A stretch of DNA of 64,000 nt from Holophagae bacterium (lineage in GTDB: Bacteria > Acidobacteriota > Holophagae > Acanthopleuribacterales > Acanthopleuribacteraceae), in contig JAJCXM010000017.1 in assembly GCA_029263455.1 (NCBI GenBank), positions 1-64,000 of the forward strand, in the 5' to 3' direction. Position 1 is the stretch's first letter. Each line of letters begins with the position of its first letter. Both the position numbers and the translations under genes were made by a program. The notes under the pieces were generated by a model. The model was not told the DNA's origin. It saw nothing but the letters and a program-made list of their open reading frames with translations, and made no database searches. Shown here one piece after another: positions 1 through 64,000 of the stretch.

Positions 1-2
1 TG

Positions 3-89
3 CAACACGCATATGCGAGCGGGACCGCATTCGAGTCAGTAGTCGCTGACCCAGCAGAATACAAAACAATCAAGCCACCGATCAACTAA
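3..89 (+). CDS. C-terminal tail of an upstream gene (partial)
   Basis: Frame 3 is open from the left edge to a TAA at 87-89, and the other two forward frames stop within about 50 bases. The 28 residues, ending in KPPIN, read like ordinary protein. I do not recognise the family from so short a piece. It could also be a chance open frame. Confidence 0.35.
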   Translation, partial: QHAYASGTAFESVVADPAEYKTIKPPIN

Positions 90-365
90 GGGATTAATGC
101 GTCCCAAAAGCGGCTCTTAGAAGCCGAAAGCCGCCACATATTGGTCCCTAGCGACAAGATGCGATCATTTTAGTCGAGTCGAGCGATCCGCAAACGCAAT
201 AGAACACTTTCGAGGATCAGAAAGTGGGATTTCGCATGTCAAAACGGTGAAAAACGACAGGTAAATGGCTGTGGAACTAAACGAAAACGCGTTTTGCAGA
301 TAACACTGGAAAAAACTCGTCGGTAATCGATCACCAAACTGGCTTATAGACGACCTTCTATGTGA

Positions 366-638
366 TATGTCCCCAAATATTCCCAAATATTTGGACACGA
401 TAAGCGCTCACTGTCACCGATTTCCTTGCCCGACAGCCAAGATCTTGATTTGGTACGCAGTGTTGCCCCTGTTTTTCGGATCAGTGAAGCGCGCAGGGAA
501 ATGATCATAAGCGAAGTGATTGAGGCTGTATGCATGTGGCCTCATCAGGCCAAGAAACTTAAATTTCCCGCGCGTGAAATCAGCCTTATGAGAAATGCCA
601 TTCGCATGGTTGATGATGCTTCGCCGGCGAAATCATAG
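366..638 (+). pseudogene. Remnant resembling the C-terminal end of a HipA-type kinase
   Basis: One frame is open from just after a TGA at 363-365 to a TAG at 636-638, with no ATG or Shine-Dalgarno site at its head. The last 70 residues resemble the C-terminal helical end of HipA-family toxin kinases: a VAPVFRIS segment, then EVIEAV, then a W, then AREISLMRNAI. This matches my memory of the HipA pattern in which a yF-l segment is followed by EV--av--W and then a conserved helix ending in M--A. Nothing upstream encodes the kinase lobes or HipB. I read it as a decayed 3' fragment. It could instead be a chance frame, and the HipA resemblance is from memory only. Confidence 0.4.
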
Positions 639-982
639 TCATTTTATAGCTGTCGCCACGGGATAAAAGAATCAATCGAACTGGAAACGCCCCGGGCGCT
701 TCGATTGTTCCTCGTCTCTGATTGACAATTTTGCAGTGACTTCTAAAGACTGTCGGCTTGAGTAGGGTTGGTTCAGAGCGGCGGCGATGCGTTGGAACGG
801 TAGCAAGTGCCCCACTAATGACGGGCAAAGTCGCTTTGCGTCCAAACGTTCGTTCTTAGTTTTTGACAAACAAGGACCGAATCCTTGCGGTATTTTGATG
901 TCTATGCCTATTTGCATAAACAAGAACATGGGCAGCCTCTCTAATGGAGTAGGATAGGGGCATGTGACTTTTTGGAGGTTGT
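639..982. other. Non-coding region upstream of ppc
   Basis: About 340 bases with no convincing gene. Two TTGACA hexamers point toward ppc. The one at 722-727 is followed 16 bases later by TAAAGA (744-749), a usable -10. The one at 863-868 has only TATTTT 22 bases on, which is too far. A GGAGG at 974-978 is the ppc ribosome binding site. No terminator for the upstream fragments was seen. Confidence 0.4.
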
Positions 983-3700
983 GTGTCGCTTTCGCCGTCG
1001 TTGAAAAACCATGTTGATCGTTTGAATGAATTCTTGATGACTGTCATTGAGGATGAAGCTGGCCGAGAGATGCGCCTGCTGATCGAATCCCTCGTTGAGG
1101 ACAGTCGGCAAGCGGATGCCACCTCGGATGCTGCTGCCCTTGAACAGGTTTGGCAGCGCATCGTCAAGCTTGATCTCACTCAGATCATGTGGGTTTTGAG
1201 GACGCTCACGGTTTATTTCCATCTCATGAATAAGGCTGAACAGCGAGAGATCGCGCGCATAAATCGCGATCGAGAAAGGCTGGCAAATTCAGATCACCCG
1301 CGCGCGGAATCTGTTCACGACGCTGTCTTTCAACTCAAAACAAAAGGCGCGAGTGTTGGCGATTTGAAAGAGTTGGTGAGCGTGATGGATATTCAGCCCA
1401 CCTTAACGGCGCACCCAACCGAAGCTCGGCGGCAAAGCATCCTGCGCAAACAACACAAGATTTCGAAGCTCATTCCCGAATTGACCGACGCGTTACGCAC
1501 AAACAGTGAACGTGCACAAACGGCGCTTGATATCCGCAATCAGATTGCGCTACTTATGGCGACCGATGAGATTCGCAGCGGCAATTTGTCTGTTGAAGAC
1601 GAGATCCACAATGGACTCTACTTCTGTACCCATGCAATTTGGGATACGGTTCCCCAGATCTATGCGGATCTGAGGGAAGCGGCCAGTCAACAATTTGGAG
1701 CTGAACTCGATTTGGGTTCTCAAATTAGGTACCGCACCTGGATTGGCGGTGATCGTGACGGTAATCCATTTGTTACACCGGAAGTGACGACTCAGGCTTT
1801 GGCAGACCAACGCCAAGCGATGTTGAATCTTTATCGTGAGGAACTCGAGCAGCTAAGTGGGTCGCTTAGTATCTCTTCTCGGCAAGCCCAGATTCCAAGC
1901 TGGTTTGAAGCTGAGGTGGCCAATGATGCAAATGTTGGGCGTCTGTCTGATGCCAATAAGAAACGCTACATACACGAACCTTTCAGACTAAAAATCTTGG
2001 GCATGCTACAGCAATTGGAATTGGATCCATCGGCCGTTACACAATCATCGTTCCTAGCGGATTTAAATTGCATACAGCGCGCACTGATAGGAGCGGGGCT
2101 TAGCGGTGTCGCCCATGGTGGTCCACTCAGACGCTTGATCGACAGAGTTCACATTTTTGCGTTCAACTTAGTTTCCATGGATATTCGCCAGCACAGCGAA
2201 AAACATGCGGATACGGTCGCTGAATTGCTATCACTTGGTGGCGTTACGCATGACTATTTGGCCGCGAATGAACGCCAAAGAATTGACCTCTTGACCAAGG
2301 AACTACAAAACCCACGACCACTCAAACCGCTACACATGAAATTGACGCAACCCTGCGAAAACGTCTTGGAAACCTTTCAAGTCATTCGCGATGCATTACA
2401 TCGTGATGCGGACTCAATTGGTTGTCTAATCGTCAGCATGACCCATGAAGTGAGCGATTTGCTTGAAGTGTTATTGCTTGCTAAAGAGACCGGGATCTGG
2501 GCATTTGACGGTGAAAGCGTCGCGTGTGACTTAGATGTTGTTCCTCTTTTTGAGACCGTTGAAGACTTGGAACAGGGCGCTCGACTCCTTGATGAACTCT
2601 TTGTACATCCTGTGTACCGTCTCCATTTAAAGGCGCGCAAAAACATGCAAGAGATCATGTTGGGCTATTCGGATAGTAACAAGGACGGCGGTTATTGGAT
2701 GGCTAACTGGGCACTTCACAAAGCACAAGCCTCTCTATCCAAGATCTGCCGTACGCATCAAATTGAGTTTAGACTCTTTCACGGACGTGGCGGCACCGTA
2801 GGCCGTGGCGGCGGTAGGGCTAATCAAGCTATCGCCGCACTACCAGCCCAATGTCAAAATGGTCGCATGCGCTTCACGGAGCAAGGTGAAGTGATTACGT
2901 TTCGTTATGCGCTTTCCGAAATCGCCCATCGGCACCTGGAACAAATTGTCCACGCAGTTTTGACATCCACGTACCGCAAAGAAGCGCAGACAGACGACAT
3001 TCCCGAAACATGGACGCAGCTCATGGAGCAGATCGCGCTCGATTCGATGACGGCCTATCGCGCCCTTATCCATGATCTAGAGTTCTGGGACTGGTATCGT
3101 GAGCTGACACCTATCGAACACATAAGTCGCTTACCGATCGCTTCGCGGCCAGTTTCGCGCAAATCTGCATCCGAAGTCGATTTCGCCGGTCTGCGTGCCA
3201 TCCCCTGGAATTTCGCGTGGACGCAAACGAGGTTGAATATTCCCGGTTGGTTCGGAATTGGCCAAGCTCTAGGTAAGGCGATCGAACAAAACGAAAGCCA
3301 TTTAGTCAGTTTGAGAGAAATGTACCGCACCTGGCCATTCTTTCAGGCGGTTATCAATAACGCGCGTATGGATATGGCGCGTACGCGTCTTCAAGTTTCT
3401 GCGCGTTACGTCCAAACACTATGCCAGTCGACAAAGTTTTTTGATGACATTGATCGCGACTTCAAACTTGCAAGAGTCGCCGTCGCCAAAATATGTGCGG
3501 AGGAAAACCTGCTCAGCCACAGACCTGTCATCGAAGGTTTAATTCGCTTTCGTAATCCAGCAACCGATGTCCTGAATCTGGTTCAGATCGAGCTGTTAAG
3601 GCGCTGGCGCGAAAGCTCAGAGACAGAACAGCCCGCGTTGAGGCAGGCATTGTTTCAGAGTATCAATGGCATTGCTGCGGCGATGCAGAGCACTGGCTGA
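983..3700 (+). CDS. ppc: Phosphoenolpyruvate carboxylase
   Basis: Carboxylates phosphoenolpyruvate with bicarbonate to oxaloacetate, refilling the TCA cycle in the cytoplasm. The 905 residues are close to the usual 880-940. Visible signatures are TAHPTEARR near residue 142 (catalytic His), a GGDRDGNP block, GYSDSNKDGG near residue 560 (active-site Lys region), FHGRGGTVGRGGG, and a C-terminal MQSTG in place of the common QNTG end. The start is a GTG at 983, chosen because GGAGG lies four bases upstream and the family N-terminus begins here. It is monocistronic: the next gene is 120 bases downstream. Confidence 0.97.
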   Translation: MSLSPSLKNHVDRLNEFLMTVIEDEAGREMRLLIESLVEDSRQADATSDAAALEQVWQRIVKLDLTQIMWVLRTLTVYFHLMNKAEQREIARINRDRERLANSDHPRAESVHDAVFQLKTKGASVGDLKELVSVMDIQPTLTAHPTEARRQSILRKQHKISKLIPELTDALRTNSERAQTALDIRNQIALLMATDEIRSGNLSVEDEIHNGLYFCTHAIWDTVPQIYADLREAASQQFGAELDLGSQIRYRTWIGGDRDGNPFVTPEVTTQALADQRQAMLNLYREELEQLSGSLSISSRQAQIPSWFEAEVANDANVGRLSDANKKRYIHEPFRLKILGMLQQLELDPSAVTQSSFLADLNCIQRALIGAGLSGVAHGGPLRRLIDRVHIFAFNLVSMDIRQHSEKHADTVAELLSLGGVTHDYLAANERQRIDLLTKELQNPRPLKPLHMKLTQPCENVLETFQVIRDALHRDADSIGCLIVSMTHEVSDLLEVLLLAKETGIWAFDGESVACDLDVVPLFETVEDLEQGARLLDELFVHPVYRLHLKARKNMQEIMLGYSDSNKDGGYWMANWALHKAQASLSKICRTHQIEFRLFHGRGGTVGRGGGRANQAIAALPAQCQNGRMRFTEQGEVITFRYALSEIAHRHLEQIVHAVLTSTYRKEAQTDDIPETWTQLMEQIALDSMTAYRALIHDLEFWDWYRELTPIEHISRLPIASRPVSRKSASEVDFAGLRAIPWNFAWTQTRLNIPGWFGIGQALGKAIEQNESHLVSLREMYRTWPFFQAVINNARMDMARTRLQVSARYVQTLCQSTKFFDDIDRDFKLARVAVAKICAEENLLSHRPVIEGLIRFRNPATDVLNLVQIELLRRWRESSETEQPALRQALFQSINGIAAAMQSTG

Positions 3701-3820
3701 GTTCATGGGCCAGACTCTGTATCAAGAATCTGTCCATATCAATACGCTGAAGAAAACAGTAAGAATTAGGACCGCCAAGATATTGAGCGGCCAAAAAAGA
3801 GCCTCTGTAAGGAGTTTTTA

Positions 3821-5356
3821 ATGGTGAGCGCACTTATAGCCCTGATGCTTCTATCAAGTCCCGAGGGTGAACTGACTCTATACAGCGTTCAGTTCCCCGA
3901 AAAACGAACGGTCGAATTAGATTTCAGCAGAATGTCTGGAGCTCCGGCTGCCCAAGTTTCGGCCAAAATACGCTATCGAGAAGGCCAAGCACAAATCGAT
4001 TTGAGAATTCGAGATCTTAAACCAGCCGTGTTGTTTGGCGGCGATGTCTCTTGTTATGTATTGTGGGCCGTCACACGAGATGGTTCTGCCGAGAATTTGG
4101 GCGAAGTGATCACTTTTGAAGGCGATGGTGAATCTGAATTTTCAACGGGCATTAAGAGTTTTGCGTTGTTGATCACCGCTGAACCCTATTATTTGGTGGA
4201 GTTTCCTTCGTCTCTTGTCATGTTTGTTTCAGATAAGAGTGAAGGCAAGCGCATCACATCGACGCCGTTTCTTTTTGATGCTTTGGTCGACAAACCAGCT
4301 ACCGAACATGAATCAATTCTCAATGTGGACAGTGATAAGAAAGACAGCTTGCCCTTGAAGCAGGCTGAGAAAGCCTTTGAGTTTGCGGAACGAATTGGCG
4401 CCAAAGAATACGCGCCTGCCATACATCGAGATGCACTAATTGCATTAACTCAAGCGCAAAACCTTGAATCCGTTTCGCGTCGCCGAGAAACGACGGACTA
4501 CGCGCGTCGAAGCGTCAGTCACTCTAATGAAGCGATACGCCTCACGCTGCGTAAACGCGAAGCTATCGCATTGGAGCAGCGAATCGCATCACAGAAGGCG
4601 GAGTATGAGGCACTGGTCGCGCAAGCTAACAACTCGGCCAGGTTGGTGAAAGAGACTCAGGCAGCCAACGAATTGGCTCAAAAGGGGTTAGCTGAGGCAA
4701 ATAAGCAGGTCAGTGAGGCGGAGACGCAACTGGCAGAACTGTCACGTCAACGCAAAGACATGGAAATCGAAAGAGATCGATTGCTGACGGAACGAAGCAC
4801 TTTGCAAGAACAGAAAACGGCGTTATCTGGTGAACGCGATACCTTGTTGGCCGAAAAAGAAACGCTGCATTTGCAGATGATTGCGCTTAAAGACGAACAG
4901 CAGACGTTGATCGATGAGCAAAAGAAGCTGCGAGAAGAAAAGGAAATGCTTAATAGCCGCTTGGCCAATGCACTTTCCCAGGTTGCTGAAACCCACGATT
5001 CAGCTCGAGGAATGATTGTCAGTCTGCCAGATATATTGTTTGACTCCAACCAATCAGAGCTAAAAGATCAAACCAAAGTGGTGATCGCCAAGTTGGCGGG
5101 CATCCTACTGGTGATGACGGATCTGAATCTTATCGTTGAAGGTCACACGGACGCCCTGGGAGACAGCGCCTACAATCTCAAACTATCTGAGAAGCGGGCA
5201 CAATCGGTGGTCTATTTCCTGAGAGAGCAGGGGATTGGCATGCAACGCATGAATTTCAAAGGCTTTGGCATGGATCAACCGATTGCTGACAATGATAGTG
5301 CGTCAGGGCGAGCCAAGAATAGGCGTGTCGAAATTGTGATCAAAAGCCGCGACTAG
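3821..5356 (+). CDS. OmpA-family protein with long coiled coil
   Basis: A 511-residue envelope protein. The N-terminus is a short hydrophobic segment (ALIALMLLSS) that may be a signal peptide. A beta-rich region of about 150 residues of unknown family follows. Residues about 185-390 are an Ala/Glu/Lys/Gln-rich coiled coil. The last 115 residues are an OmpA C-terminal peptidoglycan-binding domain (DILFDSNQ, VEGHTD, NLKLSEKRAQSV, then the NRRVEI end). The start ATG has AAGGAG six bases upstream. By family, the C-terminal domain anchors to peptidoglycan; the coiled coil may span the periplasm. There is no transmembrane beta-barrel domain, so it is not OmpA itself. It is transcribed alone and ends just before a strong terminator. 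Confidence 0.8.
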   Translation: MVSALIALMLLSSPEGELTLYSVQFPEKRTVELDFSRMSGAPAAQVSAKIRYREGQAQIDLRIRDLKPAVLFGGDVSCYVLWAVTRDGSAENLGEVITFEGDGESEFSTGIKSFALLITAEPYYLVEFPSSLVMFVSDKSEGKRITSTPFLFDALVDKPATEHESILNVDSDKKDSLPLKQAEKAFEFAERIGAKEYAPAIHRDALIALTQAQNLESVSRRRETTDYARRSVSHSNEAIRLTLRKREAIALEQRIASQKAEYEALVAQANNSARLVKETQAANELAQKGLAEANKQVSEAETQLAELSRQRKDMEIERDRLLTERSTLQEQKTALSGERDTLLAEKETLHLQMIALKDEQQTLIDEQKKLREEKEMLNSRLANALSQVAETHDSARGMIVSLPDILFDSNQSELKDQTKVVIAKLAGILLVMTDLNLIVEGHTDALGDSAYNLKLSEKRAQSVVYFLREQGIGMQRMNFKGFGMDQPIADNDSASGRAKNRRVEIVIKSRD

Positions 5357-5365
5357 AAACAAAAA

Positions 5366-5391
5366 AGGCCCTGAATAATCAGGGCCTCTTT
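5366..5391. terminator. Bidirectional Rho-independent terminator
   Basis: A perfect 9-bp stem (AGGCCCTGA at 5366-5374 with TCAGGGCCT at 5379-5387) closes a 4-base loop. It is flanked by an A-run on the left (5361-5366) and CTTTT on the right. It lies between the convergent OmpA-family and RRM genes and can serve both. Confidence 0.88.
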
Positions 5392-5408
5392 TAAGATTTA
5401 AGCGGTTA

Positions 5409-5672
5409 TTACCAGCTTGGGTTACGGGGCTTGCGCTCCAGTGCTTCGTTTACTTTCAGGTTACGACCGTCAAGTTCAACGCCGTCAAGCGCAGCAATGG
5501 CACTGTCAGCGCCAGCTTTGTCCATTTGTACGAAACCGAAACCGCGTGGGCGGCCTGTGTCTCTGTCATTAATCAATCTAACTGAATGGACCTCGCCATG
5601 TTGTTGAAATAATTCCTCAACGGTTGTGTCGCTGGTCGAAAATGATAGATTGCCTACAAAAATATTCTTCAA
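5409..5672 (-). CDS. RRM-domain RNA-binding protein
   Basis: A single RNA recognition motif of about 80 residues with a short basic tail. RNP2 is IFVGNL at the very N-terminus and RNP1 is RGFGFVQM. These small RRM proteins bind single-stranded RNA and are often cold-induced in bacteria. The open frame extends upstream to 5747, but the domain starts at TTG 5672, which has AGGAG eight bases upstream (5681-5685). I therefore call an 87-residue protein with a TTG start. The 285 bases upstream to the next gene leave room for a long 5' leader, as seen in cold-shock genes, but I could not place a promoter. Confidence 0.92.
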   Translation of the reverse strand: MKNIFVGNLSFSTSDTTVEELFQQHGEVHSVRLINDRDTGRPRGFGFVQMDKAGADSAIAALDGVELDGRNLKVNEALERKPRNPSW

Positions 5673-5957
5673 TGTGTTGTCTCCTAGATATTGGTACAGG
5701 TTGCGTCTAGGTTTTTCTTTATCTCGTAACGGAATCGAATGTTGCATGATGACAAGCGTGGGACCAAAAAAAGGGAAAATGTGGACAGTAACTACGCCTG
5801 CATTTGCTTTTCGAGTTCACGAACTATTATCGGCAATTTGAATCCAGAGATCCAGGATATTATCCTGAACGCAAGACCGAGGACAGTGTAGCGAATATTG
5901 TGGTGAATGTCAAAGTAATACTTTGAATTATGGTCTCGAGCCCTTGAGAACCATTAG

Positions 5958-6893
5958 CTAAGTCTGACGTTCTTCTTGATAAAGGCATTCTATGAAGCTG
6001 ACCGTCTTTGGGTAAGCTGATCGCCAGGCTTCAATATCTAGACGCATTTGATGAGGGACTAATTCTTGGTTGGGTATGACCTCTGAACAGGTCCCATTCC
6101 CATATTCTTTTGGGAAAATCCATATGCCTGAGAGCGCGGCTAAGCCGATATCTGCGTAACTTAGCTGATCGCCGCACAGATAAGCTGTTCCCGTTGCCAA
6201 GTGTGATTCGACATCCTGAATCAAGGCTTCAATACGTTGTTTGCTCTTAATCCTGTTTTTGGCGGTGATCCGAAAGGCCAAAACCATTAACAACCTTAGT
6301 AGGGGGTAAAGACAAACAAGTAGCAGCCTCTGATAGATGGGCACTCTGTGGTCGTAAAAGCCCCATGCGCGTAATGTAAATCTGGGGCTGGGCAATATGT
6401 GGCCGTAGACCCAGCGTTGCAAGTCCGCGCCATAGCGGTCAAAGGAGCGTTCCCAGCGAAGCGAACATTCCGTGGGTTGCAGAAATCTGGCCCGCTCACC
6501 TAACTCAACGCCATATCGGCCCCACAAGTACCTCAGGATTTCGGGTGAATTACCAATGGACGAGATGACGGCCCCGGTTTTGAATTGAAGTCTTGGGACT
6601 GTGCGTCCTAGAAAGAAAGCGCCAAGTGTGCCTGCATGACGTCTTTCCGTATACGAAACACCCAATTTGTCTAAGCACCATCTCACTTTCTCGACGTAGT
6701 GACTGATTGCGATGGTCTCCAAAACTAACCCTTCACTCGGTGTTCTAGATTGAAGGCTGACAAGGCGCTCTAACCAAGTTAGCAGCAACCAGAACAGCAC
6801 CACGATAATTGTCGTTAGCAGGTCGAGCTTGAGCCCGGCCACTACAATGGGGATAAGCAAGAGCCCAAAAAATAAAAATACGCGTCGATCCAT
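5958..6893 (-). CDS. Membrane-anchored glutathione S-transferase-like protein
   Basis: 311 residues. Residues about 1-45 form two hydrophobic stretches. A thioredoxin-like GST N-domain follows (ETIAISHYVEKVRWCLDKLG, then VPRLQF and ISSIGNSPEI, the usual glutathione-binding Ser region), then an all-helical GST C-domain. Residues about 195-215 are again hydrophobic (LLLVCLYPLLRLLMVLAF). A cytosolic GST has neither segment, so the enzyme is probably bound to the inner membrane. The substrate is unknown. The start ATG at 6893 lacks a clear Shine-Dalgarno site. The gene is read in the same direction as the glycosyltransferase upstream, 77 bases away. Confidence 0.7.
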   Translation of the reverse strand: MDRRVFLFFGLLLIPIVVAGLKLDLLTTIIVVLFWLLLTWLERLVSLQSRTPSEGLVLETIAISHYVEKVRWCLDKLGVSYTERRHAGTLGAFFLGRTVPRLQFKTGAVISSIGNSPEILRYLWGRYGVELGERARFLQPTECSLRWERSFDRYGADLQRWVYGHILPSPRFTLRAWGFYDHRVPIYQRLLLVCLYPLLRLLMVLAFRITAKNRIKSKQRIEALIQDVESHLATGTAYLCGDQLSYADIGLAALSGIWIFPKEYGNGTCSEVIPNQELVPHQMRLDIEAWRSAYPKTVSFIECLYQEERQT

Positions 6894-6970
6894 AGCGACT
6901 ATCTTAACGGAATAAGTGAAAACCCCATTCGATAATTCTCATATCAGTAGAAGTCATTTAACGACGGCAT

Positions 6971-8023
6971 TCAAATTTGGACCTGACATACCTTTTCCCC
7001 TTTTTTACTGGCTATCAAATAGGGGTTTCTACCCAGCAACACAAGGCGCATCGCCTTCCAGGTAGCCTTGGCTTCGGGCCCGTTCCGAGTGCTGAGATGG
7101 ATCAGTAGATGGCCAATGAGAGACCATTTGAAGGCGATCCGATTGCCCCACGAAAAACGAGGGTGGGTTCGCATGAAATAATCAAGAGCCAATACGCGGC
7201 GAAAGTTACTTTGACATGCGGCCATTCTGTTCTGTGTGGACTTGTGATGATACACATAAGCGTCCTTTAAAATGTTTATGCGCTTGTCCTTCGGAAATCC
7301 AAGCGCAACGCCATAATTATCGCCTATGCCATTGGCGTCCAACACCTCGTCGAATGGTGACTGATTGAGCCAATCCCTTTTGACGATACTGGCACCTAAT
7401 GTATAGACGGTGGTTTTTATATAAGAACCCTGCCACTGCGTGATCAGCGGCCAACCGGCCAGACTAAGATCATTTGCCCGTCTCGCGTAGAAATGGCTTA
7501 AATAGGCGAAAAAGGGCTTACCGAGAAGCGGAGATCTTATGTGGTTTAGTCGACCCCATATGCTTGACTGAAATACGAATTGCCAGACGAGTTTCTTAAA
7601 GCTTTTCGGTGAATACTCCACTTGCCATTGACCTTGCTCATCCCTTTGCTTGAACAGTCCAGTTACTGCGCCCTCTCCAGGATGATCGGAGAGCCAGCAC
7701 ATCAATTTCGCGATGTAGTCAGGTGGCGCCTCAACATCATCGTCGCATAAGAAGATCCAATTTGATTTGGCGCGCTGGATACCCTTGTTTCTTTGTATAC
7801 AGACCGAGGCTTCACTCTCAATGTAGCAGATATGAAGCATTGGAAATCTTCGCTTCAGGTCGGCAGGATCCAATTTCACAGAACTTGAGTCAACGACGAG
7901 GGTTTCGTTAATGGGATATGTCTGTTTGGCCAATGCCGACAGTGTTTTGATTAGAATTTGGGGACGGTTGTAGGTAGGAATAACGATACTTAACGTCTGG
8001 TTTTTAGTCATGGTTGCGATCAT
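6971..8023 (-). CDS. Glycosyltransferase family 2
   Basis: A 350-residue protein starting with the GT-A fold signature SIVIPTYNRP. The metal-binding Asp cluster sits in IFLCDDDVEAPPDYI about residue 95, and the probable acceptor region follows. No transmembrane segment is obvious apart from weak hydrophobicity near the C-terminus. By family it transfers a sugar from a nucleotide-sugar to an unknown acceptor, likely a surface glycan. Two in-frame ATGs (8023 and 8011) are possible starts and neither has a strong ribosome site. No other polysaccharide genes are nearby, so the product cannot be inferred from context. Confidence 0.87.
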   Translation of the reverse strand: MIATMTKNQTLSIVIPTYNRPQILIKTLSALAKQTYPINETLVVDSSSVKLDPADLKRRFPMLHICYIESEASVCIQRNKGIQRAKSNWIFLCDDDVEAPPDYIAKLMCWLSDHPGEGAVTGLFKQRDEQGQWQVEYSPKSFKKLVWQFVFQSSIWGRLNHIRSPLLGKPFFAYLSHFYARRANDLSLAGWPLITQWQGSYIKTTVYTLGASIVKRDWLNQSPFDEVLDANGIGDNYGVALGFPKDKRINILKDAYVYHHKSTQNRMAACQSNFRRVLALDYFMRTHPRFSWGNRIAFKWSLIGHLLIHLSTRNGPEAKATWKAMRLVLLGRNPYLIASKKGEKVCQVQI

Positions 8024-8107
8024 TCATCGGTTTCATGACCGCAGCGGCGCGGCCATGAACCTTTCGGTGAGCCAAAAACCCAACACCTGAATCCTCGGCC
8101 CAATTAA

Positions 8108-8911
8108 TCACATGATGGATTGCCTTTTGTAGCCAGCAGGCGGTTCAAAACTGGCAGGATCAATAGCGCGCCTTTTTGATGAACGCAAGGTCGATTCACT
8201 TTCCAGATCGCCATTATCGTTGAAGTTCTTGGTCACGACAGGGAAGCCGTTCAATTCATTCATTTGCGCGAACATGTTCTTTCCTACTTGTTGAGCGCCC
8301 ATTTGCCCGACAGCCTTCATCATGCCTTCAAAGAACTCAGCCATCTTGGTAAAGACAGCTGCAGCGTCATCGCCACCCTCAACATTTTTCCAATCGGTGA
8401 CCCATAGTTCGCGTACCTTGTTGCCGTCTTGTAACACGTCATAACGGACACACGGATAGCCGTTGATTTTCTTCTTGTCGCCTTTTTTGACCACTTCTTC
8501 TTTGGGCAATTGCGGGCTGATGTTGGCAGGCATTTTGTCCTTCATCATGCGCTCAACCATTTCACGCTGTTCCTTGGGAACGTTTTTTAAGGCCTCTTCC
8601 ATTTGGCTCATCGCGCTGTTAACTTGGCCCGCAATGCTATCAATCGTTTCTTTGTCCATAACCAAGTAGGTCTTTTCGCTGTGGTCAACCACAACCATTT
8701 CTTGGCGATCACCACGGAATATGATGTCTCCGTCGTTGCCTTTGTTGTGATCTGCAATTTCCATGTGCAATTTTTCGTCCTCAATGCTGACGCTCGACAT
8801 GCTGGATTGATCACGATCATAGTCTTTCGTTTCGACTTCAAAAACCACGCCCGCGTTGACGGTTGCGATTGCCAAGGCACTGAATGCCAGTGCCGTCCAT
8901 TTCTTGATCAT
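8108..8911 (-). CDS. Secreted DUF4412-like protein
   Basis: 267 residues from the chosen start, with a signal peptide (MIKKWTALAF followed by an Ala-rich stretch, cleavage near NAG-VV). The mature part alternates beta strands (VVFEVETKDY, IIFRGDRQEM, KTYLVMDKETID) with a Met/Lys/Glu-rich helix, then NGYPCVRYDV and RELWVTDW. This resembles DUF4412 periplasmic proteins. The role is unknown. The frame stays open to 8974, but ATG 8911 has AGGAG seven bases upstream and begins the signal peptide. Confidence 0.7.
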   Translation of the reverse strand: MIKKWTALAFSALAIATVNAGVVFEVETKDYDRDQSSMSSVSIEDEKLHMEIADHNKGNDGDIIFRGDRQEMVVVDHSEKTYLVMDKETIDSIAGQVNSAMSQMEEALKNVPKEQREMVERMMKDKMPANISPQLPKEEVVKKGDKKKINGYPCVRYDVLQDGNKVRELWVTDWKNVEGGDDAAAVFTKMAEFFEGMMKAVGQMGAQQVGKNMFAQMNELNGFPVVTKNFNDNGDLESESTLRSSKRRAIDPASFEPPAGYKRQSIM

Positions 8912-9099
8912 CTTGTTTCTCCTGCGCTGATTCGGTTGAATAGGTGCAGCGATTATTTCATTCGTAACGCTCAATGATCAAGTGCGTCGCAATTTTGCCG
9001 ACCGAAATGTGACAATATTCTGACGGTTTGGCAAACAGATCGAATCAAATGAACTGCGTTTATTTGGATGGTTGAAAATAGCCGAGCCACAAAAAAAGG

Positions 9100-10062
9100 C
9101 TAGCTATTCGCTAAGAGTCTTGTGAGATAAATTAGATAACATACAACGAGACCAGCGCCTTCAAAGCGGTTGATTTGCCCTTGTCTGCGAAAGCCATAGC
9201 CGAGCACAAACAACGACAAAGTTAACGCTATCATCAAGAATAACTCAAGGCGAATAGACTGGGGGTCAAGGACGAGAGGATGAATTGAACCGGCAAGGCC
9301 GACAACGGCGAGTGTGTTAAAGAGATTTGAACCTAATATATTCCCCAAAGCGATGTCGTGCTCGCCTTTACGTGCAGCGATAACAGATGACGCAAATTCA
9401 GGTAATGAGGTGCCGATCGCAACAATGGTGAGGCCAATGACAAGATTGCTTAAACCCATGCGGCGAGCGACTTCAGTTGCACCCCATACCAAGATCTGTG
9501 AACTTGCTATTAAGATGACGAGGCCAGTAGCGACCCAGACCCAGGCGGAGCGGACGTTGGATTGGCTTGCTTCGAGACCATGCTGGATTTCTTGGCTAAA
9601 GGTATCGTTGGTCGCCTTCTTGCTTTGCCAAATCGCCCAAGCCATTAATGCTACAAAAAGCAGCAACAAAAAAAACGCCTCCAGACGTACCAAACGCCCA
9701 TCGAATAGCAAAGCAGAGGCTAGAAGCGTGACCGCACATAGGATGGGAAGTTCTTTTCGCAATACCTGCGATTGAACCATGATTGGTTTGATCAGTGCTG
9801 TCACGCCAAGGATCAATGCAATATTTGAAATGTTTGAGCCAAAAGCGTTACCAAGGGCTAAACCAGGATTTGCTTGAATTGATGCAATCGACGATACCAA
9901 CAATTCAGGTGCCGATGTGCCGAATCCAATGATGATCATGCCAATTAAGATGGGTGGCATACCAATTAAGCTGGCCACAATAATTGACCCGTCAACAAGT
10001 TTACCTGCGCTCCAAATCAGTAACGCCAAGCCTAACATGATAGCGATGATGGCTAATGTCAT
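9100..10062 (-). CDS. Calcium/sodium antiporter (YrbG/CaCA family)
   Basis: 320 residues, almost entirely hydrophobic, with an internal duplication typical of the CaCA superfamily. The two alpha-repeats are visible as GFGTSAPELLVSS with GNAFGSNISN in the first half and AIGTSLPEFASSV with GNILGSNLFN in the second. The two Glu residues in SAPE and SLPE are the expected ion ligands. By family it exchanges Na+ for Ca2+ across the inner membrane, in about ten helices. The start ATG has a weak AGGG upstream. Confidence 0.92.
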   Translation of the reverse strand: MTLAIIAIMLGLALLIWSAGKLVDGSIIVASLIGMPPILIGMIIIGFGTSAPELLVSSIASIQANPGLALGNAFGSNISNIALILGVTALIKPIMVQSQVLRKELPILCAVTLLASALLFDGRLVRLEAFFLLLLFVALMAWAIWQSKKATNDTFSQEIQHGLEASQSNVRSAWVWVATGLVILIASSQILVWGATEVARRMGLSNLVIGLTIVAIGTSLPEFASSVIAARKGEHDIALGNILGSNLFNTLAVVGLAGSIHPLVLDPQSIRLELFLMIALTLSLFVLGYGFRRQGQINRFEGAGLVVCYLIYLTRLLANS

Positions 10063-10211
10063 ATCAAAACCCTACTCACAGTTATAAAGCCAATGAATAT
10101 CTATTTTGCTACGTGATTGGGTTGTGTAAGTGATGTCTGATTCTAAGGCCAAACCAACGTTTGTAGGTCATATATAAAAAACAAGACACGCAACCTGATA
10201 TTTAATTGAGA

Positions 10212-12893
10212 TTAGTTCATATCAAGCCAGCGATCGAACTTCTTAATTTCTGGTGGTTCTTCTTGGGCTAAGAGCTCAGCCATCCGAGTGCGAATTTCCG
10301 CCCATTTCTGTTTCGATTCCATCGGGCGATCACGATAGGAAAGCGCACATTGGTAGGCCTGAATACGGCAAGTATCCAATTCAAGCGCTGGTTGGTTGTC
10401 GATAATTATGCGTTGCGCATTCTCAAGATCAGCGCGCGCCGCATCTAACTGGTCGCGTTCAATATTGAGGTCTACACGATAGAGCAGGATGGATGCATAG
10501 AGCGGATGTGATTCGCCAATGTACTCCTTCGCGACACAAAGAGCCTCGCGAAAACAGGCGTCGGCCTGCTGATACCGCCCAGCCTTTGTATATAATTCTC
10601 CAAGGTTGTTTCGTGCTATTGCGAGACTGCTTTTGTATTCTTGGCTCTGCTCAAAAATGGCAATCGCCATTTCAAGATAGAACTCGGCGTCGACAAATTG
10701 TGTCATCGCCATTGAGGTATTACCGTTGGCCAAATACGCATGTGCAGAATAATCTGACCAACGTCCATATACTTGTTCATAGGTGGCTAAGGCCGGGCTC
10801 AGTGTTTTCTGCGCGAGGTGGATTTGGCCCATATCCAGAAAATACATCGAAAAATTCAAACGATGAGTTGCGAGGATGGCACTATCTTCTGGAATATTTT
10901 GCACCAAATTCTTGAGGGCTAACGAAAAATGCTCACCCGCTTCATGGTAACGGCCCAAGGATAGAAGAATACGACCCGTATTCGAATAGCTTGCAGCTAG
11001 GTTTGGGTGGTTGTTCGTGAAGATGGCGTGATTGATGTCAAGTGCGCGTTGACTATGAATCAGCGCTTGCGACAAATTGCCTTTTCTCTCTTCTAGATGA
11101 GCGATTGCTTCTTCGAAATTCGCGCGCGTTGGGTGCAAGGCGGGTGTGTTTTTTTCGAGCAGCCGCTGGACATGCTGAAAATGATCGGAAGCACTTTCCA
11201 GCGATCCGTGGCGCATCTCAAAATCACCAATCGCTTGGTATGTTTGGGCCGCCAACCAGTAGTTCACTTCATGCTGCTGTACGAATTTGACCGCCTGCGT
11301 GAATAAATCCTTGGCTTTTGCTTCTTGGCCCAACATGTCTTGTGCGCGGGCGACGCGAACTAATGCCTCAGCGTGTTGGTTGGGTTTGCTGTTGATGGTT
11401 TCGTCCAGGAGTGCCATGCCGAGATCGACAGCCTCTTTGATTTTCCCTTTCAAGCTCAGCACATAAATCAATTCCGACCGCGCGCCCAAAGTAACCAAAT
11501 GCGCTGAACCTGCCTTCTGGGTTAACTTCGTGACAGATTCCCGTAATAATTGTTCCGCTTGTTCATTGTCACCCAATTGCCGCATAACGGTTCCTAGGAC
11601 ACTTTGTATGCGTGCCTTTACTAAAGGGTCAAGGTCCATATCTTGCGCTTGCTGGTGAATGGCAAGATTCACGATGTCCTGAGCGGAAACTTGATTTCCA
11701 AGTGATACCGCAGGTCGAGCCGAGTCGAACATATCGACCATGAAATGAATGAGTGATTCGGCGGTCTGGGACTCTTGGCGCGCTTTATGGGCCTGAATAG
11801 ATAGCCGCCAGGAAAATATCGCAAACCCTGCAGCCACCATGACTAAGAATGTGAGCGCAGCCATGATTAGGGTGCGACGACGTCGCCTCACTGGTGCGCG
11901 CTGTAATTCGATTAGCATTTCTTGGACATCTTCAGCATCGGGCCTGGCTTGAACTGAGGGACTCAGGCAGGCGTCGATGATGTTCGACCATGGCTTGGGG
12001 TAATTGATGTTTTTGGGGAATGATTCATAACTGCGCGTTCGTTTATCGTCCAGCAATTCACTAAAAGTGCTGTAAGAGTATGGGTACTTTCCGGTACTTA
12101 ACCGATAGAGAAGAACGCCGAGCGAAAAAAGATCAGCTCGAGGTGTTGGGCTTTCCCCGCTCATAACCTCAGGCGCCATGTACATGGGCGTACCCACAAT
12201 ACCTTGCCCGTATTTTGGATTTGATAGATCGGTGACAGCGCCGAAGTCCATCAAAACGATATGTTTCTCGTTTTGCAACATGACATTAGCCATCTTAATG
12301 TCGCCATGTACCATGTCGGCATCGTGAACGGTCACCAATGCATTGGTGATTTGACGTGCAATATCAAGAGATAGGGCGTAAGGACAAGGTCCGTGTTTGG
12401 CGATCCAGCCAACTAATGTCTCTCCTTGCACCAAGTCGCACCACAAGCCAACTCGGCCATCAAAAGTGTCAGCACCATGAATAGCTAAAACATTGGGATG
12501 GCGTACGCGCGCTAATCGCCTTGCTTCTTCCAAATAGGATCGTTCTCCAATGATGACTGCCCGGTCGCTGCGTACGAGTTTTAGGGCCACATGGCGTTGT
12601 AGCGTTCTGTCCCATGCTTGGTAAACTTCGCCATATCCTCCTTCACCGATCTTCTCGTGGATATCAAGATGACCCCAACTAAAGAGCGTGTCTCGTAAAT
12701 CTTCCTGCAACTCTTGCTTGGGCTCCGCGTGATTCGAGAGACGCGCCATGTGTTCAATGATTTCCAAGTTCCTGATCAATGAGGGTGGATGATCGAACGG
12801 TTGTGTTCCCTCCTGCCAGTCGATGGGAACCCCATCTGCTATGGCGCTAGCCAGATGGAAATAGGGTTCCTTGGCTTCTTTTTCTTTGGTCAT
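10212..12893 (-). CDS. Transmembrane Ser/Thr protein kinase with TPR-rich C-terminus
   Basis: 893 residues. The kinase domain spans about 78-330: glycine loop GEGGYGEVYQ, catalytic Lys in VALKLV, catalytic loop VHGDIKMANVML, DFG in LMDFGAV, and the GTPMYMAPE activation segment. The usual HRD reads HGD, so the Arg that coordinates activation-loop phosphorylation is absent. One transmembrane helix follows at about 340-362 after a basic run. The remaining 500 residues are helical tetratricopeptide repeats (several A----G------A patterns, with NNLGELYTKAGRY a clear one), presumably periplasmic. Its start overlaps the stop of the upstream sigma factor (ATGA), so the two are translated together. 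By context it probably phosphorylates or controls that sigma factor. Confidence 0.93.
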   Translation of the reverse strand: MTKEKEAKEPYFHLASAIADGVPIDWQEGTQPFDHPPSLIRNLEIIEHMARLSNHAEPKQELQEDLRDTLFSWGHLDIHEKIGEGGYGEVYQAWDRTLQRHVALKLVRSDRAVIIGERSYLEEARRLARVRHPNVLAIHGADTFDGRVGLWCDLVQGETLVGWIAKHGPCPYALSLDIARQITNALVTVHDADMVHGDIKMANVMLQNEKHIVLMDFGAVTDLSNPKYGQGIVGTPMYMAPEVMSGESPTPRADLFSLGVLLYRLSTGKYPYSYSTFSELLDDKRTRSYESFPKNINYPKPWSNIIDACLSPSVQARPDAEDVQEMLIELQRAPVRRRRRTLIMAALTFLVMVAAGFAIFSWRLSIQAHKARQESQTAESLIHFMVDMFDSARPAVSLGNQVSAQDIVNLAIHQQAQDMDLDPLVKARIQSVLGTVMRQLGDNEQAEQLLRESVTKLTQKAGSAHLVTLGARSELIYVLSLKGKIKEAVDLGMALLDETINSKPNQHAEALVRVARAQDMLGQEAKAKDLFTQAVKFVQQHEVNYWLAAQTYQAIGDFEMRHGSLESASDHFQHVQRLLEKNTPALHPTRANFEEAIAHLEERKGNLSQALIHSQRALDINHAIFTNNHPNLAASYSNTGRILLSLGRYHEAGEHFSLALKNLVQNIPEDSAILATHRLNFSMYFLDMGQIHLAQKTLSPALATYEQVYGRWSDYSAHAYLANGNTSMAMTQFVDAEFYLEMAIAIFEQSQEYKSSLAIARNNLGELYTKAGRYQQADACFREALCVAKEYIGESHPLYASILLYRVDLNIERDQLDAARADLENAQRIIIDNQPALELDTCRIQAYQCALSYRDRPMESKQKWAEIRTRMAELLAQEEPPEIKKFDRWLDMN

Positions 12894-13525
12894 GGCGACA
12901 TGCTGTGGGCCAGTTGTTGGATTGCCCTGGTGACAAACATGCGGGCTGCATCTGCACTGGGTTTTTCCAGAGCCTCAGCTATTTCGCTGTATGTGTAATC
13001 AAATTCCAGCCGCAAAATGATCGCTTCTCGAGCCGGAGCGCTTAAGCACGATAAGCCTTTCTCGTAGCGTTCGTATGCTTCGAGCGACATAAACCGCTGA
13101 CTAGGGCTCGGACGTTGATCCACCAGCTCAGGAGCATCGTCGACGGTAAGCGGCTGACGTTTTCGTAGAACTGATCGCATTTCGTTGACTAGGATTTGTC
13201 TTAAGTAGGCAAGGAAAGCGCCTTCACCCCGGTGCTCGAAGCTTTTGATTCGCTTAAAGGCCTGCATCAACGTGGTTTGCACTAAGTCGTCAGTTTCCGT
13301 GAGACTGCGCGCATCCATGGGTAAACGGCCGCGCGCCCAATGTTTTAGTTTGGGTAGAAACCGGCAGAACAATTGCTCCTCAGCTCGCTCGTCACCTTCG
13401 CGTACCAGCTGCAGTAGGAACGCCGTGTTTTCGGTGCCCTGAGATTTCAAATCTACCCACCCACTTTGATTTGATATTAAGGGAGGATCGGGGGCACGTT
13501 CAAGTATAGACGACGATTTACGCAT
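12890..13525 (-). CDS. ECF-like sigma-70 family RNA polymerase sigma factor
   Basis: 211 residues. Region 2 is clear (EEQLFCRFLPKLKHWARG, then TETDDLVQTTLMQAF, then FLAYLRQILVNEM). Region 4 follows after a linker (LSCLSAPAREAIILRLEFDY, then YSEIAEALEKP as the DNA-binding helix-turn-helix). It belongs with ECF-type factors that sit next to Ser/Thr kinases rather than next to a classical anti-sigma factor, and no anti-sigma gene is present. The first 35 residues before region 2 are a low-complexity extension. The start ATG has no Shine-Dalgarno site, so a downstream start is possible. It is the first gene of a two-gene operon with the kinase. Confidence 0.9.
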   Translation of the reverse strand: MRKSSSILERAPDPPLISNQSGWVDLKSQGTENTAFLLQLVREGDERAEEQLFCRFLPKLKHWARGRLPMDARSLTETDDLVQTTLMQAFKRIKSFEHRGEGAFLAYLRQILVNEMRSVLRKRQPLTVDDAPELVDQRPSPSQRFMSLEAYERYEKGLSCLSAPAREAIILRLEFDYTYSEIAEALEKPSADAARMFVTRAIQQLAHSMSP

Positions 13526-13811
13526 GGAGGTCTGTGCTAATTATCAATCTCGGTTATTTCTGAACGGATTCATGATTGCCATGTCAAAAGAAATGATGTG
13601 GATTCGCAATGGGTACTCCTAATCAATATGACTCCCTACCTTATAAAAGGGCGTTTTGGTCGAAAGCGAACAGGTGGCATGCAAATTAGATCAACAATTT
13701 TCTGCGGCTTCTTGATGAGCAATGGAGTTCGACCAGTTAGGATTGTGCTAGTCGTTATGGTTTTTTTGGCCTAAAGTAGACTGAGAACAATAAACATTAG
13801 CGAAGGAATCC

Positions 13812-14225
13812 ATGCCTAAAGAGACAGCGAGCATAATCCCGACTCTGAGGTATGAGGATGCGCCCGCTGCGATCGCGTGGCTGTGTCATGCTTTCGGGTT
13901 CCGCGAACATTTGGTTGTGCCTGGCGAAAACGGTGGCATAGCGCATGCTCAGTTGTTGTTCGGCAATGGCATGATCATGTTGGGTTCAGCGCGTGACGAT
14001 GCTTTTGGTGCCATTCAAAAAGCGATGTCGGATAAGAACGGACCTGTTACGCAAAGTGCTTATATCGTCGTTGACGATGTTGATGCCCATAGTCGGCAAG
14101 CGCTTGCTGCTGGCGCGACAGTTGTCATGCAACCTGAAGATCAAGCCTACGGTGGTCGGCTCTATGCGTGTCGCGATTTAGAGGGCCACCTCTGGAGTTT
14201 TGGCAGCTACAACCCTTGGTCATAG
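13812..14225 (+). CDS. VOC-family (glyoxalase/bleomycin-resistance-like) protein
   Basis: 137 residues in the two-betaalphabetabetabeta-unit VOC fold: PTLRYEDAPAAIAWL at the start, then FGNGMIMLGSA, and a C-terminal GGRLYACRDLEGHLW with the usual metal or substrate Glu near GHLW. It is closest in feel to PhnB-like or uncharacterised VOC proteins. The reaction is unknown. The ATG has GAAGGA five bases upstream. It stands alone between the divergent sigma-kinase operon and a convergent secreted-protein gene. Confidence 0.85.
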   Translation: MPKETASIIPTLRYEDAPAAIAWLCHAFGFREHLVVPGENGGIAHAQLLFGNGMIMLGSARDDAFGAIQKAMSDKNGPVTQSAYIVVDDVDAHSRQALAAGATVVMQPEDQAYGGRLYACRDLEGHLWSFGSYNPWS

Positions 14226-14343
14226 ACACGACCGCTCAAAACTAACTGTCGCCATATTCGACTTGGGAAGCACAAAAAAAGAGCTACAAACTCAGCTAAT
14301 ACCCACAGAAAATTGGCATATATCGAATCGCTTCCTTGAAAAA

Positions 14344-14369
14344 GCAAGAAGGCAGCCGATGGCTGCCTT
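14344..14369 (-). terminator. Rho-independent terminator
   Basis: A perfect 9-bp stem with a 3-base loop (AAGGCAGCC at 14349-14357 with GGCTGCCTT at 14361-14369). On the minus strand it is followed by a T-rich CTTGCTTTTT, as expected for the end of the secreted-protein gene that stops at 14381. Confidence 0.82.
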
Positions 14370-14380
14370 CCAGAATCGGT

Positions 14381-14941
14381 TTACTCGACAGAGAACATTG
14401 AAAGTTCGACGGGAAGCGTGGTTGCACCAGCAGCAGTTACGGCAAATGCACCAGTTTGGCCTGAATCATAACCTGTTATGACAAGCGTGTAGTCCGTGTC
14501 TGGCGTCAATTGAATGCCGTCTGAGGGAAGGACAGCGCTCAGAAGGTCCTGACCGTCATTGTCATCCCAAAAAACCAAGTTCTGGTCCGGCATGGCTGGA
14601 TTGAACGTTCCGCAGTAAATAAACAACACCGAGTCAATGGTTGTTGGAACAGCTTCCTGCAATACTTCGATTTGAAGGTTTTCAACTACCGAGGTACGCA
14701 AAGGGAAGGTGACATAGGGTACGCCATCTTGACTTGAATCCGACGATGGTGCCGCGCAGCCGAGATTCGTACCAACAGCCCAACGGCGATCAAATGTTGG
14801 TGCGCCAGTAAGGGTACCACCCTCCGATGCGGCTCGGTTCTCAAGGTCAATGGACCAATCTACTGGATTGTCTCCAGCAGTCTCTTGGCTAAATGCAAAA
14901 CTTGCGGTGATCATTAATAGACATGACATCAATATCTTCAT
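14381..14941 (-). CDS. Secreted protein of unknown function ending in an LPVELSMFSVE tail
   Basis: 186 residues. There is a clear signal peptide (MKILMSCLLMITASFAFSQ). The mature part looks like an all-beta, Asp/Thr/Gly-rich domain with DSVLFIYCG and DTDYTLVITGYDSGQTGAF, similar to pre-peptidase C-like or galactose-binding-like beta sandwiches. It ends exactly at LPVELSMFSVE. That tail resembles LPV-L-sF motifs at the ends of secreted proteins in other phyla and may be a sorting or processing signal. The frame opens five codons earlier, but that first codon is TTG. ATG 14941 has GGAGGAG six bases upstream. Confidence 0.75.
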   Translation of the reverse strand: MKILMSCLLMITASFAFSQETAGDNPVDWSIDLENRAASEGGTLTGAPTFDRRWAVGTNLGCAAPSSDSSQDGVPYVTFPLRTSVVENLQIEVLQEAVPTTIDSVLFIYCGTFNPAMPDQNLVFWDDNDGQDLLSAVLPSDGIQLTPDTDYTLVITGYDSGQTGAFAVTAAGATTLPVELSMFSVE

Positions 14942-15284
14942 GTTTTTCTCCTCCAACTAACTTAAAGAACTTATGATTTATCATAAATCATAGACAGACC
15001 CTCAGTAATCATACAGAAAGTGTGTGAATAAATCGACTAGAATGTAGGCATTCACTGATTTGTGACAGCTTTAGTTTCATTTTTGATTGTGGGACTATTT
15101 TATAGGTGGTTGCGAGCATTAGACTTAATTCTAGGCAGCTATCTCGCCAATTGTTCTGATTTCTCAAGACCAATGTCCTCATTCTTAGTCCGAATCTGGC
15201 GTTAACATCCTTTTTGACTAAAACCCGAGAACTCATCATTGTAGAATTCGCCAGGGTGATTATGTCCATGGAGGCCGATGGAAC
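14942..15284. other. Divergent intergenic region with a perfect inverted repeat
   Basis: 343 bases between two divergent genes. At 14972-14992 there is a perfect 9-bp inverted repeat (TATGATTTA and TAAATCATA around TCA), close to the secreted-protein start and placed where an operator could sit. No gene is convincing in the remainder; a minus-strand open frame at 15009-15269 has unnatural composition. Confidence 0.45.
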
Positions 15285-15815
15285 ATGGAAAACGTGGAAA
15301 AGCAGTCGCTAAAGGCTATTCGTGCGGACATAACGACTTTGAAGCTGGACGCCATCGTCAATGCCGCTAACTCATCCCTGCTAGGAGGAGGCGGTGTCGA
15401 TGGTGCGATTCACCGCGCGGCAGGTCGTGAATTGGTGCACGAGTGTCGCTTGCTTGCGGGTTGCAAGACGGGTGATGCCAAGTTGACCAGGGGCTATTTG
15501 TTGCCAGCTAACTACATCATTCACACCGTAGGGCCTGTTTGGAATGGTGGTGTGAAAAACGAAGCGGAATTACTAGCTTCATGTTATCGGCGCGTTTTTG
15601 AGGTGGCAGCCAGTCGACCCATTCGAAGCCTTGCGTTCCCCAGCATTAGCACCGGTATCTATGGGTATCCTATTGAGTTGGCGTCACGCATCGCTGTTTC
15701 AGAATCTCAATCGTTAATGAATCATTTCCCCGAAATCGCGACAGTTGTTTTTTGCTGTTTTTCAGACGATGACCTAGAAGTGTATCGTGGTGTGTTGGCC
15801 GAACTGATAACTTGA
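15285..15815 (+). CDS. Macrodomain protein, O-acetyl-ADP-ribose deacetylase type (YmdB/MacroD-like)
   Basis: 176 residues, a complete macrodomain. Signatures are DAIVNAANSSLLGGGGVDGAIHRAAG (residues about 20-45, written here in pieces: IVNAANSSL and GGGGVDGAIH), the NYIIHTVGP strand, and the SISTGIYGYP loop. The Asn-Ala-Ala-Asn and GGGVDGAIH elements bind ADP-ribose. By family it hydrolyses O-acetyl-ADP-ribose or mono-ADP-ribosylated targets in the cytosol. The start ATG has GGAGG ten bases upstream. The GNAT gene follows after 64 bases. Confidence 0.93.
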   Translation: MENVEKQSLKAIRADITTLKLDAIVNAANSSLLGGGGVDGAIHRAAGRELVHECRLLAGCKTGDAKLTRGYLLPANYIIHTVGPVWNGGVKNEAELLASCYRRVFEVAASRPIRSLAFPSISTGIYGYPIELASRIAVSESQSLMNHFPEIATVVFCCFSDDDLEVYRGVLAELIT

Positions 15816-15879
15816 TAGGGATTGATCGATTTGAGCTACTGCACGTCGACAGGAAGAATGTATATAGGAGTGAGAATCT

Positions 15880-16308
15880 ATGACTGACGATCGCATGGTT
15901 GTTCAGGACAACCCTCAACAAAGTGATATTGATCAGCTGTCACAGGCTCTGAATCAGTTCCAGCTGCCCGGGGTTCACGGACAAGGATTTAAGCCACTTG
16001 CCGTGTTTGCGTATTCAGGCAAAGAGCAAATGCTAGGCGGTGCCTATGGTCATCTAAACTGGACCTGGTTTCATCTGTCCCTGTTATGGGTTTCGGACCA
16101 GCAACGTAGTCTTGGTCTTGGTTCGAGACTATTGAATACGATTGAGCAAGCCGCATTCGAACGAGGCTGCCGCAAGATCCATTTGGAAACCTATAGTTAC
16201 CAAGTCCAGTCATTCTATAAACGCCACGGATACCTCGAATTTGCGCGTTTGGTTGACTATGCGCCTGGCTATGACCGCCTGTATTTGCACAAAGACCTCG
16301 ATGTTTAG
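15880..16308 (+). CDS. GNAT-family N-acetyltransferase
   Basis: 142 residues. The acetyl-CoA-binding motif is QRSLGLGSRLL after strand LSLLWVS, then an alpha helix, CRKIHLETYSYQ, and SFYKRHGYLEF, the common end of motif B. The acceptor is unknown. The start ATG has AGGAG nine bases upstream. It follows the macrodomain gene in the same direction and could share its transcript. Confidence 0.9.
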   Translation: MTDDRMVVQDNPQQSDIDQLSQALNQFQLPGVHGQGFKPLAVFAYSGKEQMLGGAYGHLNWTWFHLSLLWVSDQQRSLGLGSRLLNTIEQAAFERGCRKIHLETYSYQVQSFYKRHGYLEFARLVDYAPGYDRLYLHKDLDV

Positions 16309-16584
16309 GTCTTCTTGGTCGCATGGCCGTGCAGGGCACGCTCTTGATTTTTAGTCGCATCCCAGCTAACCCTTCCTTAGGCCGAATCCAATCATTCTGT
16401 CTGCCGAAGACGATTGTGGCTGCTCCGAACTGAAGATCCGCTCAAATGCATTTGTTTGGTCCAGGATTGAAGTCAAAAAAACGTCAATGTGCGACCCTTC
16501 ATCAAGCTGACATGAGTTAGTCCGTTAATAAAGGGACTGGGTCTGAGGACAATCGAATGAGACATCGTCTAACCGAGGACCGGA

Positions 16585-19320
16585 TCATGGGTTCATGCTC
16601 TCCAAAGCTACTTTTAGTTTCTTGATTTCCTTTTCAAGCTCGGCGATTTTGCCTTCATTTTGCATCGCTGAATCGTCGTCTGATAGATAAACCAGTTTTG
16701 AGCCCGATATATCTTCAAGAATTCGAATGGCCCTTAGCATGTCGACGTTGATCGAGGTGGTACCCCGTTCTGAAAAATACGACCAGGCCATGGGTTCAGA
16801 AGGTTCGCCGATGAGGGAGAAATTGTGCGGTGAAAGCGTGGTGACATTGCCTGCCTCGTCGCGCACCTGCAATTCCGAACTGCCCGCATCGTCTTCTGCG
16901 TAGAGTTGCACCAGGTTTTGAGGTGACGAAGTGGGTGCGATGTCATTGGCAATTGCCAAGCTGCCGCTTAGACCGATGTTACCGTCAGAGAAAAGGCCAC
17001 CTGAACCGATGCTCACGCCGCTGGTCACCTGCAATTGGCCTTGGGCAATGATGTCATTTCGGACTTGTAGGTTGCCGGCTTCAAGGGAATGGGCGGTTAA
17101 GGCGGTGACCTCGGCGCCCGAAACATCAATCACCTTCAAATCATCGGAATCCGTATCCACCACATAGGCATAACGCCCGGAAACATAAACCGAGACTGGC
17201 GACGTCCCAATTCCCAAACTGCCTGCTACGCTGGGGGAGCTGGGATCGGAGACATCAATCACTTTCAAATCATCGGAACCCCTATCCACCACATAGACAT
17301 AACGCCCGGAGACGTAAATCGACTGTGAAAACGCCCCAATCCCCAAGCTGCCAGCCAGGCTGGGGGCGCTGGGGTCGGAGACATCGATCACCTTCAAATC
17401 ATCGTAGGCAGTATCCACCACAAAGGCATATGGCCCGGAAATGTAAACCGAAATTGGAGCCGACGATATCCCCAAGTCCAAGCTGCTTGCTAGGCTGGGG
17501 GAGCTGGGATCAGAGACATCGATGACCTTTAATTCACCGGAACCAGAATCCACCACATAGGCGTAACGACCGGAGACGAAAACCGCCCGTAGCGTTGACC
17601 CACCTGACCCGAGCAACAGGTTGCCAACCAGGCTGGGTGCACTGGAGTCGGAGACATCGATTACCTTCAAATCCTCGGAAACCGCATCCACCACATAGGC
17701 GTAACGCCCGGAGACATAAACCGAAATTGGAAATAGCCCTACCACCAAGCTGCCAGCCAAGCTGGGGGAGCTGGGATCGGAGATATCGATCACCTTCAAA
17801 TCTTGGGAGATACCCGTATCCACCACATAGGCATAACGCCCGGAGACATAAATCGACTCTGGATACGTCCCTATTGACAAGCTGCCCGTCAGGCTGGGGG
17901 CGCTGGGATCGGATACATCGATGACCTTCAAATCATCGGAATCAGCATCCACCACGTAAGCATAACGCCCGGAAACGTAAACCGACAGAGGATTCGTCCC
18001 TATCCCCAAGCTGCCTGCTAAGGTGGGATTGCCCGGGGTCTGCAAGAGATTCCCACCGGCTATCTGTAATTGTTCCTGAGGTGAGGCTGTGCCGATACCG
18101 ACGCGATTGGTGGAGGACTCGATCATGAGGGTGTCGCTGTCCAGGTTGAGGTCGGCGCTGTTGCTGTCCATATCGACGTTGGTGGTTGCGTCTAGCGTCA
18201 AACTATCACTTAACTGAGCGAAGTCCAGCGAGTCATCAGCCACGGTACCCTGGATGGTTAAGGTGTCACCCGCCACGGAGGTGGAAACGAGGCCACTTCC
18301 GGCAACGGTGAGCGTATCCAATAGGGCATTCGCACTGGTTGTTCCAGCATCGCCGGTGACGGTGGCAAACAGATTCTGCAGCTCGTTGGTGGTCGACCCA
18401 TCCACTTCTGCGGTCAGCCCCGATCCGTTGATCGTCAGAGTGTCGCCCGCAACCGAGGTCGCCACCGACCCAGATCCCACCACATTGAGGGTGTCGGTGT
18501 GTGTATCTGCTGTGGTAGTGCCGCTATCGCTGTTGACGGTGACAAACAGGTTCTGAAGTTCGTTGGTGGTCGACCCATCGATTTCTGCGGTCAGCCCCGA
18601 TCCCGCGATCGTCAAGGTGTCGCCCGCAACAGAGGTCACCACCGAGCCGGATCCCACCACATTGATGGAATCGGTTTGCGTATCGGCCGTGGTGGCGCCG
18701 CTATCGCCCGTCACCGTTTCGAATAAATTCTGATTAGCAGCAACGGATTCCCCGGTCCACTGGCCAGAGCCATTAATGACTTCACCATATCCGCTGACGC
18801 TGTAACTGGTCCCCTGGACGTCGAGACTGGTCAAATTACCCGCCAGAAAGTGGGCGACTTGGGCCAAATAGGTGGCGTTCACGCCCGGCAGGGCAGCGCT
18901 CAAAGCCTTGGCAACCTGCAGATGGTCTTGGGTAATGCGCAGCCGATTCTTGCGTGGGTAGAGCGTGATCGGTACTTGCGTTACATCCATGCCGTTCTCT
19001 GACAAACGTACCCACGACACACCCCGAGAGAGAATGCTGTGCGGCAGCGCCTGGCCTGAGCCACCCAAGAACACCACGGGCATATCGTTTAGCCAAAATA
19101 GCCTTTCAGCCGTTTCCACAAAAACAGGGTCCCCTCCTGGGTGGTTGAGGAACACCACCGTTAACCAATAGTCCTGATTGGGATGCCAGCCCAATCTTTC
19201 GACCACGGCCTGATCTATCGGTAGAGGGAGAACAACATCCCCGTATGGCATGTCATTGGTGTTTTGGCCCAGTAAATGAAGTGCAAAAAGAGTGCAGAAA
19301 AAAAGTGCAGAAAGACGCAT
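16585..19320 (-). CDS. Secreted tail-fibre-like protein with seven LVIVD repeats
   Basis: 911 residues with a signal peptide (MRLSALFFCTLFALHLLGQ). After about 200 residues there are three copies of a roughly 59-residue repeat carrying VAGDTLTI and DGSTTNELQ, a pattern seen in phage tail fibres and Bacteroidetes surface proteins. RVGIGTASP follows, then seven copies of a roughly 43-residue unit with consensus VYVSGRYAYVVD and DLKVIDVSDPS (LVIVD repeat), enough for one seven-bladed beta-propeller. The C-terminus is a coiled coil (KIAELEKEIKKLKVAL). ATG 19320 has AGGAG five bases upstream. It is probably an exported or surface adhesin; no phage genes are nearby. Confidence 0.8.
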   Translation of the reverse strand: MRLSALFFCTLFALHLLGQNTNDMPYGDVVLPLPIDQAVVERLGWHPNQDYWLTVVFLNHPGGDPVFVETAERLFWLNDMPVVFLGGSGQALPHSILSRGVSWVRLSENGMDVTQVPITLYPRKNRLRITQDHLQVAKALSAALPGVNATYLAQVAHFLAGNLTSLDVQGTSYSVSGYGEVINGSGQWTGESVAANQNLFETVTGDSGATTADTQTDSINVVGSGSVVTSVAGDTLTIAGSGLTAEIDGSTTNELQNLFVTVNSDSGTTTADTHTDTLNVVGSGSVATSVAGDTLTINGSGLTAEVDGSTTNELQNLFATVTGDAGTTSANALLDTLTVAGSGLVSTSVAGDTLTIQGTVADDSLDFAQLSDSLTLDATTNVDMDSNSADLNLDSDTLMIESSTNRVGIGTASPQEQLQIAGGNLLQTPGNPTLAGSLGIGTNPLSVYVSGRYAYVVDADSDDLKVIDVSDPSAPSLTGSLSIGTYPESIYVSGRYAYVVDTGISQDLKVIDISDPSSPSLAGSLVVGLFPISVYVSGRYAYVVDAVSEDLKVIDVSDSSAPSLVGNLLLGSGGSTLRAVFVSGRYAYVVDSGSGELKVIDVSDPSSPSLASSLDLGISSAPISVYISGPYAFVVDTAYDDLKVIDVSDPSAPSLAGSLGIGAFSQSIYVSGRYVYVVDRGSDDLKVIDVSDPSSPSVAGSLGIGTSPVSVYVSGRYAYVVDTDSDDLKVIDVSGAEVTALTAHSLEAGNLQVRNDIIAQGQLQVTSGVSIGSGGLFSDGNIGLSGSLAIANDIAPTSSPQNLVQLYAEDDAGSSELQVRDEAGNVTTLSPHNFSLIGEPSEPMAWSYFSERGTTSINVDMLRAIRILEDISGSKLVYLSDDDSAMQNEGKIAELEKEIKKLKVALESMNP
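17106..18024 (-). repeat. Seven tandem DNA repeats (about 129 bp) coding LVIVD blades
   Basis: The element reading CATAACGCCCGGA recurs about every 129-135 bases, followed by a shared segment that codes for the ATCACCTTCAAATC-type stretch on this strand. DNA similarity is high between copies, so the array is young or kept homogenised. It is wholly inside the LVIVD protein gene. Confidence 0.8.
18235..18750 (-). repeat. Three tandem DNA repeats coding GSTTNELQ units
   Basis: Three copies of about 177-180 bases inside the same gene. Each contains the codons for VAGDTLTI, GSGLTAE and DGSTTNELQ or variants. Copies one and two are the closest; the third is more diverged. Confidence 0.7.
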
Positions 19321-19731
19321 AGATTCTCCTCAAAGCTGACAAATATATTTTGCTTATTTTAGCTTAATCGGTTGATTTGTTGACTTTATGTAGCCGAATC
19401 CATCAATAAGCATTCATAAACCGTGGCAGAGCCACATTTTTTGTGTAAATTTGTGACGGATGCTGCTTTCCTGAATTCGAATATTCAAATAGCATCGAAA
19501 ACATCACAAGAAACGACTGACCCACCGTGTCGAACTTTTCCACATCGTTCCAAGAATATTGAAATTGCACTTAAGCGTCAATTTTGCTTTCTCGGCGCCG
19601 CGTTGCCGCCTTCGTTCGAATTTTGAGTTTGCTAGTTAACAAAAGATTCAGTCAAACTTTATTAAACTTTCAGGTGTCATCTTATGTAACTGAGTAGATT
19701 GCGCCTTACCGGGGATTCTCGGGAGGTTGCT
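19321..19731. other. Divergent intergenic region, no gene seen
   Basis: 411 bases between divergent genes. AGGAG at 19326-19330 (minus) is the ribosome site of the tail-fibre-like gene, and TAAAAT on the minus strand near 19355-19360 is a possible -10 for it. A small GTGGC-AGA-GCCAC hairpin followed by ATTTTTT lies at 19423-19441 and looks like a weak terminator, but no gene feeds it. Confidence 0.4.
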
Positions 19732-20415
19732 ATGTTATGTGCCCTATTCTTATTGAGCCTGAACGACAGGACTCTGTGTGTCAGGCTAGCCGATGTTTGC
19801 CAAGCGGAACTGGAACAAGCCGCGCGATTTACGAAATCCGTTCGATACGACGCGTCCTGTGGTCGTGTGATCATGGCGCAAACGACGTATCGCAGCGGCA
19901 ATATTGAGGTCCTTGTTTCGCCAGCTTGGGGCGATCTGAATGCCATTGATCGCGAAGCTGTCCTATGCCACGAGTTTTTCCACTATTTGGATTTTGATGC
20001 CACCCAAGTACGGCTTTTGATTCTTTCGTTACCTGCTGAAGTGAGTCATGCCGTGATGGAAATCAGGGCGATTTCTCGGCTGATGAGAACGGACCTTTGG
20101 GATCGTTCAAGCAAAAGACGAAAAGATGCAGAACTTGGGCTATTGAAAAAGGCTAGTCACGCGGTTGCGCGTTGGATGGTTGGAAATGAACCATATGGAC
20201 CGCTTGATTTGAAGCGCATTGCGGTCGAAATGTCCCCTGACCAAACGATCTTGAGTCAGGCTGAAAGTCAACGTGTTCTTCGGCAGATTAAAGCGGACTT
20301 TCTGTCCAATTTACTGGCTCGTGAATTCTTAGATGAGGTGCTGGCACCTGAAAGAACCAACGGTGACAGGGTTGCCTCCGATAAGAACAGCCAATATAAA
20401 GTTTCGTGCGATTGA
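19732..20415 (+). CDS. Small protein of unknown family with an HExxH motif
   Basis: 227 residues from ATG 19732, which has GGGAGG five bases upstream; the frame opens earlier only at a TTG. The first residues (MLCALFLLSLN) are hydrophobic and may be a weak signal peptide. About residue 82 the sequence reads AVLCHEFFHYLDFD, a textbook HExxH zinc-metallopeptidase motif in an amphipathic helix. A third ligand is not obvious; candidates lie 20-45 residues downstream, such as the Glu in SHAVMEIRAI. The remainder is helical and charged. I do not recognise the family. It could be a small gluzincin-like peptidase or a protein that kept only the motif. Confidence 0.6.
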   Translation: MLCALFLLSLNDRTLCVRLADVCQAELEQAARFTKSVRYDASCGRVIMAQTTYRSGNIEVLVSPAWGDLNAIDREAVLCHEFFHYLDFDATQVRLLILSLPAEVSHAVMEIRAISRLMRTDLWDRSSKRRKDAELGLLKKASHAVARWMVGNEPYGPLDLKRIAVEMSPDQTILSQAESQRVLRQIKADFLSNLLAREFLDEVLAPERTNGDRVASDKNSQYKVSCD

Positions 20416-20504
20416 TTCTTCGGGCTGAATGTCAGCATGTTCATGGCGTGCTGAACTTGGGCTAAATCACGCAAACTCTCGCTCTCATCTGTTGGCTAAG
20501 AGCG

Positions 20505-20879
20505 TCACGCTTGATCATCTGTATTCGATTCAGGTTTATATTCCGCAATGACTTCAATCAAACCCACGATATGGTCATTTAGGGCTTCGAGTTCTTCGGC
20601 TGGAATCCACCATTCTGCGTGGTTCCGACCGCCAACCGTATGGATTGGATAAGCCTCTATGAATTTTTTCTGAACCAAGAATCGAGTGACAAAACCAAGA
20701 CCACTTGCTGGTACGTTCCAGTCTCGAGCAATTTATCGCGCATAAGTTTCGTTACAAACAGGGTAAAAGATAGGTTGGTCAGGCAGTCGTGGCGGCCATC
20801 GTGTGAAGCCGCTGAGTTTCACAAGTTCTAACTCCTTCGGTCCGGTGGGTCGATAGAGGGTAATTGTTTGCTCGGTCAT
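20505..20879 (-). pseudogene. ADP-ribosylation/crystallin J1-like gene with one in-frame stop
   Basis: From ATG 20879 the frame reads 48 residues (MTEQTITLYRPTGPKELELV and onward, to CNETYAR). It hits TAA at 20733-20735, then continues without interruption in the same frame for 75 residues (IARDWNVPASGLGFVTRF, HAEWWIPAEELEALN) to TGA at 20505-20507. Both halves match, from memory, one family of about 120-residue proteins often named ADP-ribosylation/crystallin J1, where the broken codon is normally Glu. A single GAA-to-TAA change explains it. No frameshift is needed. A sequencing error or recoding is possible. Function of the family is unknown to me. Confidence 0.75.
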
Positions 20880-20998
20880 TCTTGATCCAAGTATAGAGAA
20901 ATAGGCTGTGTCAATTTTATAACATGGCTATTTCTTAGGCTAGCGCGCCGGTGATAGTCAGCTAGGATGGATTATCGATATTGTGTTGGGAGGAATCG

Positions 20999-21589
20999 AT
21001 GAAGAGATCAAAGAGCGTGGATGACTACTTACAGCAGAACGAACGCTGGCTACCAGCTTTGAATCGATTACGGGCATTGGCGGTTTCCAGTGGCATGCAG
21101 GAAACGGTGAAATGGGGCGCGCCTGTATATACCCATCTAGGAAAGAACGTAGTAGGGCTTGGCGCATTTAACCTCTATGTGGGCTTGTGGTTTTTTCAGG
21201 GCGTATTTCTGAAAGACAGTGCCAAAGTTCTTGTTAACGCACAAGAAGGAAAAACAAAAGCGATGCGTCAGTGGCGTTTCCAATCGGAAGCAGAAATCGA
21301 CGATGATCTCGTGCGTGCCTACATCAAAGAAGCTATGCAAAATCAAGCAGCAGGAAAAACCGTTAAGCCACAAAAGGGCAAACCGTTAGTCATTCCCCAA
21401 GAACTGCAAGCAGCTTTGGATATGGATGCGCAGTTACGAGAGAAATTCCGGTCGCTGAGTTTGACACGACAACGAGAATTTGCCGAACACATTGAATTGG
21501 CAAAACGTGTTGAGACAAAATCAAAACGCATGGAGAAGATAAAAGCGCTTATCCTGGCTGGAACTGGGCTAAATGATAAATACAAGTAG
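20999..21589 (+). CDS. YdeI/OmpD-associated (DUF1801) family protein
   Basis: 196 residues. The N-terminal half is a DUF1801-type domain (VDDYLQQNERW, then ALAVSSGMQETVKWGAPVYT and LYVGLWFFQGVFLKD). The C-terminal half is helical and Lys/Gln/Glu-rich (IPQELQAALDMDAQLREKF, REFAEHIELAKRVET, KRMEKIKALILAG), the bacteriocin-protection or YdeI-like part. Function is poorly known; the family is cytosolic and sometimes linked with peptide or stress resistance. ATG 20999 is preferred over TTG 20981 because GGGAGG lies five bases upstream. Confidence 0.85.
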   Translation: MKRSKSVDDYLQQNERWLPALNRLRALAVSSGMQETVKWGAPVYTHLGKNVVGLGAFNLYVGLWFFQGVFLKDSAKVLVNAQEGKTKAMRQWRFQSEAEIDDDLVRAYIKEAMQNQAAGKTVKPQKGKPLVIPQELQAALDMDAQLREKFRSLSLTRQREFAEHIELAKRVETKSKRMEKIKALILAGTGLNDKYK

Positions 21590-22204
21590 ATTTGTGCCTC
21601 AATCTAGGATGTAGCTGCGGTTAAAGCCTTAAATCATAGGTTGAGTGTTTGCGACCGTTTTGGTTCGGACAAAGAATCACATGCTCCTGTCGTCACGGAT
21701 GGTGACAGCTGGTCTTTTTTCACCGCATTAGTCGTCCATATCTATGGCTGATCAAGGGATTTCGTATGTTGCTCATCTTCCATTGACAGATAATGAGGCT
21801 AGGGGTAAGAGTGCCTTCGGTTGATCAAAATGAAGTTGCTTTGATCAAAATGAATCGTGCAACCCGTGATACAGACCGTTTGTTTGGTATTGGAGGCTCC
21901 CATGAACTAGTACAGAGCCATGTTCGTCAGTCGAGAACTAGAGGTTGTGCCCTTATTCAAATGTAAAAAAGTGGATTTTGTTGCTAATTCGATGACTTAT
22001 CGCGTTTTTGTGCGCTAGATCGCAGTCTTGTTTGGCATGAATATTGAGATTAAATAGGTCATCTGAAGTTTATATCGATAGCGAGAACCTAATTCTGTGA
22101 CGACATGCATTGAATCTGAACGGGTTTATGCGAGTCCATCGTGGATGAATGGTCAACTTAAGAATATCCATTTTTTAAGATTGCTATAGAGACGGAGGCC
22201 CTTA
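21590..22204 (+). other. Long intergenic region with candidate promoters and paired palindromes
   Basis: 615 bases without a gene. A weak hairpin (GTCAC at 21692-21696 with GTGAC at 21702-21706, then T6) may end the upstream gene. TTGACA at 21783-21788 and TAAGAG at 21806-21811 are 17 bases apart. TTGTTT (22028-22033) and TAAATA (22051-22056), again 17 apart, form a closer promoter candidate for the IPTL-CTERM gene. Two copies of the palindrome TTGATCAA sit at 21821 and 21841. Confidence 0.45.
21821..21854 (+). repeat. 14-bp direct repeat built on palindrome TTGATCAA, 20-bp spacing
   Basis: TTGATCAAAATGAA occurs at 21821-21834 and again at 21841-21854. Each contains the perfect palindrome TTGATCAA, and a 7/8 match (CTGATCAA) lies at 21748-21755. 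The centre-to-centre spacing is 20 bases, about two helical turns, so two dimers would bind on one face. The repeat starts about ten bases after the candidate -10 at 21806. Confidence 0.5.
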
Positions 22205-22966
22205 TTGAAATGGTTCTTTTACATGAGCACGGTTTTTTTTCTGGTTAGCGTTTCGTCTGCTCAGAGTGATCCCTCAATCGGGTCTCAATCAAACGGAGCT
22301 GGTGGTGTAAACAGAGTTGGAAACCTGATGTTGATCACTGCCAACGACAGTGGTTGGTACAACAATCTGGGTGGGCACCTGGAGAGCAACGAAAACTATT
22401 TGGCAGGAAGCTGTGTGACATGTCCCAGTAGTCAATTCTTTCGGAATTTTTTTGTTTTTGACATGTCGTTGCTGGCTGAGGTTCATGTGCTGTCGGCTGA
22501 ATTGCGGATATGGCATCCGACCGATGGCTACGTGTCTCCAGATGAGACTGAACAGGTCGAGTTTTATGAAGTCAGCACGCCAGTCTCCGAACTCGTCTCT
22601 GGGTTTGGAGGTGTACCGGCCTTTGTTGATCTGGGCAGCGGAACAAACATGGGCAACATCAACCTTTCTCTTACCGATCACGGCAAGACAGTGACTGTTC
22701 CTATAAACGCAGAGGGAATCGTGGTGTTGAATTCCAAAATTGGAGGTCAATTCGCCATTGGGGGAGCCGTTTCGACGCTCAGCGGTGCCTTTGTTGACGA
22801 ACTCGTGTTTGGTTTTTCTGATTTAGCGACCAACGTCGAGTTAGTACTTGTCGTGGGCCCTGCCGTTCCGACTTTAGGTTCGTGGTTTTTGTGGATCCTT
22901 TTACTGGCTATGGGTATGTTTGGTTTGTTGGCTGTGAGGCGCAGACGGGTTGCCATCCTATCGTGA
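22205..22966 (+). CDS. IPTL-CTERM-anchored secreted protein
   Basis: 253 residues. Signal peptide (FYMSTVFFLVSVSSAQS), then a beta-rich exterior of about 200 residues (GGVNRVGNLMLITANDSGWY, FRNFFVFDMSLL, VLSAELRIWHP, VNAEGIVVLNSKIGGQFAIGG in similar style) and a C-terminal AVPTLGSWFLW, hydrophobic helix and RRRR. This is the tripartite IPTL-CTERM sorting signal recognised by an exosortase-like system. Function of the exterior is unknown. The start is TTG 22205 with GGAGG six bases upstream; an ATG six codons later would still leave the signal peptide. No exosortase gene is in the window. Confidence 0.8.
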   Translation: MKWFFYMSTVFFLVSVSSAQSDPSIGSQSNGAGGVNRVGNLMLITANDSGWYNNLGGHLESNENYLAGSCVTCPSSQFFRNFFVFDMSLLAEVHVLSAELRIWHPTDGYVSPDETEQVEFYEVSTPVSELVSGFGGVPAFVDLGSGTNMGNINLSLTDHGKTVTVPINAEGIVVLNSKIGGQFAIGGAVSTLSGAFVDELVFGFSDLATNVELVLVVGPAVPTLGSWFLWILLLAMGMFGLLAVRRRRVAILS

Positions 22967-23312
22967 AGTCAGTGGTGTTCGGGTTCTTGTAGCAGTCCAT
23001 TAGGCAATTCAATAGCTTTACGTTTGATGACTCTTGTTTGGTTTTTCGTGATTTCGTAATGGATGTGCGGATGCTATTGCTAACTCGTGCGATGTTGGTA
23101 CGTATTCAGACCAAATAAGTCACATACACCGAGATAACAGCTGCCAGGTTAATCCAATTCACTATATATACTTCACCACTGGCGTCAGCTAACTCCTAAC
23201 ACGAACTACTAGAATTTGCTGCTTTGAAAGGGTAGCCCCCCAGCTCCGCGCTTGCTATGCTAAAGGACCTTTGTGGTGATTGCCACATACCCTTTCGTAG
23301 ATAGGTCTAACC
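22967..23312 (+). other. serS leader region with nested inverted repeats
   Basis: 346 bases. TAGAAT at 23210-23215 could be a -10, placing transcription start near 23222. Immediately after it, GAAAGGGTA (23226-23234) pairs perfectly with TACCCTTTC (23288-23296), 16 bases before the serS start. Inside this closing stem, TGTGG (23272-23276) pairs with CCACA (23283-23287), and AAAGG-A-CCTTT is a further short palindrome. The remainder upstream of 23200 shows no gene. Confidence 0.45.
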
Positions 23313-24593
23313 ATGCTGGATTTGAAGTTCATTCGCGATCATCGAGACGATGTTGAAGCGATGTTATCCGCCCGCGGCGGCAAAATGGATCTATCTGAAT
23401 TCGAGTCCCTGGAGTTGCGACGTCGTGAGCTGATCATGGCCTCCGACGAATTGAAACAAGAGCGCAACGCATCTTCCAAGCAAATTGGCTTACTCATCCG
23501 AAACGGCGAAGACGCGGAGCCCATGAAAAAGCGTATAGGCGACATTGGTGGCCAAATAAAGGCGTACGACCACGAACTTGCTGAGTTGGAAGAACATTTA
23601 TTTGACTTGGTGAGCCAGATTCCGAATTTGTTGGATGAGACCGTGCCATTAGGCAAGGGTGAAGATGACAATGTGGAGGTCTCTCGCGTAGGCGAGCCCC
23701 CTCATTTTGATTTTGAGGTACAGGATCATGTGGATCTTGGTAGCCGCCTAGGCATTCTCGATTTTGAAACGGCCAGTAAAATAACCGGTTCACGCTTCAG
23801 TTTGCTGCGTGGTGATGGCGCTAAATTGGAGCGAGCTCTGATCCAATTCATGATGGATGTGCATGAAGAGCAAAATTACTTTGAGGTCTTGCCTCCCTTT
23901 ATTGTCAATGGCGACAGCATGTACGCAACCGGTCAGTTTCCAAAGATGAAAGAAGATGTCTTTAAGCTAGAGGGTAACGACTATTACCTCATCCCAACGG
24001 CGGAAGTGCCTGTAACTAATATTCATAGGGATGAAGTCCTCAATGCAGAAGATCTCCCCTTACTTTATCAGGCGTACACGCCTTGTTTCCGCTCGGAGGC
24101 GGGCGCGTACGGTCGCGATACGCGTGGGCTAATACGGCAGCATCAGTTCAACAAAGTTGAAATGGTCAAATTTGTGCACCCTGACGAATCCGACCAGCAC
24201 CTCGATCAACTGAGGGACGATGCCGAAGAAATCCTTCGACGTTTGGGACTTGCATACCGTGTTGTCATTCTATGTTCAGCCGACATTAGTTTTGCGGCGC
24301 GCAAGTGTTTTGACATTGAAGTATGGCTTCCTGGCCAGGACACCTATCGTGAAATATCTAGTTGCAGCAATTTCGGCGATTTCCAAGCGCGTCGCGCCAA
24401 GATCCGCTTTAAGGATCCCAGCAGTGGCAAGAATGAATGGGTTCATACATTGAATGGTAGTGGCCTGGCTGTTGGCCGAACATTGATCGCTATTTTGGAG
24501 AACTTCCAACAAGCCGATGGCACGATTCGTATTCCCGATGTGTTGGTGCCTTACATGAACGGACAAAAAACGATTGAAAAACAAAAAAGATAG
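23313..24593 (+). CDS. serS: Seryl-tRNA synthetase
   Basis: Charges tRNA-Ser (and the selenocysteine tRNA where present) with serine. 426 residues, the normal bacterial length. It has an N-terminal long coiled-coil arm (residues about 30-100), class II motif 2 (CFRSEAGAYGRDTRGLIRQH) and motif 3 (GSGLAVGRTLIAILEN), with the TAEVPVTN serine-binding loop between. The ATG has AGG seven bases upstream. It is followed after nine bases by the thiolase gene, so the two probably share a transcript. Confidence 0.98.
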   Translation: MLDLKFIRDHRDDVEAMLSARGGKMDLSEFESLELRRRELIMASDELKQERNASSKQIGLLIRNGEDAEPMKKRIGDIGGQIKAYDHELAELEEHLFDLVSQIPNLLDETVPLGKGEDDNVEVSRVGEPPHFDFEVQDHVDLGSRLGILDFETASKITGSRFSLLRGDGAKLERALIQFMMDVHEEQNYFEVLPPFIVNGDSMYATGQFPKMKEDVFKLEGNDYYLIPTAEVPVTNIHRDEVLNAEDLPLLYQAYTPCFRSEAGAYGRDTRGLIRQHQFNKVEMVKFVHPDESDQHLDQLRDDAEEILRRLGLAYRVVILCSADISFAARKCFDIEVWLPGQDTYREISSCSNFGDFQARRAKIRFKDPSSGKNEWVHTLNGSGLAVGRTLIAILENFQQADGTIRIPDVLVPYMNGQKTIEKQKR

Positions 24594-24602
24594 GAGCAGA
24601 AG

Positions 24603-25787
24603 ATGAGCAAAGAAGTGGTCATTGTCAGTGCCGCTCGAACGGCGATTGGAAAGTTTCAAGGCACGCTTTCACCTTTAACTGCCGTTCAGTTAGGCACCGC
24701 TGCAGCCAAAGCTGCAATTGAACGAGCCGGGATCGGCGCAGACCAAATTGAAGAAGTGATAATGGGTTGCGTATTACCGGCCGGCCTAGGTCAGAATCCC
24801 GCGCGTCAAGTTTTGATTCATGCGGGCGTGCCTGAATCCGTCGGCGCATACACAATCAACAAAGTGTGCGGTTCTGGCTTGAAATCTGTGATGTTGGCCG
24901 CTCAAGCCATAAAAGCGGGTGACGCTGATGTGGTGCTGGCCGGCGGCATGGAGAGTATGAGCAATGCTCCCTATATTTTGCCGAAAGCAAGAGACGGATA
25001 TCGCATGGGTCATGGCCAAATTATTGATTCCATGATTAATGACGGATTGTGGGATATCTATAACGATTTCCACATGGGCAGTACGGGCGAGCTGGTTGCC
25101 GAAAAATATCAAGTATCACGCAATGAGCAAGATGAGTACGCGTATCATTCGCATCGCAAGGCTTTAGAAGCCATTGATGCGGGTCTCTTCAAGGAAGAAA
25201 TAACGCCTGTACACATCCCGCAACGTAAAGGCGACGCAATCGTCTTCGACAACGATGAAGGTCCTAGACGGGATACTTCGGTTGAAAGTTTGGCGCGGCT
25301 ACGGGCGGCTTTCAAGAAAGACGGTACAGTTACGGCCGGAAATGCGCCCAGTGTCAACGATGCGGGCGCCGCAGTGGTCGTTATGAGCGCCAGTAAATGT
25401 GAAGCGCTGGGGCTTACGCCATTGGCTCGAATCGTTGACTACGCTCAAGGTGGATTGGCTCCGGAATGGGTCATGATGACGCCCGTGCCTGCCACGCGGA
25501 ATCTTTTTGAAAAGACGGGTTGGAGCGCCGAATCAGTGGATTTGTTCGAACTAAACGAAGCCTTTGCGGTTCAGTCGTGCGCTGTAACCAAGGAGTTGGC
25601 GATCGATCGCGACAAAGTCAACGTCAACGGTGGCGCTGTGGCATTAGGTCACCCGATAGGTGCATCTGGAACACGTATTTTGATTACCTTAATCCATGCG
25701 TTGAAGCAGCGAGGTTCAAAGCGTGGTGTGGCTGCGTTGTGTATGGGCGGCGGCAATGGTCTCGCCATGGGAATTGAATTAGTTTAG
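24603..25787 (+). CDS. Acetyl-CoA acetyltransferase (thiolase)
   Basis: 394 residues, a full-length biosynthetic-type thiolase. The nucleophilic Cys is in [11 protein letters not shown] (about residue 89), the catalytic His in [11 protein letters not shown], and the second Cys in [11 protein letters not shown]. It condenses two acetyl-CoA to acetoacetyl-CoA, or the reverse. Whether it serves PHB synthesis, ketone metabolism or fatty-acid breakdown cannot be told, because no phaB, phaC or fad gene is near. GGAG lies six bases before the ATG. It sits nine bases after serS. Confidence 0.95.
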
Positions 25788-25793
25788 TAATGA

Positions 25794-25812
25794 GCGCGGC
25801 CATTGGCCGCGC
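25794..25812. repeat. Intergenic hairpin between thiolase and purD, no U-tract
   Basis: GCGCGGCC (25794-25801) and GGCCGCGC (25805-25812) form a very GC-rich 8-bp stem over a 3-base loop (9 bp with one base if fully paired). There is no T-run after it. It could stabilise or process the mRNA, or cause partial termination. Confidence 0.6.
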
Positions 25813-25830
25813 AATCATCGGAGGAAAGCC

Positions 25831-27084
25831 ATGCGCGTTCTAGTGCTTGGGAGTGGAGGGCGTGAGCATGCACTGGGCTGGAAGCTCGCCCAGAGTCCCC
25901 AGATGTGCAAGTTGTTCTTTGCGCCCGGAAACCCAGGTACCGCAAAACTGGGTCAAAATGTTTCACTGCCCAACCACGCCGACATCCTTGCGTTTGCTCG
26001 CGATGAAGCCATAGAGCTAGTAATCGTGGGTCCTGAAAAGGACCTTGTCCTCGGTATCGCTGATAAATTGAGCGAAATTGGCGTGCCATGTTTTGGACCT
26101 TGTAAAGCTGCCGCATTATTGGAAGGCAGTAAGGAGTTTGCCAAGCAAGTGATGGACCGGGTTGGTATTCCAACGGCCCATTACGGATGTTTTGAAGACT
26201 ATGAGAAGGCGGTTGCCTATGTAGACCAAAATTCTCTGCCCTTAGTTGTCAAAGCGGATGGTTTGGCGGGCGGCAAAGGCGTCACTATTTGTGAGACTCG
26301 AGAGGATGCGATTAAGGCTCTGCGGGAGTCTTTACTAGACAAACGTTTTGGCGAGTCGGGTTCTAAAGTCATCATCGAAGAGTTCTTGACCGGGACGGAA
26401 GCGTCGTTCCATATTATTTGTGACGGTCAAAACATGCAGGCATTGCCGACGGCTCAAGACCATAAGGCACTGTTGGAAGGCAATTTGGGACCTAATACTG
26501 GCGGCATGGGCACCTGTTCACCCAATCCAGTGATGACCGAGGCGATTAGCCGCGAAGTGATGGAACAGATAGCAAGACCTGTATTTGCCTATTTTAATGA
26601 GCAGGGTTCTCCCTTTCGCGGCGTGTTATTTGTGGGCCTCATGCTCACTTGGCATGGGCCCAAGGTACTTGAGTTTAATGTCCGTTTTGGGGATCCAGAG
26701 ACCCAAGTGATGATGCCGATGTTGCAAGCAGATCTTTTACCTATCCTGTATCAAGCGGCCTGTGGTGAACTCAAGGTGGAGACTTTAGCTTTGAGCCAGC
26801 ATGCGGCAGTGTGCGTTGTACTAGCCGCCGAGGGTTATCCCCAGTCACCTCGCACAGGTGATTTGATTTCGGATGTCCCTGAAGATCGAGAACGGCTTGC
26901 CGTGTTTCACGCAGGCACGGCAACCGATGCTGCGGGCCAGTTGGTGACGGCAGGGGGTCGCGTCATGGGTGTGACGGCATGGGCTGACGATATCGAGCGA
27001 GCGCGGAAACGAGCCTATAAGGCGGCCAATCAAATATCCTTCTATGGAAAATATATGCGAAAGGACATTGGATTAAGAATATGA
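25831..27084 (+). CDS. purD: Phosphoribosylamine-glycine ligase (GARS)
   Basis: Second step of purine biosynthesis: phosphoribosylamine plus glycine plus ATP to glycinamide ribonucleotide. 417 residues in the normal PurD layout. The N-terminal domain reads VLVLGSGGREHALGWKL, and the ATP-grasp domain has LPLVVKADGLAGGKGV, HKALLEGNLGPNTGGMG and KVLEFNVRFGDPETQ. GGAGG lies six bases before the ATG. Its stop overlaps the purE start by four bases (ATGA), so they are coupled. Confidence 0.97.
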   Translation: MRVLVLGSGGREHALGWKLAQSPQMCKLFFAPGNPGTAKLGQNVSLPNHADILAFARDEAIELVIVGPEKDLVLGIADKLSEIGVPCFGPCKAAALLEGSKEFAKQVMDRVGIPTAHYGCFEDYEKAVAYVDQNSLPLVVKADGLAGGKGVTICETREDAIKALRESLLDKRFGESGSKVIIEEFLTGTEASFHIICDGQNMQALPTAQDHKALLEGNLGPNTGGMGTCSPNPVMTEAISREVMEQIARPVFAYFNEQGSPFRGVLFVGLMLTWHGPKVLEFNVRFGDPETQVMMPMLQADLLPILYQAACGELKVETLALSQHAAVCVVLAAEGYPQSPRTGDLISDVPEDRERLAVFHAGTATDAAGQLVTAGGRVMGVTAWADDIERARKRAYKAANQISFYGKYMRKDIGLRI

Positions 27085-27590
27085 ATCAAATACGAGTTGG
27101 CATTTTAATGGGAAGTGATTCGGATTTTCCGATCATGGAAGAAGCGGCACACATTCTGAAGCAATTTGGGGTGGGCTACGAAGTAGTTGTCACGAGCGCG
27201 CATCGCTGCCCGGCACGGACGGCAGATTACGCTCGAACGGCGCGTGAGCGTGGACTTGAGGCCATTATTGTGGGTGCAGGGGCGGCGGCGCATCTTGGTG
27301 GTGTGGTTGCAGCTGAAACGACGTTACCGGTCATTGGTGTTCCTATCGACGCTACATCACTGCGCGGGGTCGATGCGCTTTACGCGACGGTGATGATGCC
27401 CGGGGGTATTCCTGTCGCCACCATGGCTATCGGAAAGGCAGGCGCTAAAAACGCTGGGCTCTTTGTGATTGCTATGTTTGCAGCCAAGGAAACAGATCTT
27501 GCCAATCATTTAGCTGACTATAGAAGAGAAATGGCAGCTGCAGTAGAAGCCAAATCATTGGCGCTGCAAAACAAGTTGAGTGGTGGCTGA
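27081..27590 (+). CDS. purE: 5-(carboxyamino)imidazole ribonucleotide mutase (class I PurE)
   Basis: Converts N5-CAIR to CAIR in purine biosynthesis. 169 residues. Signatures are GSDSDFPIMEEA, VVTSAHRCPAR (the catalytic His; usually AHRTP, here Thr is Cys), GAGAAAHLGGVVAAET, and MPGGIPVATMAIGKAGAKNA. This fits class I, which needs PurK; no purK is adjacent. It starts inside the purD stop. Confidence 0.95.
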   Translation: MNQIRVGILMGSDSDFPIMEEAAHILKQFGVGYEVVVTSAHRCPARTADYARTARERGLEAIIVGAGAAAHLGGVVAAETTLPVIGVPIDATSLRGVDALYATVMMPGGIPVATMAIGKAGAKNAGLFVIAMFAAKETDLANHLADYRREMAAAVEAKSLALQNKLSGG

Positions 27591-27606
27591 AGAAGGGAGG
27601 ACTGTC

Positions 27607-27984
27607 ATGATTTTTGATCATATAGGACTGGGCGTAACGGATTTCGAAAAGAGTAACGCCTTTTTTTCTAAGGCTTTGGCACCGCTTGGTATTGTTTTAG
27701 TGGCTGAAGTCCACGGATGGGCAGGCTATGGACGTGCAGGCAAACCAGACTTCTGGTTTGGAGAACATCCACAACCTCAAAGGCCTATGCATTTGGCCTT
27801 CACAGCCGAAAATCGCGATCAAGTGCGCGCGTTTTTTGAGGCTGCTTTAGCTGCCGGAGGCGTCGATAATGGTGGGCCAGGGGTTCGTGAAATCTATCAC
27901 CCCAATTATTATGGGGCCTTTGTCATTGGGCCCGATGGCCACAATATCGAAGCGGTATGTCATCAACCGCCGGACAAAAAATAA
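27607..27984 (+). CDS. VOC-family protein
   Basis: 125 residues from ATG 27607, which has GGGAGG six bases upstream. The frame also opens at a GTG inside purE. VOC fold: FDHIGLGVTDFEKSNAFF at the N-terminus, GKPDFWFGEHP, MHLAFTAENRDQVRAFF (metal-ligand His), and FVIGPDGHNIEAVCH at the end (metal-ligand Glu). It resembles glyoxalase-like proteins often found near central metabolism genes. The substrate is unknown. It probably rides on the pur transcript. Confidence 0.88.
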   Translation: MIFDHIGLGVTDFEKSNAFFSKALAPLGIVLVAEVHGWAGYGRAGKPDFWFGEHPQPQRPMHLAFTAENRDQVRAFFEAALAAGGVDNGGPGVREIYHPNYYGAFVIGPDGHNIEAVCHQPPDKK

Positions 27985-27990
27985 ACATGC

Positions 27991-29445
27991 CTAAAAAGGC
28001 GTTTTGAGTAATTTGCTAACTTCGTCGCTTGAGAGCAGTCGTGGAAACTTCCGCTGACCGCCCTCAGCGCGTCCAATTGTTTCCAAATAATTCTTGCGAT
28101 TATTGACGCATTTGAAGGTCGGGTGATTAATCCGTCCGTCGGTCCGATAATCGTCGTAGTCTTGATTTTGTAGCCGTAGATAGTGATCTAGCTTCTGAAT
28201 CCATTCTTCCGAAAGAAGTTCATCAGTTAACAAGAACCAGACGTGACGACGATTCTCAATATCAGGACCCACCGAATAATCGGCCATCGATGGTGACATT
28301 TGCTGCATGACCGTTTGGCATTCAAACTCGGTGACTTTCTCATCAAACGTGCTCATGGTCTTGTCGCGTTGAACACGGTCCAGAACGAGCGGGTCGGTTG
28401 TCTTGAAAACAAGTTGATCACCGATCCGATAACGCCAGAGCCCAGCGCAACTGCTGATGATTAGGTTGTAGGCGATATCGGCTTGGATAGATTGGATAGG
28501 AAGTATTTGGCCATTTTCATCTTCGAACTCGTAAAAGACCTGGTATTGATTGAAGAATCTCATGCCTTGTTCGCCTGGAACTTGGAAAGCTGCAATGCCA
28601 ATCTCTGATGCCGCATAGACTTCGATGAGTTGAGCATCGTCAGGTAAAAGTGACTCTATGCGCTGCCGATAAGGCGTTATTGACATGCCGCCATGAATCA
28701 GAAACCGAAACTGATCCAAGTAAGCGGGGTCTTCAGCATTGAGTTGTTCAAGAAGGGTTAATTGCCATACGGGAATCCCAGACAAGAGATGAATTGATTG
28801 AGGCCCTTTGCAAAGCTCGACCAGTGCGTTCAGGCGTTCTGACCAATCGTCGATAGCTGCAATGTTCTGTGGCGGCAAGGTGAATCGCTTGGCAATTGCT
28901 GGAGCCAGGAACTTCGTGATCGCACTCATATCGCCGGCTAATACGCCGTGTCTGTTCCGTTCGAGATTGGTACACCCACTCATATAGAGAGACTTACTTA
29001 ACAATGGGTAGCCGGCCAACACCAACCGTGCTATCAAATCAACCGCTGCTTTTTGATTGATCCGAATCATCTCCTTAGAGTAGGGAACATACTTAGTACG
29101 GCCACTTGACGTGCCAGAACTCAGGCAGAATGTATCAATGACCCCAGGCCAGGATTGGTGAATGAGTTTGCGCGGCCCTTCTTCAAGATGAGGGTTTAGG
29201 TCAGCGAGCCAAGCAACCCAGCCCGCATAATCGATGACCGGGAGTCGTTCGCAGAACGATTGGTAGATATTCTCACTTGCGATAATTTGATCGAATCCAA
29301 ATTCGCGTCCGAATCGAGTAGCCTTTGCCGCCTTCAGTAGCTTAACAAGAGTGCTATTAGCGCTTTCGGTTTGTGGCCGTCGGCAGCGGAATTGGGCCCA
29401 TTTTTTTATGAGTTTGTCAATTATCCGACCGTTTGATTGAGCCAT
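27991..29445 (-). CDS. GH3-family acyl-adenylate-forming protein
   Basis: 484 residues, similar in layout to plant GH3 auxin-responsive acyl-acid amido synthetases. The N-terminal ANL-type half carries FCLSSGTSSGRTKYVP (phosphate-binding loop), and IEVYAASEIGIAAFQ and LWRYRIGDQLVF mark the ATP and hinge regions. Bacterial relatives are mostly uncharacterised; plant enzymes adenylate an acyl acid and conjugate it to an amino acid. The acid here is unknown. Its ATG lies 25 bases inside the end of the upstream hydrolase gene, so the pair is coupled. Confidence 0.85.
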   Translation of the reverse strand: MAQSNGRIIDKLIKKWAQFRCRRPQTESANSTLVKLLKAAKATRFGREFGFDQIIASENIYQSFCERLPVIDYAGWVAWLADLNPHLEEGPRKLIHQSWPGVIDTFCLSSGTSSGRTKYVPYSKEMIRINQKAAVDLIARLVLAGYPLLSKSLYMSGCTNLERNRHGVLAGDMSAITKFLAPAIAKRFTLPPQNIAAIDDWSERLNALVELCKGPQSIHLLSGIPVWQLTLLEQLNAEDPAYLDQFRFLIHGGMSITPYRQRIESLLPDDAQLIEVYAASEIGIAAFQVPGEQGMRFFNQYQVFYEFEDENGQILPIQSIQADIAYNLIISSCAGLWRYRIGDQLVFKTTDPLVLDRVQRDKTMSTFDEKVTEFECQTVMQQMSPSMADYSVGPDIENRRHVWFLLTDELLSEEWIQKLDHYLRLQNQDYDDYRTDGRINHPTFKCVNNRKNYLETIGRAEGGQRKFPRLLSSDEVSKLLKTPF

Positions 29446-30680
29446 GGTTCCAAATGCGCCTGGTAACGTTGTGCTTGAAAGATAAGATCCGAATGAGTCA
29501 CTTTACGCTTTTCGTCTAAGCTATAGACAACTTCAACGCGTCCATTGGGAAAAATGGCATGCAGCTTATCGACTTGGGATAGATTAGTGAATGTGGGTGA
29601 GTTCGGGGAAAGAACGTCGTTTTCGCCTTCAGCGAAAAGCACGAGTGTGGGTAGGTCGCTAAGGTATTCAATCTCAAGCGGCTTTTCGTCCTTAAGTCCC
29701 ATGTAGCGCTGAAAAAAACCTGAGTCAGGTGTAAACGTGGCATCAAATATACGAAGAACTTCATCTTCTATGGCCAGTATGGGAATATGAGCTTCCTCTT
29801 CGAAGTTAAGATTCTTGGCACCTGACTGAAACATTTTAGTGAAAATACTGCGCGCTTTTTTCATAGCGTTTTCCACGGCGGCTGGGTCGTTGGGGTCAAC
29901 TTCGTAAAGGTGAGAAACCGCTCGTCCAACCAGCGTCCGCTGTTTCGCGACGCCCACATCAACCACGTCCTCTAGACAAAGGACAGGGCTCAATAAGACC
30001 AAACCTCGGATCTTAATGGTATCGGCCAATCCTTGGTCTGATAACCATTTAAGAAAACTGAGGATGATGCGACAGCCAAAACTTGTGCCCACTAAGAAGG
30101 GCGTATTCTTTTGGCCTGCTGATTTAAGGCTGCGTCGATTCAGATCGAGAATCATGTCGTAGATTTGATGGTACAAAGCTTCTTTGTGGAAGTGTTGGTT
30201 CGGATAATTCACATAATAAACAGGGCCTTGTTTTAAAAAACTCTTCCTTACCATAAAGAACGCTTCATTGCCGTCAGGAATGAATCCTGGCACCAGAATC
30301 GATGGGGTTGAGCCCATTTTTAGAGTGCTCTCTCGATAAATAGCGCTGAGTGTGAACTCAAATGGCTGTCCATCGTCCATCAAGGTTTCACGGAACTGAT
30401 GGGTAGGGGAGTCCTTCTCAAGCTTTGGGTGGTACGGCCGGATTCGCCAAGATTGGATACGTTTGGCAATCTTGGCTTTCATCATGTTTTTGGCGATTTG
30501 GGACACCGAATCTACATGCAATGGCTCGTTCTTAAGATCTTCAATCTTAGCAATGCGTTGATTGATGTGATGGCGCAGGGCACCGATGTCAAAAACCCGG
30601 CTGACCCTCACAGCAACCGTCATGAAGCGGATGGCCTTGTCCGCTTCATAGGCTTCTTTAAAAAAGTCCCTCCGTCCCAT
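29421..30680 (-). CDS. Alpha/beta-hydrolase-like protein
   Basis: 419 residues. The first 120 are basic and mostly helical. The hydrolase core starts near PSILVPGFIPDGN. The probable nucleophile elbow is LVGTSFGCRIIL (G-x-S-x-G), an acid is in AEGENDVLS, and a His is in KVTHSDLIF near the C-terminus, giving a possible Ser-Asp-His triad. No signal peptide or membrane segment was seen. The substrate is unknown. It lies 14 bases after the DHH gene and overlaps the GH3 gene by 25 bases, so it is the middle gene of a three-gene operon. Confidence 0.7.
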   Translation of the reverse strand: MGRRDFFKEAYEADKAIRFMTVAVRVSRVFDIGALRHHINQRIAKIEDLKNEPLHVDSVSQIAKNMMKAKIAKRIQSWRIRPYHPKLEKDSPTHQFRETLMDDGQPFEFTLSAIYRESTLKMGSTPSILVPGFIPDGNEAFFMVRKSFLKQGPVYYVNYPNQHFHKEALYHQIYDMILDLNRRSLKSAGQKNTPFLVGTSFGCRIILSFLKWLSDQGLADTIKIRGLVLLSPVLCLEDVVDVGVAKQRTLVGRAVSHLYEVDPNDPAAVENAMKKARSIFTKMFQSGAKNLNFEEEAHIPILAIEDEVLRIFDATFTPDSGFFQRYMGLKDEKPLEIEYLSDLPTLVLFAEGENDVLSPNSPTFTNLSQVDKLHAIFPNGRVEVVYSLDEKRKVTHSDLIFQAQRYQAHLEPWLNQTVG

Positions 30681-30694
30681 GGACCTGAGGTTAA

Positions 30695-31789
30695 CTACTG
30701 GCCTGAAATACGGTCAAAAATTTCAGCAGTTAGTTTTGTATTGAGCGCACTCCAAACCAACATGCGAACGTTGTCGCCTGAATTTTTAGGAGCCATCAGG
30801 CCTAGTGGAACTCGAGCCCCGCCAGCCCCGGATTTGGCCCCTGAATAATTCTCACCGAAGATGAGATGACAAATACTATTTAGACTTATCGATTTGTTCG
30901 TCGTCCTTAAGCTGGCAACAAGAAACTCGTCAATAATGCCAAAAACTACGACGGTTTCGATGCCTTCCATGCGTAAGAATTTGTCGGCGATGTAGGGTAA
31001 ACCGTCGCGTCTTTCCGGTTTCAGAAACTCAAGGCCTGTGACTAAGACAGAACCTTCAATTTGCTTGTTCTTGTTGGCTATCTCCTCTAATTCAAAAAAG
31101 TAACGCGGAATTGGGTAGTTACGAATATTGGTGAGGATGTTGATGTCAACTCGTTTGAGGAGATATAAGAAACAATCGATATCCAATTGACGCGTATTCT
31201 CCGACACTAAATTCCAGGTATCGTTTTCGATCCCAAAAAAGAGGGCAGTGGCTACCTGAATATCTTCCTCGATGTCTTCCTTGAGGTCATATCCTGCTTT
31301 TAACAGATAATCCGCCACAATGGTTGCTGTAGCACCCATTTGACGAATGTCCTTGAGGATATAGTCCCCTTCAGGATCATCTTCGTGATGGTCGATGATG
31401 ATGTCTGGGGTGACAGTTGTACTCTGAAGGTTCTTTTTGCCGGAACTGGCTACATCGACAAAGATCTTTAAAGCGTAATCTTCATAGCTATTCTTTCGAT
31501 CCACCTTTTTTAGGACCACATTCAGTAGGTTGACCAGGGTCCGGTTCTGCGGATGCGAAATCTCTGCGCCATGATAAATGCAGGTCGTCAGAGAAGGATT
31601 TATTTTTCGTATCAAATAGGACAAACCGACAGCTGAACCTATCGCGTCTGGATCTGGGTTGTCTTGCGTAAATATGGCTACTTTTTCTGATCGTTTGAGA
31701 CCAGCAACCGCCGCCACGAAGATATCGTGTGGTTCCAACGCCCGACTACGTTCTTCAACAAAAGGCTTCACAGCACTTGATTTGTTCAT
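30695..31789 (-). CDS. DHH-family phosphoesterase (NrnA-like)
   Basis: 364 residues. The N-terminal DHH part has DNPDPDAIGSAVGL (metal-binding motif I), KIFVDVASSGKK (motif II) and IIIDHHEDDP (the DHH motif). The C-terminal part has the GENYSGAKSGAGGARVPLG region, where DHHA1 domains normally carry GGH; here the His is Ala. Relatives cleave oligoribonucleotides, pAp or cyclic dinucleotides. It heads the operon with the hydrolase and GH3 genes and is divergent from murJ with 157 bases between. Confidence 0.88.
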   Translation of the reverse strand: MNKSSAVKPFVEERSRALEPHDIFVAAVAGLKRSEKVAIFTQDNPDPDAIGSAVGLSYLIRKINPSLTTCIYHGAEISHPQNRTLVNLLNVVLKKVDRKNSYEDYALKIFVDVASSGKKNLQSTTVTPDIIIDHHEDDPEGDYILKDIRQMGATATIVADYLLKAGYDLKEDIEEDIQVATALFFGIENDTWNLVSENTRQLDIDCFLYLLKRVDINILTNIRNYPIPRYFFELEEIANKNKQIEGSVLVTGLEFLKPERRDGLPYIADKFLRMEGIETVVVFGIIDEFLVASLRTTNKSISLNSICHLIFGENYSGAKSGAGGARVPLGLMAPKNSGDNVRMLVWSALNTKLTAEIFDRISGQ

Positions 31790-31946
31790 ATGGTTTCACT
31801 TTCCCTTCAAATCACGAACCCTAAATTCTACCACGCCCTAAATCGGTTCTCTAAGTGTATTGTGTAGGTAGTCAACCCAAATGACTTGGACGACGACGTC
31901 CATGGCGTCTAGAATTTGACCCTATGTTCAAAGCACACAGGTATCT

Positions 31947-33500
31947 ATGAGCGATCACAAACAGATGTTGCGAAATTCGCAAGTGATGGCGGTTATGACC
32001 GCAGTATCGCGAGTTTTTGGACTTGCGCGCGAAGTTTTGATCGCATCGTTGCTAGGCACGTCGAGATACGCCGATGTATGGAATATGGCGTTCATGGTTC
32101 CAAACCTGTTTCGTCGCTTCTTGGCAGAAGGTGCCATGACAAGTGCCTTGGTCCCTTTGTTGTCCGAAGCCCATGCGGCAGGCAATGAACGTCAAGAACG
32201 AGAATTTGCGCGCGCTTTTTTCACGCTTATATTGATCGCTGCCACCGTTGTATCGGCCATTATGATTATGTCGATGCCTTTCGTGTTACCTGCCTTAATT
32301 GATTTTATGTCACCTGGCAAAGCGTTGCCGGAGAGTAATCACAGCGACGCCGTGCTGCCCACCCAAATCATGTTCCCATATCTCGTCTTTGTAAGTTTGG
32401 CAGCTGTATGTCAGGGAATCCTAAACGTTCATAATCGATTTGGTCTACCTGCCGCGACGCCGATTTTCCTGAATATAGCCGTCATTGGTCTTGGCTATGG
32501 CTTGCGCAACCAATTTGGAAGTCCCATTTGGGGTCTGTGTATTGGGGTATTGCTAGGTGGGTTCTTGCAGTTCATGCTGCAGTGGATTCAACTGACTCGC
32601 TTACGCTTTTGGTTGTGGCCTACTTTGAAGGTTTGGACAGCAAGAACCAAGGAAGCCTTGAAGTTATGGTTCCCCATTACCTTAGCAGCGGGTATCTACC
32701 AAGTTAATGTCTTGGTTAGCCAGACCATCGCCTTCAATTTGTTTCACGGTGCAATGGCAGCCCTTAATTATTCCAACCGACTGATGGAGCTGGTTTTAGG
32801 GATTTTTGCCACGGCAATAAGCACCTCTATTCTGCCTTTAATGTCCAAACAGAAGTTGGATCCTGATCCCAGTCAAATGCGGCGTAGCTTGTGGCGTGGA
32901 TTGGAAGCACTGACCTTGGTGACCATGCCGGCCACGCTGGGCATGATGTTGTGCGGATATACATTGATCTCGATTCTGTTTCAGCGCGGTCGTTTTGATG
33001 TCGACAGCCTCAATCTCGTTTACGGTGCCCTATTGGTGCAATGTTTAGCGCTGGTTCCCATTTCTTGGTATAGAGTCGTTTCGCAAGCCTTTTTTGCCTT
33101 TAAACATGTGCGCTTGAGTCTCGCTCTTTCTGCGTTTGCGTCGACGATCAACATTTGTTTGTGTTTGTGGTTGCCGTCTCTGTTTGATCCGGCCTATGCA
33201 CATTTGGGTATTGCTTTAGCGACGGTTATTTACTCATGGATACTTATCTTGGTGGCTGTTAGGTTGGTTAAGAAACGTTATGCCTTGGCGCCCGAAAAGG
33301 GATTCATGTTTGAATTAGTCAAAATAACGTTGGCCAGTACGGCTTTTGTCCCGATTTGGATGCCCTTCAGACTTGAAGTACTTCCGCTATCAACGTGGCT
33401 GTTTAAAGTCTGTGCTTCGGGGATTGTGTTTGTCGTCTGTTGCTGGTTAATGAAAGTTAGGAGTCTGCACGCTTTATTTGAACGAATCAGGAAACGGTGA
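31947..33500 (+). CDS. murJ: Lipid II flippase
   Basis: Flips lipid II across the inner membrane for peptidoglycan synthesis. 517 residues, normal length, with about 14 transmembrane helices. MurJ signatures are VSRVFGLAREVLIASLLG at the N-terminus, FMVPNLFRRFLAEGAM (the NLfRRLfaEGA motif with conserved Arg), and SILFQRGRFD in the second half. The start ATG is followed by another in-frame ATG six codons on; either could be used. It is transcribed away from the DHH operon. The next gene starts 179 bases later. Confidence 0.96.
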   Translation: MSDHKQMLRNSQVMAVMTAVSRVFGLAREVLIASLLGTSRYADVWNMAFMVPNLFRRFLAEGAMTSALVPLLSEAHAAGNERQEREFARAFFTLILIAATVVSAIMIMSMPFVLPALIDFMSPGKALPESNHSDAVLPTQIMFPYLVFVSLAAVCQGILNVHNRFGLPAATPIFLNIAVIGLGYGLRNQFGSPIWGLCIGVLLGGFLQFMLQWIQLTRLRFWLWPTLKVWTARTKEALKLWFPITLAAGIYQVNVLVSQTIAFNLFHGAMAALNYSNRLMELVLGIFATAISTSILPLMSKQKLDPDPSQMRRSLWRGLEALTLVTMPATLGMMLCGYTLISILFQRGRFDVDSLNLVYGALLVQCLALVPISWYRVVSQAFFAFKHVRLSLALSAFASTINICLCLWLPSLFDPAYAHLGIALATVIYSWILILVAVRLVKKRYALAPEKGFMFELVKITLASTAFVPIWMPFRLEVLPLSTWLFKVCASGIVFVVCCWLMKVRSLHALFERIRKR

Positions 33501-33679
33501 ATGCGTGAGAACACTTAGCTTGATTGACTAGGCCAGCCCAGTGAGCGAGCCAATCGTCAATGTAAATGCTGCTTCGTATTCTCGCGATTGTTATCTAAGG
33601 GAAACGAAATTAGGCGAGGAACTAAACCAGCCCTGGTATACTTCGAATGTGTCTGAGCCAACCAAGGTGGGAGGAAATG

Positions 33680-34261
33680 ATGGAAGATCGTCATATGTTT
33701 GACAAGCTCTGGGAAGCAACCAAAGACATTTCAGTAAAGGTGTCACGCAAAGCGGAAAAACACTGGAAGATCAATACACTACGCGTAGAAATCGCTTCAT
33801 TGCGTCATCGCATAGGTGTAAAGCATCGAGAACTTGGGCGTCTGGTTTACGATGCCATCAAGTTTCAGACGGTTGAAGAGAATGAATACAAGACCTCTAT
33901 TCAAAGCTTTTATCAAGAGATCAAAGAAATCGAACAAGAAATACGCGATCGTGAGAATCGTATCGATTCGCTTGAAGAAGAATTTGCGGATGAATCCGAG
34001 TTAATCGACTCTGAGGAACAGGATGCAGAGACCGATACTGGATCCGAAGCAAGCGCGGATAAAGGTGCCGGTTCGGAATCTGCTGCAAAAAAAGCCACGG
34101 CGAAAACAGTCGAAAAACCTGCGGTAAAAAAAGCAGCAGCACCCAAGAAGACGGTCAAAAAGCCAGCCAGCAAAAGCACACGCAAGCCAGCTGCAAAACC
34201 CAAAGCAACACCTAAAAAAACAAGCAGTGCAAAGCCGGCAGCCACTAAAAAAGAAAGCTAA
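33680..34261 (+). CDS. Coiled-coil protein with histone-H1/AlgP-like C-terminus
   Basis: 193 residues. Residues 1-95 are a helical, charged segment (EKHWKINTLRVEIASLRHRIG, EIKEIEQEIRDRENRIDSL in part). An acidic stretch follows (SEEQDAETDTGSEAS), then about 60 residues of Lys/Ala/Pro repeats (AAKKATAK, KKAAAPKKTVKKPA, RKPAAKPKATPKKT) as in AlgP and other H1-like proteins. Such tails bind DNA or polyanions. The start is the second of two ATGs, with GGGAGG five bases upstream. Its TAA shares one base with the ATG of the PilZ gene. The precise role is unknown. Confidence 0.75.
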   Translation: MEDRHMFDKLWEATKDISVKVSRKAEKHWKINTLRVEIASLRHRIGVKHRELGRLVYDAIKFQTVEENEYKTSIQSFYQEIKEIEQEIRDRENRIDSLEEEFADESELIDSEEQDAETDTGSEASADKGAGSESAAKKATAKTVEKPAVKKAAAPKKTVKKPASKSTRKPAAKPKATPKKTSSAKPAATKKES

Positions 34262-34611
34262 TGACAGAAAACCGGCTCAATCCTCGTTATGAGTTGAAAG
34301 GTATAGCCTGGGTGCTGGTACAAAACCGTTGGGCCGAAGTTCATGTGGAAAATTTGAGTCATTCTGGTATTGGGTTGAGAATACCTCTGGGAATTTGGGC
34401 ACGTATTAAGAATGACGCTGCATTGGAAGGCAAATTAAGGGCTTATGACTTAACCTGTCGTTATGTGGGCGATGTGATGTGGAGCCGAGTGGCGTTCCAT
34501 GAAGTGTTAATAGGGGTGGAAATTAAAGACTATATAGCCGGAAACCTGGCGACCATTCTGCATGCCGCCATGTCCAAACCAGCTGATGATGCGCCTGAAT
34601 TCAATTTGTAG
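34261..34611 (+). CDS. PilZ-domain protein
   Basis: 116 residues, a single PilZ domain. The c-di-GMP-binding elements are present: RLNPR (RxxxR) at residues 5-9 and NLSHSGIGLRI (D/N-x-S-x-x-G, with Asn for Asp) at about 36-46. A c-di-GMP receptor with no output domain of its own would act by protein contact. It begins inside the stop codon of the histone-like gene, so the pair is translationally coupled. Confidence 0.88.
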   Translation: MTENRLNPRYELKGIAWVLVQNRWAEVHVENLSHSGIGLRIPLGIWARIKNDAALEGKLRAYDLTCRYVGDVMWSRVAFHEVLIGVEIKDYIAGNLATILHAAMSKPADDAPEFNL

Positions 34612-34618
34612 GCGATAA

Positions 34619-36874
34619 CTACTTCACCTTTTCCTTCTCGGCACAATGAATTTCAATCGGGGACCCGGAAGCATGTAAGCTGAGACGGGCAATCCCACCC
34701 GAAGCTAAGTCACCAAATAATATATGATCGGCAAGTTTTTCCTTTATTTCCCGGTCGATGAGTCTCGCCAGTGGACGAGCCCCGTAATGAGTGGAAAAGC
34801 CCTTGTCTGCAAGATATTTAACGATGGCGTCGTCGTAATCAAGGGAGACGCCGCGTTCAATTAGTTGATGGTCTAACTCGTCCAGAAACTTGACGACAAT
34901 GCGATGGACGGTAGCTGGTTTGAGGGATGAGAAGTGGACGATGGCATCAAGCCGATTTCGGAACTCTGGCGAAAAGGCTTTCTCCAACGCCATCTTCCCT
35001 TTGTGAGGTCTATTGATGTCTTCGCTAAAGCCAATCGAGCCTCTGGCCAAATCTTTGGCACCCGCATTGCTAGTCATGATGACAATGGCATGTTTGAAGT
35101 CAGCGCGTTTACCGGTGTGATCGGTTAACGAAGCGTGGTCCATCACCTGTAACAAAATGTTGTAAACGTCGGGATGGGCTTTTTCGATCTCGTCTAACAA
35201 GATAAGGCAATAGGGTGTTTTATTGACGGCATCGGTGAGCAGTCCGCCCTGATCGAAGCCTACATAGCCAGGAGGCGCACCAATCAAACGCGAAACGGTA
35301 TGTTTCTCCATGTATTCACTCATGTCGAAACGTACGAAATTAATGGCCAACGCTCGAGCCAATTGCTTGGCAACTTCGGTTTTCCCGACTCCGGTTGGTC
35401 CAGTGAAGAGAAATGAGCCAACGGGTTTGTCCAGGCCTCGCAGGCCAGAACGACTAAGTTTAATAGACTGCACCAGTGCCGCAATCGCTTCATCCTGATC
35501 AAAAACCACCAATTTTAGATTGCGCTCAAGATGTTGTAGACGTTCGCGATCGTCATTTTCGATGGATTTAGTTGGCACTTGAGCAATTTCGGCCACAACG
35601 CGTTCTACGTCGCGGACATTAATATGCTTTTTGCGCTTTGAAATCGGCACAAGATGTTGTGCGGCACCCACTTCGTCGATAACGTCGATGGCCTTGTCTG
35701 GCAAGAATCGGTGGTTAATGTGTTTGGCGGCCAAATTGGCGGCCGCCCGAAGTGCGGCATTTGAATACTTCACATTGTGATGGGATTCGTAATAACGCTT
35801 CAATCCTTTCAGGATTTTGAATGTTTCATCGGCACTAGGCTCATTCACATCGATTTTTTGGAAACGGCGCGCCAAGGCGTGATCCTTTTCGAAAATGGTC
35901 TTGTAGTCTTGAAAAGTGGTTGATCCAATACAACGTAACTCACCAGAAGCCAACGCCGGTTTTAGAATATTGGAAGCGTCCATGCTGCCGCCACTGGTCG
36001 CGCCAGCGCCAACAATCGTGTGAATTTCGTCAATGAAAAGAACCGCGTTTTCATGTTTCGAAACGGCCTTAATGACGTCCTTGAGGCGAGCCTCAAATTC
36101 ACCGCGGAATTTGGTGTTGGCCAACAGCGCGCCCATATCAAGCGCAAATAGTTTGCAGCCAATAAGCACGTCAGGTACATCCTCTTCTAGGATCTTGCGC
36201 GCTAAGCCTTCTGCTATAGCTGTCTTGCCAACGCCTGGGTCGCCCACATAAACAGGATTGTTCTTTTTTCGACGACATAATATTTGAATGGTGCGTTTGA
36301 CTTCGCGAGAGCGTCCGATGAGTGGGTCGATACCGCCATCTTTTGCTTTGGCTACTAAGTCAACGGTGAACTCAACCAGTGGGTCGCGCGCTGGATGTGG
36401 GCTGGAAGCATCACCGTCAACTTCTTCGTATTCGTGTGCTGCCGATTTGGAGATGCCGTGTGAAATGTAATTGACGAGGTCAAAACGCGAAATCCCTTGT
36501 TTGTTGAGCAAATAGATCCCGTATGCATCTTTTTCGCGCATCATGCTGACCAACACATTACCGCCGTCCATCAATTCTTTACCTGATGTCTGAACATGCA
36601 GCGCTGCGCGTTGTAAGACTCGCTGAACCGCTAAGGTTTGGATGGGTTCAAATTCGTCATCCATTTCCATTTTTGGAACCCGTACTTCTAGGAATTGGTC
36701 CAGTTCCTGTTTGAGCGTATCGACGTCCGAACCACAATGGCCGAGAATATTGCGGCAGTCAGCGTCCTCAAGCAACGCGAACAGGATATGTTCCAAAGTC
36801 AGATATTCGTGTTGGCGTCGTTTAGCCTCTTGGTATGCAAACGATAAACTTCGTTCAAGTTCAGGACTAATCAC
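34619..36874 (-). CDS. clpA: ATP-dependent Clp protease ATP-binding subunit ClpA
   Basis: 751 residues (E. coli ClpA is 758). It has an N-terminal Clp_N repeat domain (SFAYQEAKRRQHEYLTLEHI), two AAA+ modules with Walker A GDPGVGKTAIAEGLA and GPTGVGKTEVAKQLA, Walker B VLFIDEIHTIVGAG and LILLDEIEKAHPD, and a D2-small domain. It unfolds substrates and feeds ClpP. Coupled to clpS by a 4-base overlap. clpP is not in the window. It is convergent with the PilZ gene, seven bases away. Confidence 0.98.
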   Translation of the reverse strand: MISPELERSLSFAYQEAKRRQHEYLTLEHILFALLEDADCRNILGHCGSDVDTLKQELDQFLEVRVPKMEMDDEFEPIQTLAVQRVLQRAALHVQTSGKELMDGGNVLVSMMREKDAYGIYLLNKQGISRFDLVNYISHGISKSAAHEYEEVDGDASSPHPARDPLVEFTVDLVAKAKDGGIDPLIGRSREVKRTIQILCRRKKNNPVYVGDPGVGKTAIAEGLARKILEEDVPDVLIGCKLFALDMGALLANTKFRGEFEARLKDVIKAVSKHENAVLFIDEIHTIVGAGATSGGSMDASNILKPALASGELRCIGSTTFQDYKTIFEKDHALARRFQKIDVNEPSADETFKILKGLKRYYESHHNVKYSNAALRAAANLAAKHINHRFLPDKAIDVIDEVGAAQHLVPISKRKKHINVRDVERVVAEIAQVPTKSIENDDRERLQHLERNLKLVVFDQDEAIAALVQSIKLSRSGLRGLDKPVGSFLFTGPTGVGKTEVAKQLARALAINFVRFDMSEYMEKHTVSRLIGAPPGYVGFDQGGLLTDAVNKTPYCLILLDEIEKAHPDVYNILLQVMDHASLTDHTGKRADFKHAIVIMTSNAGAKDLARGSIGFSEDINRPHKGKMALEKAFSPEFRNRLDAIVHFSSLKPATVHRIVVKFLDELDHQLIERGVSLDYDDAIVKYLADKGFSTHYGARPLARLIDREIKEKLADHILFGDLASGGIARLSLHASGSPIEIHCAEKEKVK

Positions 36875-37182
36875 TCGTCTTCCTCCATGATTGCTCGCAG
36901 TGGGAATTCATTTTGGCGGGCCATCTCTTCGACGGTGGCAACTTTCATTTCTGCAATCTCATATGTAAATACACCACAAATGCCGGCCCCGCTCTGATGG
37001 ATCTGCCACATTAATGTGTGGGCGTCTTCCGAGTCTTTGTGAAATACCGCCTGTAGCACAAAGATGACGAACTCCATCGTAGTGTAGTCGTCATTCAACA
37101 ATAAGACACGAAACAACTTTGGCTTGTCGAGCTTAGTCTTCTCTTCTAGCACTACGTTGGGATCGTTCAATCTTTCGCCCAT
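36871..37182 (-). CDS. clpS: ClpS adaptor protein
   Basis: 103 residues. ClpS core: KLFRVLLLNDDYTTMEFVI (N-degron pocket Asn-Asp-Asp) and the helix with DAHTLMWQIHQSG, then CGVFTYEIAEMKV. It delivers N-end-rule substrates to ClpA. AGGAG lies ten bases before the ATG. It is the first gene of the clpS-clpA operon. Confidence 0.98.
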   Translation of the reverse strand: MGERLNDPNVVLEEKTKLDKPKLFRVLLLNDDYTTMEFVIFVLQAVFHKDSEDAHTLMWQIHQSGAGICGVFTYEIAEMKVATVEEMARQNEFPLRAIMEEDE

Positions 37183-37331
37183 AGGTCGTTCACTCCTGAA
37201 ACATCAACACATGACTTGCTATTATAATTCGGGTTAGCTTCCGCAGGTGAATTGGCTTTCGATCACGCCTTCTGTGAGTCTCAGATCGATGCATCCGTCA
37301 CTAATATCAGACAAAAAACACTAAAAACCAG

Positions 37332-37360
37332 ATGACAGGTTAGTTAGCATCTGCTAGAAT
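37332..37360 (+). promoter_or_regulatory. Sigma70-type promoter of rpsN-rpmJ
   Basis: ATGACA (37332-37337) and TAGAAT (37355-37360) are separated by 17 bases, and TGC directly precedes the -10, making an extended -10. Transcription would start near 37367, giving an 80-base leader. The 20-base block around the -10 (37351-37370) matches that of rpsD at 16 positions. Confidence 0.65.
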
Positions 37361-37446
37361 CTCGACTTTGTGGCTGGACTGCGTGCGTATGCAGGCATAA
37401 GGTTTCACGGGAAAAGAAGTGGTTTTGTAAGGGTTTAGGAGTATTC

Positions 37447-37752
37447 ATGGCCAAAAAATCAATGATCGCCAAGAATTTGAAACGAATGAAAGTGGCTGAG
37501 CAGTATCGCTCAACACGTGAAGAGCTCGTAAAGAAAATGAACGATGCCAGTCTACCATCAGAAGAACGCGATGCGGCTCGGCGTCAATTTAATAACATTC
37601 CTCGTGATGCCAGCCGAACACGGATTCGGGTGCGTTGTGAAGTGACTGGTAGAGCCCGCGGGAACTACCGTAAATATCGACTTTGCCGTATCGCATTTCG
37701 GGAATATGCACTGCGTGGCATGTTGCCCGGTGTAACTAAGTCGAGCTGGTGA
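37447..37752 (+). CDS. rpsN: Ribosomal protein S14 (zinc-free, long form)
   Basis: 101 residues, the long form without the two CxxC zinc pairs, as in E. coli S14. Conserved elements are [25 protein letters not shown] and a C-terminal [15 protein letters not shown] lies seven bases before the ATG. In gammaproteobacteria rpsN normally sits in the spc operon; here it heads a two-gene unit with rpmJ, away from all other ribosomal genes. From memory the C-terminus resembles zinc-independent S14 paralogues. It may be a second copy, or a relocated single copy. Confidence 0.93.
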
Positions 37753-37768
37753 GCGGAAGGGGAACGAA

Positions 37769-37912
37769 ATGAAAGTACTCAATTCTCTTAAGACGGCCCG
37801 GAGCCGCCATAAAGATTGCAAAATTGTGCGTCGTCGTGGCGTAACCTTTGTCATCTGCAAATCGAACCCGAGATTTAAAGCGCGCCAAGGTAAACCATCC
37901 AAGACGCGATGA
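37769..37912 (+). CDS. Ribosomal protein L36, YkgO type
   Basis: 47 residues ([20 protein letters not shown], then [20 protein letters not shown], then GKPSKTR). This is the longer L36 of the YkgO kind, which keeps two Cys but lacks the CxxC-C-H zinc set of the standard 38-residue form. It starts 17 bases after rpsN, with AAGGGGAA upstream, and ends just before a strong terminator. In E. coli the paralogous YkgO is made under zinc shortage. Confidence 0.93.
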
Positions 37913-37932
37913 ACCTGGCGACATGAATTTTT

Positions 37933-37966
37933 AGCCCGGCCAATTTATTTGGCCGGGCTTTTTTTT
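37933..37966 (+). terminator. Rho-independent terminator after rpsN-rpmJ
   Basis: An 11-bp perfect stem (AGCCCGGCCAA at 37933-37943 with TTGGCCGGGCT at 37949-37959), a 5-base loop, and an eight-T run. It ends the rpsN-rpmJ unit. It lies seven bases before the 3' end of the convergent hsp20 operon. Confidence 0.95.
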
Positions 37967-37972
37967 GCCCAA

Positions 37973-38479
37973 TTAGGTCGACTTGATTTGGATGGTTTTT
38001 GCCGCTTTTTTAGGCAAATTGTGTCGCTTGAACGTTATGTGCAAGACGCCGTTTTTGAATTGAGCGTCAGCCGAGTCATTGTCTACATCATCGGGAAGTT
38101 TGATACTTCGCTGGAATGAGCCGAAGCTGCGTTCCATGCGGTAATAGTTACGCTCCCGGCTGTCTTCTTCCCGTTTGACCTCTCCGCTCAAAGTAAGGAC
38201 GCCTTCTTTGAGACTTAACTCAACATCGTCTGTCGCAAGGCCAGGTAGATCTGCCTTGATTTCGAAACGATCTTGGTTGTCTATGACGTCGATGGCCGGT
38301 TTGTGGGCGTTCCATGGGTTAAGTTGTCCAATGGGGCTGTCGAATCCTTCGAAGAAGGAATGAAACAGTCGGTTGATCTCGCGCTGAAAGGATGCGGCCG
38401 GTGCCTCATGGTCGAGTTCATTCAACCTGTTTGTGTGCTGAACCGGTTTTCTCCAGGGTAGTTGTGTTAAAAAGGTCAT
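37973..38479 (-). CDS. Small heat-shock protein (Hsp20) 1
   Basis: 168 residues. The alpha-crystallin domain runs about 60-155 (AIDVIDNQDRFEIKADLPGL, LTLSGEVKREED, FKNGVLHITFKRH) and the C-terminal oligomerisation motif is IQI in KTIQIKS. An ATP-independent holdase that keeps unfolding proteins soluble. It has the longest N-terminal arm of the three here. Third gene of the three-gene minus-strand operon, 27 bases after the second. Confidence 0.94.
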   Translation of the reverse strand: MTFLTQLPWRKPVQHTNRLNELDHEAPAASFQREINRLFHSFFEGFDSPIGQLNPWNAHKPAIDVIDNQDRFEIKADLPGLATDDVELSLKEGVLTLSGEVKREEDSRERNYYRMERSFGSFQRSIKLPDDVDNDSADAQFKNGVLHITFKRHNLPKKAAKTIQIKST

Positions 38480-38506
38480 GGGGTTGTCCTCCTTTGCTAT
38501 AGATCC

Positions 38507-38893
38507 TTATGAGATTTTGACTTCAATCTTTTTCGGGATAGCCGCTTCTTTTAGTCCCAGGCGAATATCGAGAAGGCCGTTCTTTAGGCTTGCTTCAATG
38601 CGGCTTAGGTCTACTTCGTCGGGCAGATTAAAGCTGCAGTTATAGTCGGGTGACGTGAATTCGCGATGGATGAGACGCATGTCTGGATCTGCTTCAACCG
38701 TGTTGCTAGCAGATATGGAAAGCGTTGAAAGATGGCTTGTCAGCTCCAGGTCTTCACTCTTCACGCCAGGCAGTTCGACGAGTAGCCGGTAGCCCTTTTC
38801 ATCCCGATAAATGTCGGTTTTAGGTCGAACAGATGGGCGCGCCTTTTTGGTGATTGTCTCTTTGCAGGGTGCAGCTAGTGTGGCAGTAGTCAT
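38507..38893 (-). CDS. Small heat-shock protein (Hsp20) 2
   Basis: 128 residues, a compact alpha-crystallin domain (IYRDEKGYRLLVELPGVKSE, LSTLSISASN, LKNGLLDIRLG) with the C-terminal IPKKIEVKIS. The N-terminal arm is short and basic. It lies 11 bases after Hsp20 3, so it belongs to the same operon. Distinct enough from its neighbours to suggest hetero-oligomers or different clients. Confidence 0.94.
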   Translation of the reverse strand: MTTATLAAPCKETITKKARPSVRPKTDIYRDEKGYRLLVELPGVKSEDLELTSHLSTLSISASNTVEADPDMRLIHREFTSPDYNCSFNLPDEVDLSRIEASLKNGLLDIRLGLKEAAIPKKIEVKIS

Positions 38894-38904
38894 GTCTTTC
38901 TCCC

Positions 38905-39285
38905 TTAAACTGATTTTACGGGGATGACCCGTGGCTTTTCGTTTTCGTGCATGTGGAGGTTAACGGACAGAATGCCGTTGTTGAATTGCGCTTCAACTTG
39001 GCTTTCATCAATTTGAAAAGGCAGCTTGATGCGGCGCTCGAAGGATTGAAATTGTCGTTCACTTCTTAGTAGCTGGCCTTCGTCCGTCTTTTCTTCGGCT
39101 TGACTGCGAATCGTGATCAAATCACCTTCGGCGGTCAAATCAATCTCTTTGGCAATGAACCCTGGCAATTGCACATCAATGCGTGCTTGTTCTTGGTTGC
39201 GGTAGAGATTGATGGCCGGTGTCTCTTTGTAGGTTGTTCGGTTAGGTGCGTATTGGGTCAATGGTTGGAGCCAGTCAATCAACAT
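38905..39285 (-). CDS. Small heat-shock protein (Hsp20) 3
   Basis: 126 residues from ATG 39285, which has AAAGGA six bases upstream; the frame opens further up but without a ribosome site. Alpha-crystallin domain: INLYRNQEQARIDVQLPGF, ITIRSQAEEKTD and FNNGILSVNLH, with a VIPV C-terminal motif. First gene of the three-gene hsp20 operon, directly behind a near-consensus promoter. Confidence 0.94.
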   Translation of the reverse strand: MLIDWLQPLTQYAPNRTTYKETPAINLYRNQEQARIDVQLPGFIAKEIDLTAEGDLITIRSQAEEKTDEGQLLRSERQFQSFERRIKLPFQIDESQVEAQFNNGILSVNLHMHENEKPRVIPVKSV

Positions 39286-39341
39286 ATGGTTTCCTTTCGG
39301 CAAAATAATCGTTGGGGCCAATCGCCCTTTACATGACTACG

Positions 39342-39370
39342 AATATAAAATCTAAGTGTTGCAATGTCAA
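39342..39370 (-). promoter_or_regulatory. Near-consensus sigma70 promoter of the hsp20 operon
   Basis: On the minus strand TTGACA (39370-39365) and TATATT (39347-39342) are 17 bases apart: a consensus -35, a five-of-six -10, and ideal spacing. No clear sigma32 heat-shock -10 (CCCCAT) was seen. Transcription would start near 39335, about 50 bases before the first gene. Confidence 0.75.
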
Positions 39371-39535
39371 ATAAAAATAATTAAATATGATCAAACAACA
39401 CTCAAGTGTACGAAAATGTGGGATACAGGGAGCCGTTTTTGTTTTGGATGACTATGTGATGTCTATATAAAGACAAATGACTGGCCAGTCTTGACTGAAT
39501 CGTTTATCCTGCCGGACTGGAAGTGGGAGGAAGTG

Positions 39536-40102
39536 ATGATTTCGACAAGTGATTTTAAGAAGGGCATGCGCTACGAAGATGAGGGTGTGCCGTTCCAGGT
39601 CATGGAATTTACGGTTCACAACCCTTCAGCTCGGGGCGCAGCAACGCTTGTGAAAGCGAAAGTAAGAAATTTAATAAGCGGGCAGGTCCTGCAGCGAACC
39701 TACAAATCGGGTGATATGTTTACGCAGCCCGATTTGTCTGTCCGGCAAGTTCAGTTTCTTTACCCTGATGGCAGTGACTTCGTTTTTATGGATCAGGAAA
39801 CCTATGAGCAGTACTCTGTTTCGCCAGCGATCATCGGTAGCCTCACAGACTGGTTAAGTGATGGATTTGAAGCCAAACTGATGAGTTTTAATGGCCAATT
39901 CATTCAAGTAGAACCGCCCACGAGTCTAGTTGTTGCGGTTTCTTATGTCGAACCTGCTGCAAAAGGGGATACGGCGTCGGGGAAAGTGATGGCCAAAGCC
40001 CGATTAGCGAATGGAATCGAGATGTTGGTGCCAGCCTTTATTAAAGAGGGTAGTGAGATCAAGGTGGATCCGTCGACTAACGAATATTTGGGCCGGGCTT
40101 AG
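39536..40102 (+). CDS. Elongation factor P with a YeiP/EfpL-type loop
   Basis: 188 residues from ATG 39536 (GGGAGG five bases upstream). All three EF-P domains are present (ISTSDFKKGMRYEDEG, FVFMDQETYEQYSVS, SEIKVDPSTNEYLGRA). EF-P relieves ribosome stalling at proline runs. The loop that carries the modified Lys34 or Arg32 in standard EF-P reads NPSARGAATLVKAKVRN here, matching the SPTARGAATLYK loop of E. coli YeiP (EfpL), while the C-terminus looks like ordinary EF-P. The likely tip residue is Arg, unmodified in EfpL. A TTGGAT-N16-TATAAA pair at 39444-39471 is a possible promoter. Confidence 0.9.
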   Translation: MISTSDFKKGMRYEDEGVPFQVMEFTVHNPSARGAATLVKAKVRNLISGQVLQRTYKSGDMFTQPDLSVRQVQFLYPDGSDFVFMDQETYEQYSVSPAIIGSLTDWLSDGFEAKLMSFNGQFIQVEPPTSLVVAVSYVEPAAKGDTASGKVMAKARLANGIEMLVPAFIKEGSEIKVDPSTNEYLGRA

Positions 40103-40133
40103 TTATTTTGGCTGAGTTTATGCCAAAAAAGGC

Positions 40134-40162
40134 TGGTCAAGTGACAGTTGATCTGGTAGAAT
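40134..40162 (+). promoter_or_regulatory. Extended -10 promoter of rpsD
   Basis: TGGTCA (40134-40139) and TAGAAT (40157-40162), 17 bases apart, with TGG directly before the -10. The surrounding 20 bases resemble the rpsN promoter (16 of 20 identical), including a CTTT just downstream. Start would be near 40169, 70 bases before rpsD. Confidence 0.6.
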
Positions 40163-40238
40163 TCCGGCTTTTGGAAGCCCTTGTTTGGGTTTTGTAATAA
40201 ATCTTGTTCAGATGTTGAGTAGTAGTTAGGAGCAATCG

Positions 40239-40865
40239 ATGGCAACAAATAGAGGCCCAAAAGCCCGTATTATGAGGCGCTTTGGCGAAGCAATGTTTCG
40301 TTCGCCCAAATACCATGGCATTTTAGAGCGCCGTCCGAATCCACCAGGCCAACACGGACCTAAGGCCCGTCGTGGCAAGAAGAGTGAATTCGGAAAACGC
40401 CTTGAAGAAAAACAAAAATTGCGTTTCCAGTACAACATCCTGGAAAAGCAAATGCGACGTTATGTTGAGCGTGCATTCCGTAAAAAAGGTGTTTCGGGCA
40501 CGATCTTGCTGCAAATGCTCGAATCTCGGCTCGACAATCTGGTTTATCGTATGGGTTTCGCCTCCACGATTTGGGCCGCTCGTCAATTAGTTAATCACGG
40601 CCATATTTTGGTCAACGGCAAACGTGTCGACATTCCTTCTTATGAATGTTCTGTTGGAGAAGAGATTGTTCTTCACGAGAAATTACGCCAAAACGCCCAC
40701 GTGGTTGAGGCATTAAACTATTGCCCTCAAGGCCTTGTCCCAGGTTATTTGGAAACAAACCGCGACACATTCTCGGGTAAACTCACTTCAATTCCAACGC
40801 GAGATGAAATTCCTGCAAAAATCGATGAACAACTCATCGTTGAGTACTATTCAAAGTACGTCTGA
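40239..40865 (+). CDS. rpsD: Ribosomal protein S4, divergent zinc-free type
   Basis: 208 residues. The N-terminus (GPKARIMRRFGEAMF) has no Cys cluster, so no zinc site. Core elements are PPGQHGPKARRGKKSEFGKR, LESRLDNLVYRMGF and the S4 RNA-binding domain (WAARQLVNHGHILVNGKRVD), then a long C-terminal part ending EQLIVEYYSKYV. From memory it is closer to chlamydial or other non-proteobacterial S4 than to E. coli S4. It normally lies in the alpha operon before rpoA; here it stands alone behind efp. It has its own promoter and a strong terminator. Possibly a paralogue or a transferred gene. Confidence 0.93.
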   Translation: MATNRGPKARIMRRFGEAMFRSPKYHGILERRPNPPGQHGPKARRGKKSEFGKRLEEKQKLRFQYNILEKQMRRYVERAFRKKGVSGTILLQMLESRLDNLVYRMGFASTIWAARQLVNHGHILVNGKRVDIPSYECSVGEEIVLHEKLRQNAHVVEALNYCPQGLVPGYLETNRDTFSGKLTSIPTRDEIPAKIDEQLIVEYYSKYV

Positions 40866-40898
40866 TACGCACGCGAATCGCATCAACAAGAAACATTT

Positions 40899-40925
40899 GG
40901 GAGGCCATTCTGGCCTCCCTTTTTT
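40899..40925 (+). terminator. Rho-independent terminator after rpsD
   Basis: A 9-bp perfect stem (GGGAGGCCA at 40899-40907 with TGGCCTCCC at 40911-40919), a 3-base loop and a six-T run. It ends rpsD 34 bases after its stop. Confidence 0.95.
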
Positions 40926-41032
40926 CGTATTGGTTCGTCGTGTCTCAACCAATGAAGTTGTCAATTAGGCACATCTTTCACGTCAATGAATCACAATTGG
41001 TAGTTATGACTAAGGCTAATACAATGAGCGCA

Positions 41033-41992
41033 TTATTTGCCTTGTGACATTCGCAACATCGCCTCGGCATCATTTGCCAATGATCCCAACAACCCTGATT
41101 TGACCAGCCTTGGAAGTAGTGTCTTAAGATTGGGATCTTTTTGGTAGGCTTTTGCGAAATAGGGTATTGAGGCTTCAAGTTGACCACTTGTGGCCATGGT
41201 AACGGCTGTCCAGAAGGCTATTTCTGCTTGTTCTGGCATGATCTCCATCGCGCTACCATAGGCTTCCATGGCCTCAGCTGTTTCACCCTTGCCGATATGC
41301 TCATCTCCGCGATCCATGTAATGGTATGCGCGGGCAACCTTTACCAAACGACGAAGTTCTTTGAGTGGTTGCGGATGGTCCTCAACCCGCAGATCGAATA
41401 TCCGATCTTTCCACGGAAATCCGCTTGGCTTTGCTTTGGCCACTAGCAACGCGGCCGATTGCATGCCGCGTAAGTCGCCACCTTCAGCTTGGGCTGCATC
41501 CAATGCAGCAAGCATGCGTTCGGCCAGATCGCCGTCCGTATGTTCAAACGCATCACCCATGGCTGCCCAGACAGTGTCTTTCACCATGATGTTGGCTTGC
41601 ACCGAATAATTTTTTCCTGTCCGATGTCCTGCCTCAGCAATACACAGTTCGCCTGTATGAGCGGCTAGGTTGCCCTTCACATCAATCATCGCCACCTGTC
41701 TTAGTCCGGAGCCAGGGTCGCTGGCGAGTAAGCCTTCAAGGGCCTGCTGAGGTGTTTTACCGGCTCGCATCATTGCTAGGCCAAGTGGACCATAGGAAAT
41801 GTCGACCAGAGATTGGGTTGCCACAGCTCCAACGCCTGATTCGACCCACGGGACGACGGCACCCACTGAAAACCAGTGTGACTGTACTGCTACACCAATC
41901 TCGCCATTCACTTCGTCATAGGCCACGATCGAATAAGTATTCACAGGTCGAATGGCTTCTTGAGCCAAAATCATACTGATGAGAATAAACAC
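41033..41992 (-). CDS. DUF1028 family Ntn-hydrolase-like protein, secreted, with TPR tail
   Basis: 319 residues. The DUF1028 body is clear: NTYSIVAYDEVNGEIGVAVQ, FSVGAVVPWVESGVGAVATQ, and AHTGELCIAEAGHRTGKNYS with NIMVKDTVWAAMGDAFE. The last 100 residues form TPR-like helices (YHYMDRGDEHIGKGETAEAM). A short hydrophobic leader (MFILISMILAQE) suggests export. The family is Ntn-hydrolase-like and its reaction is poorly known. The start is GTG 41992, chosen because a perfect AAGGAGG lies five bases upstream. Exonuclease gene upstream ends 21 bases away. Confidence 0.88.
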   Translation of the reverse strand: MFILISMILAQEAIRPVNTYSIVAYDEVNGEIGVAVQSHWFSVGAVVPWVESGVGAVATQSLVDISYGPLGLAMMRAGKTPQQALEGLLASDPGSGLRQVAMIDVKGNLAAHTGELCIAEAGHRTGKNYSVQANIMVKDTVWAAMGDAFEHTDGDLAERMLAALDAAQAEGGDLRGMQSAALLVAKAKPSGFPWKDRIFDLRVEDHPQPLKELRRLVKVARAYHYMDRGDEHIGKGETAEAMEAYGSAMEIMPEQAEIAFWTAVTMATSGQLEASIPYFAKAYQKDPNLKTLLPRLVKSGLLGSLANDAEAMLRMSQGK

Positions 41993-42013
41993 GGGAGCCT
42001 CCTTATCGGACGA

Positions 42014-42748
42014 TCAATCTTCGCCCGCATGTTCAACCACTAAATCGGTGGCCGATTCGCCGCAAAATGCCAACATGACTTGGGCTGTCGTGACCACATC
42101 TCGTTCGCAGTAGCTCTGAATTCGAGCCAAATCATGATCTTGCCAGAATACACGCCCAACGTCGGCACCCGTTATGTCGTCTTTTGGCGAGGGCAAGCCC
42201 AACGTATCAGCCAACAGGTCTAATGATACAAAGGTGCGGTAGTCGCCAAAACGCCACAAGTCCATCGTATCTAGGTAGGGGACCTCCCAGGGACGCTTGC
42301 CCTGTGTTTGTAGCGACTTGGGAACGGGTAATCGATTCGCTAAATAGCGTCTGCCCAGGTAAGGAAAATCGAACTCCTTGCCATTGTGCGCGCATAGCTT
42401 TCTAATGGGTCGCGACATGAATGAATCAACAACACCTGAAAACGACTCCAAGATGAGACCTTCTTCGTCGTTGCAGAATGATTTAATACGTAGGTGATAT
42501 TGCGAACCGATGCGCTTGATATATCCGGCCGACACGCACACGATGCGCCCAAATTCTGCGAAGATGGCTGCGCGTTCTGCATAAAATTCCGTGGCCGGTG
42601 TCGGTTCGCTCGCCATACGTTGTAAACTGTCGGATTTTTTTTGCCACAATTGCTGTGTCCGCGTTGGCACATCAGGCCAATCTGAATAGGCCGACACGGT
42701 TTCAATATCAACGAACAAGATGTGTTCTAGGTGTTCAAGTTGAATCAT
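42014..42748 (-). CDS. Predicted PolB-like 3'-5' exonuclease
   Basis: 244 residues with the three DEDDy exonuclease motifs: ILFVDIETVSAYSDW (Exo I, Asp and Glu), LCAHNGKEFDFPYLGRRY (Exo II) and IQSYCERDVVTTAQVML (Exo III, Tyr and Asp). It is similar to stand-alone exonuclease domains of B-family polymerases found in many bacteria. Likely a DNA or RNA 3'-5' exonuclease; the cellular role is unknown. Its ATG overlaps the stop of the lipid kinase gene by four bases. Confidence 0.88.
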   Translation of the reverse strand: MIQLEHLEHILFVDIETVSAYSDWPDVPTRTQQLWQKKSDSLQRMASEPTPATEFYAERAAIFAEFGRIVCVSAGYIKRIGSQYHLRIKSFCNDEEGLILESFSGVVDSFMSRPIRKLCAHNGKEFDFPYLGRRYLANRLPVPKSLQTQGKRPWEVPYLDTMDLWRFGDYRTFVSLDLLADTLGLPSPKDDITGADVGRVFWQDHDLARIQSYCERDVVTTAQVMLAFCGESATDLVVEHAGED

Positions 42749-43656
42749 GAGGTCACCATAAAATTGGTAGACTCCTCGCTAACATCGATGTCATCGACGA
42801 CAAAATCAATCGCGTCGCCGTCGATTTGGCTTGGGGCTTTGTGATCGCTGTAAGCGAGTCTAACACGTTGGCAAAGCTGACGTTTGAATGCTTTGTTTTG
42901 ATCGATGCGACCGGTGGCAATAGACCAAATCATGGCAAGGGCGGCCCAACGCCCAGGTTTCGTATAAACCAGAACCATTAACTGGTTTGCTGCTGGTCGT
43001 GTTGGACATATGCGAAATGGACCGCCGTAATGACAAATCCGAGAGGCAATGGCCCAAACGCCGCGAATGGGTTTGGCCTGGTCGCAAGTCACATCAAATG
43101 TCGGATAGGTGTAATCGATTAAGGCGCGAATACCGCTAAACACGAAAGCGGCCTTGCGTAACTTGTTCTTTAATCCCTGGGTCGTTCGGATCAGAATCTC
43201 GGCGTCGATTCCGGCACTCCACATCATCAAAAAGGGATGTGATTGGTTAATTCGACCATGTGCGTGCTTTATTGTGGTCCTGGCGTTATTCAGAAAGTCG
43301 ATGAAGCGATAACTGTGTTTGGGTAAGTCGAATTCGATCGAGAGCACATTAGCAGTACCTCTGCCCAAGAATGCGGTACGTAGAAATCTGGTCGAGGTTT
43401 GAGCCAGCTGAGCCATCGTACCGTCGCCACCAACCACGATTAAGATGGATTGTGCGTCGTTTTCGTGCCTTTCGATGGGCGCTTGTGGACCAGGTGGGTT
43501 CGTTTGACGCACGTCCACCTGATGGCCCAAATCCACGAGTTGTTCGCGAATTTGGGCCACGGATCTAGCTGAACTCTTACGCCCAGAGACAGGATTATAG
43601 GCAATTACATATGAAGCGTGTTCATCCGGTTTCTGGGTTTCTTGGTTAGGCGTCAA
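42745..43656 (-). CDS. Diacylglycerol-kinase-family lipid kinase
   Basis: About 303 residues. DAGK catalytic signatures are [14 protein letters not shown] (nucleotide-binding strand), [17 protein letters not shown] (the GGDGT loop), and [14 protein letters not shown], with [13 protein letters not shown] near the C-terminus. It phosphorylates a lipid, or possibly a sphingoid-type substrate. The start is unresolved: no in-frame ATG precedes the domain. TTG 43656 (overlapping the end of icd, AAGGA 13 bases upstream) and TTG 43728 are candidates; an ATT just before the domain is also possible. Confidence 0.8.
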
Positions 43657-44863
43657 ACTTGGCGCGAAGTCCTTTGTCGATATGGTCGAGGAACTTGTTG
43701 GTGGTAGACCAAGGCTGATCAGGTCCAACTAATAAGGCAAGATCTTTAGTCATGTGACCGCTTTCTACGGTCTCGACACATACGGACTCCAAGGTCTTGG
43801 CAAATTGAGCCAGGGCGTCATTTTGGTCAAGTTTCGCGCGATGCTGCAATCCCCTAGTCCAGGCAAAGATCGAGGCGATCGGGTTTGTGGATGTCTCTTT
43901 TCCTTGCTGATGTTGGCGGTAATGGCGTGTGACCGTACCGTGTGCTGCTTCGGCCTCACATACGTCTCCATTTGGCGTTAACAAAACAGAGGTCATCAAC
44001 CCTAAGGATCCAAACCCTTGAGCGACGGTGTCCGACTGTACATCACCATCGTAGTTCTTGCAGGCCCAAACGAACTTTCCATTGGTTTTAAGTGCAAATG
44101 CGACCATGTCATCTATAAGCCGATGCTCGTACCAAATACCGGCGTCTTTAAAGGCAGATTCGAAATCAGCTTCAAATACCTCCTGGAAAAGGTCCTTGAA
44201 GCGGCCGTCATAAGCCTTGAGGATGGTGTTTTTTGTAGACATATACAAAGGCCACTTTCGCACCAAAGCATAGTTCATACACGATTTTGCAAACCCTCGA
44301 ATCGAATCATCAAGGTTATACATACCCATGGCAACGCCGCTACTTGGGAAATCGAATATTTCATATTCGGTAGCTTCGCCGCCATCATTGGGCGTGAATT
44401 TCATGGTCAGCTTGCCGGGACCATTGATTAACATGTCCGTCGCGCGGTATTGGTCTCCAAAAGCGTGACGGCCAATGACGATGGGATGTTCCCAGCCTGG
44501 CACGTATCTAGGCACGTTACGGCAAATAATGGGTTCGCGAAAAACCGTTCCGCCGATGATGTTACGGATGGTTCCGTTTGGGCTACGCCACATCTTTTTG
44601 AGCCCGAACTCGGTAACGCGATCTTCGTCCGGCGTAATAGTTGCGCATTTGATGCCGACTTTGTGTTTTAGGATGGCGTGCGCCGCATCTACCGTTATTT
44701 GGTCGTTGGTCTTGTCACGCGCTTCAATGCCCAGATCAAAATATTCGATGGGCATGTCCAGGTAGGGAATGATCAATCGTTTCTTGATAAAAGCCCATAT
44801 GATTCGTGTCATTTCATCGCCATCTAGTTCGACGACGGGATTCGTTACTTTGATTTTCTGCAT
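43646..44863 (-). CDS. icd: NADP-dependent isocitrate dehydrogenase
   Basis: 405 residues, of the eukaryotic-like homodimeric NADP type rather than the E. coli type. Signatures are [34 protein letters not shown] (substrate Ser/Asn/Arg), [20 protein letters not shown] in part with [20 protein letters not shown] (metal Asp residues), and [12 protein letters not shown]. It converts isocitrate to 2-oxoglutarate and makes NADPH. AAGGAT lies nine bases before the ATG. The lipid kinase frame overlaps its 3' end. Confidence 0.97.
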
Positions 44864-44931
44864 GTGATTTTGATCCTTTTTGATGTGGTTTGATTTGCTC
44901 TAATTATTGGCTGAGTGAAAAACGGCTGGCA

Positions 44932-46734
44932 TTATAGGGAGGCGGGTAGTGTGTGGGTCCGTCCCTTGTTCTGTTCTTTGAGATACGACGTGAGCGGCTC
45001 GAAATATTCTAATAGCGGTTTGGCTGATACGTCACTGCCCAGATGCTCTTTCATGACCTTGCGCCAATCTTCTGTGGCCCCCAACTTCAGTACGTTAGCT
45101 AGGAATTCGCCGGTTTTTTGGCTACCGTAATAGTTGGTGTTGCGAACGTCTTGTTGCAGTATCTGCTTTGCGATGTGGGCATGAAACTGGTGCAGGATGA
45201 CATTTGAAATTGCGTAATCGTAATACTGGGCTGCGTCGTTGTTAATGTGTGTCTTCGTGGCTGCGTCACAATAAGATTCGTCACGAGTAGATGGTGGCTC
45301 AATTCCTTGGTATGTTTTGACGTAACTCCACCAACGAGCGTTATATTCACTTGCCGTAAGCTCGCCCGCATATAAGTCCCGCTCGAAGTGGGTCATGACG
45401 CCCGCGGACCATGGTAAGAACACCACATAGTCCAGAGCTTCTTTGAGTAGCGCTTTCATGTCGTCGGTTTTGACATCGTTTTTCACAATGCCACGTCCCT
45501 GCAAGAAGGCCTTTTGCATGGAAGCCAGTCCCATCAATGAACCGATCGCCTCATGAAATCCGCGATTGGCACCTTCTCTCAAAAGAACGGGCACTTCGGG
45601 TCTTGTATAACAGAGGTAATAGTAAATATGACCCAATTCATGGTGCGTCGTTTGATACCAGCGCGCGTTTCCTTGCACGCTCATTAAGGAACGCACGTCA
45701 CGGTCGAGATCCATGTGCCAAGCACTGGCGTGATTGTTTTTTTTGAATCCGGCATCGGCGGCTAATGGGTATAACGACGACTTTTCATAAAAAACAGGTG
45801 GCAGTCTTTCAAAACCGAGACTGACATAAAAATTCTCGGCCTGTTTGACAAGCCATTCGGGTTTCTGATTGGCCAAAAAACCGTCAAGGTCCAAGCCTTC
45901 AACCTGAACGAGATCTGTCCAGTCTTGGCCCCATCGATTAGGCAACCAATGAGCTGGCAATAAGGCTGGTACGTCTTCCTGGCCATACTTTTTAGCGAGT
46001 TCATAGCGCGCCCAAGTGTGAAGTTCGCGGTATAAAGGCCAAACTTCTTCGACGAATTGATGATTGAGGGTGATCATCTCTTCTACCGTCATGTCGTATG
46101 CCGATACTTGATAATGAAAATAATCGTCGTAGCCTAACGCTTTGACGGTTTTGTTTCTCAACTGGACGAGTTCGGCCAGTCCTGGCTTGAGTTGGCTTCC
46201 CACCTCTTTGGATGAGGTCCAGGCTGCCAGTCGTTCTTTGACATCATCGCTGTCCGATAAGATGTCATCAAGGTCGTTCACGCTGACAGACTTGGCATTG
46301 AGCTTAAAGTCAAACCCAAATAATGCTTCGTTCTGTTTCGCTTCAGCGGCAATGCGTTTGGCGACTAAATCCGGATGTGTTTGCGGGTTATTGGCTGCCA
46401 AATAGAGAACTTGCTGCAGTTGCTTGACTTGGAGTCCACTGAGTTCTTTACTTTGGGCAAGGAACGTACGGGCTTTTTTGATGTGGTCAACAGCACCAGT
46501 AAACGCAGCAAGTGCTTTGTTAGCTGACTCAACCTTCATTTGGTTTTTGTTGTCGCCCTCAACGATGTGGGTATTGGCGTCCCACTCCGCACTAGATGAG
46601 GCAGCGTAAAGCGTCTGGTACTGCTTTGAATATTCCACCAAAAATTGATCCACTTGTTTGGCAAGATCGTCGCCAGTTTGGGCTAATGCTGCAAATGGCG
46701 TCACGAATATTAACGAAACAAAAAATCGGGACAT
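44932..46734 (-). CDS. M2-family peptidyl-dipeptidase (ACE-like)
   Basis: 600 residues from ATG 46734 (GGAGG four bases upstream), with a signal peptide (MSRFFVSLIFVTPFAALAQ). The zinc motif HHELGHIYYYL is near residue 363, with the third-ligand Glu in GFHEAIGSLM about 25 residues on. Its layout follows angiotensin-converting-enzyme homologues, periplasmic dicarboxypeptidases that release dipeptides from peptide C-termini. It lies 14 bases after the M28 peptidase gene, so the two form a secreted peptide-degrading operon. Confidence 0.95.
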   Translation of the reverse strand: MSRFFVSLIFVTPFAALAQTGDDLAKQVDQFLVEYSKQYQTLYAASSSAEWDANTHIVEGDNKNQMKVESANKALAAFTGAVDHIKKARTFLAQSKELSGLQVKQLQQVLYLAANNPQTHPDLVAKRIAAEAKQNEALFGFDFKLNAKSVSVNDLDDILSDSDDVKERLAAWTSSKEVGSQLKPGLAELVQLRNKTVKALGYDDYFHYQVSAYDMTVEEMITLNHQFVEEVWPLYRELHTWARYELAKKYGQEDVPALLPAHWLPNRWGQDWTDLVQVEGLDLDGFLANQKPEWLVKQAENFYVSLGFERLPPVFYEKSSLYPLAADAGFKKNNHASAWHMDLDRDVRSLMSVQGNARWYQTTHHELGHIYYYLCYTRPEVPVLLREGANRGFHEAIGSLMGLASMQKAFLQGRGIVKNDVKTDDMKALLKEALDYVVFLPWSAGVMTHFERDLYAGELTASEYNARWWSYVKTYQGIEPPSTRDESYCDAATKTHINNDAAQYYDYAISNVILHQFHAHIAKQILQQDVRNTNYYGSQKTGEFLANVLKLGATEDWRKVMKEHLGSDVSAKPLLEYFEPLTSYLKEQNKGRTHTLPASL

Positions 46735-46748
46735 GGGACCTCCGGAGT

Positions 46749-48149
46749 TTATGGGATGGCTTTTATGAGCCATTTAGGCGCGTCGTCACGATTTGCACAG
46801 GTCGTGATTGCACGGGCTAGAAAGCCAGTGACTTGATTTAAATGTGCATAGTCAAGTCTATCAGCATGATCTTGAGCGTTGTGGTAATCGGGAAAGTCAT
46901 AACTCAAACTGATGGTATGCGCTGGGATGTTTGCTTGAGCGAAGGGTGCGTTATCGCTACGGTAGAAATAAGCGTCCGAGAGTTGTGGATGCCTGTAGAC
47001 ATGCAATGAGTCGTTGACGGCCGTTTCAGCAATCTGCGCAGGTAGGGTTGAGTAATTGTAGCCTGTAATCGCAATAGAGCCCTTGGGTATATCTGCAGGC
47101 CGGCTGTTGTCGTCTATGCGACCAAGTTGTTCGAAATTCAACATGGCAACAATCGACTTGAGTGCTATGGGCGTTGCAGCTACGAATGAACGTGAGCCTA
47201 AGAATCCAGCCTCTTCGCCGTAAAACGCAACGAACAAAACGCTTCGACGTGGTGGTGATTTCATCATAAGTCGTGCACATTCAAGCAACGCCGCGACGCC
47301 GCTTGCGTTGTCGTTTGCACCATTCCAAATTAGGTCATTCTTATCTTGTCCTAGGCTGCCTCGTGGAAATCCATGGCCAAGTGCGTGCCCCACATGATCA
47401 TAATGTGCGCCGACAACAAAATACTCCTCTTTCAAGTCAGCGTCAGTGCCACGAATCTGGCCTACCACGTTATGGACCTTTACCTTACGTTCTGAATGGG
47501 CGTTAAGGGACACATCAATATGGGTGCTTTCAGTCAGGAAGTCCCAATCTTGCTCGTCATTAAGCATAACAACAGGGACTTTAAAGTATTGGGATAGCAT
47601 GTGTAGTTCTGAATGTTCCTGGGGTGCAAGGGCGCTCGTTAACAAAATGACGGCACAACCCGCACTAATGTAGTGAACCATCTCTGCCATAGAGTTAGGT
47701 GGCCGATCCAATACAACGGCATGTTGTTTGCTCGCGCGTCCCAGTTCGGTTAGATTCTTGGCTCGGACAATTAAGAGATCTTGTAATTGAATGGATCTTG
47801 GCAGCGGAAATACGGACCGAAATTTCTTCACGACACGAATTGTCGATTGCGGTTTTTTGAGCTTGATCCGACCTGGGTCAGACGCTTCTTGAAACGCCTT
47901 GACCTCTCCCGTTTGAAAATATGAATTTGCAACGGGTGCGAGGCCAACTCTTTTCATTTCCTCTCTGATATATTCGGCAGCACGGTTTAGACCGGGCGAT
48001 GGCGTGGATCTTCCCAATAACTGATCATCTGCCAAGAACCGGACGTGAGATTGCAGATTGTCAATCGAAGCCTCGAAGCCAAGGGCTTCGACGCTTTGAG
48101 ATGGCAGACAAAGCGACCACAAAGATAAGAGAATGTGTGTTGATATCAA
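46749..48149 (-). CDS. M28-family zinc metallopeptidase
   Basis: 466 residues with a signal peptide (ISTHILLSLWSLCLPSQSVEA). A PA-type insert lies in the middle and the catalytic domain holds the zinc ligands: VVGAHYDHVG (His, Asp), NGANDNASGVAALLE (Asp), FYGEEAGFLGS (catalytic Glu), and a C-terminal YHNAQDHADRLDY (His). Acts as an aminopeptidase or dipeptidase on the outside of the inner membrane. The start is TTG 48149 with no strong ribosome site; ATG 48155 is out of frame. Confidence 0.9.
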   Translation of the reverse strand: MISTHILLSLWSLCLPSQSVEALGFEASIDNLQSHVRFLADDQLLGRSTPSPGLNRAAEYIREEMKRVGLAPVANSYFQTGEVKAFQEASDPGRIKLKKPQSTIRVVKKFRSVFPLPRSIQLQDLLIVRAKNLTELGRASKQHAVVLDRPPNSMAEMVHYISAGCAVILLTSALAPQEHSELHMLSQYFKVPVVMLNDEQDWDFLTESTHIDVSLNAHSERKVKVHNVVGQIRGTDADLKEEYFVVGAHYDHVGHALGHGFPRGSLGQDKNDLIWNGANDNASGVAALLECARLMMKSPPRRSVLFVAFYGEEAGFLGSRSFVAATPIALKSIVAMLNFEQLGRIDDNSRPADIPKGSIAITGYNYSTLPAQIAETAVNDSLHVYRHPQLSDAYFYRSDNAPFAQANIPAHTISLSYDFPDYHNAQDHADRLDYAHLNQVTGFLARAITTCANRDDAPKWLIKAIP

Positions 48150-48313
48150 AACCCATCAAGAATATCGGTCACCAATAAACTTTTCAACTGCTTTGAACGT
48201 CCTTGCTTATTGTAAAGAATCCGTAAATCGAATTTGTGTGTCGTCTGAAGTCGGCAAGTAATGGGATTTTGAGCTAACATGGGATGCACGAGGTCATAGC
48301 TCCAGAGGGAAGA

Positions 48314-49360
48314 ATGAAATTAAGCTCATTCATGGATATACCACCTGCGCCGGATGCGGGTTTGTTCGGTTTTGAGTATGGGTGTCAAGAAACCAAGGTT
48401 GCAATCGTTGGTGTGCCTTGGGAACCAACTGTTTCCTATCGACGGGGGACCTCGCTGGCACCCGCGGCCGTCATTCCAGCCTCACACCAACTGGACCTAT
48501 TTGACGCGATGGTTGGTGCTAGTTTCGGCGATGCGGTGGGCATGTTGCCCATTAATCCTGCATGGCAGGAAATGAATGAGATTTGTCAAAAGAAAGCCGA
48601 TCCCATCATTGCGAGGGGCGGATTGGTAGACGGCGAACTGAAACGCGATCTTGAATATATTAATCAGTGTTCTGAACAGTTGAATCGAGAACTCTTTGCA
48701 CTAGTGGGTGATTTATTGGCGAACGGCAAAACCGTTGGCATCATGGGCGGTGATCACTCATGTCCTTACGGTTCTATCCTTGCTCATTACGATCGTTATC
48801 CAGGCATGGGTATCCTTCACATAGATGCCCATTCTGATTTGAGGTTGGCCTACGAAGGGTTCTTGTTTTCACACGCGTCAATTATGTACAACCTCATTCA
48901 CGAAATTCCTGAATTGAATCGTCTCATCTCGGTTGGTATCCGGGACTATTCTGATGAAGAATTTCGCATTGCTAAAAACCACCCAAGTATTCGCACCTTT
49001 TACGATCACGATATGAAACGCCAGGGGTTCCAGGGTCGGACGTGGGCCGACATGAGTAATGAGATTATTGAAGGATTACCCGAACTTGTGTATGTCTCTT
49101 TTGATATTGACGGATTAGAGCAACGCTTTTGCCCCAACACAGGCACACCCGTTCCAGGCGGCTTAGATTTTGATCAGGCCGTATATTTGCTTGAACATGT
49201 CGTACGTTCAGGTCGCCGTATTGTCGGTTTTGATTTGGTTGAGGTGGCCCCAAATCCAAATGATGCCCGTGACGAGTGGGACCTCAACGTCGCCGCAAGG
49301 TTGCTTCACAAACTCAGTAGTTTGGCGTATATGAGCCAATCAGGTAAATGTTCCTACTAA
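48314..49360 (+). CDS. Arginase/agmatinase/formiminoglutamase-family enzyme
   Basis: 348 residues. Manganese-binding motifs are IMGGDHSCP (His), ILHIDAHSDLRLAY (Asp, His, Asp) and VSFDIDGLEQRFCP (Asp, Asp; the more usual last residues are DP). The TGTPVPGGLDFDQ loop follows. This ureohydrolase group includes agmatinase-like proteins of unknown substrate, so urea release from agmatine, arginine or another guanidino compound is possible. ATG 48314 has GAGGGAAGA just upstream; an earlier ATG at 48284 is less likely. Convergent with ndh, overlapping by four bases. Confidence 0.9.
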   Translation: MKLSSFMDIPPAPDAGLFGFEYGCQETKVAIVGVPWEPTVSYRRGTSLAPAAVIPASHQLDLFDAMVGASFGDAVGMLPINPAWQEMNEICQKKADPIIARGGLVDGELKRDLEYINQCSEQLNRELFALVGDLLANGKTVGIMGGDHSCPYGSILAHYDRYPGMGILHIDAHSDLRLAYEGFLFSHASIMYNLIHEIPELNRLISVGIRDYSDEEFRIAKNHPSIRTFYDHDMKRQGFQGRTWADMSNEIIEGLPELVYVSFDIDGLEQRFCPNTGTPVPGGLDFDQAVYLLEHVVRSGRRIVGFDLVEVAPNPNDARDEWDLNVAARLLHKLSSLAYMSQSGKCSY

Positions 49361-50661
49361 CCGTCAGATGGCAGATCGGATTTGGAACCTATCGAGCCAG
49401 ATAAATTGATCATCCGTGCGCCACGTTTCCGTGTCACATAGTTCCAGGCCCATTGAAAAAGGACCATGAGCTTGTTGTCGAATTCGACAAGATAAGCAAT
49501 ATGGATGACGACCCAAAGGACCCATGCTGGAAATCCGGATACCTTTAGGCGGCCCAAATCGGCGACAGCTGCATTCCTACCGATGACGGCAAGGCTGCCT
49601 TTATCAATGTATCTAAACGGCTCGCTAGAGCGATTGTGTAGGGAATCCTTAATGAGTCGAGCGGCATAGCGGCCCTGTTGCATCGCCGCGGGTGCTATGC
49701 CCGGTAACGCTTGTCCGGCTGCATCCAAAACGAGCGCCATATCGCCTACCACCAATACGCGGTCATGGTTTGGAATACAGAGATGTGGGGTGACCTTGAG
49801 GCGGCCCTGTTTGTCGCACGCGGCACCATAGCGATGCGCGAGTTTTCCGGCTATTGGTAAACTGCTAACGCCAGCGGCCCAGAGGACGTTTTTACAGGGT
49901 ATCTTTATGAGTGATTCACCTCTTTTGACCGTTAGACTCTCGCTATCCATGGCCGTGACGGTTTCATTAATGTGGATTTCTGCCCCCAGTTTCTCCAGTG
50001 AACGCGCCGCTTTTTGTGACAATTTCTCCGGATAGGCATTTAGAATACGTGGGCCCGCTTCAATGAGTAAGATTTTCGAATCAGAAGGTTTGATGGCGCG
50101 AAAGTTAAGGGTGAGCGTCGTGCGAGCCAACTCGCTGATGGCTCCGGCCAATTCGACGCCTGTTGGTCCGGCACCAATGATTGCAAATGTCATCAGCGCT
50201 TGACGTTTTTGTTCGTCGTTTTCCATTTCGGCCAATTCAAATGCGTTTAAGATGCGACTTCGCATCAATAAAGCATCTTCAACGGTCTTCAGGCTCGGCG
50301 CGGTCGTTTGCCAATCTTGATGACCAAAATAGTTGTACTGAACGCCGACAGCGACCACTAAGTAGTCATAATGATAGTTCTTCTTGAGCCCGCAAACTTC
50401 CTGATTCTCAGGCTTAAAGTCGATAACCTCATCAAGCACGATACGTACATTGTGACGTGACTTCAGGATCCCCCTAAGAGGAGCAGCAATATCGCCAGGG
50501 GATAGGCCGCCAGTCGCGACTTGGTAAAGAAGAGGTTGGAAAAGGTGGTAATTACGTTTGTCGATGAGCGTCACGTCGACGTCTTGCTTGCTAATATGTC
50601 GTGCTGCTTGTAATCCGGCGAAGCCTCCGCCAATAATAACTATCTTGGGACGATGGCCCAT
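49357..50661 (-). CDS. ndh: Type II NADH dehydrogenase (NDH-2)
   Basis: 434 residues. FAD-binding GGGFAGLQAARHI at the N-terminus, NAD-binding FAIIGAGPTGVELAGAISEL in the middle, LVVGDMALVLDAAGQALPGI (FAD contact), and AAMQQGRYAARLIK in the quinone-side region. A C-terminal hydrophobic helix (FPAWVLWVVIHIAYLVEF) anchors it to the membrane. It passes electrons from NADH to quinone without pumping protons. AAGGAGG lies seven bases upstream of the ATG. Its start is 23 bases from the divergent pdxH start. Confidence 0.96.
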   Translation of the reverse strand: MGHRPKIVIIGGGFAGLQAARHISKQDVDVTLIDKRNYHLFQPLLYQVATGGLSPGDIAAPLRGILKSRHNVRIVLDEVIDFKPENQEVCGLKKNYHYDYLVVAVGVQYNYFGHQDWQTTAPSLKTVEDALLMRSRILNAFELAEMENDEQKRQALMTFAIIGAGPTGVELAGAISELARTTLTLNFRAIKPSDSKILLIEAGPRILNAYPEKLSQKAARSLEKLGAEIHINETVTAMDSESLTVKRGESLIKIPCKNVLWAAGVSSLPIAGKLAHRYGAACDKQGRLKVTPHLCIPNHDRVLVVGDMALVLDAAGQALPGIAPAAMQQGRYAARLIKDSLHNRSSEPFRYIDKGSLAVIGRNAAVADLGRLKVSGFPAWVLWVVIHIAYLVEFDNKLMVLFQWAWNYVTRKRGARMINLSGSIGSKSDLPSDG

Positions 50662-50684
50662 AATGTTCCTCCTTGGAAAGAATC

Positions 50685-51287
50685 ATGATTGAAGCTTCAG
50701 CAGACTTAATAAGTGTCCCCCCAAACCCATACGATCTTTTTCGATCATGGTATGACGAAGCCTTAGCCGATGAACGTATTGAGATGGCAGATGCCATCGC
50801 TTTAGCTACCTGTAATTCGCTAGGTGTGCTGTCTAATCGAATGGTACTCATGAAGAGTTACGATGAGCAAGGGGTAGTCTTCGCCACAAATTACGCCAGC
50901 CGCAAGGGCCAAGATCTTAAACAAAACCCGCAAGCCGCGCTACTTTGGTGGTGGCCCGTGTTGGGACGCCAGGTTCGGATGGAAGGGGCTGTAGATCGAG
51001 TCTCCGAAAGCGAAAGTGATCAATTATTCAACGACCGGCCATTGGCTAGCCGTGTCGCCGCCTGTTTATCTAAGCAATCATCTGTTATCAAGGATCGTGA
51101 ACAATTGCTTCAGGAGCACCGGAAACTTTTGCAGAAAGGCGCGCCTACGCGCCCTAACGATTGGGGTGGTTTTCGATTGCGCCCGTTTGCGATTGAATTT
51201 TGGCTGTCCAGACCCAGTCGCATGCATGATAGATGGCACTACAGACAGACTGGCCAACAATGGCAGATTACGCGCTTATCTCCCTGA
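50685..51287 (+). CDS. pdxH: Pyridoxine 5'-phosphate oxidase
   Basis: Forms pyridoxal phosphate from pyridoxine or pyridoxamine phosphate using FMN. 200 residues. Signatures are PYDLFRSWYDEALADERIEM, SNRMVLMKSYDEQGVVFATN, ASRKGQDLKQNPQAALLWWW (FMN-binding Arg-Lys) and WGGFRLRPFAIEFW near the C-terminus. ATG 50685 is preferred over TTG 50673 because GGAAAG lies four bases upstream. It abuts the convergent 51288 gene. Confidence 0.95.
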   Translation: MIEASADLISVPPNPYDLFRSWYDEALADERIEMADAIALATCNSLGVLSNRMVLMKSYDEQGVVFATNYASRKGQDLKQNPQAALLWWWPVLGRQVRMEGAVDRVSESESDQLFNDRPLASRVAACLSKQSSVIKDREQLLQEHRKLLQKGAPTRPNDWGGFRLRPFAIEFWLSRPSRMHDRWHYRQTGQQWQITRLSP

Positions 51288-51800
51288 CTACATATAAAAA
51301 TGCTTGAAGAACCAAACGCTGGGGGCATTGGTTATGCAAGCATCTTCGATGCGAAAAGTGTGCGGGAAATAATCGTCCGCGAGATGCCTAAGCGTCAATC
51401 TTTCCTTGTCGTTCATAAGAGTTGATTTCAGGAAGAGACGTAGATAGGCTTTGTGTTTTCTGATCTCGGATTTCAGCGAACCTAACTCGGTAAGGTTGCC
51501 ATCAAACCCAAGATCTGTGAGGGTATCGATGTTACTACCACCGGTTGAGTCCAAAACATCGGCATTGAGCAAGAATGTCAAATCCAAGATGCTGTATTTG
51601 ACTAGCGCTAATTCACGTTCGACTGCAGATGGCCCTTTAAATTCCAACTCATACTCTAGTTTTTTCTGAATGTGTGCGTGAAGATTCTGAGGAACGTCTA
51701 AGTTCGACTGAAGTGTTACCTTCAGTCCGATCAGCGGGCGCACGGACGTGTATCTTAAGTTGCGTGCAATTCGTACGATATCCGTCGCGGTTGGACTCAT
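51288..51800 (-). CDS. Protein of unknown function
   Basis: 170 residues, mostly helical and soluble, with no recognisable motif (NLRYTSVRPLIGLKV, HIQKKLEYELEFKGPSA, LTFLLNADVLDSTGGSNI, HKAYLRLFLKSTLMNDKE). It begins at an ATG without a clear Shine-Dalgarno site and ends one base after the convergent pdxH stop. It has normal-looking composition and good amino-acid balance, so I consider it real. I do not recognise the family. Confidence 0.55.
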   Translation of the reverse strand: MSPTATDIVRIARNLRYTSVRPLIGLKVTLQSNLDVPQNLHAHIQKKLEYELEFKGPSAVERELALVKYSILDLTFLLNADVLDSTGGSNIDTLTDLGFDGNLTELGSLKSEIRKHKAYLRLFLKSTLMNDKERLTLRHLADDYFPHTFRIEDACITNAPSVWFFKHFYM

Positions 51801-51957
51801 AAAGGATCTCTTTGATCTCAGATTTCTCGGCTACATATGAAGAACATCAGGGTGGAAAGGCTTATTTCTGCCCCCAATGAAATATAGATCGGAGTTTGGG
51901 GATTAAAACTTGAATAAATTGGGCTAAGCCTATGAACGTGTGCTCTGACAGGTTGTT

Positions 51958-52809
51958 TCAAAGCTTTGTTCCACAAATGCGGCAGAAAACGGCATCGGCA
52001 CGTCGCGTTTCAGAACTGCACATGGCACAAGCTCGGACCTCGGAGGGGTCTTCAAATCGGTTCCTTGTCATCTCTGCCGTAACGATACCAGTAGGCACGG
52101 CGATGATACCGTAGCCGAGGATCATAATGAGCGCAGCAAATGCCTGCCCAATAGGGGTTTGTGGCGAAATATCGCCGTAACCGACGGTGGTTAGGGTAAC
52201 AATTGACCAGTAGATACTGCGCGGAATTGAAGTGAATCCATTTGCTTCACCCTCGATAACGTACATGAGCGAACCTACAATGACCACGACAACACCGACC
52301 GAAAAGAGAAAAACGGTTATTTTTCGACGAGAAGCGCGTAGAGATCGGTTGAGATGTTCGACTTCATTTAAGTATTGCACTAACTTTAATACGCGAAAGA
52401 CGCGTAGAACACGAAGTACGCGTATGACAGCCAGAAAATGGGTGCCAGGGAAGAGCAGTGAGACGTAGGTCGGTAATACGGCCAAAAGGTCTATGATCCC
52501 GAAAAAGCTGAACGCGTACTTAGTGGGTCGGCCGACACAGCTCAGTCGTAGGATGTACTCAATCGTAAATAAAATCGTGAATCCCCATTCAAGCAGGTCA
52601 AATAGTTGTCCGTAATTGGCATCCAAGCTTTTGATGCTGTCCAACATAACAACCACCACGCTGGCTAATATTGAGACAATCAGAACGATGTCAAAAGCTT
52701 TGCCTAGCGGCGTGTCTGCTCCGAATATGATTTGATTGAGACGCGCTCTTCGAGCGGAGAATGCGTTTCCTTTTTTGGGTGGGGCGGGCGTATGGAAATT
52801 GAATTTCAT
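51958..52809 (-). CDS. Six-transmembrane K+-channel-like ion transporter with zinc-ribbon tail
   Basis: 283 residues. Six hydrophobic helices with a voltage-sensor-like S4 (VIRVLRVLRVFRVLKL, Arg every third residue), a pore helix and the filter TLTTVGYGD near residue 208, so K+-selective by family. The last 25 residues hold two CxxC pairs (CAMCSSE and FCRICGTKL), a small zinc ribbon. Divergent from the FIST gene, 84 bases apart. Inner-membrane location. Shine-Dalgarno site weak. Confidence 0.9.
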   Translation of the reverse strand: MKFNFHTPAPPKKGNAFSARRARLNQIIFGADTPLGKAFDIVLIVSILASVVVVMLDSIKSLDANYGQLFDLLEWGFTILFTIEYILRLSCVGRPTKYAFSFFGIIDLLAVLPTYVSLLFPGTHFLAVIRVLRVLRVFRVLKLVQYLNEVEHLNRSLRASRRKITVFLFSVGVVVVIVGSLMYVIEGEANGFTSIPRSIYWSIVTLTTVGYGDISPQTPIGQAFAALIMILGYGIIAVPTGIVTAEMTRNRFEDPSEVRACAMCSSETRRADAVFCRICGTKL

Positions 52810-52893
52810 GCCAGTATCTTGCCACAGACAAATTCTTGTTTCATCAATCCTCCGTGTTTATACTGCAGTCTAAACGTTTCAGATAGGTTATGT

Positions 52894-54051
52894 ATGCAAG
52901 TCGCAGTTGCCCATACTACAGATGTGGATCCGATTCGAGCCGCAAACAATCTGTTAAATCAGATAAGATCTAACTTGTCAGGGTCGACGCCCAAAGGCGC
53001 CATGTTATTTGTGGCTATTGACCATGATCACGCAGTTTTGGTTAAACATTTGTACAGCGAGCTGTGTGTGCCCATGATCGGGTGTTCCACCGATGGTGAA
53101 ATGACCTCCGTCAACCGCTTCCAGGAAGACTCCGCTGTATTGGTGGTGTTTGCCGGTGAAGGTTTTGAAATCACATCTGGGGTGGGCACCGAAATTTCGC
53201 GTGGCGCTCAAGAATCTGCTCGTAAGGCCTTTGAGTCGGCACAATTGGCGGGACATGGCGAGGCATGCCTTTTGTTAACGACACCTGAGAGCCTGACCAC
53301 AAGCGCGGCCTTGTTGGTGACCGCCTTACAAGAGTTTTACGGGGATAAATTCCCGATTTTTGGCGGAATTGCGGCAGATCAATGGGGCTTTGTGCGTACA
53401 TTCCAATTCCACGACGGTGATTGCCTGGAAGATTCATTGCCGATTTTGGTTTTTTGGGGTGATGTCAGCATAGGATTTGGGGTTTCAAGTGGCTGGCTGC
53501 CGATTGGAGAAAGCCGTAAAGTAAGCAAGTCACTAAACAACGTCGTGTCTAAGATAGGTCGGCAAACGGCTATTGAATTTTATGGTTATTATTTGGGTGA
53601 AGGCAATCTTCCGATGGGTGAATATCCTTTAGCCGTCTTTGAACAGGATCGACGGCGTTACTACCTCAGAGCACCCTTGCAATGCGATTCAGCGATGGGA
53701 AGTATTAGTTTCGCTGGCGATGTACCAGAAGGCGCGGTTGTGCAAATCTCACAGGCGAGCCGGGATTCCATTTTGGCGGCGTCTAAGACCAGCGTGCAAC
53801 ATGCGCTAGCCTCCTATCACGGCGCACGTCCCAGTGTTGCTATATGTATTTCGTGTGCGGCTCGCAAACAGCTATTAGGCACGCGCACCATTGAAGAATA
53901 CGAAACCGTATATGACTTGTTAGGTAATGAGATTCCCGTGATAGGATTTTATGCCTATGGTGAAATTTCGCCCTTGGCGGTTGGGGAGCCATCAAAGTTT
54001 CACAATGAGTCATTTGTGACTTTATTGCTGGGGAGATCAAAAGACCCATGA
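52894..54051 (+). CDS. FIST-domain sensor protein
   Basis: 385 residues from ATG 52894; the frame is open further upstream but overlaps the divergent channel gene and lacks family similarity there. FIST N-domain: MLFVAIDHDHAVLVKHLYSE, VPMIGCSTDGEMTSVNRFQE, FPIFGGIAADQWGFVRTFQF. FIST C-domain: AICISCAARKQLLGTRTIEE and IPVIGFYAYGEISPLAVGE. FIST domains are proposed sensors of small ligands such as amino acids. No membrane segment. Its stop overlaps the start of the histidine kinase gene by four bases (ATGA), so it is probably the sensing partner. Confidence 0.9.
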   Translation: MQVAVAHTTDVDPIRAANNLLNQIRSNLSGSTPKGAMLFVAIDHDHAVLVKHLYSELCVPMIGCSTDGEMTSVNRFQEDSAVLVVFAGEGFEITSGVGTEISRGAQESARKAFESAQLAGHGEACLLLTTPESLTTSAALLVTALQEFYGDKFPIFGGIAADQWGFVRTFQFHDGDCLEDSLPILVFWGDVSIGFGVSSGWLPIGESRKVSKSLNNVVSKIGRQTAIEFYGYYLGEGNLPMGEYPLAVFEQDRRRYYLRAPLQCDSAMGSISFAGDVPEGAVVQISQASRDSILAASKTSVQHALASYHGARPSVAICISCAARKQLLGTRTIEEYETVYDLLGNEIPVIGFYAYGEISPLAVGEPSKFHNESFVTLLLGRSKDP

Positions 54052-55166
54052 ACTCGGAAAAAACACCAACTTCTCAGACAGCGCATTCGGATTTACAGCG
54101 CATTCAAAAACAACTTGACCGTTGTATGGTCAACCGACGAAGGACCGAAGAACTTAAGGATCGCAACGACCAACTACTAAATCGGGTTATTGCCGATATC
54201 AAGTCTGTACGCGATGAATTGCAGTTGAAGAATCAGGAAATGGAATCGGCCAACCAGCAATTACGGGCGGAGATGGAACGACGTAATTCGGCGATTGAAG
54301 AAAGAGATGCGTTACAAGCTGAACTTGTTGAGATCGCTCGGCGGGTTGGTTTAGAAGAATTGACCACCAATATCTTGCACAATGTAGGCAACACGCTCAA
54401 TTCAGTTAATGTGGCCCTTTCGAAAATGGAGAAACAGATCATAGCTTCTAAAGTCAATTCGATCCCACAGCTAGCCGCACTTTTCGATGAACACAAGGAC
54501 AACCTGGCCCATTTTCTACTCGAAGACCCGCGGGGCCAAAAGATTCCGGAATATATTCAGAGACTAGGTGACGTGCTGGAAAGCGAACGGCAAGAAAACG
54601 AAGAAGAAATAGAGGTTATGCGCAAGAGTGTTGATCACATCAATCAAATAGTCAGTTACCAGCAAGCCTATTCGAAAATTGTTGCCTTCAAAGAGACGAT
54701 GAGCGTTTGTGACTTGATTAAGGATGCTATTGCCATTACACAAGGCGAATTGATTCGTTTTGGCGTGCAGGTTAGTTGCCAATTTGATGATGTACCTGAC
54801 ATTGAGGTGGATCGACGTAAGCTTATTCAAATTCTGTTGAATCTAATTTCCAACGCCAAACATTCCCTGGTCGATCGAGGCGCCGAAGAGCGCTGGATCT
54901 ATATTAGGGTCAAGGCCGAAGATGATATTTTGAGAATCGAAGTGGAAGATAACGGCTATGGAATCCTGACGGAACACATGAGTCAATTATTTACTTTTGG
55001 ATTCACGACACGAGAAGAAGGCCATGGTTTTGGACTACATGGATGTGCCAACCATGCCCGTGAAATGGACGGAAAAATATATGCCCACAGCGAAGGTCGT
55101 AATAAAGGGGCATTATTCGTGTTTGATTTGCCAATGCAAAACACGTCTATGGATAATAATGCTTGA
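54048..55166 (+). CDS. Soluble sensor histidine kinase
   Basis: 372 residues, no transmembrane segment. Residues about 1-105 are a coiled coil (RIQKQLDRCMVNRRRTEEL, NQQLRAEMERRNSAIEERDA). The H-box is TNILHNVGNTLNSVN near residue 110. The ATPase domain has the N-box LLNLISNAKHSLVDRG, G1 VEDNGYGILTEHM, and G2 EEGHGFGLHGCANHA. It has no sensor domain of its own; the FIST protein encoded just upstream with a 4-base overlap likely senses for it. No response regulator is next to it. Its stop overlaps the his promoter -35. Confidence 0.93.
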   Translation: MNSEKTPTSQTAHSDLQRIQKQLDRCMVNRRRTEELKDRNDQLLNRVIADIKSVRDELQLKNQEMESANQQLRAEMERRNSAIEERDALQAELVEIARRVGLEELTTNILHNVGNTLNSVNVALSKMEKQIIASKVNSIPQLAALFDEHKDNLAHFLLEDPRGQKIPEYIQRLGDVLESERQENEEEIEVMRKSVDHINQIVSYQQAYSKIVAFKETMSVCDLIKDAIAITQGELIRFGVQVSCQFDDVPDIEVDRRKLIQILLNLISNAKHSLVDRGAEERWIYIRVKAEDDILRIEVEDNGYGILTEHMSQLFTFGFTTREEGHGFGLHGCANHAREMDGKIYAHSEGRNKGALFVFDLPMQNTSMDNNA

Positions 55167-55191
55167 CAGCTTGCTTGCGATCGCCTAATTT
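55163..55191 (+). promoter_or_regulatory. Promoter of the his operon
   Basis: TTGACA (55163-55168) and TAATTT (55186-55191) are 17 bases apart. The -35 overlaps the stop codon of the histidine kinase gene. Transcription would start near 55198, four bases before the leader-peptide ATG. Confidence 0.7.
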
Positions 55192-55201
55192 TGGCTGCGT
55201 T

Positions 55202-55264
55202 ATGAACAATAAACGTCACCATCATCATCTCGGACATCTAAAACTAGGTGGTGATACCCTGTAG
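55202..55264 (+). CDS. hisL: His operon leader peptide
   Basis: A 20-codon frame reading MNNKRHHHHLGHLKLGGDTL with five His, four consecutive. It sits between the his promoter and a strong terminator, as in classical transcription attenuation. When histidinyl-tRNA is scarce the ribosome stalls at the His codons and prevents terminator formation. The ATG is nearly at the predicted 5' end, so translation may start on an almost leaderless message. Confidence 0.93.
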   Translation: MNNKRHHHHLGHLKLGGDTL

Positions 55265-55290
55265 GTGACGAATCCCGTCAAAATTAACCA

Positions 55291-55328
55291 AAAGGCCCCG
55301 TTGGTATCACTTCCAACGGGGCCTTTTT
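55291..55328 (+). terminator. His attenuator terminator
   Basis: A 12-bp perfect stem (AGGCCCCGTTGG at 55293-55304 with CCAACGGGGCCT at 55313-55324; two further A-T pairs possible), an 8-base loop and a T5 run. It lies 17 bases before the hisG ATG and 26 after the leader-peptide stop. Antiterminator pairing with the leader region (GGTGATACC at 55250-55258 resembles the GGTATCAC in the loop) is a candidate alternative fold. Confidence 0.93.
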
Positions 55329-55344
55329 CTATTTGGAGCGCAAT

Positions 55345-56196
55345 ATGACATTGAGAATGGTTATTCCTAAAGGTCGCATGATGGAAAATGTCGACCGATT
55401 ATTGGATGAAAGTGGCATTCAGGTTTCTGGAAGTGGTCGCAATTACCGACCGCGATGTAGTGACCCAAACCTAGAACTTAAGTTACTAAAGTCGCAAAAT
55501 ATCCCTCAACTGGTGGCTCTAGGTCAGCATGATTGTGGATTTGCTGGGTTGGATTGGATCAAAGAACAAGAAGCCGACGTAGAGATGATGCTGGATTTGG
55601 GCTTGGATCCAGTTCGCATCGTAGCCTGTATTCCCGAAGACTGGGACTGGAAGGCGCTTCACGAAAGGCCGGTTATTGCCGTCTCAGAATACCAAAACAT
55701 TTGTTGTCGTTTCTTAGATAGTGAAGGCTTAGATTACACCTTTGTGCGCTCATATGGCGCAACCGAAGTGTTTCCGCCAGAAGATGCCGATCTGATCGTT
55801 GACAACACGGCGACGGGTTCTACCTTACTCGCAAATCGTCTCAAAATTGTGGCCACAGTCCTTGAGAGTTCCACCTATTTTGTTGCCAATAAACGTGCCC
55901 TTGAAGATCCGGATCGGCGCGCCGAAATTGAGAATCTCACCCTTATCTTCCGTAGTGTCCTAGATGGGCGAGCGCGTGTGCTGCTCGAAATGAATTGTAG
56001 CGAAGATGATTTGCCTACTTTGGTATCTTTGTTACCCGCCATGAAAGCGCCCAGTGTTGCAAAGCTCTATGGCAACAGAGGTTTTGCCGTTAAAGCGGCT
56101 GTACTGCGTCAAGCTGTTAAGGATCTAGTACCCAAATTACGTCAAGCTGGCGCTACAGACATTCTTGAACTCGATATTCGCAAAGTCATTGCTTGA
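55345..56196 (+). CDS. hisG: ATP phosphoribosyltransferase
   Basis: First step of histidine synthesis: ATP plus PRPP to phosphoribosyl-ATP. 283 residues, the long form with a C-terminal feedback domain rather than the short HisZ-dependent form. LRMVIPKGRMMENVDRLL at the N-terminus, HDCGFAGLDWI, and the PRPP-binding DLIVDNTATGSTLLAN are visible. ATG 55345 has GGAG six bases upstream; an in-frame TTG 12 bases earlier is not needed. First structural gene of the operon. Confidence 0.96.
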   Translation: MTLRMVIPKGRMMENVDRLLDESGIQVSGSGRNYRPRCSDPNLELKLLKSQNIPQLVALGQHDCGFAGLDWIKEQEADVEMMLDLGLDPVRIVACIPEDWDWKALHERPVIAVSEYQNICCRFLDSEGLDYTFVRSYGATEVFPPEDADLIVDNTATGSTLLANRLKIVATVLESSTYFVANKRALEDPDRRAEIENLTLIFRSVLDGRARVLLEMNCSEDDLPTLVSLLPAMKAPSVAKLYGNRGFAVKAAVLRQAVKDLVPKLRQAGATDILELDIRKVIA

Positions 56197-56204
56197 GGTG
56201 ATTC

Positions 56205-57872
56205 ATGTTAGGTCAGTCTTGGATAGAGCAACCGGGCGTTTTGAAGTTAGATCAGAACGAACGAAGCGAAACACCTCCCGCCTGGGCCCAGAAAGCGCTG
56301 GCGGAAATGACGCCTTTTGTACTCAACCGTTATCCGCAGAGGGGACGTCTTGAGCGTAAACTAGCTGAATTTCACGGCGTCCTACCTCAACAGGTCCTGG
56401 TAACCAACGGTAGTGACGAATCGATTCAATACCTGTTTCAGTCGCTGCCCGCTGCGCATCCTGTCGTCTTGCCGTTACCTACTTTTGGTATTTATCAGGA
56501 TCAAATTCGCCGCTATCCGGTAAAAGCACATGTGATTCCTCCACTTGATGGATTGCGTCTGGACATGCAAGGCACTATCCAAGCCGTTACGGCCTTGAAA
56601 GGTGCCTTAGTCATTTTGGTCAGGCCCAACAATCCAACTGGTGAAATGGTGGCTGCACAGGAATTGTCACGATTGATGGATGCATGTGTGGCCACAGATT
56701 CTGTTTTGTTACTTGACGAAGCTTATGCTGACTTTTGCGAGGCGGATTTAGCGATCCAAATTGACGAGCAGCAAGCGAACAAAATCATCTTGCGCACCTT
56801 CTCTAAGGCATATGGTTTGGCTGGCTTAAGAGTGGGATATGCGGTGGGTGCAAGCCAACTCATTCAACCTATGCGTCAACGAGCGATGCCGTATAACGTA
56901 TCGACGCCGGCCTTGTTGATCGCCGAACAGGGATTGAGCAAAGAGGCACAACTGGATGTGGCAAGCTACTGTCGCCAAGTACGCCTCAACACGCAGCGCT
57001 TAATGGACTGGCTTAGCCTACACTCGCTTTGTTTTGTAACCAGCGCAGCCAACTTTGTGATGGTCAAGTTAAATCCTCTACGAGCCAAATTTGTGTCTCA
57101 AGCCATGGCGCATCAAGGCATTAAGGTCCGCATGTTCGATCGCCCGGAATTGATTGGCTGGGTCCGTATCTCTGTGCCGCTGGATGATCAGCGATTGTTT
57201 GCTTGTTTGGAGCAAGTGATTAGTCCCGATCTGATTTGTTTGGATGTGGATGGATGTTTAGTTGATGTGAAAGACAGCTTTGAAGCCACAGTGATCGAAG
57301 CTGTCCTTCGTGCCACGAAGCAAACGATCACTCGCCAAACAATCGTGCAAACTAGAGCTCGTGGCGGTTTCAACGACGATTGGGTTCTGACCCATGAATT
57401 GATCTCAAAATTGGGTGTCAGCATGACTCTAACCGATGTGCGAAGTCTCTGTGAAAGCATCTACTGGGGGACGACCGATGAGACGGGCCTGCATCAATTG
57501 GAGTTTGCTATCTTGTCGCCAGCCACTCGCGATCAATTGCAGAACAAGGCTCAACTGGCCATGGTTACGGGTCGTTCAACAACGGAACTCGAGCCGGTCT
57601 TCGATTTGCTTGGTCTGAAGAATGACATGCTCGCCAGTACGATTGACCAAGTAGAGAAGGGGAAGCCCGACCCAGAAGGGATATGGCGCGTAAAGAGCCT
57701 GTCTGGTGCGAGCCGTTTATGGATGGTCGGCGATAATGTGGATGATATACACGCCGCGCACGCTGCCGGTGCGGTCGCGATAGGAGTCGGTGAGGATCTA
57801 CGTCACGAATTAGAAGCTGCAGGTGCTGCCATTGTATTGAGCAGCATCAATGAGATAGGGAGCCTATTATGA
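56205..57872 (+). CDS. Bifunctional histidinol-phosphate aminotransferase / HAD phosphatase fusion
   Basis: 555 residues. Residues about 1-338 are HisC: FVLNRYPQRGRLERKLAEFH, LVTNGSDESIQYLF, the PLP-site RTFSKAYGLAGLRVGYAVG with its Lys, and LVRPNNPTGEM. From about 340 on is a HAD hydrolase: LICLDVDGCLVDVKDSF (motif I, DxDG), LAMVTGRSTTEL (motif II), EKGKPDPEG (motif III Lys) and MVGDNVDDIHAAH (motif IV). HisB in this operon lacks a phosphatase, so the HAD domain most likely removes phosphate from histidinol phosphate. The ATG has GAGGTG four bases upstream. Translationally coupled to hisB by a 4-base overlap. Confidence 0.93.
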   Translation: MLGQSWIEQPGVLKLDQNERSETPPAWAQKALAEMTPFVLNRYPQRGRLERKLAEFHGVLPQQVLVTNGSDESIQYLFQSLPAAHPVVLPLPTFGIYQDQIRRYPVKAHVIPPLDGLRLDMQGTIQAVTALKGALVILVRPNNPTGEMVAAQELSRLMDACVATDSVLLLDEAYADFCEADLAIQIDEQQANKIILRTFSKAYGLAGLRVGYAVGASQLIQPMRQRAMPYNVSTPALLIAEQGLSKEAQLDVASYCRQVRLNTQRLMDWLSLHSLCFVTSAANFVMVKLNPLRAKFVSQAMAHQGIKVRMFDRPELIGWVRISVPLDDQRLFACLEQVISPDLICLDVDGCLVDVKDSFEATVIEAVLRATKQTITRQTIVQTRARGGFNDDWVLTHELISKLGVSMTLTDVRSLCESIYWGTTDETGLHQLEFAILSPATRDQLQNKAQLAMVTGRSTTELEPVFDLLGLKNDMLASTIDQVEKGKPDPEGIWRVKSLSGASRLWMVGDNVDDIHAAHAAGAVAIGVGEDLRHELEAAGAAIVLSSINEIGSLL

Positions 57873-58435
57873 TCGAACACAAACGTTCTACACGCGAAAC
57901 ACAAATCGAGTTGACCTTAAATGTCAAGGGGACTGGACAGGTTCAGGTAGATACGGGCCATGGCTTTTTTGACCACATGCTGCATCAGCTTGCCTATCAC
58001 GGCGGTTTCGACCTTACACTCAAGGCACAAGGTGATCAAACGGGTGACCATCACCTTGTCGAAGACGTTGGCATTACATTGGGTGAAGCGCTTCAAACTG
58101 CGTGGCGGAAACAAGAGGGATTCAACCGCTTTGGACAATCGCTATTGCCCATGGATGACGTACTGGTGATTTGCGCGGTTGATTTGTGTGGCCGCGCTTT
58201 CTGCGACACGAAACTAAAGTTGACTCGCGAAAACGTTGGTGGAATGGACACCGAAATGGTGCCCCACTTTTTCCGATCTTTCGCCCACGCGGCACTCATC
58301 AATTTACATATTCGACGACTGGCTGGTTCAAATCATCACCATCTCATTGAGGCGGCCTTTAAGAGCACAGGTCGAGCCCTCCGCGATGCACTGTCAAACA
58401 ATATGACGACCTTTTCGACCAAAGGAAGCCTGTGA
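57869..58435 (+). CDS. hisB: Imidazoleglycerol-phosphate dehydratase, monofunctional
   Basis: 188 residues, the dehydratase alone without the N-terminal phosphatase of E. coli HisB. Metal-binding signatures GHGFFDHMLHQLAYHG, GDHHLVEDVGITLGEAL, GGMDTEMVPHFFRSFA and AGSNHHHLIEAAFKS are intact. It forms imidazole-acetol phosphate. It starts inside the hisC-HAD stop and its TGA overlaps the start of hisH. Confidence 0.97.
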   Translation: MIEHKRSTRETQIELTLNVKGTGQVQVDTGHGFFDHMLHQLAYHGGFDLTLKAQGDQTGDHHLVEDVGITLGEALQTAWRKQEGFNRFGQSLLPMDDVLVICAVDLCGRAFCDTKLKLTRENVGGMDTEMVPHFFRSFAHAALINLHIRRLAGSNHHHLIEAAFKSTGRALRDALSNNMTTFSTKGSL

Positions 58436-59004
58436 TGATCGGTATTGTGGATTCCGGTTCCGGCAATTTGACCTCCGTGTCACATGCGCTAAGCCGCTTA
58501 AATGCCGAACACAAAATATTGACGGAACCTAAGATGGATGAAGTCAAAGCTCTGATTGTGCCTGGACAGGGTCGCTTCGGACCCGTGATGGCCCACCTAA
58601 ATCGAAGTGGCTGGTCAGGAATCATTAGAGACTGGGTGGCTTCAGGCCAAAAACTACTTGGCATCTGCGTCGGCATGCAGATTCTTTTTGAAGGATCGGA
58701 GGAAGATCCCAACAGTCCAGGGCTAGGCATAATGGAAGGGCAGGTGAAGCGGCTGCAAGCGCCCAAAATTCCTATGATGGGATGGTCGCAAGTGAGCTGG
58801 ACCGAGCCGTCATTCCATCAAGGCGCGGCCTATTTTGTGAATGGTTACGTGGTCAGCAAGTCGAATTACGCCATCGCGACATCCAACTATGGCCAGGCAT
58901 TTTGTTCGGCCGTGCGGGTTAAGGAAACGACCGCCATGCAGTTTCATCCTGAAAAATCGGGACGTTGGGGACAGGAGGTACTTCGCACATGGCTGGCCTC
59001 TTAA
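58435..59004 (+). CDS. hisH: Imidazole glycerol phosphate synthase, glutamine amidotransferase subunit
   Basis: 189 residues. Class I glutaminase with the catalytic Cys in LLGICVGMQILFEGSEE, and His and Glu in AMQFHPEKSGRWG. It supplies ammonia to HisF. Start ATG 58435 (TGATG overlap with hisB, AGGAAG six bases upstream) is preferred over GTG 58432. The end overlaps the hisF start by 16 bases. Confidence 0.96.
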   Translation: MIGIVDSGSGNLTSVSHALSRLNAEHKILTEPKMDEVKALIVPGQGRFGPVMAHLNRSGWSGIIRDWVASGQKLLGICVGMQILFEGSEEDPNSPGLGIMEGQVKRLQAPKIPMMGWSQVSWTEPSFHQGAAYFVNGYVVSKSNYAIATSNYGQAFCSAVRVKETTAMQFHPEKSGRWGQEVLRTWLAS

Positions 59005-59756
59005 GAAGAATCATCCCCTGTTTGGACGTTGACCGTGGTCGGGTGGTCAAGGGCACGCATTTTGTTGAATTACGCGATATGGGTGACCCAGTTGAACTAG
59101 CCGTTCGCTATCAATCTGAAGGTGCGGATGAGATTGTGTTTCTCGATATCAACGCCTCAGCCGACAATCGACCGACGGCGTTAGATATGGTGCGGCAAGT
59201 GGCTCGTTCGTTAACGATCCCTTTTACGCTGGGAGGAGGGCTGCGAACATTGGACGATATGTATGCCTTTCTGGACGCGGGCGCCGACAAAGTGGCACTC
59301 AATTCATCGGCCTTAGCTCAACCGCAGTTGATCGAACAGGGCGCACGTCAATTTGGATCGCAATGCATCGTCGTTTCCATTGACGTTAAACGTCAAGCGG
59401 CTGGCTATTATCGGGTTTACTCCCATGGCGGTCGCAAGGGGACCGGTCATACAGCGAAGTCATGGGTTCGCGAAGTCGTAGAACGCGGTGCCGGCGAATT
59501 GTTGTTAACCAGCATCGATCGTGATGGTACAGGTGATGGCTACGATATGGCGATCACCGAACCGATTGCGAGAGCGACACCCATTCCCGTGATCGCGTCT
59601 GGAGGAGCAAAAAATACAGCACACTTGCTTGAGGCTTTCAAGAGAGGCGCGGACGCCGTGTTGGCTGCGACGATGTTCCACTCAGGCGAATTCCAGGTTG
59701 GTCAAGTGAAGCGCGACCTCAAGCGGGCTGGTATCCCAGTTCGCTTGGATTATTAA
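58989..59756 (+). CDS. hisF: Imidazole glycerol phosphate synthase, cyclase subunit
   Basis: 255 residues. TIM barrel with RRIIPCLDVDRGRVVKGTHF, the catalytic Asp in VVSIDVKRQ, and TSIDRDGTGDGYD. Cyclises PRFAR to imidazole glycerol phosphate and AICAR, which returns to purine synthesis. ATG 58989 with AGGAGGT nine bases upstream, inside hisH. The frame also opens further upstream without family similarity. Confidence 0.97.
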   Translation: MAGLLRRIIPCLDVDRGRVVKGTHFVELRDMGDPVELAVRYQSEGADEIVFLDINASADNRPTALDMVRQVARSLTIPFTLGGGLRTLDDMYAFLDAGADKVALNSSALAQPQLIEQGARQFGSQCIVVSIDVKRQAAGYYRVYSHGGRKGTGHTAKSWVREVVERGAGELLLTSIDRDGTGDGYDMAITEPIARATPIPVIASGGAKNTAHLLEAFKRGADAVLAATMFHSGEFQVGQVKRDLKRAGIPVRLDY

Positions 59757-59766
59757 AGGAGCGAAC

Positions 59767-61002
59767 ATGTTTATTCCTAGTATTGATCTCTATGATGGGC
59801 GCGCGGTTCAATGGCGGCAGGGCAAGGAGAAAGTGCTCGAACGTGACGATGTAGAAGGCTTACTCGACCAATTCTCTCTGTACGGCGACGTCGCGATAGT
59901 GGATTTAAACGCCGCACTAGGTGAGGGTGACAATAAAGAACTTATCAAACGCCTGTTACGCAAGCATCCGTGTCGTGTGGGCGGTGGTATTCGCGATAAG
60001 GAGACGGCGCTGGCTTACCTGAAAGCCGGCGCCTCGAAAATAGTCATTGGAACGGCCGCGCAGGAACCCTTTGTGCTGGAACTACCCAAGCAATCCGTAG
60101 TGGTGGCATTGGATTCGCGTGCCGATCAGTGGCTGACTCATGGCTGGACTCAGGCAAGTGAGTTAACGACTTCGCAAGCGCTTGAACTGATGAGCCAAAG
60201 AGCAAGTGAATTCTTGTATACCCAAGTGGAGAAGGAAGGTATGTTGCAAGGCCTTGATCGCGATCGTGCAAGGTCAGTCATCGCACAATCACCTATCCCA
60301 GTAACGGTTGCGGGTGGTGTTACCAGTAGCGACGATATTGCCTTTCTACATGGGCTCGGCGCAAAAGCGCAAATCGGCATGGCAATCTACACAGGTAAAT
60401 TGAGCCTGGTGGACTGCTTTATGGCGTGCCTTGACTTCGAGAAATGTGAACGAATCCCAACCATTGTTCAGGATTCAGGTTCGAAACAAGTGCTCATGAT
60501 GGCCTATTCCACGCGCGATTCTATTCAACTTGCGCTCCAGCAACGAAAAGGAATCTATTTTTCGCGTAGCCGTAATCAATTATGGGAGAAGGGCGAAAGC
60601 TCAGGGCATAAACAACACCTTGTTGGAGCCAGTATTGACTGTGATGGCGATACAATTCTCTTCCAAGTGCAGCAAGAGGGCCGTGCCTGTCATTTCAAGA
60701 CATGGAGCTGTTTCTCCAGTGTTGAAGACACATTCGACCTCAGTACCTTGAATGATACTTTGCAGAGTCGACGCCAAAACCCCACCAAGGGCTCCTACAC
60801 CTCATCCCTTTTTGCCGATTCCACCTTGCGTGCCGCTAAATTACGCGAAGAAACAGATGAACTTATCGAGGCTGATTCATTTGATGAAGTCAGATGGGAA
60901 GCTGCAGACCTGCTATATTTCACCTTGGTCGAAGCAGCCGCTCATGGCGTTCAACTTCAGGATATTGTCCAAGAATTGAGGAGTCGGCATGGAAATCGTT
61001 GA
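59767..61002 (+). CDS. HisA-HisI-HisE trifunctional fusion
   Basis: 411 residues. About 1-225 are HisA (FIPSIDLYDGRAVQWRQG with Asp, VVALDSRADQW with the second Asp, YTQVEKEGMLQGLDRDRA). About 229-325 are HisI, phosphoribosyl-AMP cyclohydrolase (IVQDSGSKQVLMMAYSTRDS, GIYFSRSRNQLWEKGESSGH, DCDGDTILFQVQQEGRACH, SCF with its Cys and His metal ligands). The last 85 residues are HisE, phosphoribosyl-ATP pyrophosphatase (LRAAKLREETDELIEA, EAADLLYFTLVEA). It therefore covers steps two, three and four. HisIE fusions are common; joining HisA in front is unusual to my knowledge. The hisD start lies 14 bases inside its end. Confidence 0.95.
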   Translation: MFIPSIDLYDGRAVQWRQGKEKVLERDDVEGLLDQFSLYGDVAIVDLNAALGEGDNKELIKRLLRKHPCRVGGGIRDKETALAYLKAGASKIVIGTAAQEPFVLELPKQSVVVALDSRADQWLTHGWTQASELTTSQALELMSQRASEFLYTQVEKEGMLQGLDRDRARSVIAQSPIPVTVAGGVTSSDDIAFLHGLGAKAQIGMAIYTGKLSLVDCFMACLDFEKCERIPTIVQDSGSKQVLMMAYSTRDSIQLALQQRKGIYFSRSRNQLWEKGESSGHKQHLVGASIDCDGDTILFQVQQEGRACHFKTWSCFSSVEDTFDLSTLNDTLQSRRQNPTKGSYTSSLFADSTLRAAKLREETDELIEADSFDEVRWEAADLLYFTLVEAAAHGVQLQDIVQELRSRHGNR

Positions 61003-62212
61003 GCATCCAGACGCCTGGCGTCGGCCCAAACACGAGCATTCAGCCAACCTGGAGCAGCGCGTCCAAAATATCGTGGCCCGTATCCGTGATCATGGAGAAG
61101 AGGCCTTACGCATTATCAGCCATGAAATCGATGGCTTCTTACCGGAGGTTGTCGAATTGCGACCTTGGACATCTTATGGACTCGACGCGGCATTTAGCCG
61201 TCATTTGAAGAAGGCTGCTCGCCGCATTGAAGCTTTTGCCAAAAGGCAAAGATCCTCGATGAAAGATATTAATTTCAAAGACAAACAGGGTCGCTATGGG
61301 CACAAGTGGGTTCCGCTTGACCGCATGGGCGCCTATATTCCGGCTGGCCGCTATCCGCTGATTTCCACCGCCTTGATGACACTTATTCCTGCGCGCATTG
61401 CCGGCGTGCAAACACGTGTCGCGGTGTCGCCTAGCGCTCATCCCGCATTGCTGGCAGCGGCTAGTTTGGCTGGCGCGACTCGTATGGTTAGGGTTGGTGG
61501 TGCCCAGGCGGTTGCCGCGCTTGCCTTCGGGACAGAAAGTGTGCCGCGCGTGGATATGATAGCGGGACCGGGAAACGCCTACGTGAACGAAGCTAAGCGG
61601 CTCGTGCAAGCCAATGTGAAGATAGATACATTAGCCGGACCAAGCGAATTACTCGTCTTGAGTGATGGCTCGATTGAGCCAAATTGGATTGCCATGGATC
61701 TTTTGGCTCAAGGTGAACATGACCCCATGGCCTTGGCCATTTGTGCGAGCACCGATCGCCAGCATCTCGAAAAGATAGCTTCGATTATTCGCGCTGAATT
61801 AGGGCAGGAGCCTGAAGGAAAAGGCGATTTTCAATTCGTCCATTGTGAGGACCGTGAGCAATGCATTGATTTTGCCAATGATGTGGCCGCCGAACATTTG
61901 GCGTTGACATGGCAGGACCCAGAATCAGATCAGCATCAGCTAAGGCACTACGGATCCCTCTTTATGGGACCTTATAGTGCAGTGGCTTTAGGTGACTATT
62001 GCTCTGGTCCCAATCACACCCTGCCTACGCTTGGCGTCGTGCGCATGAAAGGTGGCCTATTTGTCGGTGACTTCTTGCGTGCTTTGACATGGCAGAAAAT
62101 AGAAGCGAGCGGCTTTGAGGATCTGTCAAAAACGGCTAAAGCGCTCGCGCAAGCTGAAGGCTTGGACTACCATTACCGGAGTTTAGCCGTCAGAGACAAA
62201 ACGGAGGATTGA
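60989..62212 (+). CDS. hisD: Histidinol dehydrogenase
   Basis: 407 residues, slightly short for the family (about 430) but complete. Motifs are GPGNAYVNEAKRLVQ, VGGAQAVAALAFGTES, AGPSELLVLSD, LLAQGEHDPMAL (Zn-ligand His; AQAEHD is more usual), NDVAAEHLALTW (catalytic Glu-His), LGDYCSGPNHTLPT (Zn-ligand Asp) and a C-terminal His in DYHYRSLAV. Makes histidine from histidinol in two NAD-dependent steps. AGGAG lies five bases before the ATG. In most operons hisD follows hisG; here it is last of the his genes. Confidence 0.96.
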   Translation: MEIVEHPDAWRRPKHEHSANLEQRVQNIVARIRDHGEEALRIISHEIDGFLPEVVELRPWTSYGLDAAFSRHLKKAARRIEAFAKRQRSSMKDINFKDKQGRYGHKWVPLDRMGAYIPAGRYPLISTALMTLIPARIAGVQTRVAVSPSAHPALLAAASLAGATRMVRVGGAQAVAALAFGTESVPRVDMIAGPGNAYVNEAKRLVQANVKIDTLAGPSELLVLSDGSIEPNWIAMDLLAQGEHDPMALAICASTDRQHLEKIASIIRAELGQEPEGKGDFQFVHCEDREQCIDFANDVAAEHLALTWQDPESDQHQLRHYGSLFMGPYSAVALGDYCSGPNHTLPTLGVVRMKGGLFVGDFLRALTWQKIEASGFEDLSKTAKALAQAEGLDYHYRSLAVRDKTED

Positions 62213-62214
62213 AT

Positions 62215-62673
62215 ATGGCCTATTGGCTAATGAAGACGGAACCCGAAGCGTTTTCGATCGATGACCTGAAACAAGCTGGTGTCGAACCTTGGGACGGGAT
62301 TCGAAACTATCAAGCCCGTAATTACATGCGTGACACGATGGATATCGGCGATCGTGTTTTGATTTACCACAGTCGCAACCAACCCATTGGCATCGTTGGC
62401 GAAGCTGAAGTTGCATCCAAGGCTTACCCTGACCCAACCCAGTTTCAAGCAGACTCCAAATACTTTGACGCTAAGTCTACTCCTGAAAATCCACGTTGGA
62501 TGTTAGTTGATATCAGGTACTTATGTCACTATTCTCGTGTCATTCCCCTGTCAGAACTCAAACAGAATCCGGCACTTGAAGGTATGTTGGTGATAAAGAG
62601 AGGCATGCGCTTGTCCATTCAGCCAGTTGAGGAACAGCACTATTTGGCCGTAAAAGAACTTGCCAGCACCTAA
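62215..62673 (+). CDS. EVE-domain protein
   Basis: 152 residues, one EVE (PUA-like) domain: AYWLMKTEPEAFSIDDLKQ, GVEPWDGIRNYQARNYMRD, GDRVLIYHSRNQPIGIVGEA, and PRWMLVDIRYL. Related proteins recognise modified bases such as 5-methylcytosine in DNA or modified RNA. ATG 62215 has GGAGG seven bases upstream, overlapping the hisD end; TTG 62209 is a worse start. It probably rides on the his transcript. Confidence 0.92.
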   Translation: MAYWLMKTEPEAFSIDDLKQAGVEPWDGIRNYQARNYMRDTMDIGDRVLIYHSRNQPIGIVGEAEVASKAYPDPTQFQADSKYFDAKSTPENPRWMLVDIRYLCHYSRVIPLSELKQNPALEGMLVIKRGMRLSIQPVEEQHYLAVKELAST

Positions 62674-62675
62674 AT

Positions 62676-64000
62676 ATGTTTCATCTCTACATTAGTGAAA
62701 GCCCTCCTTACTGTCGCATGGCACTCACACAAGATGGTCAGCTCAAGTTATATAGAACCATGGCAGCGGGCGAATTGATGGCTGGAACCGTTGCCGTCGG
62801 GCGTATCAGTAAATGGCTGCCCGGTATCAGGGGTGCCTTTGTTGACGTTGGCCATGAGCAACAGGTGTTTGTGGCCTGTAATCGAGAGGACGATTCATTT
62901 AAAGAAGGTCAGGTGCATCTCGTCTCGGTCACTCGCGCAGCGGAAAGCGGTAAGAAAGCAATGGCAAAAATGGGTGCCTCTGCGCGTGGCGTTTTCACCG
63001 TTGTTGAGAGCGGACACGAAATACGTTTTAGTCGCGGTTATCGGCGCCATAAAGATGGGACTGAGAGTAATCTGAAGGCAGCATTAGCTGACCTCAATCG
63101 ATCTGTTCTTGTCAGAACGTCGGCTCATTGGGCGAGTGATGACGCCGTGTTAGCAGAGTGTCAAATGCTTTCAGATCGACTCGACGGTTTTGCATCAGAG
63201 CTACAAAATTCGGGCACGCCTCGGATTTTGGATTCCGGCTGGCAGGCTGGTATGGCCGAAATGCTATCGGCTGGATCACGAACTGAACCAGTTAGGGTGG
63301 CACTGGACCACGCTCCGCGTTTTGAGGAATGGCAAACTTGGTTAGGACAGGTGGCACCAGAAATTAAACAGCAAACAAGGCTACATAGCGGTCCAACCGG
63401 TCTGTTTGATGCTAGCAAAATCACATCACAGGTGTCGGCTTTACGGCAGTCCAAGGTATGGCTCAAATCGGGCGGCTTCATGCTTTTTAACAGTCGTCAC
63501 GGCATCACAACCATTGACGTCAACACCGGCAAAGGCAGCCAAAAAATGCAAACACTCAATAATCAGGTGAAGGTCAATTTGGAGGCGGCCGATGTCGCCG
63601 CCCAACAGATTCAGCTACGTGAAATTGCTGGCTTGATTGTGGTTGATTTTGTGTCGTTAAAGCTACAGCGTGATCGAGAGAGAGTTGAACAAGTGTTTCG
63701 CGCTGCCTTTGCCAAAGATGACCTCAAGACGCGCATAGAACCCATCAACTCGTTGGGGGCACTCATGATGTCACGAGAAAAACGCGCTGAAAGCCGAACA
63801 GAAGTGGAGAGCAAAATGTGTGCGGCTTGTAAGGGCGAGGGGCGAATCACGTCTGAGGATGCGTTGTGCCGCGAATTACTGGTCACCCTATGGCACGAAA
63901 ACAGGCTGGAAACGAGGGATTGGACATTGCATTTGAACAATCGCCTTTATCCTTTTTTGCATAAACAGTCCGATTACTATTTTGCCCCCTTGATATCTCA
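62676..64000 (+). CDS. rng: Ribonuclease E/G family protein (RNase G-like), cut by right edge
   Basis: The frame is open from ATG 62676, two bases after the EVE stop, to the edge (441 codons). The N-terminus is RNase E/G-like (a short S1-type region around GIRGAFVDVGHEQQVFV). The catalytic core shows the two metal Asp residues, in ITTIDVNTGKG and AGLIVVDFVSLK, and the zinc-link CAACKGEGRI. From its N-terminus (FHLYISESPP) and length it is RNase G-like rather than the larger RNase E. It processes rRNA and degrades mRNA by family. It has no Shine-Dalgarno site, so translation is likely coupled to the EVE gene. Confidence 0.9.
   Translation, partial: MFHLYISESPPYCRMALTQDGQLKLYRTMAAGELMAGTVAVGRISKWLPGIRGAFVDVGHEQQVFVACNREDDSFKEGQVHLVSVTRAAESGKKAMAKMGASARGVFTVVESGHEIRFSRGYRRHKDGTESNLKAALADLNRSVLVRTSAHWASDDAVLAECQMLSDRLDGFASELQNSGTPRILDSGWQAGMAEMLSAGSRTEPVRVALDHAPRFEEWQTWLGQVAPEIKQQTRLHSGPTGLFDASKITSQVSALRQSKVWLKSGGFMLFNSRHGITTIDVNTGKGSQKMQTLNNQVKVNLEAADVAAQQIQLREIAGLIVVDFVSLKLQRDRERVEQVFRAAFAKDDLKTRIEPINSLGALMMSREKRAESRTEVESKMCAACKGEGRITSEDALCRELLVTLWHENRLETRDWTLHLNNRLYPFLHKQSDYYFAPLIS

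Follow-up and report, generated by a model that had tools for sequence, protein, structure and literature searches.

A HisA-HisI-HisE fusion gene in the histidine operon of Acanthopleuribacteraceae and a group of marine Gammaproteobacteria

RESULTS

The histidine operon and its leader region

The window analyzed here, a 64,000-nucleotide stretch of an Acanthopleuribacteraceae genome (contig JAJCXM010000017.1), harbors seven consecutive histidine biosynthesis genes on the forward strand (Table 1). Their order, hisG-hisC.HAD-hisB-hisH-hisF-hisA.IE-hisD, is common to the Acanthopleuribacteraceae and the Kangiella/Pleionea group. In both phyla, most relatives have a His-run leader peptide 5' of hisG; a terminator in the same location was found in the window, where it is strong (fold z-score, -6.3), and in several relatives. 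The Rfam His_leader model scored 31.9 against the window, below its gathering score of 49, and reached that score in none of the nine relatives' loci searched. From its leader peptide and hairpin, the region at 55202-55327 is a candidate histidine attenuator. Kangiella loci exhibit two consecutive His-run leader peptides (IHHHHHH and LHHHHHH) 5' of hisG with a terminator between them, at about positions 1051-1320 of locus L041, 987-1260 of L043 and 992-1280 of L048, which are possibly tandem attenuators.

Table 1. Features of the his operon in the window
Feature	Position	Strand	Remarks
His-run leader peptide MNNKRHHHHLGHLKLGGDTL	55202..55264	+	candidate attenuator leader of the operon
Terminator hairpin	55290..55327	+	15 pairs and a T run; lies 5' of hisG, after the leader peptide
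hisG	55345..56196	+	long form with HisG_C domain
hisC fused to HAD-type phosphatase domain	56205..57872	+	candidate histidinol-phosphatase
hisB	57869..58435	+	IGP dehydratase only
hisH	58432..59004	+	
hisF	58965..59756	+	
hisA-hisI-hisE fusion gene	59767..61002	+	411 aa, then TGA; from frame and Pfam
HisA (ProFAR isomerase) domain	59767..60417	+	about residues 1-217
HisI (PRA-CH) domain	60418..60732	+	about residues 218-322
HisE (PRA-PH) domain	60733..60999	+	about residues 323-411
hisD	60989..62212	+	14-nt overlap with the fusion gene

The hisC gene is itself fused to a HAD-type domain, as it is in Kangiella and Pleionea; its nearest family model is TIGR01548, whose cut-off it does not reach. 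Since profile searches of the genome found no HisJ-type histidinol-phosphatase, and HisN-type matches were all below the cut-off, the HisC-HAD protein is a candidate for this enzyme.

A single gene encodes HisA, HisI and HisE domains

The fusion gene has an AGGAG Shine-Dalgarno sequence immediately 5' of its ATG, and its last 14 nt, stop codon included, overlap the start of hisD. Pfam analysis of the 411-residue protein resulted in three nonoverlapping domains, all above their gathering scores, namely, His_biosynth (PF00977) at residues 3 to 212 with 142 bits, PRA-CH (PF01502) at residues 244 to 316 with 99 bits (cut-off, 27) and PRA-PH (PF01503) at residues 326 to 408 with 71.3 bits (cut-off, 21.3). 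The NCBIfam HisIE equivalog NF002747 scored 183.3 bits against a cut-off of 187. An AlphaFold model of the protein comprises HisA-like and HisIE-like halves (pLDDT 88 and pTM 0.77 for the whole chain), and its PDB matches by Foldseek have the HisA fold (HisA and PriA structures) and the HisIE fold. The three-domain HisA-HisI-HisE fusion in one gene is real. A previous sequence-only reading had placed HisA ahead of HisIE in a single 411-residue frame, with steps two, three and four on one chain, and both the coordinates and the three full Pfam domains, in the chain order A-I-E, agree with it. That reading, correct about the triple fusion, made no mention of its wide spread, of the probable horizontal transfer described below or of the second fusion, HisC-HAD.

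Distribution of the fusion

All Acanthopleuribacteraceae relatives whose locus is intact have the fusion. The join was unbroken in genomes G001, G003, G005 and G006; the G004 copy is divided over two contigs, and the search of the relatives' genomes gave no fusion match in G002. Another family of the class also carries it, with three genomes from one genus and a fourth from a second genus, and it was found in 20 of 396 sampled Acidobacteriota genomes. Among the Gammaproteobacteria, it was observed in Kangiella, Pleionea, Aliikangiella and related MAGs. Isolates with the unbroken join are Acanthopleuribacter pedis, Pleionea mediterranea, Kangiella aquimarina and Aliikangiella coralliicola. One MAG labeled Phycisphaerales carries the fusion beside HisF, its HisA domain being the only strong HisA match of that bin; a further copy is in a MAG labeled Bacteroidetes, which holds a second HisA-type gene and therefore may be mixed in its contents. 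A broad gammaproteobacterial spread was ruled out, as the sole match in a sample of 369 genomes was Kangiella. No viral relatives of the fusion were found in IMG/VR.

Conserved active-site residues and a Glu-type HisA

Residue conservation was counted over an alignment of 39 fusions, in which HisI and HisE residues were assigned by motif to those of plant HISN2. In MtHISN2, the metal and catalytic residues are Asp125/127/129, Cys126/142/149 and His143, together with a Glu/Asp site in PRA-PH (PMC8102479). The corresponding HisI motifs of the window protein are DCDGD at 291 to 295, Cys308-His309 and Cys315, and D291, C292, D293, D295, C308, H309 and C315 were invariant in all 39 sequences. These include the Cys/His ligands (C292, C308, H309 and C315) that the first inspection had described as kept. 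In the HisE domain, E361, E362, E365, E378 and D381 were likewise invariant.

In the HisA domain, Asp7, Arg76, Asp116 and Trp127 were invariant across the 39 fusions, Asp7 and Asp116 being equivalent to Salmonella D7 and D129. The loop-6 catalytic Asp corresponds to D176 in Salmonella HisA (SeHisA) and D175 in MtPriA (PMC9088769). This position is Glu157 in 39/39 fusions, within the motif T-x-x-x-x-E-G; all canonical HisA and HisF sequences in the comparison have Asp there. The earlier statement that both catalytic Asp regions of HisA are kept thus holds for Asp7 and Asp116, but not for the loop-6 Asp. An equivalent Glu was found in 14 stand-alone HisA proteins from other acidobacterial families. 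In a tree containing 52 fused and stand-alone Glu-type HisA sequences, these formed one clade (support, 98) separate from canonical HisA (support, 97). Judged by alignment and phylogeny, the fused HisA is a distinct Glu-type HisA subfamily joined to HisIE. Because the loop-6 catalytic Asp is replaced by Glu, the sequence does not by itself establish that the domain is an active ProFAR isomerase; Glu157 would presumably be the catalytic acid. HisA is one of the model enzymes of barrel evolution, and the replacement of Asp by Glu at this catalytic position is conserved throughout the subfamily.

The subfamily also escapes the curated HisA model. Against NCBIfam TIGR00007, the HisA domain of the window scored 151.1 bits (153.1 in the genome search), missing the cut-off of 228.95 (about 229); of the 81 acidobacterial genomes that matched this model, 55 were likewise below it. 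Since the Glu-type family scores below this cut-off, automatic annotation may wrongly report hisA as missing. The stand-alone Glu-type HisA genes (L103-L116), from several acidobacterial families, all score far below it as well.

Evolutionary history of the fusion

Fused HisI domains formed one clade with an SH-aLRT support of 99, which left out separate HisIE, separate HisI and an independent HisF-HisIE fusion. In the free HisA tree, stand-alone Glu-type HisA fell within the fused group at a weakly supported node (88), a placement expected if the fusion had arisen several times independently; acidobacteria do have other independent his fusions. Nevertheless, we consider repeated origins distinctly unlikely, as constraining the fused HisA to one clade gave a likelihood 7.4 units better (p-AU 0.74, not rejected), the fused HisI domains group together as described above, and the HisA-HisI junction is nearly constant in length everywhere, with 28 to 31 residues and no added linker in 39/39 fusions. 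The stand-alone Glu-type group has its own separate HisI, usually encoded a few kilobases away. Most simply, these trees would mean that hisIE was joined, a single time, to a HisA that was already of the Glu type.

Overall, the trees support a single origin of the fusion together with horizontal transfer. The HisA sequences of the Gammaproteobacteria lie next to the Acanthopleuribacter relatives, nested within the Acanthopleuribacteraceae group (branch supports, 86-93). Because of this nesting, and because the 368 other sampled gammaproteobacterial genomes are without the fusion, transfer of the operon from Acidobacteriota to Gammaproteobacteria appears to be the favored direction. Most likely, a neighboring Glu-type hisA and hisIE would have been joined once in a hisF-hisA-hisIE-hisD operon, in or near the Acidobacteriota, and the operon would later have been handed to the Kangiellaceae/Pleioneaceae. 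Acidobacteriota and marine Gammaproteobacteria clearly have an entire amino-acid operon in common, apparently together with its attenuator.

Proposed function of the fusion protein

The gene very probably encodes a trifunctional enzyme for steps 2 to 4 of histidine synthesis that arose once and was passed on with the operon. From their domain families and conserved residues, we infer that the C-terminal HisE would strip pyrophosphate from PR-ATP (step 2), the middle HisI, with Zn/Mg, would open the adenine ring of PR-AMP to give ProFAR (step 3), and the N-terminal HisA barrel would isomerize ProFAR to PRFAR for HisHF (step 4). The reaction order, E-I-A, is the reverse of the chain order. As HisI is dimeric in known HisIE structures, the protein is most likely a homodimer held together by HisI/HisE, with one outward HisA barrel per chain. 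The covalent linkage would fix the stoichiometry and hold PR-AMP and ProFAR near the next site. We know of no case of HisA-HisI channeling. Proximity channeling of PR-AMP has been measured in A. baumannii HisIE (PMC10242683), and by analogy we hypothesize that in the fusion it may extend to ProFAR. A natural three-step enzyme of a textbook pathway in culturable bacteria would make PR-AMP/ProFAR channeling on one chain measurable.

The genome has hisG, hisB, hisH, hisF and hisD, though no stand-alone HisA or HisI was found elsewhere in it. Profile searches of its 6.2 Mb gave no second PF01502 match, and the sole other PF00977 match was HisF, encoded by the gene adjoining the fusion; one further PF01503 match was weak (22.2 bits, barely above the cut-off). 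These observations bear on the possibility that the activity of the HisA domain is lost or altered (to a TrpF-like or structural role, for example) and that another protein isomerizes ProFAR. Such a change could explain why Glu157 replaces the catalytic Asp across the whole subfamily and why the domain scores below the curated cut-off. It is nonetheless very improbable, given that the genome is without another HisA, that the four other HisA residues listed above are invariant, and that elsewhere in the acidobacteria this type is the single HisA found and adjoins hisF. In addition, TrpF-family genes (PF00697 matches above the cut-off at C7:141318 and C7:97012) exist elsewhere in the genome, so a PriA-type HisA/TrpF double duty would be unneeded and was rejected.

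Integrity of the HisA-HisI junction

An in-frame ATG at the junction (Met219, 60421), eight bases 3' of a weak, ribosome-binding-like GGTGG, might allow a separate HisIE to be made in addition to the full-length trifunctional protein. However, Met occupies this column in just 6 of 39 fusions, and we give an internal start hardly any credence; it was rejected as unconserved. A stop codon at the junction, named earlier as evidence that would refute the fusion, was sought in relatives and was absent, every full-length relative reading through. Between the window and its nearest relative, codons 200 to 240 differ at 12, 8 and 29 sites in codon positions 1, 2 and 3, respectively, a coding pattern. 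Although the source genome is a 40-contig assembly, the chance that a lost stop or frameshift in sequencing or assembly created the join from separate hisA and hisIE is negligible and was ruled out by this read-through, with the identical unbroken join in independently sequenced genomes, isolates included, and a conserved junction length.

Relation to known his fusions

A survey from 2007 described five his fusions, none with HisA preceding HisIE (PMC1963479). The bifunctional HisIE proteins (E. coli/Shigella HisIE and plant HISN2) share with the present protein the HisI-HisE order, metal ligands, phosphate-binding motifs and fold, whereas here a complete HisA lies ahead of HisI, with no linker and no separate hisA. 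Yeast HIS4 (HisI-HisE-HisD) is likewise a HisIE extended by another his gene, but with HisD behind HisIE instead of HisA in front (PMC1963479). In archaea, cluster 787.1 comprises HisA/F-HisIE fusions in which a HisA/HisF-family barrel is joined to HisIE; these come from four DPANN or unclassified metagenome assemblies with the barrel type unspecified and were compared by description only (PMC11237513).

The heptafunctional his protein of Acanthamoeba also has ProFAR isomerase, PRA-CH and PRA-PH, listed in that order, and its A-I-E domains follow HisHF and precede HisD, as in the operon order H-F-A-IE-D observed here (PMC6029752). This protein is eukaryotic, with 1,682 residues and seven activities, and is likened to the window fusion by its listed domain order. 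We put forward, as a rather unlikely reading, that the fused-HisA subfamily uses Glu as the catalytic acid and that the Acanthamoeba multienzyme gene derives from the bacterial H-F-A.IE-D operon or one closely related to it; if true, it predicts a Glu-type HisA within the Acanthamoeba protein. The literature searched for hisA-IE genes, for trifunctional enzymes of the pathway and for his fusions in Kangiella (with few subscription papers) did not describe the bacterial family, its transfer or the Glu substitution. Within that literature, these three appear to be new, while A-I-E in Acanthamoeba and HisA/F-HisIE in archaea were already known.

Other acidobacterial proteins also have neighboring his genes in one frame, namely, HisF-HisIE (L117/L118), HisA-HisF (L101) and HisH-HisA-HisF (L100). 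They differ from the present fusion in their partners, HisA, where present, is of the Asp type, and the HisF-HisIE pair forms a separate clade in the HisI tree. The HisF-HisIE frames, which start at 2439 in L117 and at 1994 in L118, come from two genomes in the same acidobacterial family and have a canonical HisA upstream. HisA-HisF open-frame fusions were seen in L101 and L099, in frames starting at 1147 and 1321, respectively, the HisF half of the latter looking degenerate. In another acidobacterial family, the frame from 370 (+) of L100 holds HisH, HisA and HisF in a row, a possible triple fusion. Finally, in a gammaproteobacterial MAG (L037), HisH and HisF share one 493-residue frame from 124 (+), a possible HisHF fusion, and the order hisF-hisA.IE-hisD is as in the window.
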